Shown here: positions 1 through 64,000 of the stretch, one piece after another
Layout of the letters: every line of letters starts with the position of its first letter
How positions within the stretch are numbered: the first letter of the stretch is position 1
From: Caenorhabditis elegans
Lineage: Eukaryota; Nematoda; Chromadorea; Rhabditida; Rhabditidae
Direction: 5' to 3'
NCBI RefSeq assembly: GCF_000002985.6
Contig: NC_003284.9
Coordinates: forward strand, 7,440,001-7,504,000
DNA: 64,000 nt
The notes under the pieces: model-generated
The model's input: only the letters and a program-made list of their open reading frames with translations
What the model was told of the DNA's origin: nothing
Database searches by the model: none
Made by a program: the position numbers and the translations under genes

Positions 1-475
1 TCACTGTATCATCACTGTATCTAATAAACTTATTTTTAAACCACTAACACACACAAATTGCCAAAATTCAAGAGTTCAACCTGTCAACTTTGTACCGCCA
101 AAAAAAATTGAAAAATATTCAAGATTTTTTAGTGATTATCCTAATACTTTTGATCTAATCGAGTGGGATTAATTAGACTAGATTCATATTTTTTCAATCA
201 CTTTCCTCAAACATGTCCAAAAAAGTATTCGAAGCACCTACACTGTAGCATGTTATCGCTATCAATGACATTTTTATTGTTTTGAATATGCATGGAAACT
301 ACAACAGAAGTCACAATTTCCTAAAATAACTCCAACAAAGTGCTCATTGATGCATCAATTGTATCATACACTTAAAAATTCTAGCAATAATTTGTGGTTG
401 TATATTTGCATATACACATTTAAAACTTTAACTAATTGTAGTTGTAAGTTAGTTTTATGAAAAAATATTTTGTAC
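1..475 (-). other. Intron of the acyltransferase gene, running off the left edge
   Basis: A GT donor follows the last visible exon at 475-474, and I find no further in-frame coding in the AT-rich sequence down to base 1. The remaining 3' exons of the gene must lie left of the window. Confidence 0.7.
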
Positions 476-2575
476 CTTGATAATATATCTTTCGTAGAGA
501 AACTCCTTCAGTAAATTCTCATCCGACCACTCAGGCTTGACAGGAATAACATCATAGTGAACTGCGAATTGGGAAGCTTCGACGGATTCCCAGTCACCCA
601 TCATCACATCACAAATGTCTGGAACAGCTCCCTTTCTGTACCCAATTGTTGCGTCGATTATGTACTTGATTGGCTCTCCTTTACCACATTTAGACATTGA
701 CAGTGAATCTGAAATTGAAAACGGAATAATTGCAATTTAGAAAGTGTTAAATACCATCAGTGGGACCGAGAACATCGAGGACGGCGTGAGCAGCTCCGGT
801 TCTTGGGTAAACACAATTATCCAAAGGCTTTAATCCATTTTTCTCGGCAAATGTGCGACCACTGTTTTTTACAAGGTAAAGTCGGGAACCTAAAATTTAG
901 TGCAATATTAACAGCTTGTTTTTGAATTGTACAGCTATTGGGTTAAATCAAGACAATTATTTCTTCCAAATCGATATTTTTTTTCAGTCAAACTGGTAAA
1001 GTTTTGTGTATGAATTTTAGTACTGTAATTTGTTAACTGTGACATTACCAGCCAATTCATCATTTCAAACCCAAAAACAACAAAAGTGATAAAGAACACC
1101 ACGTGGGGAAATGGACGTGACAAACAAGAGCATACCTTCTGGATACATGATCACCCATCCGTAGTCATATTTGTAGAACGAGTTTTTCAGATGATCACGG
1201 AAGCTTGAAAGCACACTGTCGCGTTTGCTGACTCCGCCGTTAACAAAGAAATTTCCATGAGATGTCCACATGACTCCGAGTGGTGTGTATTTCCAGATGT
1301 TATAGATCACCCACATCCACTGAAAGAAATTCAAATTACCTTATTAACTTTGCATAATACCTGAACTTATTATTGTTGGAACAAATTTTTTCAATATGAG
1401 TGATAAATATTTTTAAAAAATGTGTTCAGATAATCTAACCGAAATTGTGCTTCAACGCAGAATATTGGTAACATCGGATAACTAAACTTTCGCTTTCGAT
1501 ATGTTGAACTATCATTAAAAATATCTGACAAATATTGAAGAAATTTAATTATAAAATTTCAATGTTTAGTACAATAAAAAATTTAAAACCAGTTCATTAC
1601 ATTGGAGTTGTAATTTACCTAATAATTCTAGGCGTGAAATTGAATTTAATTCTTTACACTTTTCTGCATATTTCTACTTCCTTTTTTATTTTTTGCAAAT
1701 GTTTTTAAAAATATTTTTTACCCGTGATCTGATTGATCCTTTTCCATTGAGACTTTGCATCAAAACAAAATGATCAAGCAACCCAAGATGATTTGCAAGC
1801 AAAAGGCACTTTTCTTCTGCGTATCCTGCCAGATTCGTTCCATATTCGGTTACTGTAACACATTCATTTTTTTCTAATTTCCTATTCTTCAACACTCACC
1901 AGTAGCCCCAACAAAAACAGACACAGCGTTCCAATGAGCATTAACCATCGCGCATAATTTGTGCTCGAGATAGTTGAAGAGAGGCGTGCTGGAAAATGTA
2001 GAGAATAAAGAATGGAATAAGTTTTGGTGTGCTAATTATATATTTTTTCGTTCACCAACCTGAAAAGCATTAATGGGAATAAAAGTGATACGGTTATCAC
2101 GCAAGCTACAGGAACAACCCAAGCAGTCATGAAAAAGAAGTAAGCCGCGCCTGAAAAATGTAATTAATTGCTTTTTGCATTTCTCAGTATAGTATTTTTA
2201 TCCAGAACAATCTGTGATTCTTTATTTAAGACGTCAACATGTTCTCTATTATAAATTTTATATGCTTGGCTTTCTTGCAATACATCACCATCACAAAGAA
2301 ACTTGCAAACGCGCTCCATCAACCAGGCACGAAAAATTGGGCAATGCAGTTTTAGATTAAAGTTTTCTCACAGCAGATTTGCCTCACTTTTGACAACAAA
2401 TTTTTTTTAAAAGAAACAATCCTATTGAAAACTCAAAATACAACCCACCAACAAGTGAAATGATACGTCGAATTTCTATAAGATGTACATTATCTGTTCG
2501 CTCGGACATGTCGATGTTTGCCACCCGAACTCCGACCTTCTGGTCGTCGGTATCCATAAGACCGCTTTTCAGCAT
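476..2575 (-). CDS. LPGAT1-type lysophospholipid acyltransferase (3' end outside window)
   Basis: Probable ER-membrane acyltransferase of the PlsC/AGPAT superfamily, closest by eye to lysophosphatidylglycerol acyltransferase 1. Seven exons in frame: 2575-2449, 2150-2060, 1988-1900, 1852-1722, 1319-1136, 889-755, 708-476, giving 330 residues so far. A hydrophobic segment lies near residues 37-70. The catalytic HX4D motif is NHLGLLD (His124, Asp129) and the acyl-acceptor motif is YPEGSR (205-210). Later, WIIDTTIAYPK of human LPGAT1 is matched by YIIDATIGYRK. The ATG lies two bases after a TTTTCAG acceptor, which fits spliced-leader trans-splicing. C. elegans has several members of this family; acl-12 is on X and is my best guess, but I cannot separate paralogues from sequence alone. 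Confidence 0.85.
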
Positions 2576-2578
2576 GTC

Positions 2579-5500
2579 TGAAAATTTAAAAATGGCTTAA
2601 AAAGGTGTGTCGGAATGCCAGGGAAACGGAACGGAAAGTGAAGCAGAGAGCGATCAAGAAAATAGGTTTTTGCATATTGATAAAAGAATGATGAGACTCG
2701 TGTATAAATGTGTGAATACATAATCAAGCGATGTATGATGAGGGGTATATTAGTAAGTGATGTAGTAAGAGTGAGAAGAAGACTCAACAAGAGAAAAAGA
2801 AAAGGACAGCGTGCGATACGTCGGGGTGGCCAGCGTGGTGGGATGGGACAGGAGGTTCTGTTGTGTTTCGTGTCTCTCTCTGCACATTGCAAAACGACTC
2901 CTTTATCTGCGCACTCTCTAATCTTCACTCCCCGAACCCGCACTTCTGTTTGGAACCCTAGAAGCTCAGAGAGCCGAGGTCAACCAACGATAACCAGATG
3001 GCTGTCCTCTTAGTACCTAGTCAGTAGAATGTTTTGCAACTTGTCATTTTTCTTGCCACTCCAGTGTTGCAGCATTTTCTGTTAGAAAAACTTTAGTGGT
3101 GTCAAAAACATTTTGCTGTTTTGAATGTAAGGAATGTAGTCTTTTTTCACACAATGCAAATTTTTCTTTAAAAAAACAATTAGTGTGTTTCACAATCTAC
3201 CAGCTGCCTTTGATTTGCAAAATTGAATGTCGAGAGGGGAGATATATGGAAATACGTACACAGTGAAAACACAAGGGGTGGGAATAATGTTGTTCTAGGT
3301 ATTCAGCGGATTGGAATTCAAGATGTATCTACAATCGAAAGGAAAACAACATTTTATATGTTTTTAAAAAGACTTGAGTGGGAAACATATACAAACATTT
3401 TGATTATATTTTTTTGAGGACTGAAGAACCCAATTTTCACAAAGGGAAGATGGGTCATTAGGTTTTTTTGAAAAATAACTTTCAAACGACGCAAACGTTT
3501 AAAACAAATGTGACGTGTAACAAGTTCATAGACATTTTTTTAAAAGCTTTCGTACAATTAATTTCTAGACAATTCTAAATGCGTTCTCACAATTATTGAT
3601 AACTAATCATATGTTGCAAAAATTACCAAATGGTACAGTAAAACATCTAAAATTTTTATTTACAGTCGAATAGTTACCTATCACAATTCTAGAATTCGGC
3701 CAAAAAAGGTTTTTTACAATTTTCATACTTTAATTTTGTATTCACTTCTAAATTGAAAAATTATAGAGGTCAAACCTGCAACAATGGTCAAAATTACTCA
3801 CAAAAGTTAACATTTTGGGAAAATTTGAACATTTACAAAAAAATTCACTGAAAATTTTGAAATACTAAAACATTTTCGAGCGTTTTATTCATTTGTTATA
3901 TATGAAATCTTCACTGACAATACTCTAGTTCTGAAAACAGTCTCAGCATTTTCAGAAAAATCTAGTTACCTTTTTTTAAAACATTTTTGTATCCATCCTT
4001 CTTAGTTTTTGTGATGAAGAAATAGATATATAAATATACAGATTATTCAGTTTTGAGTCAAAAAATTCTAAATTGAATCTGGGAACTGCGCTTCACTAAA
4101 CAATCAAATAAAACTGACAGAATTATAGAAAAGTGGACAACTACTTAAGGGAATCATTAAGTCTTGGGAAGATGATCTACACCGTGTACCAAAGTATCAT
4201 AGTACAACGAGTGATAAGCGTGGCAGAAAGAAGAGTGGAGGAAGATAAATAGGTGGAGCTATCATCTAAACAATGATGTTCTCACCCGTTGCGTTTTTTG
4301 TTCGCGTTATAACTATGTGAATTGCGTATGAACGAAACGATTGAATTTAGGCGATGAGACACAGATTAGCATACTAATATTCATATGAAATGAGGCAACT
4401 TTCGAAAGTGTATTTTATGTGATGTGCACAAGTTCTCTATTGCATTTGTTTTTTGAACTTATACATACGCATACAAACCGGACAAAACTGTTAATTGTGG
4501 AAAGGAAAAACAAATTTCAAATGCCTTGTGCTTCACAGCATTGTTTTTCTATGACGAATTTATTTTTTCTAACAAAAATGGCAGTGAGCAAACAAATGCA
4601 GATAGATAACAGTTTCAAAACTAGAATGCGCAAGAAGTGTAAATGTCAAAATCTCTCACGCTCTATGCCAAGCAGTTTGCAGTAAACTGAGTCATTTTTT
4701 ATGGGAACATCAAATAGCAATTTTTGATTTTGTGAATGGTATTTGACTGGCAAAAAAGTGTAAAAGGAAGGCAGAGCAGATCGTAAAAACGAAGCGAAAA
4801 AAAGGACACAAAAACTTGGCTGGTACGTTGAATAAAAAAAATTTGAAGTGAGAAGAAAAGGCGGAGAGATTGCGAAACACATGAATCTCACGTTGCTTTT
4901 GTCAGGACAAGCGACAAGGATATCCGTCCCAATGATGAGCTCATACTTTTCCCCCGTTTTTTTCAGTAATGAGAAAAAAGGAGTAGCATAGAAAACTGGT
5001 AGGTGTTTTAACCTTGTCAATAAACGAATAAAGGAGGAGCAAGAATTTTCAATCGTAAAGTGCCCCGTCTCCAATGACTACAAAATCCGTATCCTTGGAG
5101 CTGAAATGTAAGCGAAAACAAAGCAGAAACTACAGAAATATAGAACTTCTGAAGGAAAGGAAAAATATGTTAGACGTACACAATTACTTTTTTTCTGTTT
5201 TTACGACGCGGGATTAGGAAATAATATCCAATTTTTTCAATTCTCAGTTTTACTCAAAATTATAAGACAGCGACAAAAACATTGAATATTTTGGGGAATA
5301 GCGAATTTCTTATTGGTTTTTGGAAAATTTAATCTATGAAAATTATTTGACAGCACAAAAAGTAAAAAAAATTGTTTTTAACAGACACAAATTTTCCCCC
5401 ATAAAATAATACCTACTTGAACTTTTAAATCTTTTTGTAAGTTCATTGAAAAACTTTCAACGTTTTTAGAATTAATTAAATATGGTTAGTTATTTCCCTA

Positions 5501-8345
5501 ATTTTCCAAATTGTTGCAAATTGTTAGCCAAACAATTGCCGAAAATATAAAATTTCAACATTTTTAGAGTGTTTACATTTTTGGTAAAAGTTTCATATTT
5601 TAAGCTCAAAGTTTCTTAGGCCTCGAGATATTTTAAAGTTTTGCCTTTTTTAAAACAATTTTTATTGTTGCCAGAAAATTATAAGTATTTAAAATCTAAG
5701 CGCCACCTAACCTGAACAAACTCAACGATAAGTATGAAATTGTCACCTTTTCGTATTTTAGAGTTTAATAAACGCAGAATCAAATACTTGCCTAAGATAC
5801 CAAGTTTTAAGAGGTATGACAAAATGTAGCACAAATGGAGAAAAATTTTCAACTAGCGCGAAAAAGTTCCTCGCTGATAATGGAAACTGATCATCAGCTG
5901 ATATTCCTGCTACGCCTTGTTTTATCAATTTTTGACATAAAGGTCGTTTTGCTACACACGTTAGCTAGAGTACCTGACAATCATAGACAAGAGTATTCAG
6001 TAATTTGGAGAAACATTCGAAACATCACGCAATATGGGTAGAAGACAGTGCGAATAAGTTGAGGTGAGAGAACGCGTTGATTTTATTAATGACTGTGTGT
6101 ATCCTGTCCACTTTTAAATGATCAGAAACTATAAGGAAAATGAAGAGGAACCCTAAGCCAAAAAAAAAGAAAAAAATCGTAATTAATCCCCAGTTCTGAG
6201 GAAGTACTGGGGAATACACGCATATTTTGAGAGAAAGAAGGAACGCTGAAAAATATGGTGAACATGTTGAAAATTTTTGCCAAAAAGGGGAAGTGATGGC
6301 CGTGCTTTCAAAAACAACCTAAGCATATGTGCAAATAAAATAAGTTTGTGGTCTTGTTGAAAAAAATGATGAGATATAGAAAAAGTTGAGCAGAAGCAGA
6401 TATTTAGTTCACAAACGTTTTATGTTTTAGCCCAATTGGTAGCTTTATGAGGTCAATTAACCCCACTTTCTGGAAAGCAACAGCATATTTTCTCACTTTC
6501 AAGTATGAAGAAAGCACGAGAAAAAGGCATACTCCTTGAATTTATACTTTTTCAATTTTGCAGTAAAAAGGTCTACTCCAATTCGTTTTATCCTTCTTCT
6601 CCGTGTTTCACGCTACACATAGTATTTGAAATGAACAGCACGTGAACTTCACGTGAACTTCACGTGAACACCAAATATACAAAATTTCAGTGGTTGGTGT
6701 GATTTCTGAGAAAAATTTTTTACGATAATATAATAAGGAAAAAAAAAACCAAAAAATCAACTTTGTTTCTTATGCAGCTGCTGTGACCAACAAATATTGG
6801 ATTAAATTTTTGAGAGATCAAATTTTCGTGACTGGTCGGCTATTTTTGGCCAGTTTGTGGCGCTGTTGTAGCATTCAAAATAATGTATGTCGTCTAGGAG
6901 ATTTCAAAAGCTTTGTCAGGAGATGGAGCACATCTTGGACACAAATCACGGTAATGTATCGTGTTTTGTTTGCGCGGTAAAAAAAAACAAAAATCATTGG
7001 ACAATGTTTGTCTAATGACTGTTCTGGTAAATTAAAAGGGAAATAAAAATGTATTTTCTTTCCAGCTCCCGGAAATAGATTTTAATTTACTTATTCCAAT
7101 TTGTTACGCAAATTATGTTGCCTGTCGCCTATAAATGTACATGAACCCACGAAAAAAAACGAAAATGAAGTTTAATATTCAAAAAGAGCAGTTAATTGAA
7201 TTTTAATCAAATTTCAGCTACTGCGTTACAGGCATTTTGGTAAATTTGAAAGTTTTGCAAAGTTCAGTATTCTTCCAAAATTTTCAGCCGCCATAACACG
7301 TAAATTGTTGTGCATTTTTTAAAATAAAATTCGTTCAGCTGGAAACAAAAATACAACAATTTAGAAGTTAAAAAATCTATCAAAGTTAATCTTTTTTAAC
7401 AAACACCAATTCAAAATACAATAGTGTTTTGTTTTCAGAACACGAAAGTTAATTTGCAGCTGGACATGTTAAAAGTTTGATCATTTCTAGTAATTGTGAT
7501 TGATCACTTTTTTGCTCAAAATTGAAAGCACATGATCTAACGTGCAGGGTTTTGAAAACGCAGCTGAACCATTAAACTCTTGGAATAGCAATATGTTTTC
7601 ATTGGGCATGATGAGTTTTTATGAAAATGCTTATACGTATTGACTTGTTTTGAAATTAATGTTTCAACTTTGGAAAAGTTATAACATAATAGATTTTCAG
7701 TATACATAAGAAAATAAGTTTAATAAACTCAAAGCAACACCACAAGTGTTTATCTTATTTTTTTACATTAATCATTTAATAAAACAACTTCATATGTAAA
7801 TTTTGACCTCCTGCTTGCAACCAAAACAAAAAAAACTATTTGCCATATTATAAACAGTTACGGTTACCCACCTAGTGTGGGCCAGCTGCTACAGTATTCT
7901 GAGCAAAGTGACAGAGTTTATAAACATTTCTGACCCGACAGCAGTTGGATAGTCGGTAGCTTTTAATATGTTCTTATGATGATTGTAAACTAACAGGACA
8001 AATCTGTAGGCGGACAAAGTATTGGATATTTTGGTTGATGAGATATGTCAAAGGATTTTACAGTATTTTTTTTTAGAGAAACATGAAGAAATTGAAGAAA
8101 TATTGGAAAAAAACTAATTTGTAAGTTGAGTCATGAGATGAATTCTGAAACAACTTGCAATTCCGTATTTCTCTGAACAAAATAAAGCTAATTATAAACA
8201 GGAAATCAGTTTGGGCAGAGAAATTTATGAAATTACTTTTTCATTGAAAATAGAAAGATTGATGACTAATAATGCCGTCATAAAACTGTTGAAAATGAAA
8301 TAATAAATGATTGTTCGAAAATGTTCAATAACGCCTCAAATTTTT
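2579..8345. other. Intergenic, no convincing gene
   Basis: AT-rich DNA upstream of the acyltransferase. The first few hundred bases (about 2620-3000) are G-rich on the plus strand and probably contain its promoter. A 142-codon open frame (5074-4646, minus) and several 60-100 codon frames lack splice context and recognisable protein content. A triple CACGTG array at 6639-6666 is listed separately. I see nothing else that can be named. Confidence 0.6.
6639..6666. promoter_or_regulatory. Three CACGTG E-boxes at 11-bp spacing
   Basis: CACGTG occurs at 6639-6644, 6650-6655 and 6661-6666, each followed by AAC. The unit CACGTGAACTT is repeated head to tail. Perfect palindromic E-boxes are bound by bHLH-leucine-zipper factors (Myc/Mad/Mondo and TFEB families, MXL and HLH-30 in worms). 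About one helical turn separates the sites. The array lies 4 kb upstream of the acyltransferase and 12 kb from sox-2, so the target is unknown. Confidence 0.5.
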
Positions 8346-8358
8346 CCAGTAGGTACAT

Positions 8359-10288
8359 GAAGATGGAGTAGCGCTGGTGGTAATTTTGCCCAATATAATG
8401 ATCCTAAATGACCAAATAGATTTTCAAAAATTTGTTGCTTTTAAGAAAACCCAGGCAACATCGCATGTTCTGGTCTTCAAAATATTTTGACGCAATTAAT
8501 TCAAACAAAATTAAAGCATACAGTGCGTCCAACTTCTATAGCACCCCCCTCCATTTCGGCCGTTTGGAGCTTTTCAAAATATTTTTTGGAAAAGTGTTAG
8601 TGCAGTTCGATAGCAAATGTTGAAAAACCTAAGCTCCCCAATTTTTCTAATGATATCTCAAAAATCACGGAAATTAGGTCAAAATATCTGAAAAATGGCC
8701 GTCCAACTTCTATAGCACCCCCTCTGATTTTTGACAAATTTCTGTAAATTCGGGGTTTTCTTCGTAGTTAATGAATTTATTTCGTAAATAACTTCACACC
8801 AAAATAATCAGGTGGTTCCACTTTCACATTTAAAAAATAAATATAACACTTGAAAACACGTGGAATGCCTGGGATTGTCCTGGAACGTTCTTATTTGCTT
8901 CAGAGGCCATATCGGCTCCCAATGATTTTCGCAGCACCAAAATTAATCAAAATGTTCTTCTCCGTCTATTCATTACTATGTAATTAGTTGTAGAAAGCAT
9001 TTATTCATATGAACCAAATGGTAAAGGGAGCAACTTCAGTGGTTTTTAAAAGGTTCGATTTAACCATGAAAACGAGCGTTCGGAGGCGTAGAGATAATGG
9101 TTGGGAATACATTTTCGACTAAAAATTACTACATTATAGCAAAAATTAAAAATTATTTTATATGAACAACAAATCCGTGGAAATCCATGGGTGAATCAGA
9201 TGCCAGACATCTACAATCGCAGGTTCAATGTTTTGTCTGGTAGCTTTTGCATTACTTGACCAAAAAAAGATTCAATGAGCGAATTCGCTAAATTTAACTT
9301 GAGTTATAAATACAACTAGCAAAATCGTCATTCGGAAAGGTATATCTTACTTTTCTGTCTAAAATTTTCGCATGTTAGCTTGAAAAAAAGACTTGCGGCC
9401 TCGCTTTGCCTTTGTCCTCTTTTTTGAGCGGTCTCATGATCTTTTCCGTATAAATTTTCAAAGACTTCTAATCAAAATCGAAGCTTCAAAGACATTTGAG
9501 CAGGATGAGCTGAAGTTCTGTACAATACAAAGTCAAAACCTTCAGCTCTGCGCCTCCAAACGCTAGTTTTCATAGTTAAATCAAGCCTTTTGAAAATCAC
9601 TGAAGTTGCTCCCTTTACCATTTGGTTCATATGAATAAATGCTTTCTACAACTAATTACATAGTAATGAATAGACGGAGAAGAACATTTTGATTAATTTT
9701 GGTGCTGCGAAAATCATTGGGAGCCGATATGGCCTCTGAAGCAAATAAGAACGTTCCAGGACAATCCCAGGCATTCCACGTGTTTTCAAGTGTTATATTT
9801 ATTTTTTAAATGTGAAATTGGAACCACCTGATTATTTTGGTGTGAAGTTATTTACGAAATAAATTCATTAACTACGAAGAAAACCCCGAATTTACAGAAA
9901 TTTGTCAAAAATCAGAGGGGGTGCTATAGAAGTTGGACGGCCATTTTTCAGATATTTTGACCTAATTTCCGTGATTTTTGAGGTATCATTAGAAAAATTG
10001 GGGAGCATAGGTTTTTCAACATTTGCTATCGAACTGCACTAACACTTTTCCGAAAAATATTTTGAAAAGCTCCAAACGGCCGAATTGGAGGGGGGTGCTA
10101 TAGAAGTTGGACGCACTGTACAAATTAAACGAAACATTATTATTTTGGTTGGTTGACTTCCAAAATTAATTGGCAAAAATTGAGTAATTGTCTTTTTGAC
10201 AATGAGTAATACATTTTCGAAAAGTTTTACTGTGATACCTGGTCATTTTGGCCCCATACTTCTTTTCTCCACTGGAGCTACTTCATTT
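8359..10288. mobile_element. Old palindromic MITE split by a later insertion
   Basis: The left end (8361-8420, with GATGGAGTAGCG and later AAATGACC) and the right end (10241-10288, with GGTCATTTTGG and GAGCTACTTCAT) are diverged inverted copies of the termini of the better preserved palindrome at 10507-11234. A 1.6-kb element with its own termini sits between them, so the older element was disrupted by the younger. Coding frames here are element sequence, not genes. Confidence 0.6.
8521..10118. mobile_element. 1.6-kb foldback transposon-like element (Tc6-like)
   Basis: Near-perfect inverted arms of about 570 bp (8521-9092 and 9545-10118) flank a unique centre of about 450 bp. The ends read CAGTGCGTCC...GGACGCACTG and are bordered by TA on both sides, as in Tc1/mariner elements. 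Size, foldback structure and CAGTG ends recall Tc6 of C. elegans, but I cannot confirm the family without a search. The arms differ by only scattered bases (for example TTCCACTTTC versus TTCCAATTTC), suggesting recent origin or arm homogenisation. No transposase frame is visible, so it is non-autonomous. Confidence 0.8.
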
Positions 10289-10506
10289 ATAATGTTGGAA
10301 AAATCAAATGAAAATAACTGTGACGATCCGGACAAAACAAAATTTGCTCCAAAAATCGTTTACTTCCTTTTTCCGAAATTTTTTGTTGTTCTTTTAATTT
10401 TGTGTTTCTATCTTAGTTCTGAAAGTTTTTTCTTTCAAGCAATTTATACTGCTGATTGTAAATTCCATGCAAAATCACACTTAGACGGATAGCGTCTTAT
10501 GTTTTT

Positions 10507-11234
10507 TTAAAAATGGAGTAGCCTCAGTGGGGAAATTGCTTTAAAACATGCCTATGGTACCACAATGACCAAATATCATAGTAAAAAAATTAAATAAAAT
10601 TTTCTAAATTTTATATGATTTTTTGAAAATTGAAAAAATCTCGAATTGCATCAAATTCCTATTTGAATTACCGCCAATAGTTCGATGTTCGATGGAGCGC
10701 GCTTGCATTTTTTTTACTTTTATTTATTAATTTTTCTTATTTTTGATTGATTTTTCATGTTTTTTTTTTGAGTAATTTTACTGAAAATTTGATGAATAAT
10801 TCAAGATAAATGTAAATTTTTTATTAAAAAGCGGGCGCTAAAGCCTTAATCTTTGAAATAGAATATTTCAGGCTCAACGTCGCTGAAAAACGTGCTACCT
10901 CTGTTTTCAATTATTTTTAGTGAACAATCTACATTTATCTTGAATTTTTCATTAAATTTCCAGTAAAACTACTCAAAAAAACATGAAAAATCAATCAAAA
11001 ATAAGAAAAATTAATAAATAAAAGTTAAAATAATGCAAGCGCGCTCCATCGAACATCGAACTATTGGCGGTAATTCAAATAGGAATTTGATGCAATTCGA
11101 GATTTTTTCAATTTTCAAAACATCATATAAAATTTAGAAAATTTTTTTAAATTTTTCTACTACAATATTTGGTCATTGTGGTACCATAGGCATGTTTTAA
11201 AGCAATTTCCCCACTGGCACTACTCCACCTTTAA
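10507..11234. mobile_element. 728-bp palindromic MITE with TTAA borders
   Basis: The left half begins TTAAAAATGGAGTAGCCTCA, and the right half ends as the reverse complement (TGGCACTACTCCACCTTTAA). Arms of about 300 bp match, including GATGTTCGATGGAGCGCGCT (near 10681-10704) and its complement (near 11041-11062), around a diverged centre. There is no coding capacity. This resembles the abundant palindromic repeats of C. elegans that target TTAA or TTTAAA. Confidence 0.8.
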
Positions 11235-11409
11235 CGACATTTATGCACAAATGGTGTGATCTGAAATTGTTATTCTGAAACAAAAGAGACCTTTGGACTT
11301 GTCTAATAAAGTTAGAGAACCACGTGCAATGAATTTTCAGTTCAATAATTTAGATAAGGCGCCGCTGAAATCAAAAATTTAATCAATTAAAAATGCCTCC
11401 AATACTAAA

Positions 11410-11530
11410 CTACCGTATTTATTCTATTAGTATAAAATCTGTATTAGACTTGAATTCCCTATTAGTATTTCACCTCTAACACCATCCGAAAATTAATATT
11501 GGTTTTGCACTCCCTAGTCTTGCATTCAAG
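11410..11530. repeat. Decayed relative of the element in the coh-1 intron
   Basis: TACCGTATTTATTCTATTAG at the left and the block GCACTCCCTAGTCTTGCA at the right match, respectively, the terminus and the reversed internal repeat unit of the inverted-repeat element at 33611-34052. Only about 120 bp remain. Confidence 0.5.
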
Positions 11531-14500
11531 TTTTTTTACAAAACCTCCTCACTAATTTTAACATTTCAACAATGATTTTTTGCGTATTTTGCAATAATTA
11601 CTCACAAAATTTCAGAAAAATTATCAGATATAACTATAAATTAGCCGTTTTAGATTTTGATACGCTTGTTTTGACGCTCACCAAAAAACCAGCAACGGAT
11701 ATTGAATAAAAACTGGAGTGCTTTTAATTAATCATATGCTTGTGAATTTTCGCGGGTGTTTATAAGTATCTACATGATCAGTATATAAAAAGTTGAGAAT
11801 ATATTGAAAACGAGACATTCCAATATTGTCATGTTCACAATGTAGACTGAATTTGACATATTAGTTTATTTCAGTTTCCCGATGGATTGTCGTTTTATAT
11901 GCAGACCTACTGGTATGTAGATATCCTACTAATAATTTAGAAATTAATAAATTAAACTATTTGAAACAGAAGGGTTTGATGTCTAAACATTCTACAAGAG
12001 TTCAAAACAAATTCAACTGGAACATAAACGGTTTTCTTGACTAGTGTTTGTGATATATGTATTGTTTGATTTACAATGCATTTGATAACGTTTAATTAAT
12101 TTTAATAAAGCAAAACATGAAAAGAATTTGGGGAATTCGTTTGAAATAACGAAAAATATCTGAAGTACAAAAATTTATTTAACTAAATGCTCGATGGCTC
12201 TTTTCTTCCAAAAATCATGTGAAACGAATTTAAGATTGTTTAAAAACAATTTTGAAAAAATTAACAAAACAACATAGATTAAATATAACTTTGTACGGCT
12301 GGTGAATCAGACGAACGACCCTATACAACAATACAAAAAAAAACAAAACATGTGTTCTTCAGTTCAAAATATGAGAAGAACAGCAATAGCTGCATGGAAC
12401 TTTTCTATGATTCAAATTGAAGCTTGAGTAAATCGATACAGAAACTGAAATCATAATAGGCAAATTGAATTACAACGTTGAAACAATTTAAACACATAAT
12501 CTTTTTAAGAATAGATGAATGAGAATGAAAAATCTTATTAACGAGTTTCGGAAATTTTTAAAAACTATTACTGTTTATTATTAAATTTAAATTTGTTACT
12601 ATAACAGACTTAATGCCTCGAATAGTTTTTCAATGGTTTGTTGTCAGCAGCTTTCCTCTTAAAAAGGGTTATAGGATCAAATCCAAAAATAGCAAACTTG
12701 TCAACCTTCCCCGCAGTTTTGTATCCTAATTATTCAACAATTTCGGCAGTGGCCAATTCACACATTAGTCGCAATAGCTGATTACGCAATTGCAATGTTG
12801 CGTGCTAGCACATCAACAATAGTTCAACACGAAGCAATCAATTCAGTTTAACGATGATCCAATCCATGAAATCCGTTAAACCTCACAGGTGGTCGTCTCA
12901 AATATGATATCTGTATTTTATGCTAATCGTCATAAAACACCCCGTCTGGCAGCTAACTGATGCTCCTGTTACTTACTACTGTTGCGGAGGAAGTGTTCTC
13001 GGTTAGGCAGGAAATGTAGAAGAATAGGCTCATTACTAGCGTTGTCTCTGATCCGGTCGCTTGTCTTTTGGTTGTTAATTACAAAACAATAAAGTCTAGG
13101 GCTATTAAAACACAAAGCAAAATACACAAGAATAAATAAAACAAAAATATAATTTTAAAAACTGATGGTCCACCAAACAATAAATAAAGAAAGTTGGAAA
13201 ACATATTCTGTGACGTAAGCGAGTGGGATGAGAAATATGAAAACCGAACGAGTCACATGTTCTTTTCCCAGCTGTTTCTTACGTTTTTATTATTTCAAAT
13301 GCACTTGTTTTAAATTGTTGTAGAGCTGCGAATAAAGATAAGTAAAACCAAAAAGCCGTTTTTGAAAATGAAAATTTAGAAATTAAATTTCAAACGTTTT
13401 ACAAACTCAATGGTAAAAATGTGAGCAAAGTCTATTTTTTCCTGATAGTTTTGAAACGAGTTATAGGTTCTAGAAAATCACGTTTTTTCATTCACAGACG
13501 TATCAACTATAGGACTGAAACAAAAATTAATGCCTGGGTTAGAACTTGAAGTTTGAAAGTTAGAAAATTGAAAATCTGTTTGGTAGAAACGAAGTCTATA
13601 GCATTCTTGAAGAAGGCAAAATTCTAAAAACGAAGTTTGAATTATAAATTTCTGACATCGAAATTATCAGTATTATCTTCCCTTGCACAATTTATCATTT
13701 TCATCTCCACCTTCAAACCAATTTGACTTAATCTGTGTATTTACCAACCATTAACAGAACAAAATTAGGCCATCAAATGTTACTTTAGCTCTAATTTCTA
13801 CCTTAGCCTGTAATTTCGACGTTTCCCGCAGCTTACAAGCGGATCATCCCCCCTCCTAAATCCATTTCTCTCAATGAACTCATTTGCCGAGCGGCGTCTT
13901 GTCATCTGTCACTAAAATAATAGAGAGTGAGAGAAATAGACCCCATGCTCCGACTAGTGGTTCGTCACAGCTCATAATCACTGGACAAGTAATGTATAAT
14001 TCCGTAAGCTGCTAGGCGGGAAAGGCTCCTGCTTTTCCGACAAGAAAGGATGGGACCCAGCTGCCCCTTGAGTGTACGCGGAAAACCAGGCTCCGTGTCA
14101 ATACTGGCTGATCTTCTGCTTCTCTTCCACCACACTTCTATATGGATGTACATATGAAGCATGCTGGCAATTATCGCAATACACAATTATCGTTATTATT
14201 TTTATTAATACAAGATGGAAGACGCGGAGTGCAACATGAGCATAGTTGCGGAATATGAAAGCACATCGGCATGTCGCTAATGACATGTCTCACTGCATAA
14301 CACACGGTAGATTGAGCGTTTGATTGACCGATACGTACCAACTGTTAGGATTTCACACCTAGTCGGTTAAGAGGATTCAAAAATTATAACGTTGTTTTTG
14401 AATCAAGTAGAACTCAAGGATTTGTTTTTCAAATAATGTTTTGCTCTTTTCAACTAAGCAGTTATTTTGTCAATATTTTTAATAATTTGGCTATTCGGAA

Positions 14501-16600
14501 ATTCCCAAAAGGAAATTTCCCAAATATTTTTAAATTCTGTAGTTTTCGAATAATTGAAATATCGAACCAGAAAAAAAAATTAGTTATCAAGAAAATCAAC
14601 CAAAATCTCTAGAACTGTATAACTCGGTACAGAAAATATATCTACAATTTAATGATTGCATTATTACTCATTACTAGAATCTAATTTTGAATGTTTACAT
14701 GTTATTTTCAAAAGTTTCGATCTTGAAAATTGTCCAAATTTGCAACATTTTCAAAGACCGATGACCGAACTGTTCAAAACGGTTTCAAACTTCTTTCGGA
14801 TATATAATTTCATTTCTAGAAACTTTAGTAACCAAGCATTTTTAGTTCATTGGTAGTAAAAGTTCTACTTTTCCTTCTAAACCAAATCAAAGTTAAAAAA
14901 AAATATAAAACAGTAGTTTTCCTTGGTTTCAAGCATCTACCCATTTTTAACTTCCAAGTTTTACTCCGTCCCTTTTGCGGAATTATCATTGTTCCTTTTA
15001 TGATATTTCCAGACCTGGAAAACAATTTCGCTTTTAGCGAAATCAGAATTTCATAACAATAGACGTCACATGACGCATTCTAAGACGACTCATCAAATCA
15101 TGAGAAGTAGTTTTGGTGAAAGATGAAATTTTTCAATTTTTTGGTCTTGAAGATTGTATGTTTTGGATGCTGAGCTTGAAAGTTTAATTTTTAAATTTGA
15201 AAAAAATGCCACTAAATTCAAAAAATCAAATTATTTGAACAACACGTTGCCAACCCCTGTTGTACCTAGTTGCTAGAAACATTAATAATAAAAAAATACT
15301 GTATGTGAAGTATGACAAACTGATATAATTGCATTGAATGATTAGGACACCTCTATAGAATACGGTGCCGACACATGTACATAAATGGTGCATTGCATGA
15401 TTTGTCTTCGGCCCTGGGCTATTGAATAGAAAAAATAGGAGAACGAAAACCGATTATTAATCAGAAATGTCTCAAGACGTTCCAGTCCCTAAATTATTTA
15501 AAAAGTGAAATGGGGTGAGATAATAATGCTCAGTGTTTATATCTGTAATTTTTAAAAACTCCTTAAAAAAGCCACATTTTATGTACAAACTTCCTAACTT
15601 TTTTTCAATTCAACACAAAAAAGATTGGAAAGTTTACGATTTCAACTAAATTAGAATTTTCGACAAATTAAAAAATAATTCAAAAAAGATAAAAAGAAAT
15701 ATTATTGCAAAATATGTTATTTAAAGTGTTTTAAAATTTTTCACACAAGCCCACATCCCTTGTTGTTTGAAATTTTAGTGAATCAGAAATTTTCGGGTCA
15801 TTTCTAAATTCAACATGTACTCTTGTCCATCGTACATAGGAAAATATGATTTCAATTCGAGACCTAAAACCTAACGGGATTGAGATTTGAAATATGACCA
15901 GGAGTCACATCTTTCTATTGTTCCCAGCAATTCGGCAACAAGGAAAATGAAGAAGTAATTTACGCAATCAACCGAGTGGGGATTATCTGCTAGTTTGCCT
16001 TCAATTCATGTGTCCGCGTGCACTTTTCTCCGTTTTCCACGATCGACCTGTTGTGAGCCGTTGAGTCAGTCGTACATCATAATTTAGATGCCCAAGACTG
16101 GTAGACAATAGAAGTGTGGCAAGATAATTAATAGGATCCCCAGCCTCCGGACCACGCGGATGAAACCCCCCGCTGGTTTTTGCGAGGGCACCTTGGTTAC
16201 CTGTAAGACTCACACCGACACTCGCCCTGCTTATTACCTCCACGCTCGGCATGTGTCGGTAGTTAGGTGTCATGTTCCAATAATAGAAGAAGAAGGAGAC
16301 ACATATGCGATTTGAACCTTAATCTGGTACAACAAAGCAAAACGGGTCACTTGTTGTGAGAGATTGGAGCAAAACAACTTGACGTCAGAGCATCAAATGA
16401 TTCACAGCCTGATTGTGAGCCGACGGTGTTGGGAGAAGTAGGAGTATTGGCAATGGGGGTTAGGTCTCTCGAAATATTGAAATGCTCCAATATCCAAAAT
16501 TCAACATAAATTCAAATTATGTAGACTTTCCAAATTACAAAATTTCTCTGTAAAAAACTTCTGATTGAACAAAACTGCTCATCAAAATTCTTTCCAATAC
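11531..16600. other. Intergenic, no convincing gene
   Basis: Mostly AT-rich with scattered GC-richer patches (about 12880-13080, 13840-14330 and 16010-16270). The patches contain only short frames without splice context. They could be enhancers of sox-2 or of the acyltransferase; nothing specific is recognised. Confidence 0.5.
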
Positions 16601-18130
16601 AGTAAGTGTTTGTTGATTCTTCTAGCATCAAAATACTAGAATATTCAATTCCGAACGGGTCCCCTGTCTCCAGACAGGTGTGTCCGACGAAGTTCATTGT
16701 TCTCTTCCCTTCGTCTCTCACCCACTGCAATCTGATTCTGAGCATAATTGTGGATGCTCAGAACTCGCACTTACCCTGACTTTTCAATCTGTGCAAACTG
16801 GTGAGAAAGCATCAGGGAAAAAAACAACCAACACTCGCAAGATGGTTCGAATATCCGATACCCCGAAGTTGTGTGGGTTCGCTTTCCAAGAACAAAGAAG
16901 ATGGAGGAACTCGGGTGGCCAATGTTTGCGAACACGATGTGATACACACAAATGGACTCGTCTTCTCGCTCACTACTTTTCGCCTCCCGTCTCCCCATCT
17001 TTCCGCCGACTGTAAATACCATTACCCGAGAGTGATTCCACACAAAAGGTGGGCTGCGCACAACCTCCCTGCCTTCAAAATCCGATTACCTAGAGTGAGA
17101 GCCGAGCAAAAATGAGATCGAAGAAGAGGAAGTTTTCGGAGTTAAGAAGACAACAAGATCAAGTCTCTTTCTAAATGTAGTGTTTTCCAGAGACCCCCTC
17201 TCTCGGAAATGTTACCTTCAGGCAGCTTCTTCTTCTCCAGAATCGGCTCTTCACACTTCTCTGCAATCCACACATTGTCTATCCCGAAGAGCACAACACT
17301 CTTTCACATCGGCGTCTCGTGTCTCTAAATTCTCCGGGATAGACTACGGTAGGAAGCTTCACCCATGTGTGTATGTGGAAAAGAAAACGAGCGAGTGAGA
17401 GTGTGTGAGTGGACTACTTGCGCTCAAATTGGCTCAGGTGTACGATAGTCAATCATGACGCCGAGCCAAAGTCAGGAGGCAGCAGAAAAATAAATGAGAG
17501 ACTGCCCCCTTTCCAAAGCTTCACTACATCCAAAACTTACAGAGCTCCCAAAAATATTAGTCAGTTATTTGAACGCCCCCTGCTGTGCGGTCTGAGGGGC
17601 ACTTGTGCTGCTTTTGCCAAAGTCATGCATATGAATATGGGACAAAATTGGTTGGGCATCGTCAGTCTCCCGTTGTTTTCCACTGGCCAAGATTGGCGGG
17701 CAAATGACTTTCCAAAATCTCCCTACAGCAATCAAAACCTCGTACTTCGGTGTATGAGTATGAGAGTGTGCGCGCGTGCGTGCTTCAGGAGCCACGGAGC
17801 CGGACTGTGGACGACCGAAATTCGATCATACACTGCTCGGCGGCAGCTCCGGCTATTTTTGTTTGAGTTGAGGAATTGAGACCACCCTATTCCGATTCCA
17901 TCACAACCCAACTTCACCACACAGGAAGAAACAGTATGTATGTGTGTATGTGTCGAGGCGCAAATCGAATCGAGAAAACGAGACAACCAACAACCCGATG
18001 TTTGACAATTTCGCGAAATTCATATGCACAGTTTTCGTTGACTCTTCTCGGTTTCTTCTCGTCTGCCTCTGATACATTCACTTCACCATTGCTTGTTTGA
18101 ACAAAATAAACTTCTCGGTAACGACCAAAT
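16600..18130. other. GC-richer block with overlapping open frames, likely regulatory or noncoding RNA
   Basis: Base composition is clearly richer in G+C than either side, with pyrimidine tracts and CpGs. Long frames on both strands (for example 17409-17879 plus) have no recognisable domain, and frames in other phases are equally open, as expected from composition. A perfect 14-bp palindrome AATTTCGCGAAATT lies at 18007-18020. The block is 0.9-2.4 kb downstream of the sox-2 stop codon. I do not call a gene. Confidence 0.4.
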
Positions 18131-19016
18131 CAAGTAAAGAACACACTTTTGGTTGGTTGTGTGCAAGTAAAAATACCAATGCATCTTTTTTATCAAATCT
18201 GGGTGAAAAAAAAGAAGCCTCCGGAAACTGACTGCTTCTTGCTTCAATCTTTTTTAGTCGTTTGGTTTTACAGATCTAAGCTTGGGTGTCAACATTTTAT
18301 GGATAAATTAAAAATTTGTAAACTTATATGATGGTATCAACATCTAAATTTTAGAACATGGTATTTCAGAATGCAAAACTGAAATATGAGGTCCTCAGAA
18401 ATGAGTTGGGACGCATCTAAATAGGTTTCTAAGCGCGAATAATTATTGGAGTTTCAAGAAAGAAATATACAATAAAACTGAAGGTGATGAGAGTTAGGAG
18501 CAATAAATTGGTTGCATGGATTAAAAAACTGGGGAAACGTGGAAAATGACGGCTGACACAAGTGGCATCAAATAATGGGTAAGAGAGCAAACAAAAATCG
18601 AAGAACAGTGAGAATTATCAAGAATCAGGACGGAGAAAATGAATTCCGATAAACCACAAAAACTGACATAGGAAACAAATATACGAAACATATTGATTAG
18701 AATTTCAAAAACAGTCAAATACCAAGTCAGTGTTGTGTTGGCAAAATTTTAAAGGGAGAAAAAATGGGGAAGTGAAACAACCTCTGGGCACGTATCACCC
18801 TACACGGGACATTGAATTTTTTGTGAGAGAAATGGGAATAAGAGGTAAAAAGTCATTTAGCAATGCACATCTCTGAAACTGCCTCAGATTTTGATTTTGG
18901 AATTGAAAAAGCTCAGATGTTTCAAAAGTCAAAAACCGTTTTGAAAAAAATTAATGGAGTATTGAAATTTGTACCAAAAAAACTAATTGAAGGTCAATTT
19001 CTTTCGAGAAGTGTGT
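18131..19016. other. AT-rich stretch, sox-2 3' flank
   Basis: No gene is seen on either strand. The proximal part should include the sox-2 3' UTR, which reads leftwards from 19016. Confidence 0.5.
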
Positions 19017-20510
<1,494 letters not shown>

Positions 20511-23500
20511 CTTGTTAAACAACAATGATATGACACGTCGACCGGACACTGCAAAAGACAACCAATATGAAATACAATAGAATTTTGAACGGGAATCGCG
20601 CAAGAGAAGGAGGTAGAAAAGACAGGAGAAAGAAGAAGGGAAGATGGGGAAGAGGTTCACGAGATTGGGCGCCGACGAGAGGTGCACAGACAACTGTGGG
20701 TGGGCGGGTCTAACACCGCTTGGCCAATCATCGCGCGCCTTCCAGGGCGTGGCTTATTCTCTCTGTCCCTCGTTACCAAAACTCTCTGTATGATGATGAT
20801 GATGCCGACGCAATGTCCTGGCGGGACCTATTTCACATGATGATGACAACGTTTCTCTCAATCCGTCGCTTCTCCACCAGCAGCAGAAACGGCGACGTTG
20901 ATGATTCGGAAGACGTCGACGAATAAAGTAAACTATGTGCAGGTGACCGTGTACAGAACAACACCTCGGGAATAGCAATAGGAAGTAAGAGATGGTGGTA
21001 TTACTATACACTTTTCAATTTCACACATTATTGGATTCTAAAGTTCTTGTATGTATCGCAGAGAAGAACACCTGCTACGGCGGATACAGCCAGTTATAGC
21101 TTTAGAATCAATCGGAAAATACTTAGAGGCGGCAAAAAACTCTGATTGTTCAAAACTACAGTTTGTGCATTTGTGCTTTAATTCAAAATTGAAGTCAAAT
21201 CTGAAAATGTCAATATCGCAAATTGAATATTTAATTTATAAACTTGATTTCTCGAAAAAAGCAACTAACCTATTTTTCTTCAAGCACTCATTAAAAACGA
21301 CTGCTCATAATCTGAGGTTTCTATTCACAAAGCGCTGGAGACTGAGTCTCGGAATCTATTCAACACTTGTCTATTCATTCAACATTTCGGGCGGCTAATT
21401 TGGGAAACGACACTTCTCTGTTTAATCAAATCATATTGTTCCTGGTGTTGTTTTTCAGAGTTATGGATCTACTAAAACTGGAGAAAAAATTGAAAAAAAA
21501 ACATGAGACCCGCAAGTATACGGTAACTTTGATAGCTAATCAATGTTAAACTATGAAAAATCCAACCTGATAAAATCTCGATTTTCAATAATAGCTGGTT
21601 GATTAACAATAGATAACTGATGAGAGGAGAAATTTCAATACAATGATAACATCAGTAGGGAGGTGGTAGAGGAAGATTTGTTAACAAGCTATATTCACAT
21701 CCAAGGTGGCAAGGTATACCTTTCCTTTCAAGACGCCGTTCTAATCCGACAAAATGAAGCGAGCGATACGAGCATCTGTGGTTTTCGAGAAGATAATCCC
21801 TTAGTTATTGGCAAGCTTCTTGTTGATTGCGAAAAGCTGAGACAGACATTAAAGGAAATGATGGCAGTGACGGCTCTTCAGAGGTACGGGTCACAAGGTA
21901 CGAAAAACCAGAACCTAGTTGACGAGGTGGTTGTAAAATAGCATTAGGGGCCGCCTAACCTATATCCTATAATGGCAGGAGAGCATCTTACAAATCCGTA
22001 TCAAATTATTTCAGTACAATACAAAAAATTTAATTTATTTCTTGTTGTCAAGGAAATCAGGGAAATAGATTTTGGAAGTTTATTGTAGATGAAGCAAAAA
22101 AAGCGAGCATTTCTCGATGGAGCAAAAACCTCGGGACAGCAAGAGAGAGCAAGCAAGCACACATTGGAAAGCACTCTCACATACACATAGCTACAGTATC
22201 CGGGAGAGAAAAAAACGACGAAGGCTTGTTTCGCTAGTTTTGCTGCTTTTGCTGGTCATGAGAGGAAGAAAAGAGATGGCACAGAGTTTTGGTTTTGGTT
22301 TGGTTGTAAAAATACTGGGAAGAAAACGGAGAGAGCGAAGTAAGCAGGAAGACGTGAGAATTCAAAAAACAGTGTTGACAGGACGCTTTTTTTTAAGTAT
22401 CAGAAATAAAAAAGAAATAGAGAAATTTTGATTATCGGTCATTTTTCAAAGAGTTCCCAATTTCCTATTCCAACTTTGGCTTATCAAAAATGCATCGTCA
22501 ATATTGTGAGATGAATCTATAATCAATCTAGCTTACGCCTGAATGACGGATATGGGAAAATGATGAGAAGTTGAAAAGTGGGACTTCATATTATTTAATA
22601 TATATGACGAAGATGATCGTTTGCACGAGCAATTGAGTTAAGGAGGTTTGATGGTTAGCAAAAAACGGGAGTAGTCGAGGAGGAGACATTAGGCAAGAAA
22701 AAAGGGGGAGGGTAGTTTATACAGTGAAAGAGGACGAAAACGATCTTTTTAGGATCTATTGGGCACCCGAAGGTCGAAACGATCAAGGTGTGTGCGTTGC
22801 GTAGTGCGCGACCGCCGGGACGGCTTCTCGACTTCAGGCGTGACTCCTTGATGCACGCACGACTGTAGACAGTGGCGCACAAATTACTCAGAACCAAGTG
22901 TCCAAAACTTAAACTACCAGGTTAGAGAGTAAGCCCTTCTTAGTTACTCCGAGGTCTCCACACGAAATGACACCTTATTTTGAAGCCGTCGGATCGTTTA
23001 TTTGTTTTAGAGACGAATTATAAGGTCGTATAATTGAGGATGCGCCTCATGGAAGAGTGGTAGAGGAAACGATAATCGGTTACGAACGCTGTGGTTAGAA
23101 GATGGGAGAGAGTCGGAGGAAATTGAGAAAGTTTTAACACAGACACGAAAAATGGCAGAAGAATTTTCGCTGAATCACCTGCCAAATACTGTTGTTCAGA
23201 CAACATGGAATTGATTTGTTTTGTGATGAAAGTTGAAAATACGAGCCTAAGAAAACTGACAACACCCAAACAGTTACAAAAACAGAAAATGAAACAGATT
23301 TCTCAAGTTTCCAGAAAACTGCACTTGATATATCATTTTTGAAAACAGAAAACCGACGTAAGCAATATTTCCCTCCTAATCTTTTGAATAATAATCTTGT
23401 CATACGAAAGTGGGTAAGTCTTGAAAGTGATACGTGATATTTCGGAGATGAAAACAGAGAAATGTGTTGGCAGACGACTTACCTGGAGTAAAACATCATC

Positions 23501-26320
23501 TTTCTCGATTTGATCACACAGGCATCGATGAAAAAGGGAGCCATGACGCGGCAGATTTAGTTTCAACAAATATATCAGTTTTGTTGTACGTCATGAGAAT
23601 AGTAGAATAGAACCAGGAGCGGTTGACTACGTTTATGGCATGTTTTATAGTAAATTGTGAGTTTTCATATATTTATTTGTAAAAACCGAGCAGAGGAATA
23701 TATGACGACGAGGAGGTCTTCAGCCGGCAGCATTGTGGTCGTCTTGGGGCCGTCTTCTGTGTCGTCGTCGTCGAGTCTCCCCCAATCATTACAGCGCATT
23801 GTTTCTTTTCAATCCACCGCTCCATTCCTCCTATTCAGTCTTTTGTATTCGTGTTGAAAGGGCGTACGCGGGCGCACACAGAGACACAATTCTCATACAC
23901 ATACATACTGGCTTAGCTCTCTTTCCTCTCTTGATTTCATCCGTCTACACAGAGCTCCCGGCTCAACTCTTTCAGTTATCTAGCTTATTAGCCGTCTTCC
24001 AACTTCCCACTTACTATTGACTGATTTTGGCATAACGGCATGGAGATTGAATAAACGGGAAGAAAAATGATATACAGTGTTCGGACTACATCCGGCGACA
24101 CAGATGTACTGGTTTTGTATATTATTGCTTATTTTGCCGTCTAGCATCCGGCTAGCTAATTAGCATGGTTTATTATCATTCAAACATCGATCGATTTCGA
24201 TTACAGTCTGACATCCCATATCATTCTCGTTATTTTTTACGTTCTCAGCCTATTGTCATGTAAGTTTGAATCATTGTGATGTTAAATCAACTGATGGGAA
24301 ACCCACGTCGTTGACTATAGGTCAAAATCAAGCTTTTCGGTGAGTTTCGAAGGGGTTTTACTCGTTTCCGAAACTATACACCCTATGTACATGTGTCGAG
24401 AAGCGATGTGGGAAAATATTTGTTCACACCGTAACGAATAAGACACGGACAACGGTAGGTGTGCACGCGTGAGGTGCGCATAGTGTCGATCACAAGCCAT
24501 CGGGTTCCTACCCCCTCTCTCTCTCTCCCACGCTCTCTTCCATTTTCTCGTTCTCTTTCTTATTTTCAGAGCGAGAGGATCGGATTACTGTAGTTGGCGC
24601 CAGCCAAGTGAGAGAAAACGCCGCCGATGAAGCGGGAAAACGACGGAAACGCAGATTGAGACCGCGCCGCTCGTCGTGGTTGGTCGCCGCTGCTTGGCGA
24701 CCACACAGCAGTTGATGATGATATCAGAAAGCAGTTTGCACACGCCCCAGATTTCTACCGTAGTCTTTGTCAAAGATTGTGGCGGTCTACAAACTGTGAG
24801 CAATGCTATTGCTTTTGAGATTAGTAACTAACCTTACAATTTCAAAAATTAGAGCCTGAAGTTGTGTGATGATATTTTCAATAAGATCGATAAGTTTTTA
24901 AAGGTAGCTTACGGCCGGCCAGTGAAGAAATTTAAAAAACGTATTATTCTGAAACAAAAATATCATAATATGATTTTAGAATTGTTTTATTTCAAGCCAC
25001 TTTATCTCAAGCACTGCCGAATGTGTAAACCCAACTACTAAAATGTGCACAATTAGAACTTAAAACAGAAAGAAATAACGCTATTTGATCGCTTTAGTCA
25101 TTTCAGATCCAATGATTTCTAATCAAAAGGAAATGGTTTTTAATCATTTCCGATTTGAGCTTTTCAATGATTTTCACATGTGTCATATAATTCCCTATTG
25201 ATTTTTATTAACACACTTAATACTTATAAATTTTACACAAGAACATAACAGTAGGCCGTAAAGCGCATTATCATCCGTATTGATGATGAGTAGCAGTTCT
25301 GGTAGTGATCTCACAATTTCTTGTTGACAATAACCGAACTGTACCAATTTTGGCGGGAAACATGTAATAAGATATAGTGGGGGGAGGGAGAGAAGTTGTA
25401 AAAAAGTGGAGTGGCTTTTCAAGAAGGGAATGATAAATTTTCAGAGATTGTTGGCAATAAAAAGTTTTCTAACATAAAGCATAAATTAAATAATGGGAGG
25501 TTGATTAAAAATATTATGTAGACTACAAGTGGAAATAATGAATTCTATGACATATAAATATCCGGTATAGGAGAATAAATGTTGAGGAACAAAGTTGTTT
25601 TCAGAACAACACCTCTTAATTAAATACAATAAATTATTTTTAAAAATGTCAAGAAGAGAAAATGAGTACTTTGATACTTTAAAAATGTAACTGCACTCTT
25701 GGTTACGTACAGTCGTCGTAACGACTGTAGTTGACATTTCAGAAAGAATTAATTGGGATATCAATGGATGAATGGCGAGAGCAATGTGTGAAAAATTGAG
25801 AGAAAATGCAAATGAGCATCAATTGAATAGGAAGAAGACTGTGATAAGACACCATTCGAATGGATGATATCAGTGAGATCTGCAATACTAGTGGACAGTG
25901 CAGAGGGCTCATGGCTCATATAGGTACAAGAAAACGAGGTGAGAAAGCAGGGTGGCGGGATCGGCGAGAACTTTGAAAGGTGAGACATACACCTTTATTC
26001 TCCCCCTTCAACTACCGCCTCCTGTACAACTCTCGTTTCCTCGAACCTCTCGACCATGGCGCGTACTGTTTCGACCTCCTCGAACGTGAAGAAGAAGAAG
26101 AAACTTAGGGAAGAAAGAAAACAAGTGAAACATAGGTAAACTAAAAGATGAGGATAGTGAAAAAGTGTGGGAGGTAGAAATAAGAAATAAGATAGGAGGG
26201 GAGAGGAAAAGAGTAGGAAACTTGTTCTGTAATATATGCAAAACGATATCGTGGGTAGGGGAGGTGATTCAATAGTTTTTGGTTGTTGGGATAAGAGACA
26301 CTAGTGTAATTTTATGCAAA
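20511..26320. other. Intergenic between sox-2 and coh-1, probable sox-2 regulatory DNA
   Basis: No supported gene in 5.8 kb. GC-richer patches at about 20640-20930, 22740-22880, 24430-24790 and 26010-26100 interrupt AT-rich DNA. CACACA-type and CTCTCT-type low-complexity tracts occur near 23870-23900 and 24518-24530. Candidate items are listed separately: an E2F-like site at 25349-25360 and a two-strand open island near 26010-26135. Single frames such as 21663-21941 (plus, 92 codons) have no recognisable family. Confidence 0.5.
25349..25360 (+). promoter_or_regulatory. E2F-type site TTTGGCGGGAAA
   Basis: Exact match to the classical E2F/DP consensus (TTTSSCGC extended). It lies about 970 bp downstream of the coh-1 stop and 4.8 kb upstream of sox-2. 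The same 12-mer recurs inverted in a coh-1 intron at 29467-29478. Binding by EFL-1/DPL-1 is inference from the motif only. Confidence 0.4.
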
Positions 26321-29300
26321 TTAGATCGTGTTGATGTTGATATTGGGCCCGGCCTTAATCATAATGTCTCCGTATGGCTCCTTCTGTTCGATATCGATGC
26401 ACTGATTCTTTTTCAGACACAGAAGAGAGTAGAACTTGGCGGCAGCCACCTTTCGACTTGTTCCCTTCTTCAACATTTCATCCAGTTCAACCTGAAAAAT
26501 TAAATGAAAAATCATTCCATTCCGTGTAAATTTATATTGGATTTCATACAGCCATATTGCATATTCATGCTTGCCAGTTTTTTAGCCGTTTCCAAACCAA
26601 ACTGATAATCAGCACACCTATTCATAACGCTAAAAACGCCGACGTATAGGTTTCCCGTATTCACGTATGCGCATATGCTAAGTGATGCCCACGGTGAAGC
26701 ATTGTTAGTTCGGCGGGTTTCCGCTACCAACGTTGCCATCAACTAGCTTAAGCATTTTTCAGAGGATGAGTAGAAAAAAGATTGAGGGATGAGAAGGGGA
26801 GAGTTATGCAATAGCTAGGTTGGGGATTTGCAGCGAACACCGTAAGGTGGCAACATATGGCAACTACCGTCTCAACAGTCTGTTGTCACACATACTTAAC
26901 ATTATGCTTGCGTTGCGTAAAAACATAATTTATTACTTTCCGACACTTGAGAACTGTGTAAAACCTTATGCTCCATTCCTGAGCTACTATTTGTGAATCA
27001 TGGCACTTTCACTTTTCTAATCTCGGGGACCCATTTTTTGTATATGAATAATCTTTGCCGAAAGCTTATTTGCACTAGTGCAATCAGCCAAAAACAAAAA
27101 AAAGTTGCAACAATTGCCAAATTACTAGTCGGACAATTTGAAGGATACTATGTATGTACTTGTGGCGTCGATGTACCTACTCGAGAAAAAATACGATGAA
27201 GAAAAGAGGTGCAATGACCTCCAAGACCAAAAAGGGCATCAAGGGGTTATAATGGCACCCTCATTCTTTTTACCTTTCCAATGGTGTCTAACCATCCGAG
27301 TCAACAATCTCAACAAAGGCCACGAGTTGGAATTAATATACTAACTAATTTTTGTGATCGGGACCTTATTAATAGCATAGCCAAAAAATCCTTGTTGTTG
27401 ATCTTTAAAATAATAACCTCCTTCTTTCATGTTGATGTGAAATTTGAAATGGTATGAAGTGTGAAGAAGTGCCGCGAGACACTTACAGAGTTCAAGCGGA
27501 TTTATCATCCACCTCCGGATTGGCTGGAGGACTGTCCGGTGGAGAAAGTGACTAAGAGGTCTTCTTGACCACCACTAATCTTTTCGAAACATGAAGCACC
27601 AGCACCAGCAGCAGCAGTGTCTCCGACGCCTTCTCCATCTTGGACAAGACAATTTCTCATGTACCTACTTCATATGCAGTTATGTGTCCTTGTCAGTAGT
27701 GCTATTGCGTCCACTTCACCACACATCATATGTTCACACTTCACACGACCGACGACGTCCCGAGAAATGCCCTCCCCACTACATCTCCACAAATTTTGGA
27801 AAACCACGATTGAAACAGTTGAAGGACTTGAAATTCGGGATATTCGAAATCGAAAGCAAGTGTTAGAGAGGGCATGGGGATCGAAACTTTCAAATGTGGT
27901 TTTAGGAGGCAGGCGCCATCATCATGAATCGGTGATGTGATGGATGGGAACATGAACACCTATGATTACGAAAAAGAGACAAATTTCAAGGGCGACAAGG
28001 GAAAAGGGCTGGGCTTAGTTGCCAAACATTTTGAGCTACTGAGAACACGCAATTTATCAGTTTCACTATTTTCAGATAATCTGTAATTTTTGCCCACCTG
28101 TCCATTTTGATTTTCCAATTTAGTCGCAATGTTCTGCAACAACGCGTGAGTTCTCTTTGACCAGCGGTTATCCTCGTCAGTCTCTGGCTCTTCTTTCTCT
28201 TCCTGAAAAAATATGATAAAAATCAAATACTTGTGTTTTTTCTGCATATCAATAAGTTCGTCATTGTCGGCGACAATGAACAGCGGCAAATGACAAAGAC
28301 ATTGGACCGGGAGAGGTTCTTGAGGTCGGACATTCTCATGGACCACATTTTCTTTTGTTACCGGTTGTTTGCACTAACACGCGACAACCCATAGTATCTC
28401 AATGGAATGCATGTTTGTGTGTATTTTTTTTTCGGCGGGTTCAAAAGTACGTATTAATGTCATGATAGGGGGGGAGGGTGGATAAAGTTCATAGACATTC
28501 ATCCAATCAATCTTTTTGGATTAGCATCTAGACGAGGATTATAAAATTATAAGAATTTTGATAGAACTTATTTTTATAGAATGGGCTTTGCTACAGAAAA
28601 GTAATCTTTGAGATAAATAAATTTAATTTTGGGGGAGGGTGTAATTTGAAACATCACAATTTGTAAATTTACGAGAAGAGTAACGGTCCGGAATATTTCG
28701 AACGTAGAGACCCAAGATGTGCTTACAACTTTCATAAAGAAACTTTTTTAAAATTGTTCACAAAATGTTTTATGGAGGTTAAAAATATCGAAAAAAAAGG
28801 CGTAAAAGTGCCTTAATGAACAAAACAATGTGAGATAAATTACCAAAATATGCACTAAAAGATCATTATTCAAAAAAGTCAACGTGCCCAAAGTTGAAGA
28901 TTTTAGCTAAAATTAACTCATTTTCGAAATTTCGAACCGCCTGAAAAATTTATAAACAGAGCGGAGTTTCATTGCTCGTTTACTTGAGAATATTTCAATG
29001 AAATACGTTCAAAAAACCCAAAACAGTTACTCCTTCTTTTAGAATTTTCAATATAAGCATTTCAGAAACAATGCTTTTCAGAATATTCACTTACATCACG
29101 CTTCTTGCGCTTCTCACTTGGAGACATCTCCTCATCTTCGACCATCGGGGCAAACGGTGACAATGGGTTACGCTGTGGTACATCATCGTCGACCATGTTG
29201 ATATCATCCATCGATTGTGGCATATCCATCATATCCAGTTGATCAAAGTCGAGTGGTGGAACCTCGTCAAAGTCGTCGACATACGATGAATCGTCCTGAA

Positions 29301-32300
29301 ATTGCCTATGTATACTTCTAATGTAGAGGTTGATATTAAAATTTATTTGTAATGCTTCCCGTTATTCATTCATTTTCTTTAAAATCTACTCGGATGTGCT
29401 AAGCAGATCAGATTACAGTCGACTTTCAAACGCGTCAGTGGGCACGGCGGCGCAATACCAGTCAACTTTCCCGCCAAAAACTGTGTCACCACTTTGCACT
29501 TGACACCGTCAAGTCAATATGTAGATCTTTCGTCGTTGCTGAGAGAAGATAATCCCATAGTGTTGCAGGCAGCCAGGTAGCCAGCAGCAGCCAGCTGGGA
29601 CGAGGACTAGGCACAGGGGATGTTTCCATATGGGACTCGAGGACTCCTCAGAAACATATGTTCCGGTGCTCAAGTACTGGATTGACATACAATTAAGTGT
29701 TTAATCGTTTGGCACCCACTTTTAAATAGGCCGCTTTTATAAGGAACAATGACATACGGTAGATGTTCCGTCCACAATTATTATGACAGGGCTTATCTTT
29801 TTTCAAATTATCCTGCATTGCGGGGCCTTTTTTTTTGGAAAGAAATCATAAAACTTAATTTTCATCTCGTGTCTTCAATATTTAAACGTATTGATGAACG
29901 TCAGTTCACAGGTGAATGAGCACATCAACCTGTGCAGCATCTCAACCTCCTTGTTCTTTCTCATATTGTCCAATTTTATGACTAATGTCCGAGACTCATA
30001 AACCATGAGCCATTTCTATTCAAGCGTGCACATAGCCCAGCTTCTATTGTTCTACGTGGGGGTCGGATTGCGTAATACGTGTGTACATGTGCATAAAACA
30101 AAACTATAATTGCACTGATCGCCGTACAGTAATATCACACCTTTCCCGTCGGCACCCTATAGGACTAATGTATTTTTGGGATGGTGTGAATTACGTAAGG
30201 GAGTACTGCCGGATGGTGTGCGGTCAGTTCAATGGCGACTGTAAGAACACCGGCAGAAGAGACGCAACAGTTTTTGTTATTGAAACAAAATTGCGAAATG
30301 CTCATCTCAATTAATCCAAACTCTAGCCATTAGTTTTTTGTGTTTTATTAGCACATCACATGACTATCAGAGGGATCTTTTTGAAATAGTAATATGGTTA
30401 AAATCAAAATTTTGTTGTTAGTTTTGAAGAATAGTTTAAAAAAGTCTTATATGTGATAGTACTAAAAACCCTTTTTAATTGGGAATTTGAAAGTTCTTCC
30501 ATAAAAGACCATCTATTTCTAAATTAATATTATCAGATAATCATAAATATTTGTTTAAAAAAACATTTCTGATTAAAGAAAAGTTTAGAATTTTGTCGTC
30601 GCCATGTTGTATTTTCTAACATTTTCTATTAAAACACATTTCTTCAAACTAACAATTATCTCTGTGACCGTGTAGCGTTTCCATGCTGTGTTAGTATATC
30701 ATGGAACTATTAGAAAGATATTTTGAAATACTCTGAGCACGTTTAATTGTTTATCATTCTTACAATTAACGAAAAGACACAAACTAATTAATTCGTTTTG
30801 TAAACGTGATTTCAAGAGTTCCCTCAAATGATGATTTCAAGAGTTCCTTCAAAAAAATTAAAATATTTTTTCTATCCAAACAAATTCTAATGATTTTTCA
30901 TGATACTTTAAGGTCCTAAAAAGATATTTCGAACATATTTTTGAAAACGCGAAGTTTTGGAATTTGAAAACTGTTAAATATTAACTCATGTTTTTTTTTC
31001 AAATATTTTCACTGTGGAGAGCTTCTTCAATAATTGCAATCTCAATCTACTTTTTTTGCATTTTCCTGAATGATTGTATTAATTTACAAACCTGAACATG
31101 CATATCCATTTCTTGTTGCTGCTGTTGCAGCTCTTCTTCTCCAATCTCACGAAGACCCAAAGCGTTTTTGATCCACTCGTTTTTCTCGTCAACGTCGTCG
31201 TGCTTGGTAACTACCAAATAACTCTGATATTTCTAAAAATAAAAATTATGCTTTTTCTATTATCTGATTAAATTTCATACTCGGATAAACTGTTTGTTCT
31301 TTGAGAATCCAATCATTCCAGGATTGTGGTGCATATACTCGGCGTGACTGCGTTTCTTTCCCATCATCAGCTTGCGCGACGGCGGGGCCAAATCAAGGCG
31401 AGTAAGAATATCGCTGGAAATTGAAAATATTGGTTGTACTTTGGATTTACCTGTTTTATCTATATAATAAAGTTGCTATCGGAATAACTTGTTCTGATGG
31501 CACAAAATAATTTTGAGAAGCATATCACGCTTTTGGTGTGTAATATGTATTTCATTGAAATTCAGAAGATAAGGTATTTACCATTCATCATGGGTAAACT
31601 GTATTTTTTAAATTAGATAAACTTAACAATCATAAACTAGCATAATAAACGGTTTTATGTAATTTTTCCCACATTGCGAAATCTATGACAATGGATAAAA
31701 CCTCGGAATTATTGAAAAAATTGAATTTTAATTTTTAATTGCGTTATCACTAAATAATCTTTTCACAGCCAGCCAACAAATTTTGATACCAAAAATGTTA
31801 CTTATTCGAGAGTTATTTGGCCTGAAGAGCTAGCTTAATATCCAGTTTAATGGAAACTTTTGCCGATAACAGATACTTCAGAATTTGAAAAAAAAAATGT
31901 TCTGTTAATTTTTTGTTGTCTAGATAATGCACGTTGAGCGTTTTTGAATAAATCATGAACAATAAATTTTCATCGTAAACCTAATAATGATTTGCTAACA
32001 CTTCAACTAGCCATATATTCTCCATAACTGCGGCTTATCAATAAATTCTACATCCTGACTGGTATTTAAAAATAAGTGCCGCAGTTTCTATTAATACAGC
32101 ATCCCTGTTTTATATCGAGAACCATCTCCATAGTTTGAATAATTTTATGACATTTTCATGCATTTTTGGATGTTTTCACACAAAATTACAAACGAATTTT
32201 AAATAAAATGTTTGTTCTGTAACAATATTTCACAATTATCATGAATTTTATTAAAAATATAAGCTTTTGTAGATAAATAGTAAAGCTCCCAATTTCAAAA

Positions 32301-35011
32301 TAAACATTCAAAAACTAGTACTGCAGTCTCTAATAGTTCTCCTCGCTGAGGGTTCGCAAATTAGCAATACATGTCGCACTAATAAAGAAGATACGGTATC
32401 ATGTACTCTGAGTCCGTACTGTTTAACACTTAAAAATATAAGAATCATTATCACATCAACTTTTGACATTGCTACTTCATATGTTTTGACAATTAGGCCC
32501 CTTGCTTGTAAAAAACAAATGTAACCTGATTGGATTCGCTTTTTTTACTTTGCATCTATTTGTGGCAATTTTGTAGCAAAACTAAAAATGACGTAGGACG
32601 CGAAAATTTTTTTGGTAATAATCAGCTAATTTTAAAATGGCATCACTTTAAACAACTCAACCCATTACTCTACATTGTATGTATTTTTACAATAAACGTT
32701 TTTTCTCATTCTCAAATACCTAAAATCAGCCATATTGCCCTTCATCTCTTCTCCAGTGATCATCTTGACATCATCAACACGGCGTTTCCTCATGTTTTGC
32801 TCTTTCTGCATTGCACGCTTCTGAGCTTGACGCTCATAATATGACTCGATAGTATCGTGTTCCATTGCGCTGACAGAGGTGGCAACCGACGGAGCAATAG
32901 ACGGGGCTGGGCTCGGTGCACGGAAAGTGTTCGGAGTGTCAGAACGGAGTGGAGTTTCTCCACGCATCATTGTGTTGCCGGATTCGTAGTCCATGTCTTC
33001 CATGTGCATAGCATTGTTGTCAGTGAATCCAGAAGATCCTTGAACGTTGTGATCGTCATCATCCATGTCACCACCAGCAAAGTCTTCATCACCGAAAATT
33101 GCGTTTCCGGGGGCGTGTGCATCGTTCAAGAATGGAGTTGGCTCGCGTTCACGACCAAACAAGTTGTCACTTGTTGTGGCAGCATCACGTGCCAATTCCA
33201 TCTCAAGATCCATTTTGTTAACATCTTCCATTAAACGGTAATAGTCCTCTGGTCCAACACCAGCAGCGATTTCTCCGAAGTCATCATCCTTAAAATGATA
33301 AAATTGGAGTTGAAATGCAACTAATGGGAAAAATTTTGCGATTTCAGATACAGAAAGATCACTTGGGGAGTGATCGTGCAACTCTAATTATAAACATTAT
33401 TTAAAACATTTATACTTTTTAAATTTTAAAACAAGGTTGCAAATTTTTGAAATTTCAAAGTGGTGATGTCACTGTTAATTCAGAGTATAAAACTTGGCCG
33501 AGATATAAACTGATAAAAATGAGTGCACGATTTGTTTTGTGGCAATTATTTCGGTTTATCTTTTATTACATGAGCAAATGTCAGTGATCATCGAACATAT
33601 GTGATATATATATACCGTATTTCTTCTATTAATATGGCTGCAATACTATTTTTCGATGGTCTTCCCGCTTGCATTACTAATAGGGAGTGCACGACTATTA
33701 GGGAGTGCAATACTAATTTTCAGAGCATTTTTCTGACTTTGAGCTTACTAGTTTTTTTCTGAAAAAGCTAATCTTATGTAAAAATTCAGAAAATTTGATT
33801 TTCATAAAAGTTCAAAAACTTCAATCTCGTAGAAATGTTGTAAAAAACTGTTGCAAAATAGGCAAAAAATGCTGTTGAAATCCTGAAATCAGCGATACGA
33901 GATTGCAATAAAAAAGAGTAAACGCAAGACTATTAGGAGTGCAAGACTAATAGGGAGTGCCATACTAATTTTCGGAAGGTCTCCGAGGGGCAATACTAAT
34001 AGGGAGTGCAAGTCTAATAGGGAGGCCATATTAATAGAAGATATACGGTATATATTTTTTTTTTATTCAAAAAACATTTTTGTCAACTGAAAAAGCAACT
34101 GAATCCACGTTTGAGGTCAAACTGTTTCAAATAAATTTTTAAATTTTAAACTGAAGCTTCTTGACAATACTGCAAGAATGTTGGAGGACCTATATTGCAA
34201 ACTTCTAGACGTTTGTTTATTTTTAGTTTCAAAACTTTTTGTAAAATGGAGTACAATAGTTTGTTGAACTCTATCAATTTTTTATCTTACCTCAAGAGGT
34301 TCTCCATAGTTGTAAGTGAACTTTTGAGGAATATCCTCTTTCAATGTGATATCGTCAAGACGGCTCTGGCAAATGGGCGCGTGATTGAGCTCCTCTTCGT
34401 CAAACTCTGGCAAAACATTGTCACCGAAATCTCCGTAGATCTTAAATGCAAATTAATTTAGTTTACGTTATTAATTTCACAGAGATTTATTCCACTTATT
34501 TCAAGAATCGGTAAGATGAGATTTGAGTTTAATATGCTTGCTATTAAATCTTGAAATTTCTAAATATCATTCACTTGGTGGTCTTAAGACTGGCTTCTAT
34601 TTTTTACCTGTTAGAAAACTTTAAAACTTACGTCCTGGATGGAAAACGTAGGCAAAACTGGATTTGGCTGGTCCAGAGCACCGGAACGGAAAACAAGCTT
34701 GATTTTGAGGAATGCTTCGTTACAATCAGCAAGAAGATATTTTGTCTTTCTTGAATAAACTCTGCAGATTCCTAATAGCAAATGACCAGTGGTACGGAGT
34801 GCCAGTTTTTGCTGTAAAATAGAATATAAGGAACTTTCTCACAGTGAAAATAATTTTAATAACATACAGATGGTTGCATAATTTCGTTCACAGCTTCATC
34901 AACATCGGTCTCAAAAATTTGAGCTTTCGAAAGCTTTTTCTCCCAATGAGCGGCAAGCCACACTTTTGAAAGGGGACCTTTCTTCGACAAAACGAAGTCG
35001 GCATAAAACAT
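26321..35011 (-). CDS. coh-1: COH-1, mitotic cohesin kleisin (RAD21/SCC1 family)
   Basis: Kleisin subunit that closes the SMC1-SMC3 cohesin ring. Nine exons: 35011-34868, 34811-34632, 34440-34291, 33288-32720, 31413-31281, 31232-31092, 29295-29095, 28202-28098, 26491-26321, for 597 residues. The N-terminal Rad21/Rec8 domain (about 1-108) opens [20 protein letters not shown]; the C-terminal winged helix (about 540-597) contains [18 protein letters not shown]. The middle is acidic with poly-Gln (QQQQQ) and Ser/Pro stretches. An ExxR sequence (ELAR, Arg192) lies where vertebrate RAD21 carries its first separase site; cleavage is inferred, not shown. The ATG follows TTTTTCAG by one base. Four introns exceed 900 bp; one carries an inverted-repeat element and another an E2F-type site. 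Confidence 0.95.
29467..29478 (-). promoter_or_regulatory. E2F-type site in a coh-1 intron
   Basis: TTTCCCGCCAAA on the plus strand is the exact complement of TTTGGCGGGAAA. It sits in a GC-richer patch of the 1.8-kb coh-1 intron (29094 to 31092), about 190 bp upstream, in the transcribed direction, of the 29295 exon. It could mark an internal promoter or enhancer. Cohesin genes are commonly cell-cycle controlled, which makes the motif plausible but unproven. Confidence 0.35.
33611..34052. mobile_element. 440-bp inverted-repeat element in a coh-1 intron
   Basis: Terminal inverted repeats of about 30 bp: TATACCGTATTTCTTCTATT at the left, and ATAGAAGATATACGGTATA at the right. The inside holds about six same-direction copies of a 17-18 bp unit, CTAATAGGGAGTGCA with small changes, near 33682, 33700, 33932, 33948, 33996 and 34014. 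No coding. It lies wholly in the intron between exons 34291 and 33288, with TATATA on both sides. Confidence 0.65.
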
Positions 35012-38000
35012 GCTGAAAAATAAATTCAAATAGTAGTTTTTATACGGATTTCAGAGTAACAATTTGAGAAAAACTTCAAACATTTGCAGAAATTGCATTT
35101 TCATGAAGAGGAAATTATTAAAAAACGAACGCCGCGACGCAACCGCAACGCGAGCATTTAGCTGCGATGCAGATAGGGAAAGAGGGAGAGACAATGTGAG
35201 ATGTAGAGGGTGTACAGAAAGATGTCCGAGAAGAGGACGTGTGCGCGGACGCGTCACTTATGGTGCAAATGCAGAATTCGATTGGATGACACATATTGTC
35301 TGGGATTGAATTTATACGTGGCTTGGTGGAGTGGAAAAATTATTTGAACTAAGTTTATACAACTAAAGAATAATGTTTCATGAAAAAAGTTACGCAAAAA
35401 CTACAAACTACACGGATAAAGATGAACAAAATAAATATCAAAAGAAATGGCCATCTCAAAATTGGGGGAAGAAATCAAAATAAAAAGATAATATCATAGT
35501 ATACGCTGACAGCATTTGAATTCATTTCATCATGCATTTCGAAAGCAATTTGTGTGATGAGCACAGTTTTTTTCGACACGAGTATAGTGCTCTAAAAATA
35601 TAAAAACTATGACACTGATATTATCCGAGCTTCATGACACTGAAAAGCTAGAAACTTTTGCTGCTACGTGAAGACGCTAATGTCATTTTAAACTGAACAG
35701 CTACTTTTCGAAGTTATATTTCTTTTTTCACTAAACATTGGAAAATAGGTAAACTTCGGCAAGCTTTTTACAGAATACTTACACGAAAAGAAAATTTATC
35801 CTGAAACAAACCTTCGGTTTGACAATTCCTTTTTCAAGATTCGGCAACTTCAAAGTTTTATCTCCAGTTATAAGGCAAGAAGAAACATTTGAAATTTTAA
35901 GACTATCATATTTTTTCTTGAATGTGTACTCTTTTCATGTTCTTCTCGTTCATCCGTTTGTAAAATCATTTTATTTTTCAATATTAAAGATTCAAATTTT
36001 GTCACAAAATGTATTACCATTATACCAGTGAAGCAAAAATGTACCAGAATTTGCAACTGTATTTTTTTTAAATTGGAATCATACCGTAGCTACCCGTAGT
36101 GAAAACAAAAACTTATTAATTCTCAAAACCTTTTCTACTGAATTTTTGTAACGTTTTCTGAGCCATCAAAATTCAGAAGAGACGAGTTTTTTGTTCTATT
36201 TTGGAGTTTCGATAAAATGTTCATAACAAGTTTAGGATGCATTCTTCAAACAATTTTTTTCAAAATCATTTAGCAATTAAAACGAAAAAAGTTTTTCAGT
36301 TTTAGATTTGGATATGTTTCACCATAGTTCTACCAACTGTACCCGTCTGCTCTTCTTGTTGAAGACAAAAGGGCTCAGTCTTGGTAGTTTTAATGGCAGA
36401 CCATTTCTTAAAACCCAATCAGTTCAATATCTGTTTGAAAGATCACATTTGTTTCTGATGTTATATACATTCAAAATGGCTCTATTTTTGTAGTGGAGCC
36501 CTACTTGAAATCTTCTTATAAAGACAAAATGTGTTCATATTGAATGAACCTTAAAAATTTATTAACTCGAAAATCATTTTTCATAACTAATGCAAGAGTT
36601 ATCAGAACTGATAAATTTTTGACAATGAAATATCATTATTCTACACTTTTATTTGAAAAATCTTTGCTGCCTTTCATCTTTAATAAGAACGCTTTTTAAT
36701 ATGTTCTGATGTTCTGCGTTTTTTTTTGTGTTGAGTTCTTTAGTAATTAAAAAAATTAGAGTGAAACTTAAGAAGTAAAAAAAATTCTTCTTCAAGGTGG
36801 AGTATTAATTTTTATTTACCTAAATCTTTTTTTTTGAAAACACGGACTAAATTACCGAAATGTGGATAATGATGAGAGTATTTGAAGAATTTGTCGCTGC
36901 ATGAAGGACATTTTGTCCAAATTCGAGATATTAACAAGTTTAAGATTGTTTTAAATTGTGAACAGCCATAAAAAATTAATTGAAACACTTTACAAAGTAA
37001 AAAGTTCAATATTTTGGTGTTAAGTTTCTAAATTAGAGATAAGACCGATGTTATAATTTCAGGTTTTGCTGCAAATGCTGCTATTTGTTTGCTTAAATAT
37101 TTTCACATTCCCTCACAACAATTACATAGATAACTCGATCAGCAATTTCCCAATTTTCAATCATCAAAATATTATGTTTCCAATATAATTCTGCTCTCTG
37201 ATTAATTTAAAATGTTCATTCATTCTTCTTTCCTCCATAAACAGTGTGGTTATTTATTTGTTTGAAATAGCCGCTTCGCGCCCACCCACTCCGTAACGTG
37301 AGTCATTCATTGTGGCAGCCCCGCCTCCCCGTGACTCAAATTTTGTATTTATTGCAATCTCATCAGCAACTTTTTTTGTTATGCCTTCATGTTTGGACCA
37401 TTAATAGAAAATTGTTTGAAACTGACCTTTTGTGTGGCGAACAATCACATTTAATCGTATATCTCGTAAATCTCTACGCAAACGTGTTTGTTCTCCAATA
37501 CCACTTGCCAAGAGGCAGTCTTACTTTGCGAAATATGGATGATAAAAGACATCATGATTTTTTCTGATAAGGATGAAAGCGCAATTATCGATTCCTCTCC
37601 GCTCCTACGCTCTCTGTGTTCAGCGCAATTGCTCTGACCAGTTTTTTTTTGTTCTATTCTCTATATCTAGAAACATTAAGCATTAATTCAACATATCATG
37701 AACCATCAAGATTTGACATAATTTTGATAATTTTCCATCAACTCAGTCGCCGACAAACAAGTTAGAGGCTCCCAACTCTGCACCTTGTGAGATGAGTCAT
37801 GCAACAACTGGTCCATATCTGATTTAGTGTAACGACCACAATGCCACGATGACTAGGCTTGATTCTGCATTTGTTATTTATGGAATTCAAGACATTTTGA
37901 GATTTTTGCATTTGGTGTTCTAGCATTTATCTGACTAATTAAAATCAGAAAATGTTTTCACCTCGTTGTTTTTCAGAATTTGACTTTCCACATTTTCCAG

Positions 38001-39255
38001 CACCGCTTTTAAATATAAAAAAAAATAGTTTTTATTTATTTGATTGGGTCTCCTCATTTATTAGAAAAAATGTCGAAATTCTTGTTTGCGTCTTCTCAAA
38101 TACATACAATAGTATTCTCAATGTTATCTCCTAATTTCGAAATCGATGGTTTCTCAATTACGAAATATTAGGAATTTTCCCACTTTCCGCGACACTATTA
38201 TTTGCCTTTTTTAACCGCAATTCGATTACATTATTAGTGGTAAACAATCTTTTCTCTGAATTTCCAACGTTTTTTTTGTTTTACAAAAGAAACTATATAA
38301 TAGTTGCTGTCCTCACATGATGATCAATGTTTTTTATCATTATCAATCAGAAAAGTCCCAGCTTTTCTTGACTTTTCCTTCAGAAATTATCATATCACAA
38401 TTTGTTTGTTTTCTTTTTCTCTCTAACACTCTTACTCTATTCACTCAACAGTTCAATGCCGGAAATTCAAAATAACCAAATCGTTTTGACATAAACTTCA
38501 GTTCAAAGTTGACCTATCGCAAAAACAGGTCGAAAACAAAAAAAAATGGGGAACGGACCGCCAATGTTTTGAAACGGAAGGGGGGTGCGCACGCGGTCGC
38601 GTCGCGTGCCCGGTGTTTCAACGTAACTCTTGCACTTATTTACGCAGTGTGTCTCACTTGTGTGTGTGTGTGCCGTTCGTTTTTTCTCTCCCTTCCCTCC
38701 TCCCTCGCCGCATTGGAATTGCGACGGCGTCAATGCGGTCTTGCCGCTTTTCGAGACATTTTTGCTGCTGTGATGCCATGTTTTCACCATGATGTAATGC
38801 AATTTAATCCTCATGGCAAGAATGAAAAGTAGTTCAAAACGTTGCCTTTCTCGTTTTGGCAGCAGCTCTTTCTCATTTGATCCCCTCGTCGTATAAGCTA
38901 ATACGCTTTTTGTTTTCAGCTGCTATATTCAGCCAACACAAAAGGCAAGAGCCTTTCCATTGACGTAAACGAGGCTTGTTTGCAACAACATCATGCATTC
39001 TAATTTCGTACATGAACTTTTCGAAAGTGCATTGAGATGAGAGTAATGATGAGAGCAAAGACATTTTCTTATAACTTCCCCTATTATTTATATGTATAGC
39101 CACTCTCATTCTTAGAAATGCTAGTGCACTTCTTTTCGTGCCCCAACAATTTATATTTTCATCCTAGAAATATAAATTCAAAATTTTGATTCTTCCTGAT
39201 ATTTCTTTATCTCTTTTTTTCTCTGTACTAAAAATAATAATTTTAAGGTGAAAAG
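35012..39255. other. Divergent intergenic region between coh-1 and mek-1
   Basis: Both genes are transcribed outward, so promoters of both should be here. GC-richer patches occur at about 35120-35260 (coh-1 side) and 38550-38760 (mek-1 side, with a GTGTGTGTGTGTG tract near 38660). The central 2.5 kb is AT-rich with no supported gene or RNA. Confidence 0.5.
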
Positions 39256-40579
39256 ATGGAGAGAGACTTCGACCTTGGCATGGGCAGACCTGGCGGGCTC
39301 GGAGGACTTGGTGGTGAACCGATCATGCAACAAATGCCACAGCCAGCGCCTCATCATCCATCCCGTAGTAGTAACGACCACAATGTGAAGAACCTCATGA
39401 AGCAGGCCGAGGAGAACTCCGGATATCTCACATTGCAAGGTAATTTGGCTAAATAAATAATCTTGAAACGGTAACAATTGATTTTTAGGTAACCGTCGTA
39501 AAGCTGACTTGAAGGAGCTTCAGTTCGTGGAAGATATTGGTCATGGAAGCTGCGGTACGGTCACAAAGTGCAGATACAAGAGTGTGATCATGGCTGTGAA
39601 GACGATGCCTCGGACGTCAAACAGTTATGAAATGTCCCGCATTTTGATGGATCTTGACGTCATCTGTCTCTCTTTCGACTGTCCGTACATTGTACGTTGC
39701 TTCGGATACTTCATCACCAACGTAAGAATTTTTATGAATTCTTTGACTTTTCCAATTATCATTTTTTTCAGTTCGACGTCCGTGTCTGCATGGAGTGCAT
39801 GGCTACTTGCCTTGACCGTCTGCTTATCCGCATCAAGCAGCCAATTCCAGAGAGAATTATTGGAAAGTTGAGTGTGAGCATCATTAAAGCTCTGCACTAC
39901 TTGAAAACCAAGCACGTAAGTTTATAAATCAGATGAACCATTTGGACAATATATAATCCGATTTTTTTAGCAAATCATGCACCGTGATGTGAAGCCATCA
40001 AACATTCTCCTCGACTGGAGTGGCGTCATCAAGCTTTGCGATTTCGGTATTGCTGGCAGACTGATCGAGTCTCGTGCTCATTCGAAGCAAGCCGGATGCC
40101 CTCTGTACATGGGTCCTGAGCGCCTCGACCCCAACAACTTTGACTCGTATGACATTCGCAGTGACGTGTGGTCTTTTGGTGTTACTTTGGTCGAGCTGGC
40201 AACCGGACAGTACCCATACGCCGGAACCGAATTCGACATGATGTCCAAGATTCTCAATGACGAGCCACCGCGCCTGGATCCGGTATGTGCTCTTCGTAAA
40301 AAATTCATCTAGAAAAAGCTTTTAAGAGCTACCAGTAGACATAATATATGCTTTATGGCGGCTAGAAACAGTACACAACTAGTATTTATGTATTTTACAA
40401 TTTTACAGGCCAAATTCTCTCCGGACTTCTGTCAACTCGTCGAGAGCTGCCTGCAGCGTGATCCAACGATGCGTCCCAATTACGATATGCTCCTCCAGCA
40501 TCCGTTTGTCGTGCATCACGAGAAAATTGAAACCGACGTCGAGGAGTGGTTTGCCGATGTGATGGGCGAGTGCGGATAA
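39256..40579 (+). CDS. mek-1: MEK-1, MAP kinase kinase (MKK7-like)
   Basis: Dual-specificity kinase of the JNK-type stress cascade, upstream of KGB-1/JNK and contributing to PMK-1 signalling. Five exons: 39256-39439, 39489-39721, 39772-39915, 39971-40282, 40409-40579, for 347 residues. Visible motifs: glycine loop GHGSCG, catalytic Lys99 in [17 protein letters not shown] with Asp193, DFG at 211-213, the activation loop [17 protein letters not shown] with phospho-acceptors Ser221 and Ser225, then [20 protein letters not shown]. The N-terminus is Gly/Pro/His-rich and short. The ATG lies eight bases after a TTTTAAG acceptor. Length and residue numbers agree with what is published for MEK-1, so identification is firm. 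Confidence 0.97.
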
Positions 40580-41470
40580 TTGTCGAATTACAAACGTATT
40601 GTTATTTCCCAAATCATTTGTAAAAACTATCAATCCCATTCACTATCTCTTTCATAACATTTCCTGGTCTAGCATTCATGGTGCAAAGTTTTTCAATTTT
40701 GCTTTTTTACCTTATTTACCCTATTTACCACTTTTACCCTATTTTCACTTGTTCTCGTTCCCGTTGTCTCTATCAAAAATTCCCAACCTCTCTCACCGAA
40801 TCCCTGTCTACCAAACTTGAATGTTCCGGATGTATAGTATCATTGTAGGCCTAATTGATTGTATATTTTGATTATGATATGTCTCAAAGTTAAGCCATCC
40901 ACAGCTAGTCTTCTCGTCAGAGATTACTGTGGACATTAAAATTGTGATTCAAATTGTTCAACGGATATTGTTGTAATCTTATATATTTAAATACAGTCTA
41001 TGGACCGTTCGTTTTTTTACAAGTTTTGAACGAAGCGTTACAGAAAGAAGTAATCAAATTCCAGATCTGTAGAAACTAGCGAGTTAACAGGTAATCGGAA
41101 CTATGGTGTCTTGAACAATATTTGAAAGTATTCGAAATAGTGTACATATTTTGTGAAACTAAATACTATCAAACGATATCCTACTCAACTCTGAAATGTT
41201 CATACAGTGTATTAACACCTGCGCGACAACGCTTCACCTCTCTCATTTAAATGAATCCAAATGATTAGTCGCTGGAGATTATTAGGATATGCTACTAACG
41301 GAGCTTTTAAATAATGGCGGGTTCTCCCTACCCGCGTCACCATAGAAACCGAGCGGACTCGTGCCGGCTGGTGTTCTCCCTTCGTCCGCCTTCCGCGACT
41401 CAACTCATTTCCGTGTCTCCTCTAATATTTTCCAACGACCACATCTATATCTATTGCTTATCTCCAATAA
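40580..41470. other. mek-1 3' flank and promoter of the coiled-coil gene
   Basis: A possible mek-1 poly(A) signal ATTAAA is at 40935-40940. From about 41300 the DNA becomes GC-richer and contains the X-box at 41336-41349. No additional gene is seen. Confidence 0.55.
41336..41349. promoter_or_regulatory. X-box (RFX/DAF-19 site) upstream of the coiled-coil gene
   Basis: GTCACCATAGAAAC matches the worm X-box consensus RTHNYYWTRRNRAC at all 14 positions. It lies 122 bp before the ATG at 41471, within the range typical of DAF-19-regulated ciliary genes (roughly 60-250 bp). It is the only full match I noticed near a gene start in this window. Confidence 0.6.
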
Positions 41471-44400
41471 ATGTCGTTGGCAATTAAAGGTAGGTATTTT
41501 TATAGGTATTGTTTATTTGGTAGTTTAAGCAATTTCAGGAAAAGCGGCTCATATTGTTCCAAGACAAAGGCAGAGCCAAGGAAGTCACGGAAAAGCTGAT
41601 CATAGTTCAAGGAAGCAATCTGTGTTGGTTTTTCATTTCGAGGAAAAGGAGCTCCAGAAATAATTCATTAGACTTTTGCAGCGATTCCGCGTACCACAAT
41701 TCTAATGAGATTTCCAATCTTACTGACCAATACGCACAAAGCCTCCAACAACAAATACAACTTTTGCAGATTGAAAATGCATTTTTGTAAGTGAAGATGA
41801 AAAGGAAAAATATTATTTTGAGTTTCAGAAAAGAACAGCAAGTAAAAAGAGAAGAAAATGAACAAGAGAGAATAAGAAATATCGAAATGGAGGAGCAATA
41901 CAGAGCCGATAAGTTCCGGCAAGAGCAACAAGCTAAAGAGTTTGAAGATCTTCAACACAGAAGAGAATCGGTTTCTCAGATAAACCAGTCTAGGCGTGGG
42001 ACGACTACTCAAATTTTGGCCAGAGGAAATGAAGTTTAAATTTAAGCTTTAAAAAAAATCACATTAAAATTGTTCAGGTTTCAATAAATGGGGAAACTTG
42101 GTGCCAACTTCCACCTCACCACCCACCGATTCCAGCTATTATTAGCGATCGATCTCAGTATTCACAACGAATTGGGAGAGACAGGGTAAGTAGACTAATT
42201 ATTGGGTTCTGTTCAAAAACAAAATTGATAAAGTGCAAAAATAGGCGCTGAGGGTAATCTTCTGTTTGAAAAATAGTAGTATACATAATTGAGGTTTAGG
42301 TGAGTTAGTATAAATTTCGAATGAGTGTAACTTTGAAACTAAACACAACTAGTTTCAAAAACTATAACTACCAAATCGCAGACCTGTAATTTAACTTATT
42401 AGTTTAATCTCTATCAAAAAATTACTCCAACATTATTTTGACAAAAGATATTACTGTCTAAAACTTCTGAGTGAAATTTTGGCGGTTTGAACCATTTGAA
42501 CTTTTAAAGATATTAACTTATCAAACTTTTCCGACAGCACGGACAATGAGGCAAGGTTTAATTTCAAACTCTGCACACTGTTTTAAACGTGCATGTAGGG
42601 CTGAAACACCAAACTTCTGAATTGCTAAGTATAATTTTTCTTGTTTTCATTCCATGTTCCACATTTTTCTGAGGTTCGGAACAACCGGTGACAAGTTATT
42701 CAATCAATCCAAAGTATGGAATTCATTTAAGCAGTATTGAAAACACGTTTCCAACATTGGAAAAACAGGTTTTGGATTGTTTCAAATTTGAGAAAAGCAG
42801 GACGCCGGACGTCAAGCTCAAACCGGGGTGTCAGCTCGACCTACAGTCAAAATACGTTTCTCAAAAAAATTTTTAAAAATAAATTTAAATAAATTATGGT
42901 TTTGATCGTACTTGAGGCATATGTTTTTGAATTGAAAATTAGCATTCTGAACATTGTTGCAATACGTTAGCCCGAAATCTCCTTGAACCGAAATCTCCTT
43001 GGCTCAAATAAAACTGAAATCGAAAATAAAGTTTTGCATGTAAATACATTTTCAGAGTGCCTACGACTATTACCATCGAGATCGACGCGAATATAGTGTA
43101 CCCTGCTTTCCTCGTTCTCGCCAACCTAGTTCAATGAGGTATGTCATAGATTAATTTGTAGAAAGCATATGTTTCCGTGTTTAGAGAGCGTTCATTCGTT
43201 ATGAACCAGACCTTTGAACGCGAGGAGTCCATGATGCAAGATTTGGAAGATGCAATCGAAGTAAGTGTGAGAGAAAAACAACGCATGAATACAATCAACG
43301 TTTCAGAAGAACAGTCAACTTGAAAAAGATATTGTTGCCACAAGGGAAAGGGAATTGGATAATGAAAAAGTGATCAACTCATTGTCAACTAGGATAAAAC
43401 TTATTGAGATTGAGAAAAAAGAGGAAATTGGTATCTTGCACACCTTGATATTACAACGGGAGAATATAATTACCACATTATAGAATCGATGGTGAGCGAA
43501 AAGAAGAGTCTTCTTGAAGAGCTTTTGCACATGCAAAAAAGAATTGATGAGCTTGCACCAGCTTGCGCTGAGAAGGAACTGAAAATTGTGGCAAAGGACA
43601 ATGAGAAGCTTGATCTTTCGAAAAAGCTTCGACTTGCTAATAGTGATATTTCTCATCTCCAGGTAATTCAGCTTGTTTCATGAGTCCTATAACTGTAAAA
43701 GCAACAAATATGTTTTCAGACTTCAATGATGCATCTCAGAGATGAAGTGTCATCAAAAGACAATGAGTTAAAATCAATGAATGATGACATTCTCTACCTG
43801 AAGAGCCAGCTTTTGATAGTCGAAAGTGAATCAAGAGAATTGAAAGCGAAAGATTTGGAAAATCAGGTTTGTGTTTTTGAATGAATTCATAAAAATTAAA
43901 TAGAACTTGGCTGTATCAATTTTAGAATGACTATACCGATATTTTTCAACTAGTCACAAATATAAATATGAATTATTCATATTACTTTCTAACCATGTAT
44001 ACATGTTCAAATATTAAAAAATGTCATTTTTATGTGATGCCTAAGATATAATAAAAACTTAAGAAAAATGTATTCATTTTGCTTTTGTGATTGATTCTAT
44101 GTATGCGTTTGTATACCAACAACTCAATAATAAACTTTTTTGCAGATTTATTTGTTTTATAACCACTTCGATAATTTCATCATTTTCAGGAAAGGATTCA
44201 TGCATATATTCAACAAACAAGAGAATACGAACTCACACAAATCAACGATAAAAAGCTCATCGATAAAGTATGCGAATAAACCTCTAAAACAACTCACACG
44301 CGTAATCGTTTTTCAGGTGATTGAAGAGAACTCAAGTTTGATCAAAGAAAATGCGAAAGTATCAACTAAGCTCAGCCGCCTTGAAAGTGTTGATTATACG

Positions 44401-45038
44401 TATAAGCAAAGAGAGCTGAAGGAAGCTCAAAATAACAGCGATTTGGTATTGGAACTAAAAGCAGCTCTGCAACAAGAGAAGAGTTCTTCTCATGGAATGC
44501 TAAACAAAATTGAAATTATGAGGCAAAGGTGTGAAGACTTGGAAAAATCGGTAATCCTAAACTGTCGATATTAATTTCGAATTTTAAATTTATAGATTTT
44601 GGATCGTGATAAAAGTGAAGATGAGAACATTATGGAAAGAAGTCGAGTTGAAAAGGAGCTCAACGCACTTCATGCTCTTTCCAAATCTTTGTCATCGGAG
44701 AATAAAATTCTACGTGAAGAGAAATTAATCAATGAAGAAATTATTGATGAACTGAAAGGGAAAGTTAGTCTTATAATATGAAAGATTGAGAAAAATTTAA
44801 AATATCACTTAAGATTCGTGCATTGGAAATGAGCATCCGGTCAACGCAAGGTATCTATCAGGAGAAGGAACGACAATGTGCCGCCAAAATTCAAGAACTT
44901 GAAGATGACGCGTCAAAAAAGCATCAAAAGTATTTAGAGTTTGAAGAAATCTCAAAGACACTTCATCAAATCACCGCCTTGCTGCCTTCGAAAACATCCG
45001 GCATGACTCATATTTTGCCAAAAGATTGCTCAAATTAA
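41471..45038 (+). CDS. Unnamed long coiled-coil protein, candidate ciliary/centrosomal
   Basis: I do not recognise a named family. Fourteen exons in frame: 41471-41489, 41539-41623, 41682-41786, 41829-42033, 42078-42185, 43056-43138, 43185-43260, 43307-43430, 43484-43662, 43720-43866, 44190-44267, 44317-44550, 44596-44763, 44814-45038, giving 611 residues. A basic/polar N-terminus precedes a first coiled coil (about residues 50-120, NLTDQYAQSLQQQIQLLQIE). Then comes a non-helical linker with Pro, Tyr and Arg (about 140-210), and a long Glu/Lys/Leu heptad region from about 215 to 590. There are no membrane segments or enzyme motifs. The exact X-box upstream suggests expression in ciliated neurons. 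The exon 2 donor (GTTGGT at 41624) and the 53-bp intron at 43431-43483 are the least certain splices. Confidence 0.8.
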
Positions 45039-45180
45039 AATGCATTAAACCTTTTCCGTAAAAGCCCAGTGAAACATTTTATTTGCTGCCATCAAATCTT
45101 TTGATCTATTTCAATATCTTTTTGTTATTGTAAATATTTGTTTTTAATTCAAAAATGTTTATTTTAATATGTATAGTTTA

Positions 45181-45186
45181 AATAAA
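45181..45186 (+). terminator. Poly(A) signal of the coiled-coil gene
   Basis: AATAAA 143 bases after the stop codon in a T-rich 3' UTR, the first canonical signal downstream. Confidence 0.6.
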
Positions 45187-46171
45187 GTATAATATTTGAG
45201 TATTAACAGAAAACAGCTGTATTTTCTTTGTTGTTTTTCGTTGATGAGAAAAAACATAAGACAAATGATTTTCTTCTGAAAAGATTTTAAAAAATAGTCG
45301 AAATGTTAAGAAATTTTCCGAAATATCAGCGAAACGGAATACCGATACCATTGATTATGTTTATAGTAATTAAAATAAATATTTTCTTTACATAAGTGTC
45401 TTTCGTGAAATATAAATGTTAAATTTTGCCTAATTTTGATCTATTTTGACAACACTTCTGAAAAAGTTTTTTTTTAATTTTTAGGTCAGAAATAATATGA
45501 AAAACTTTTATTGAGAGAAATATTGAAGTACTGTTATTTAATTGTTGATTAAAAAAATAAACTGCAGAAAATGCTAGTGAATCTGGAAATAGGTCAAATT
45601 TTTAGAAAATATGGCAGTTAGTTTATCAAAACTTTGACTGCAATTTTTCAAAAATTTTTAACTTTTTAGTTTGTATCTATTTTGGTTTTTTGAATTCAAC
45701 TTTTTTCAAAAATAATTGGACTTTGACTACAGTACGCACTTTTTTATTTCTCCGTCTTGTGGATGTTTTCATCTCTGGTTCTCGGGTCAATTTTTTCATT
45801 AAACAATTTTCACCACTATCTTTTTGTAATTTATCTACTACGGCGATCATTATGTGCAATCAGATCGCAGCTGCCTCTATCGTCCGCGTCACCCACAAAT
45901 ACGAAGAGACTGGACAACGCTAGCCGCATTCTTCTTTGGTGAGAGATTTAGACACAATTCGGGGCCGAACCAGCGAGCGCTAGTTCGGCCATTTCGGCCA
46001 CGCCGAAACCAAGCGAAGACGACTCGCACGCTCTCATCTCTTCCTCTTCCCGTCACCTCGTTTTCCATTCATAGTCTACTCGTGTCGTTATTGGGACGCT
46101 TCTAGAATATTTGAGCGGATCGACAACAACGTTTCAACACTTGTCCTTCTTTCCAAGGACCACCAACGCCC
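45187..46171. other. Intergenic, promoter of gly-12
   Basis: AT-rich until about 45840, then a GC-richer patch of about 250 bp running up to the gly-12 ATG. It contains an 8-bp perfect stem GGCCGAAC/GTTCGGCC at 45963-45990. No gene is recognised. Confidence 0.5.
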
Positions 46172-48775
46172 ATGAAACGGGTGCTCCGTCGCTCGGCATC
46201 AAAACACGCGAGCACACTGTTTAAAATTATCTGTATTCTTGTATTATGCTCTTTTATTATTTACCTGAAGTCTGAAGACCATGATTTGCAAAAAGTAACT
46301 AGTTTTATCGGGTTGTCAAATGTAATTTTAAATTTGGTGCATTCAGAATACTGCTATTCACGCTCCACGGTCCAATTCGCGGGAAGATGAGGATGATATT
46401 TTAATACCGGTAATATATTTGAGAATTTATTTTTTCACTGTTTTGCTTAATTTAAAAACTAATGAAAATAATTTCCAGGCTGATAATAAAGATCAACAAT
46501 TTGTTGCAGCTGTACTTGTTTTTTGCGCAACCAGGCCCGATGCTCTTCGGAATCATTTATCACAAATTTTAGCGTGAGTTCCTCGTTCTCAAATTGAACA
46601 CATTTATTACGTTTTCTATTACAGCCAACGCCCTTCACACTTTCAATACCACATCATTGTTAGTCAAGATGGCAATAAGACCGCCGTCACACAAGTCGCA
46701 CAAAAGTTTGTCAAAGACTACAAAAACGTGTCACATATACAAGTAAGTTTCCATATTATATTACTCTCCACACCAGCTCATATGTTCTCAGCATGAGAAG
46801 ACGGAAATCAAAAAGCGGAACAACTACCCAGCCATCTCGGCACATTACAAATGGGCCTTGGACAAAGCCTTCAAAGGCTTCCGTTATGATCATGTCATTG
46901 TGACTGAAGGTAAGTGAGCTATAGCTGACAGCTATATCATTCTAATAGTAAGAAAACAACTCATGTTTTCAGACGACCTTGACATAGGTAACGATTTCTT
47001 TTCCTACTTCCGATGGGGAAAACAAGTTCTCAACTCTGATGACACTATTTGGTAGGTATTTGTCTGCAATGAAATTCAGATGTTAGTAATTTTAGGAATT
47101 CAGGTTTTCTACCATTAAAGATGCTTCACGTTTTAATTAAACTTTAATTTTAGAAAGAAATGCATGGGCAAATGCATTTAAAGATAACTCTTACATATGC
47201 AATCTTATTTTTTATTCGTAGATCACATATATCGTGGACAATACGATAACATAAAAAACCTCAAAGCTTAAAATAGAAAATGAAAAAAAAAGGAAATTTA
47301 CTTTCCGTATTAATTGCAAGTAATGAGATATAGTAAAAAGGGAAGCTACAGAAGTTGCACAAACGGATATGTATAAAAACTCGTGGTCACAATAATGCAA
47401 AGGAATTAAAATGTAAATAGAAAAATCACTTGCGTTTGTTCCTGATTAACTTATGCAAATTTTTCAAAGAACGGAATACCTTATCTATAAATTAACATTT
47501 TTAAATGTTGTTTTTTATTTCCCTCCCTCCCTTGGTTAACTTCTAAACGGGTTTCACAAATTTTAGTATAAATATCAGACGAATAATTAGAATAACTATC
47601 ATCATTTCAATGGGTTCTGTTTTTAGGTGTGTATCTGCGTGGAATGACAATGGAGGAGGACCACTTATAGATTCGACGCGAGGCGATTTAATTTGGAGGA
47701 CGGACTTCTTTCCGGGATTAGGATGGATGCTCACAAAAAAACTCTGGAACGAACTTTCGCCCGGATTTCCTGTTGCGTATTGGGATGACTGGATGCGAAA
47801 GCCGGAAGTGCGGAAGAGCAGGTCATGTATCCGTCCGGAAATCAGTAGAACGTCGCATAACATGAAGTTAGCTGGAAAAGGGTCTAGTGGGTAAGGATTG
47901 TTCTTATAACGACTCGTTTAAAAATGCCTAGTCTTTTTTTGTTGAAAACTGGTCAACTTTTCATCAACAAGTGATTATTTGTATATTCTAACATGACTAA
48001 AAACCAATTTTCTGTAAAAATGAAACATACGTGAAAGTGCATTGATAATTTTCAGAGGTATGTTCAAAGACTATCTCAGCAAAATTAGCGCATCCAGCGC
48101 AAACATTGACTTCTCTCTTCTCCCTGTCACCCTCGTCCAAAAATCAATCTACGACAAGCGCCTTATAGAACAAATTGAGGTAGGATTAAATTTCCATGAG
48201 AAATTTGATAATTGTAGCTTTGTTCAGAATGCACGACCCATAGACCTGCAGAACACTACTGGGATGGAGAAAACCTACAATTACAAGTGAGTATTAGATT
48301 TATTGCATATAATTCAATTTTTGTAGAATTGTGTACAAGAACATTCGAGACTGGCATAGGCTGGCCGCCCATTTCAAATTGATGACAGACATTCGAGTAG
48401 GTTAACATTTGGTATATTGAATTTAAGTATCACATTAAGGGAGGAATGCAGCGAACAGCATACTATGGAGTTGTCACTTTGATGTTCCAGAATTGCAGAG
48501 TGTTTTTGGTACCTGAATCAACGTACCGAAATCCATCACAACTTACTAGTTACGTCTACGATTCAGAATGGGACAAACAAAACCGATTTATTGAATTTGA
48601 AGCATATTACTGCAAAACTAAAAAGTAATAGTCTAAACTGATAAAATACAAGTTTTTGTAATTTTTCAGATATGCTGGAAAATGCGACCCACACAGTCCC
48701 GAGATGATTGCCTTTTTCAAAAAGAAAGGATGGAAGAAACGATTGGATGATTGGGGCGAGATGCTAGTTGTTTAG
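46172..48775 (+). CDS. gly-12: GLY-12, alpha-1,3-mannosyl-glycoprotein beta-1,2-GlcNAc transferase I (GnT I)
   Basis: Golgi type II enzyme that adds the first GlcNAc to Man5 N-glycans, opening hybrid and complex branching. Twelve exons: 46172-46294, 46347-46409, 46479-46573, 46625-46742, 46792-46909, 46973-47051, 47627-47890, 48056-48179, 48228-48286, 48327-48396, 48440-48624, 48670-48775, for 467 residues. A signal anchor lies at about 17-31 (LFKIICILVLCSFII), then a stem, then the GT13 domain: IIVSQDGNKTAVTQVAQ, the metal/UDP motif EDD at 172-174, CVSAWNDNG, RTDFFPGLGWML and YWDDWMR. Each has a direct counterpart in human MGAT1. The exon 11 acceptor (ATTAAG) is weak, but the frame supports it. 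C. elegans has three GnT I genes; the neighbourhood with uggt-1 identifies this one as gly-12. Confidence 0.95.
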
Positions 48776-48917
48776 TGAACAAGACGAGGTATACATAAGG
48801 GGGTGTTGACAAATTTATTCTGGTGATTCATGTTGTGGTCAAGACTCTGGTGAGAAATAGAAAATCAAACATAACCACAAGTTCTCGTTCTCTTACTCGC
48901 TTCGTGAATCTTCAATT

Positions 48918-50502
48918 ATGAATAATTTCTTAATTTTTCATCTAATATTGTTGTCTTTATTTACTTTCACTTACGGATATACTAACTGTATTAACTCGTT
49001 TAATGGGCGGTCTTATGGGACAGTTCAATGTGCAAATAACTATTGCAAAAAGTACACTGGAAGTAGTGGAATTGTTAGTAATTTTGAAAATTTTCAAAGA
49101 ACCTGAAAATTCATAAGATTCATGGCCTAAAAATATCTCAAAAACCAAATACATATTAGACTTTTCACATATTTTACAAAATGGGTATTTCAAATTTTAA
49201 GTAAATGGGGTTAAATAGAGATGAAACCTCTAATTTTCCCTCATATCAAAATCCAATTTCTATTTATTTAACTATTTATTTATTCAAAATGTGCAAACTC
49301 CGACCAAAATCATAAACTTTGCTAATGTTTTTGTCTTACAGCAGCTGGAATACAACGTTTCTTGAATTATGATATTCTATTGCCTATTATGGTTACTTGA
49401 GATTCTAGCAAGAATGAGCTTAATTTTTCAATATTTTAAATTGCCATAAAATAGGTTTTTTTGAAAGTTTTCTAGAGGCTCATTCGAAAATCCTTTTTTT
49501 GACTACATTTTGAGTCTAAACGTTTAAGATACCCAAAACCATTAGTTATTCTTTAAAGGAGATTTTTTGCTTAAAAAAAAGGTGAAACATTTTTGAAAAA
49601 TTTTATCATTAGATTCAGTTTTTTGTCCAACTAGTGTATCAATGAAAATCCACGAAAAGTAATAATTTTTTCAGGTACAACTGTCCTGTGACGATACGGG
49701 TGATTGTAAGCGTTCTTTCGAAAGAACATTTGTCGGACCTGTTCAGGTTAGTTTTACATAGAATTTATTACAGGGTGGACCATAATTATGCGCACTCGTT
49801 TCTAGCCTATTTACTGTCTTTTTCGCGACCGCCACGTCATGTCTCAAATTTTTTATTTTATTTTTGTTGCCCTGGTCTTCCGTTTGACATAAAATTTTGT
49901 ATGCTTATCAACTAGATGCACTCTCCACAACCACGACAATCTGAAGCACCCCTCTGCCAAAGTGGTCTTTTGGCGGAGAACCTGTACCACCGTCCAAAAT
50001 TCCAAAAATGTTTGTTGTTTAGCATTAGTATAAAGTTAAAGTAACTGAGAACCATTTCCGTATGTTTTGAATCAGAAAAAAACGGTTATGCGCCAACACT
50101 GATGGATTTCAAGATTCTTTGAGATCTTCGATACTTCCACCTGAAGCGTCTAGCTCTTGAAACTGTGTCAGAGATTTCGAAAATGGTATCTTATTCAGTT
50201 TTTCTCGGAGAACAAAACCTATATGATTATTTGTTTAATGTGTTTTTCGTTTTGGTTTTATGACGCTTCAAAGTAGTGCGCATAATTATGGTCCACCCTG
50301 TACAATTTTTATCTAAAATTTTCAGTTATATGCGTGCATGTCAGATCAATCAACTCGTCAAACTTGCTGCTGTAACTATGATTTTTGCAACGGTTCTTCA
50401 AATAACAATAGTATTTATTTAATTATTATGCTGGCTGTCATTATAATTTATTCATTCCAATGCTCTCTTCAGTTTCCAACTTTTGGGATTCTTTCCGTTT
50501 AG
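48918..50502 (+). CDS. Ly6/three-finger-domain membrane protein
   Basis: Small secreted or surface protein of unknown function. Three exons in frame: 48918-49073, 49675-49746, 50326-50502, for 134 residues. Signal peptide at 1-20 (MNNFLIFHLILLSLFTFTYG), then a roughly 80-residue ectodomain with ten cysteines ending TCCCNYDFCN, the closing signature of Ly6/uPAR three-finger folds. A hydrophobic stretch IYLIIMLAVIIIYSF and a short tail follow, so it is single-pass or processed for a GPI anchor. Intron 2 contains a 530-bp transposon-like element. The ATG is only 142 bp from the gly-12 stop on the same strand, and the last 62 bases overlap the coding end of the sugar transporter on the other strand. 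Exon 1's donor (GTTAGT) could be shifted by a few codons. Confidence 0.75.
49771..50300. mobile_element. 530-bp MITE with 26-bp perfect terminal repeats, TA target
   Basis: The ends are exact inverted copies beginning CAGGGTGGACCATAATTATG, extending to 26 bp, each flanked by TA (49769-49770 and 50301-50302). TA duplication and CAG-type ends place it in the Tc1/mariner superfamily, non-autonomous. Internal frames such as 49688-49915 are element and intron sequence. Confidence 0.85.
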
Positions 50503-53085
50503 CTTTCGTTTCTCTGAGTTGTTCTACTATCACGTTAATATGTTTATCTTTGGTCTCCGGTAGATACAATATCAGCATTATTATGCACAAAATTCCCGGT
50601 ATCACAAAGAAAATGACCAATGTTATAGGACCTGAAATGTTTACTGTTGCTTCAACATTCTGCTTGTTTTCTTTTCTAGGTTATCAAATGAAACAAACCT
50701 TACCAATTGTTTTGTAAAGAGGAAATGTCAGAAAAGCTAAAACTAATGCAACTGTGTGGTTAAGAGCAAGAACCAGGGATTGCGATGCTGCACGGAAGTT
50801 GATAGGTACCAGTTCAGAAGTAATGAACCAAGCAATCGGTCCCATTGCAACACTGAAAGCAAAATCTGTGGCGCAATAGTGGAAATTAGAATAGTTTACC
50901 TATAAGAAATTCCATGAAGTATAAGACAAATGATACATCCGTATCCTATCCAAGTCCAATAATGTGACAAAATTGCGCTAAGTGAGAATACTAAAATAGC
51001 TGCGATATTTACACTGGCCGTCCCAATTAGGAGCCATTTTCGTGAATATTTTTCGACGATGAACATTCCAACAATTGTGCTCAACGAGCTGCAATTCAAT
51101 TTTTATTAGTGATTGCTCGTTTGAATTCCCGCAGAGAAAGTGTAAAAATGTATCACCTCAAAAACAACATTCCTGTTGATACACTTTCCGAAAGTTCGTA
51201 TGAGAATCCTGCATCCATGAGAAAGTCGGTAGAGTAAAACACAACAGGCCATACTGATGCTGTCAACTGCATTGTTGCAAGCCCCAACAAAAACCCACGA
51301 CGAACTGGCTGATTTGCCATTATGTCAAAGAGTGAACCATTCTTTTGATGACCCATTTCCTCTTTCTCGAGTTTCAAGTCATTTAAAACGTTCATTTTTT
51401 CTTCCTCGTCTTTGATGTTTTGATAAAACTGCAGTGCTCGTCCCGCTTCAGTAGCGTCGTGTTTCTTCAAAAAAAGATACTTCGGAGATTCCTTGAGAAA
51501 CACCGTCAAGAAACAAGCGACTGATGATGGGATAATGGATACCCTGAATTTTCATTTTTCTAATAATGGTATCTGGAATTTTATTATTTTATTACGCGAT
51601 AAGCCCGACGATATTTTGACCCAGGATAGACTGCATTCCAAAGAGTCCTCCAATGAGATTAGTTATCACGAAAGCCATCTCTGCATTGAATGAAATTAGC
51701 CCTCTCATATGAGATGGTGAGCTTTCCTGAAATAGGTATAATTTACGATTTGGATCATCTTGTTGCTCGCTCGTTTTTTGTTGTTTGTCGCTTGCTTGTG
51801 TGTCGGTTTCCCATTTTCTCATTTTTCATTCTCTTTCTTTTTTGAAATGCATTTCATGGAAGAAGAAGCCGCGCATTTACTTTGTAGATGAGAAGATGAG
51901 CTTTTATGGTTGTGCTACTAGTGATGGTGTGTGCCATTAGTGGAATGAAAAAAAGAAGATGAAAAAAAGGATGGGTTTGAAATTCGAAAATTCGAAGAAG
52001 GGGTTTTTTTAATTGAATAGTTGTTTGAGTTTTACTTACTAGTATATAAAAGTATATAAAGTGTGTTTAAAATATGGAAAGTATAAATATAAAACTATTT
52101 TAAAGTATGTAAATGTCATATTCATGTTTTCGTATTCACCATCTCATGCATTTTTGAAAAAAAAACAGAAATTTACAGACATACTTTTTAAATTAATTAA
52201 CAGCTTTACAATAAAAAGTTTTGGTGGCGCTGAATTGGGTGTGTGAAAATTGTTAGCTAAAACCGTAATTACCAATCGCCAAAAATGCAAATTGCCGAAA
52301 ATGTTGAGTTTCAAATTATTTAAAGTTTTAAGGCGGAAAAATGCATTTTGAGACAGAATTTTCATTTTTCAAGTTTCTCGTGTCTTAAGCCTCTAAGCAT
52401 GGAATATTTTGTAAGACCCTGCAGAATACTGAAATAAAAACGTTTGTCACGGCTAAAATTTCAAATTCTGCTAAGATTTTCACAATCTGGCATTTTCGGC
52501 AATTGTCAAACATATTCCAAAACCCGATGATAATTCGGATAGACTGAATACAATTTAAACTTACTTGAAATAATAGAATCAGACCATTCATCGAAATTGC
52601 TGCCGAAAGCGACATAACCAGTCTAGAAAACCCAAACATCAGTGGCATTTTCAAAATTATTGCAAAGAGCGCTATAAGGGAAGATAGCAGACTTCCACAG
52701 GTGCCAAGAAACAAGGTCCCTAAAATATTAACTGTGAAATATATCTCAACTATAAGTAATATAACTCACATTTTCTTCCTATTCTATCTGCAACGCCAGC
52801 CGATATCACGCTACCAGCCGCGAATCCAATAAAATAAATTGCAAGCATTGCTGACCAGGCCCATTCAAATTCCGAGTTTGATAGTGTATATGGCTCATTG
52901 GCTGACTCGTTGAGAAATATTCGAAAACTTCCAATAGCTGTGTTTGGATAGGCATTCGTATATCCCATCTTGAAATTTTGAATTGAAAACAAAAAGAAAA
53001 AAAAACTCGATGGTCTTACTTGAAAAATGGCAGTAATTGCAAGAACAGCAGATAATATGAGTAGTTTCCAATTGAGTTTTTGCAT
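50441..53085 (-). CDS. GLUT/SLC2-type major facilitator sugar transporter
   Basis: Twelve-span plasma-membrane facilitator of the sugar porter family; the substrate is not predictable. Eight exons: 53085-53020, 52968-52770, 52719-52565, 51726-51596, 51543-51157, 51088-50900, 50852-50704, 50631-50441, for 488 residues. Family signatures: GYTNAYPNTAI after helix 1, DRIGRK in loop 2-3, ESSPSHMRG after helix 4, KESPKYLF after helix 6, EKYSRK in loop 8-9, SELVPINFRAAS, and YLPETK after helix 12. The ATG at 53085 lies 16 bases after GTTTCAG, a likely trans-splice site; an upstream in-frame ATG at 53130 precedes that acceptor. An AATAAA (minus strand, 50418-50413) follows the stop by 22 bases, inside the last exon of the opposing gene. 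Confidence 0.9.
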
Positions 53086-53982
53086 GTTGTCACTGGTTCT
53101 GAAACTTTTTCTGAAGAAGTGAATTTTCAATGAAAAAGAAACAACTTAAATAAGCCTTTTAACTACAAAATACTGAAAGAAAAAGCTGAGGAAATGGGCG
53201 AAACCAATGGGAAATTCATTTTCTATGGCAACACAGAACGTGTATAGTTGTAGCATAGAGTTCAAAAGAGCAGACATCAAAACGCACGGCTTCAAAGAAT
53301 TTTTGAACAGACAACTCATTAATTAGAATAAGCTAAACACTTATTTATTTTCTACGTTTACTTAGTTTTTTGGGTAAAATTTTGGTAATTGTGAAGTATA
53401 CCAGGTTCAAAAACATTTTGCAATACATTTTCCGTTCATTTCTTTATAAAACAATTATTTAATTAAAAACTGAAATTGATTTGTATTTCCATGCTCAAAA
53501 AACACTGATCCCGAGGATAATATGAACACAAAGGGTCACGGACACATTTTCAAAATGGTTAACATTTTTGGGCTAGGTATGTACTACACAAGTACCGAAA
53601 TATAAAACATTCGAAGTAATGAGAAGTTCGTTGTTTCAAAAAAATAGAATGTTTCTTTTTCATTTTTTCTGCAACAAACATCTGATTGATTTTCAAACAC
53701 AATTATTACACTAAAAGATTCTTGAAAAAGACCGATGTTCATTTAGGTTTTTGCAACAATTTTAATTGAAACCAAAGGATAGAATGAAAGATGCAAACGT
53801 AAGAATAGAAGTACAGAGCAAACACAAAATGTGCACACGAAAATCAATACGTTATAAGGGACCAACAAGTGTTTATTGCATCATAAAAACATTTATTTCA
53901 AAGGGAATGAAGAATGAAAAAGTGGAATTTAAATTAGAAGCATTTGTCCTGTGCTTCAAAAACGCTAGCCTTGTCCACATTC
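53086..53982. other. Spacer between the pseudo-protease and the transporter
   Basis: AT-rich, both flanking genes on the minus strand. It holds the transporter promoter region and the protease 3' UTR. A 162-codon plus-strand frame (53766-54254) extends into the protease exons and looks like an antisense shadow. Confidence 0.45.
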
Positions 53983-55564
53983 TCAATAGCATGGACAAAT
54001 GTATTGTCGCTAAAGACAACAAATTGCATGGTCTGGAAATTGATAATATTGGAAATCCACATAATGGAGAAGATTATTTACTTTGCCCCTTGCCCCCCGT
54101 TTCTTTTAATCTCATATTTCCTCCCGAAAGTCCAAAAGATGAGAAATCAATCACCGGCGTATTTTGTTGTCTGATAAGATTCTCAACACTACAAAATGCG
54201 GTTTTTTATAAAGAATTTCTATTACGTAATGTATTCAGAATAATTGCTCGTTGATTTTACCTGAACTTCTGAGCAGTTGACAACCACCATTGTGCTGTTG
54301 TCTTCCTTGTCCATCTATAAAAATCATAAGTTTAAAGACAAAATAAGCGATAAGCCTACCTCACGCCCGTAGAGACCAGAAACAATTCCTACTTGAACAT
54401 ATTTATTGTTTTCTACATCCAGAACACATTCCAGTGGTGCTCCTATATCATCCTGAATTTGAACAATTACTTTTTATAAAAACTAAGTAATGCAAAGTTT
54501 GAAAGTGTGTATTTCCAAAAAACAACAAAAACGCTTACCCAGCAAACACGACCTGTAGAGTTACTGTTAACTTCTGAGAACATGAGATTTTCTGTGTCAG
54601 CGTGAACATCAAGATCCAATACTTGGACTTTGTGTGAAGTAGCGAAGTCTTCCACTAAAAATATAATAACTTATTTAGTAGCTACATAGTTTTGTAGTTA
54701 CGAACCATCTTCCGTAGTTTCAAATCCAATCACTCTACATTTGGAATCTTGAAGATCCCTTGGCACAATTGTACGGTAAGTAGCATCAGTCAAGCTTGGT
54801 TTGAAGTTGAGCCGTGCAACTCTTGGTGGGTGTGGCTCCTTATCGCAAAACTATAAAAATAATTTCTCTAATAAGAGTTGCAAATACTAGAGTCTTTTTT
54901 ACATGATCTTCATTAACCGCATCGATTTTCATCAGAGCCAAGTCGCCGTCAATTTTCACAGCAAGCATTGCTTTGTTCATGGTAGCAGAGGAATCCTTCT
55001 TTTTGATAATAGCTTGTGCAATAAGGTTCCTAAATAAATATTAAATTGCCTTCAAATAAAAATCCATTTCAGCGTTTCTTCTAAACCAACAGTTGCTATA
55101 CATATATTTCTATAAACTATCTCTGGCATAGTTTCGTCTAAGTTTTCAATCGAAAATTGTCAGCACATTCCGCACAACAAGCCAATTCACGAATCTTTTG
55201 CGTAGTCGAATTCAGAGCAGAAAAAGTGTAAAATGTAAGAGACTATAATGCGCTATGTTCGTTCGTAAGCTTCTTATTTTGCTACGGGAATATTTAAAAA
55301 TTTGAAACCATACTTTCTGGTGTCTGGGAAACATTTCGAGCTGGTTAGCACAACGGATGGAGACAAAAGAGTTCCCGTGCAAGTTGAGATATTCTTCAGT
55401 TTGGTATCCTTAGTGAGTACCTGAACATAAAACATAAAATTCGAAGCGAGTTGAGCAAGTCTTACCTTCACCAAGTACTGATGGCGTTCCCATTTTGCCG
55501 GGTCCGCAATGTACATTGAAAACACGAATGCAAGTAGAGAGGAAACGATGACCGCTCGAAACAT
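53983..55564 (-). CDS. Secreted trypsin-fold protein lacking catalytic residues (S1 pseudo-protease)
   Basis: Eight exons: 55564-55466, 55420-55314, 55029-54903, 54850-54706, 54654-54539, 54452-54360, 54314-54261, 54033-53983, for about 263 residues. Signal peptide at about 1-16 (MFRAVIVSSLLAFVFS). Chymotrypsin-family landmarks are present but degraded: TCTGTLLSPSVVLTSSKC carries Lys62 where the active-site His of TAAHC should be; the Asp motif survives as GDLALMKI (Asp98); and the GDSGGP loop reads DDIGAP, with Ile201 in place of Ser. It therefore cannot act by the normal triad. Worms have many such homologues with unknown or regulatory roles. The last exon is uncertain: reading through the donor at 54260 would give a different short tail ending in TAA near 54224. 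Confidence 0.75.
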
Positions 55565-55928
55565 CTTCTTTCGATCAAATGATTCGAATGAGGATTTGAC
55601 CCGACGAGCATCGCATTGATATTGTTGTAATATCCGCTTTCAGAAAAATCAAGCAAATGCATTCTTTAATACACCCACACATCAAGAAAAAGAAAATATT
55701 TATTGGATAGAGAGAGGCAAAAAAATGTTTCAAAGATTCATCACAAGTTTGACAATATTTGAAAATGAAATTTTGAAAGCTCTCATAGTCAAAAGCTAAA
55801 AAATAAATAGCAGAAAAAGCGAATCGACTGATTTGGAAAAAAATATACCCAGAGTTTTGAATATCATAATGGTGATTGGAAACATTTTCAATAAATAACG
55901 GGTAAACTTGGCATATGAAAAGATTAAT
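55565..55928. other. uggt-1 3' UTR and promoter of the pseudo-protease
   Basis: About 365 bp between two minus-strand genes. A minus-strand AATAAA lies at 55704-55699, about 225 bases past the uggt-1 stop and 135 bases before the protease ATG. The gap is longer than most SL2 operon spacers, so separate promoters are likelier. Confidence 0.45.
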
Positions 55929-58900
55929 TTAAAGTTCCGTGTGAGAGTCATCATTTTCAGAAATGACATTATCCGAAGGGTTATCAGAAGAATGTCCAGA
56001 AATGACTTCCCGGATTTCGTCATCATACGTTTTCCATTCTCCAATAATTCTGGCGGCTGAGTCGAGCTTTGGCTCTTTTGTGAGCGGGTTGTTGCACTGA
56101 AAATTGTTAATTGTTCACGGAAATTTAAAACAGATCAATGGCACAGCATTTCAGTTGTGTTCAATCAACTTACCAAGTCAATAGTCTTTGCATTCTTCTT
56201 GCTTCCATCATCGCACCAAGTCTCACACCAAAGCCACTCTTGTGGAAGCGATTTGATCTTAACCTGATGGATCATGTTATTTGGCAAGTCTTGATCCAAG
56301 TTAGCCAGACTGTTTGGATCGCCAGATAGTCCTTGATATTGTCCACGAAGACGATCTCCGGCAGCGATTTGACGGAACTTTTGAAGATCAATAACGTAGA
56401 GAGCACTAATGTGATATCTTCTCCCAGCGAGATGGTTCGCCCAATATCCTTGCTTCCAGAATCGGAATCCGTCCATCTCCTTTCTACTTTCACAGAATGG
56501 CACATATCCGTATGGCGCATTTCCAAGATCAAACTTCATCAGCTCCATCAAATCAGCACGCACCACCTGGTCAGCGTCCACAAAGATCACCTTTTGAACA
56601 TCAAGTGGGAAGAGTACATCAAGGAAAAGAATCTTGAATCCCCACATAATACGTTGTTTCTCCTTCTGCTGGTGAAGCCACCTTGGCCACTTGTACTCGA
56701 TCAGTTCATACTCGAAACCATAGTGCTTGGCAAGAGTTGGAAGTGTCTCTTTGAATTGTGGCGACAGGTAGTTCTTGAGAAGCCAGAATTTAACTGGATG
56801 CTTCGTGTTCTTCATGACCGAGACAATCATGATTCTCATGAACCGTTCGTACAAGTGACCGGATGCGAGAGAAAATACATTGATCACTTCCTGGGTTTTT
56901 TCTTTGCTGCTCACCAAGCTGAAAATAACATTATGAGATTATTTCAAAAGAGTTTAAACAAAATGCTTACTTGCTAAGACTGCTCCAAACACCTTCTTCA
57001 TCGTCGGAAAGAAGATTTCTCTCCTCCATGCCTTCACGTTTTTCAACACGAACTCTTACTGATTTACCAGTGAATGAGTCAATAACAACTTGAAGCACAT
57101 CCTCCCCAATCTTCTCCGCTCCAACATGCGATCCAATCTTGTAAATCTCACTAGATTTTCCATCACGGATCTCTAGTTTCCAAGCACCAGGATTTGCTTT
57201 AAGTTGGAAATATCCTAAATTAGCCATAACGATTGTATCAAATTGTTTAGGGTTCTTGTCCGTTCCCAAAGTGAACTGCAGACCGCGTGGTGGTTGACCA
57301 CTAACTTCGTCGAAACACTGTCCATCGAGAAGTAAGTGTTGGAGTGCAAACTCGGCAGTGACATCTCCGTTGGCTTGTTCCATCTTGATGTTATCCAAAT
57401 CATACTTGGCAGAAACGGCTTCCACTATCCATGAGTCGGGAGCTTGCAGCGAAAGTGTCAGAAGTTGCTTACTGGGAAGATTATCGAACCTGAAATTGTG
57501 AAATTGAAATTGGTTTTATTAAATAGAAAGTATTCACCTGACAACATTTGTGTTCAAGTTTCCATTGTGATCGAAACTCAATTCAGAAGCAGCAGCGTAT
57601 CTGTAGAATCTCTTCAACGGAAGTTCAGAGTGCTTATCTTTTGGATTCATCACAATTTTGATTTCGCAGTTTGTAACCTTTTTAATCAAATGGAGAATCG
57701 ATCCGAGTTTTTGTGCTTCCATAGTGAGTGGATCAACAACGGCAAGAACGTCAACAGCTGGTCGATCCATTTCATCAGCTGGAAGTGTGACAACACTGTG
57801 CTCATCTCCTTGGATGCTAACCCATGTGCGTTTCTGTGAAGAAGCGTGCTTTCCAACGTGTCCAGCAATCGAGAAAACCGTGTTTGATCCAACTCCGTTG
57901 GAAACGTCAAACTCCCACTTCTTGAGATGAGAAGAAATAACTTCAGCACCTCTGCTCAACAACATACTTTCCAAAAGTTTGAAATCAGCAGCTTCGAAAT
58001 GTTCTGAGCTTTCAAGAGGTCCAACTTGGAGAGCATTTCCAACAACAACACGGCCACCAGATGAGATATCGAGTACTTTTTTCACAATCTGAGACTCCAA
58101 TCGAGTTCTTTCACAGTCAAGTTTCTTCTTATCGGCAAGGAATTTAGCAGTATCCATACCACCAACACTAAGATCGTCAAATGTGATTTTTCCAGAAATG
58201 AAGTCAGCTGCATACTCCTCATTGCTCAACTTGAGAATCAATCGCTTAGCTTGGTCCATCGGAAGAAAATCAAGAGCAGCTCTAATGTACGAAGAGATGC
58301 TGTTTGACTCGCATGCCTTTTCAACACTTTCTGGATTGAAGATGATTCCAACTCTAGAGTTGGCAGAGTTTTTCAATATTTGAAGTGAATTGTAAATGAA
58401 ACGACGTCCCGATGCAGCCTCGGCGTCAGCGACCACCCATAATGTGACTGGCTGAAAATTTATATGCATTCAAACTGAACTGAAGTAAAGTTCTTACCAA
58501 AATAGAATCGGCTGATGCTTTTTGTAAGTACTTTGTAGTTTGGAGAAGACATCCAGCTTTGTCCGAATCCGAAAGGTTTTCCACATCCTTCAATGATTTG
58601 CAATCCATTGATCCAAGAATTTCAACATAGGTCTTCTTGCTTGGAGCGGATAAAATTCGCTTGTTAATTCTTGGCATGACATCCTTTTGTTCGAGAACCC
58701 AGTTTCCAACATTCATACGGTCGGTCAGTTTTCCTGAAAAGTAAAGAAAAATGTAAAGAGGAATCGAGAGTGCTTTAAAAAAAGTATACCTTCCATAATG
58801 GCTCTTTGGATTTTTGGAGAGATCTTCATAACTTCCATCATAATAGTCTCTTCAATATTGTCGCCGCGAACCCCTTCATCGTCCAAAATGAAACCGTTGA

Positions 58901-60976
58901 GGAGAACCTTCGGTGCCGAGTTAAGACCAGTCTTTTGCACAAATTCAAATCCATGCTTGCGTCCTTTATCATAATCAGAGTTGACTCCAAACACATCGGA
59001 GAAGCTGGCATCACTGAATTTAGCCTCGAAGAATTCTTTGATATCCTCAATAGTTGGGTCTTTAGAGCGATAGTCATCAAGGAAGTTGTTGAGAACTTTC
59101 AGTGCATCGGCATTTGAAGAGTCGATGGAAACAAAGTTGAAGAGATTGAGAAGGGCAACTCCAAGATCTGTTTCTCCACTGGCTTTAGTATCCTGGTTAA
59201 CAGCAAAGATGTATCCGATTCTCATAGCAATATCGTGACTGTTAAATGTCTGCCCAATTCTAAGGAATTTCCGGCCTTCGGAAGTACTTGGATCCACTAC
59301 GAATACCAAACTGAACAAATTACGTGCAATTGGTCGGATCATTCCCGGGTAGTATGGTTGGAGCATAAGCTTGACACTGTTTCCCCATTGTTTGTACTTT
59401 TTGTCAGTGTCCAGATTATTGATAAACTGAAATTGGTTTTTGAGAAAAGTATTTTCTTCGTAAGCTTACGAATGGATATCCCTCTCTGTGATCGACTGCA
59501 TAAGTTGTCTTCTCATCATCAGAAGTGTCCATTCCAACAAGAATTGACAAATACTCGCGCTGAAATTTCTTTATTGTTACACTTATTTCTGTATTCATGG
59601 AAACTCACGTTAATTCCCATACTATGGAAACCATCGGCGAGTTTATTCTCTTGCTTGAGGAGATCAGCTAACTTGAACAAATCAAGGCTGTTAATATCTT
59701 GATTGATTCCATTGATGTACAACGATGTTTCTCCAACTTCAATGCTTGCCTTCTCTAGCATCTTGCGATTTTGGAGAACCTCTTTCCTTAAAAGATCTGA
59801 GACTGACGTCTTTGCAAGAGCACGAGCATGAGTTGGGAAGTTTTGGGAGTATTCCTCCAGAGTTCCAATAGCATCAGCTGGCCCTGCATTGACAATTTTC
59901 TGCGCTGCTTGGTAACTGAGATCTTGAAGTTCCCATCTTTTCAATGGAGTCAATTCGTCGGATTCCTTTAGGTTCACACGGAATGATTCAATGGCATCTA
60001 CGGAATCTGGGTGAAGTTCTTTGAGAAGTTTAATGTTGAATCCAAAAAGATCAGCTTCGTCTTCTTCTACATTTTTCTTTTCACTGCTCTCGTCGACAGC
60101 CTTGTACTCCGTGTTCTTGATAGCAAGTTCTACACCGTATCCGGAAAGTGACACTGGGTGAGAATCAGTTTTCTGAAAATACTTCCTTAAAATGGGGTTT
60201 CATTTTCCATTTTAAGTATACCTTTGAAAAATGACGGAAAATGAGCTTGGTCTTTTGCAGTTTGCTCAACTTTTCCCAAGCTTTGGCGAAAGAAGTTGTA
60301 CCCAGCTCTCCGTACAAAATCGCTGCCTGCTTCAAATCCTTCTCACCAAAAATATGATCCGACTCAAGCACTTGGCTGTTCGTTTTTGCGTCCTTGATCA
60401 TTTTTTCCAGCTTAGTGTATTCACATGAAACTTGTTCGCCGACCACGACAAAGACATCACATTTCTCTCCATATTCAACAGCAATCTGGAGAATTTAATG
60501 TTTTTCATCTAATAAAATTCATTAGTATAAAGAAATCACCTGCTGGAAGGATTGAACACGTGGAGAATACTGGCGAAGAGCCAAAGCAAACTTGAGAAGG
60601 TCCACAGATGATGTTGACAGTACTTTGCCTGCCGTCTTGATTGTGTACTCGTATTTTTGCTCATCCGTTACTGAAAATCAAAGATATCATATTGCCGATT
60701 ATTGACAATTCACTCACATTTTTCCCAATTCAATGTACCGACATCTTTGTTTACAATATCGATGAATTTTACAAACAATTTCTCATTTTCTTCCGCGATG
60801 AACTCACTGAAAAAACGCTTCGTATTTTTTCTAAGACTTTTAATAACTAACCTTGCTTCGGCTAAAAGTGACGTTGAATCCCAATTTGCTTTAAGAGATG
60901 TGTGAACTCCTTTCTTTTCGAGAGCTGCGAGAACCGCAATATGGCAAAAAAATATTAATAAACCTGTTAGGTTCAT
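55929..60976 (-). CDS. uggt-1: UGGT-1, UDP-glucose:glycoprotein glucosyltransferase
   Basis: ER-lumen folding sensor that reglucosylates misfolded N-glycoproteins so that they rebind calnexin/calreticulin. Twelve exons: 60976-60852, 60806-60718, 60670-60540, 60485-60222, 60172-59609, 59559-59470, 59426-58790, 58733-58498, 58451-57538, 57489-56971, 56918-56174, 56096-55929, for 1493 residues. Signal peptide at about 1-18 ([18 protein letters not shown]). A long folding-sensor region with thioredoxin-like modules is followed by a GT24 catalytic domain from about residue 1195: [24 protein letters not shown] with the metal-binding DAD near 1304-1306, and [15 protein letters not shown]. It ends in HTEL, a KDEL-type retention signal. 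I chose the ATG at 60976 because TTTTCCAG lies just upstream, although an ATG at 61003 is in frame if unspliced. Putative UPR elements lie 135-210 bp upstream. Confidence 0.97.
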
Positions 60977-61695
60977 AATTACCTGGAAAATTGAAAATTT
61001 CATTTTTTTAAAGTTTCTTCACAGAAAATAGCAAGACAAATAGAAAGAAATGTGTTATTTAAAAAATAAAATTCTAAAAATGAATAGTTTGTGAATGCGT
61101 GCCAGTAATGCTGACGTCGGCTCAATAAATGCGTCAGTGATCGCCTTTGCACGTTTGGTGGCTGTGCACAACCACGTCGGCCACGCTCGCAAGGAAACAT
61201 GAGGGAAGGGGGCAACGAGAGTGTTCATCTATTCAAACAAGGAGAGGATTAGAGAAAAAGGGAATGTGGAAAGAGTCTCCATAATTAGATGTCGAAAGGC
61301 TGCTCTTGAATAAAAACGTCATATTATCGATTTGGAAACTCCTAAAAATTATAATTTTTGTTAAATGCCTATGTACTGGAATATACTTTGATAGATTTTG
61401 AGTTGCAAGGAACATTAAGACAGAATACGTTTATTTATATTAAAAATATTTGACAAAAATACTGAGATGAGAAAAACTGACATTTTAAAAACCAAAAAAA
61501 AATGCATTAGAAATGAAAAGTTTTAGATGGGAAATTTGACGTGAAGAAAAAATTCCATCTGATTATCAAATTTGTATATTACTTATTTATGTACAATCTT
61601 TTGATTAAAAAATGATACAACAAATTGTAGAAAAACAAAAAAAAACGTTTTGGTTTCCCTTTAGCAACATCTTTAGAAATTTATTTAGAAACTAT
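60977..61695. other. uggt-1 promoter and 3' flank of the six-span gene
   Basis: The 61100-61210 part is GC-rich with clustered CACG/ACGTC motifs; the rest is AT-rich. A minus-strand AATAAA overlaps 61685-61680, 11 bases past the stop of the gene to the right. Confidence 0.5.
61112..61185 (-). promoter_or_regulatory. uggt-1: Putative UPR elements of uggt-1
   Basis: On the minus (gene) strand CGACGTGG occurs at 61179-61172, one base from the XBP-1/ATF6 element TGACGTGG, with another CGTGG at 61185-61181. A TGACGTCG (CRE/UPRE-like) is on the plus strand at 61112-61119. They lie 135-210 bp upstream of the uggt-1 ATG. uggt-1 is reported to be induced by ER stress through ire-1/xbp-1 in worms, which fits. 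Binding is inferred. Confidence 0.5.
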
Positions 61696-62583
61696 TCAGT
61701 TATCACAATTATCTAACGTCTCATCACAATCATCCTCTCCGACTTTTTCCCAGTCTTCATCTGAACTTGAATACTCGGATTGGTTAACTTCGTCACCTTG
61801 ATGAGATATGTTGTAGTTGAGTTTATTGTACTCTTTCTCCCAATGGATATGAACACGAATGTCGTTAACCAGCACAGCATACAAATCTTTAATACTTATA
61901 GCAGTTACAACGTTGTAGTACAGGTTGAACAGCCATCGGTCCTGAAACAACGATATGATAAATGTATGCCAATTATGCTTAAAACATACTCCTGGTTCTT
62001 CTGATGGTATGAACGTTGATATGTAAGCTGTTGACGCTAAGATGCTTAAAGGCATAACAAGCGTCCAGCGGTAAATAAAAACACATTGTTCGGCTATATT
62101 AGTTACGAATGAAACGTACACCATCATCATCACAAGATTTGATATGACAAACAAGGAATATGAACCCTGAAATATGATTTTTTGAATCATTAAAAAAAAA
62201 TGTGTCTAATATAAAATATCTAATATCTGGACAAAAAAAAGACGAAATTCACAACTCACTCTTGGGTGCCAATTCCATTTCCAAATAGTAACTTGACAGG
62301 CAGTACTTATACCAATGACAAGAATATATCCTACAATAAGGCTTCTTTTCCATGAAGTACCAAGTTCTCGAAGGTCGCTTGGTCTAGTTGCAACTCGCTT
62401 TTTGATGGTTGAAGCGCAAGCAAAAATACAGAAAAGTGCAGCAATTAAGGGTGCTGGATAAAACTCTTCAGGGTTCCATAGATTCTGTACCGTACTGGGT
62501 TTGCCCATGACAAAACTGATAGCTGATGTAAAAGTTATCAATGGGCCAACCAAGTAACTGTTCGAATATTGCCATTCAGCCAT
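61696..62583 (-). CDS. Unnamed six-span membrane protein with acidic tail
   Basis: Family not recognised. Three exons: 62583-62260, 62166-61990, 61941-61696, for 248 residues. About six hydrophobic segments: LVGPLITFTSAISFVMG (11-27), FYPAPLIAALFCIFACAS (42-59), SLIVGYILVIGISTACQV (79-96), SLFVISNLVMMMVYVSFV, TLVMPLSILASTAYIS, and LFNLYYNVVTAIS. After an amphipathic IHWEKEYNKLNYNISH the protein ends in a Ser/Asp/Glu-rich tail (SEYSSSDEDWEKVGEDDCDE). There is no signal peptide. It is transcribed in the same direction as uggt-1, 720 bp upstream, and shares a CGACGTGG motif in its promoter. The ATG at 62583 is the first in frame; a CTACTAG acceptor lies about 18 bases before it. Confidence 0.75.
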
Positions 62584-62698
62584 TTTGTGCCGAAGTCTCC
62601 TAGTAGAACGGAACACCCAAATGAATAGGAAGAACAGTCAGCAGACGAGAGCAGAAGGGGTGGTCACTTAATATGAGAAGAGGGTCGTCAACACATGA

Positions 62699-62706
62699 CG
62701 ACGTGG
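62699..62706 (+). promoter_or_regulatory. CGACGTGG, UPRE-like site upstream of the six-span gene
   Basis: The same octamer as in the uggt-1 promoter, about 116 bp before the ATG, embedded in TGACGACGTGGCAGA. It suggests, without proving, shared ER-stress control. Confidence 0.35.
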
Positions 62707-63379
62707 CAGATGTCGCTTATCTGCATCTGCTCAGAGACAAAGAGACAGGTGAAGAGAGCAAAAAAAAACGATAGAAAACTCCGATAAACATAAAGTAATT
62801 CAGTTATTCAATATTCAACCAAAAAAAAGGTTTTGTTAGGTTCGAATGTTTTGAAAATCCGAGTTGTCTCTTTTGAGAGCGTGAATAAATCGTTCCAGTT
62901 TTTATTGAATATGTTAACACTCTGAAAAACACTGGTAGTAGCTGATATCACATGCCAAATGGCAGCGTGTGAAACTTGAAAACTGAAGGAAGTGAGAAAA
63001 CAAAATGTCGAGCTTCATCTAATAATATGATTTTGGGTTTTGTGCCCTGTATCATGTTTTCTTGGTAATTGTGGTTTTTGCCTGGCAGTCAGATTTTGAA
63101 GCACTTATTATACTTTCTTGTAAATATATCGTTTGAGAATATAAACCGGGATGAGATGTTCTGAATATTATTTCAACATTCAATGAAAATATTATTTTAC
63201 TGAAGCCTTATTATTAAACCGGGATTTTAAACAAAAATAATTGAAATCGCAACGAAATTGCATATATCTTGGTGGAACACCCCAAAAGAATTCAGTGTGT
63301 GCAACATTTTGAATCAATATGACAATTTTGTGATCATCTTTTCAAGAATTTTGAAACCGTATAGCAAGTTATGTCCTAC

Positions 63380-63386
<7 letters not shown>

Positions 63387-63415
<29 letters not shown>
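63387..63415. repeat. TA dinucleotide microsatellite
   Basis: About fourteen uninterrupted TA units in intergenic DNA. Confidence 0.95.
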
Positions 63416-63418
<3 letters not shown>

Positions 63419-63795
63419 ATTTAGTAGCATTGCATTACATTTTTCAACTTTTCTATCATATATTTTGGTTGACGTTTGTTCCATTTAAAAACTGTCAACC
63501 AGAAATGTTTGCTGATTCTTTTTCTATCGTATTTAGTTAATTTTTTATTGATATCTTCAAGATGAAGCGAGTTACGTATAATCTTTTAAAGGGAAGTTTT
63601 GGGATGCATGAAGGAAATACGGTAATTAAAACAAAATTGGAATATGAAATCTGCATAACAGAACAACTTTTGGTAAACTTCAATAGTTGTGAGGGGCGCA
63701 AACTGATAAACTTCTTTTTTTTCACTGCAAGTTAAACATTTCTTAGAATTTTTTATGATGTTTGGTAATTAGCCTCTACTTTCAAAGCACAAATA

Positions 63796-63801
63796 TTTAT
63801 T
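63796..63801 (-). terminator. Poly(A) signal of the receptor gene
   Basis: AATAAA on the minus strand, 22 bases after the stop codon at 63823. Confidence 0.6.
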
Positions 63802-63822
63802 AATTTCGACTGTAAATAGAAC

Positions 63823-64000
63823 TCAAAACATAAACTCCATAAACATGTAAAATGTCACAAGACAATTAACAACAAAAAAGAATATACTGAATATAATATC
63901 TGTCCACGAGAAAAACCTCTGCCATATAATTCGGTTCTTCTCTGTCGAATCCTGTTCGTCAAGATATCGTTTGATTTCCTCCATACAAAACCTTAACTCT
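63823..64000 (-). CDS. acr-22: C-terminal end of a Cys-loop (nicotinic-type) receptor subunit, probably ACR-22; 5' part outside window
   Basis: Only the last exon is inside the window. It reads ...ELRFCMEEIKRYLDEQD, then IIWQRFFSWTDIIFSIFFFV and a short tail ending at TGA (63825-63823), about 59 residues. This is the layout of pentameric ligand-gated channel C-termini: the amphipathic MA helix, then the fourth transmembrane helix and a few extracellular residues. The symbol rests on my recollection that acr-22 lies beside uggt-1 and gly-12 on X. The sequence itself supports only receptor-subunit membership. Confidence 0.6.
   Translation of the reverse strand, partial: ELRFCMEEIKRYLDEQDSTEKNRIIWQRFFSWTDIIFSIFFFVVNCLVTFYMFMEFMF

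Follow-up and report, generated by a model that had tools for sequence, protein, structure and literature searches.

The window analysed here, a stretch of 64,000 nucleotides, corresponds to Caenorhabditis elegans X:7440001-7504000, the X chromosome being contig 6 of the genome. When the primers published for K08A8.1 (PMC5734877), F48E3.2 (PMC3691140) and F48E3.3 (PMC3206904) were compared with the window, exact matches were found for all six (6/6). The position of F48E3.3 given in PMC3206904 (X:7500939-7495639) converts to 60939-55639 of the window, and a glucosyltransferase gene occupies this interval. A gene for a coiled-coil protein sits between the primer positions of K08A8.1 and F48E3.2, and its clone name should be K08A8.x or F48E3.x.

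When Pfam models were applied to 10 neighbouring ORFs, four scored above the cut-off (GNT-I, sugar transporter, glucosyltransferase 24 and protein kinase). Nothing was found by Pfam for the other six of the 10, which include one protease-like ORF and two that we read as sox-2 and coh-1. The GNT-I gene lies at 46-48.8 kb of the window and a membrane protein gene at 61.7-62.6 kb. We take the GNT-I gene to be gly-12 (F48E3.1) and the protease-like neighbour to be F48E3.4; these names, like those of the neighbours sox-2, coh-1 and acr-22, are tentative. The codon-usage scan to the right of 45 kb was too insensitive, as it missed the GNT-I exons at 46-48.8 kb. The deacetylase gene F48E3.8 (PMC3396651) appears to lie to the right of the window, where an exon-like stretch was seen (L027:4775-5197). 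It is a by-eye reading only, because the Pfam polysaccharide deacetylase model gave 0 matches across the whole C. elegans genome.

The coding region of the coiled-coil gene was placed at 41471..45038 on the forward strand (X:7481471-7485038) and consists of 14 exons in a splice model built from the sequence alone. Exons 1 to 7 are at 41471-41489, 41539-41623, 41682-41786, 41829-42033, 42078-42185, 43056-43138 and 43185-43260, and exons 8 to 14 are at 43307-43430, 43484-43662, 43720-43866, 44190-44267, 44317-44550, 44596-44763 and 44814-45038. Together they splice to 1836 nt (611 aa and a stop codon, ending at 45038), in agreement with the 611-residue protein of the sequence-only reading. All 13 introns of this predicted model are of the GT...AG type, some with weak donors (e.g. 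GTTGGT of intron 2). A likely polyadenylation signal, AATAAA, was found by eye at 45181..45186 on the same strand, 143 bp past the stop codon. Trans-splicing just before the ATG was considered and rejected, as no acceptor was seen by eye in the leader, and an operon with the upstream kinase gene was rejected in view of the gap of about 0.9 kb.

Four parts can be distinguished in the protein. A basic head (residues 1-45; pI 10.2) is followed by a short predicted N-terminal coil (residues ~46-118), a basic linker (residues 126-205; pI 9.9, 15% Pro+Gly) and a long acidic predicted coil (residues ~200-589; pI 5.2, with 1% Pro+Gly for 206-590). On a COILS-type scale, a coil was predicted in 71% of the residues at >=1.3 and in 27% at >=1.5, which bears out the earlier description of a coiled-coil protein. 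The long coil (206-590) scored above 297 of 300 composition shuffles. In the case of the short coil (46-125), the score exceeded that of only 208 of the 300 shuffles (92/300 reached it), so that it does not go beyond what composition gives. When exon 12 alone was modelled from its single sequence, one helix was predicted (residues 2-77 of 78; mean pLDDT 93.9).

It had also been stated that the protein fits no named family, and this was upheld within the reach of the Pfam and PDB searches: no Pfam match above the cut-off was obtained for the whole protein or for four pieces of it, and no clear PDB match was found. With the whole protein and E <= 1, HSBP1 was the only Pfam match (14.6 bits vs a cut-off of 28.6), and another 10 matches, of many kinds and all below the cut-off, came from the four pieces. 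In PDB, the whole protein had two matches (E-values of 0.76 and 0.82), neither of them ciliary. The similarities to HSBP1, ATG16, tropomyosin, the CENP-F zipper and the crescentin rod are weak and of the heptad type (E-values from 0.001 to 0.03); at 14.5-19.2 bits against cut-offs of 28.6-100, the protein is not a member of these families. A six-frame exon search of the whole genome for paralogues, which distant kinship would escape, returned only the coiled-coil gene itself, with 10 matches inside it at E <= 0.001. A prokaryote genome collection was also scanned for a nematode relative, and none of the 18 pattern matches was confirmed.

Upstream of the gene, the 14-mer GTCACCATAGAAAC at 41336..41349 on the forward strand is a candidate DAF-19/RFX site (X-box), on the basis of sequence match and genome-wide class counts. 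DAF-19 is an RFX factor. As had been proposed, the site fits GTHNYYATRRNAAC, the loose X-box consensus, at 14/14 positions, and the ATG at 41471 follows the end of the box (41349) at a distance of 122 bp. GTCACCATAGAAAC has no other match in the window even when two mismatches are allowed; at the same looseness, at least one match was found in 31 of 100 shuffles. The loose consensus is fitted by two more sites in the window, at 47900 (-) and 59591 (+), giving three observed vs 0.5 expected. The first of these, GTCGTTATAAGAAC (47900-47913, reverse strand), falls where a GNT-I exon ends and probably reflects chance. When the tighter form GTNNCCATRGNAAC was used, only the 41336 site was found in the window, with an expectation of 0.032 per window and 7.5e-5 per 150 bp (both strands).

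A consensus X-box some 50-250 bp before the ATG was taken as the mark of a DAF-19 target, and the 41336-41349 site is placed in this way. A preferred region of -50 to -200 bp is given in PMC1794439, and the X-box search of PMC551537 was confined to -60 to -160; the box is inside both ranges. Known distances include -93 for xbx-1 and -78 for dylt-2 (PMC3112216). The X-box is overlapped on the reverse strand by GACGC (41334..41338), the only GACGC/GCGTC in 40901-41700. This is the core of an FKH-like motif that was reported under FKH-8 ChIP peaks (PMC10393296), and its overlap with the X-box is possibly due to chance. A literature search for the 14-mer GTCACCATAGAAAC found no mention of it.

X-box classes were then counted over the C. 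elegans genome (100,286,401 bases in 7 contigs), with palindromic sites counted on both strands. The loose consensus GTHNYYATRRNAAC had 938 matches (460+478) vs 1116 (562+554) for the reversed control. Because the loose consensus does not occur more often than its control, the fit at 14/14 positions is weak evidence. In the case of the stricter GTHNCCATRGNAAC, a pattern written post hoc with the 41336-41349 site already known, an excess was observed (128 matches, 64+64, vs 45, 20+25, for the reversed control). The narrowest class, GTHACCATAGNAAC, showed no excess (10 genome matches vs 24 for the control). The case illustrates that a lone match to the X-box consensus says little, while the stricter form and the position add much.

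The membership of this class is informative all the same. Among the nine other GTHACCATAGNAAC sites, one precedes IFT52/osm-6 (three Pfam IFT52 models and the PDB entry 'Osm-6-like protein') and one precedes a kinase gene on contig 1 at 9.36 Mb. The PDB matches of this kinase are mostly cyclin-dependent kinases among the 60 listed of 342, and from its map place we assume it to be dyf-5. Table 1 of PMC1794439 lists both osm-6 and dyf-5 (MAK kinase) among the X-box genes with expression in ciliated neurons. No ciliary gene was recognised at five of the nine sites (L030, L032, L036, L037 and L038; Pfam was applied to all but L037). At L033:4994-5350 (contig 3, ~4.987 Mb), GTCACCATAGCAAC stands 70 bp upstream of the start codon of a protein rich in Lys and Glu. 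Its later exons resemble WD repeats by eye, and it is perhaps the WDR60 dynein-2 chain. At L034:3934-4994 (contig 5, ~10.30 Mb, reverse strand), GTTACCATAGGAAC is upstream of an exon read as TOG-repeat crescerin/CHE-12. Neither was counted as ciliary, as the WDR60 reading had no confirmation from Pfam or PDB and the crescerin/che-12 reading had no Pfam or PDB match.

In PMC9020716 (2022), SPD-5-directed TurboID was used to label the neighbours of SPD-5 in ciliated neurons, and the label was at the ciliary base. According to the same report, the centrosome that C. elegans keeps at this site lacks both centrioles and SPD-2. The uncharacterised F48E3.9 was an SPD-5 proximity interactor in both the indirect and the direct TurboID (PMC9020716). 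Direct TurboID gave 55 proteins, most of them deemed contaminants by the authors, and again included RSA-2, PCMD-1 and the uncharacterised F53G12.4, F48E3.9 and ZK809.5 (PMC9020716).

From its position and fit, the coiled-coil gene is very probably F48E3.9, a K08A8.x name being possible. Among the genes seen in a partial annotation of the strip, it alone has the look of an intracellular coiled-coil protein. A late number such as.9 would suit a gene that was missing from the first annotation and added later. The coiled-coil gene is thus probably already on a published SPD-5 proximity list. A literature search on F48E3.9 found no functional study, and no K08 or F48 gene is named in the main text of PMC1794439, whose full list of 93 genes is outside that text.

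Taking promoter and proximity data together, we consider it likely that this X-linked gene, most likely F48E3.9, is driven by RFX/DAF-19 and encodes a coiled-coil protein of the acentriolar pericentriolar material at the base of the cilium. DAF-19 would bind the proximal X-box and turn the gene on in sensory neurons that build a cilium. The product would be an elongated rod whose head and linker are basic and which probably self-associates through its long coil. At the base of the cilium, such a rod may belong to the SPD-5-built acentriolar pericentriolar material or serve as a tether to it, with rootletin (CHE-10), PCMD-1 and RSA-2 nearby. The ciliary or basal-body role offered by the sequence-only reading is retained as the best reading and is partly supported: it gains independent support from the labelling of F48E3.9 around SPD-5 by two methods if the identity holds, but the name is inferred and the loose consensus shows no excess. 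That reading listed IFT, transition-zone and basal-body components; if the gene is F48E3.9, the data point to pericentriolar material at the base of the cilium more than to IFT or the transition zone.

The gene resembles osm-6, dyf-5, xbx-1 and other X-box genes in having a near-palindromic box of 14 bp that belongs to the same strict class and lies some 120 bp ahead of the ATG. It differs from them in that it encodes a coiled-coil protein without a recognised family and is a candidate DAF-19 target only. Proteins reported near SPD-5 at the ciliary base are PCMD-1, RSA-2, CHE-10/rootletin, CCEP-135, NOCA-2 and FAMH-161 (PMC9020716). If it is F48E3.9, our gene is listed together with them, having been labelled by both methods, and its predicted long coiled coil is like that of CCEP-135 as reported in PMC9020716. 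In contrast to these proteins, it has no similar C. elegans locus at E <= 0.001 in the six-frame exon search.

The X-box could be a chance match and the gene that of an ordinary cytoskeletal or trafficking coiled coil with no special link to the cilium. We regard this as rather unlikely. The failure of the loose consensus to exceed its reversed control speaks for it, as does the number of strict matches, about a third of which (45/128) would be chance matches if the control is fair; moreover, coiled coils occur in many proteins, and the weak Pfam matches are a mixed set. However, the site falls in a narrow interval upstream of an ATG. C. elegans has about 20,000 genes, and 150-bp promoters would make up 3% of 100 Mb. 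With about 45 chance matches per 100 Mb, one or two would by our estimate be expected in promoters. It is still more doubtful that the 14-mer is a piece of a coding or transcribed leader and not a promoter element, and we give this very little weight. An open frame of 58 codons (41311-41487) does span the box, but it stops just before the first splice donor, is out of frame with the main protein and lies in a C+G-rich patch of the kind in which open frames readily occur. The box is, besides, at a distance known for X-boxes.

Since the X-box evidence does not depend on the gene name, the protein could also be X-box-driven and ciliary but off the SPD-5 centrosome, i.e. an IFT-associated, transition-zone or rootlet-associated coiled coil, with F48E3.9 being another gene. 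The strip does hold further unnamed genes, a small secreted-type gene at ~48.9-50.5 kb and the membrane protein gene at 61.7-62.6 kb. These look secreted or membrane-bound, however, and would be poor SPD-5 neighbours, and no similarity to IFT coiled coils was found above the Pfam cut-off. This alternative is accordingly judged improbable.

If the gene is both X-box-driven and SPD-5-adjacent, as in the pericentriolar reading that we prefer, it becomes a direct candidate for holding the acentriolar centrosome at the ciliary base. It would then add to the X-box-driven ciliary coiled-coil proteins one without a detectable family. There is a small chance that it goes further: as a tether induced by RFX and perhaps specific to nematodes, it would keep the SPD-5 material in place at the ciliary base once the centriole and SPD-2 have been lost, a task that falls to centriolar proteins in dividing cells.

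The small gene to the right of the GNT-I gene was read by eye at ~48918-50460 on the forward strand. With its signal-like start, Cys-rich middle and hydrophobic tail, the product resembles a membrane-anchored protein of the Ly-6 type. The end of the gene overlaps with the 3' primer site of the oppositely directed F48E3.2. Within an apparent intron of the small gene, a 534-bp stretch was observed (49769-50302) whose terminal inverted repeats are 38 nt long and 89% complementary; it has TA at both ends, like a small Tc/mariner-type element.
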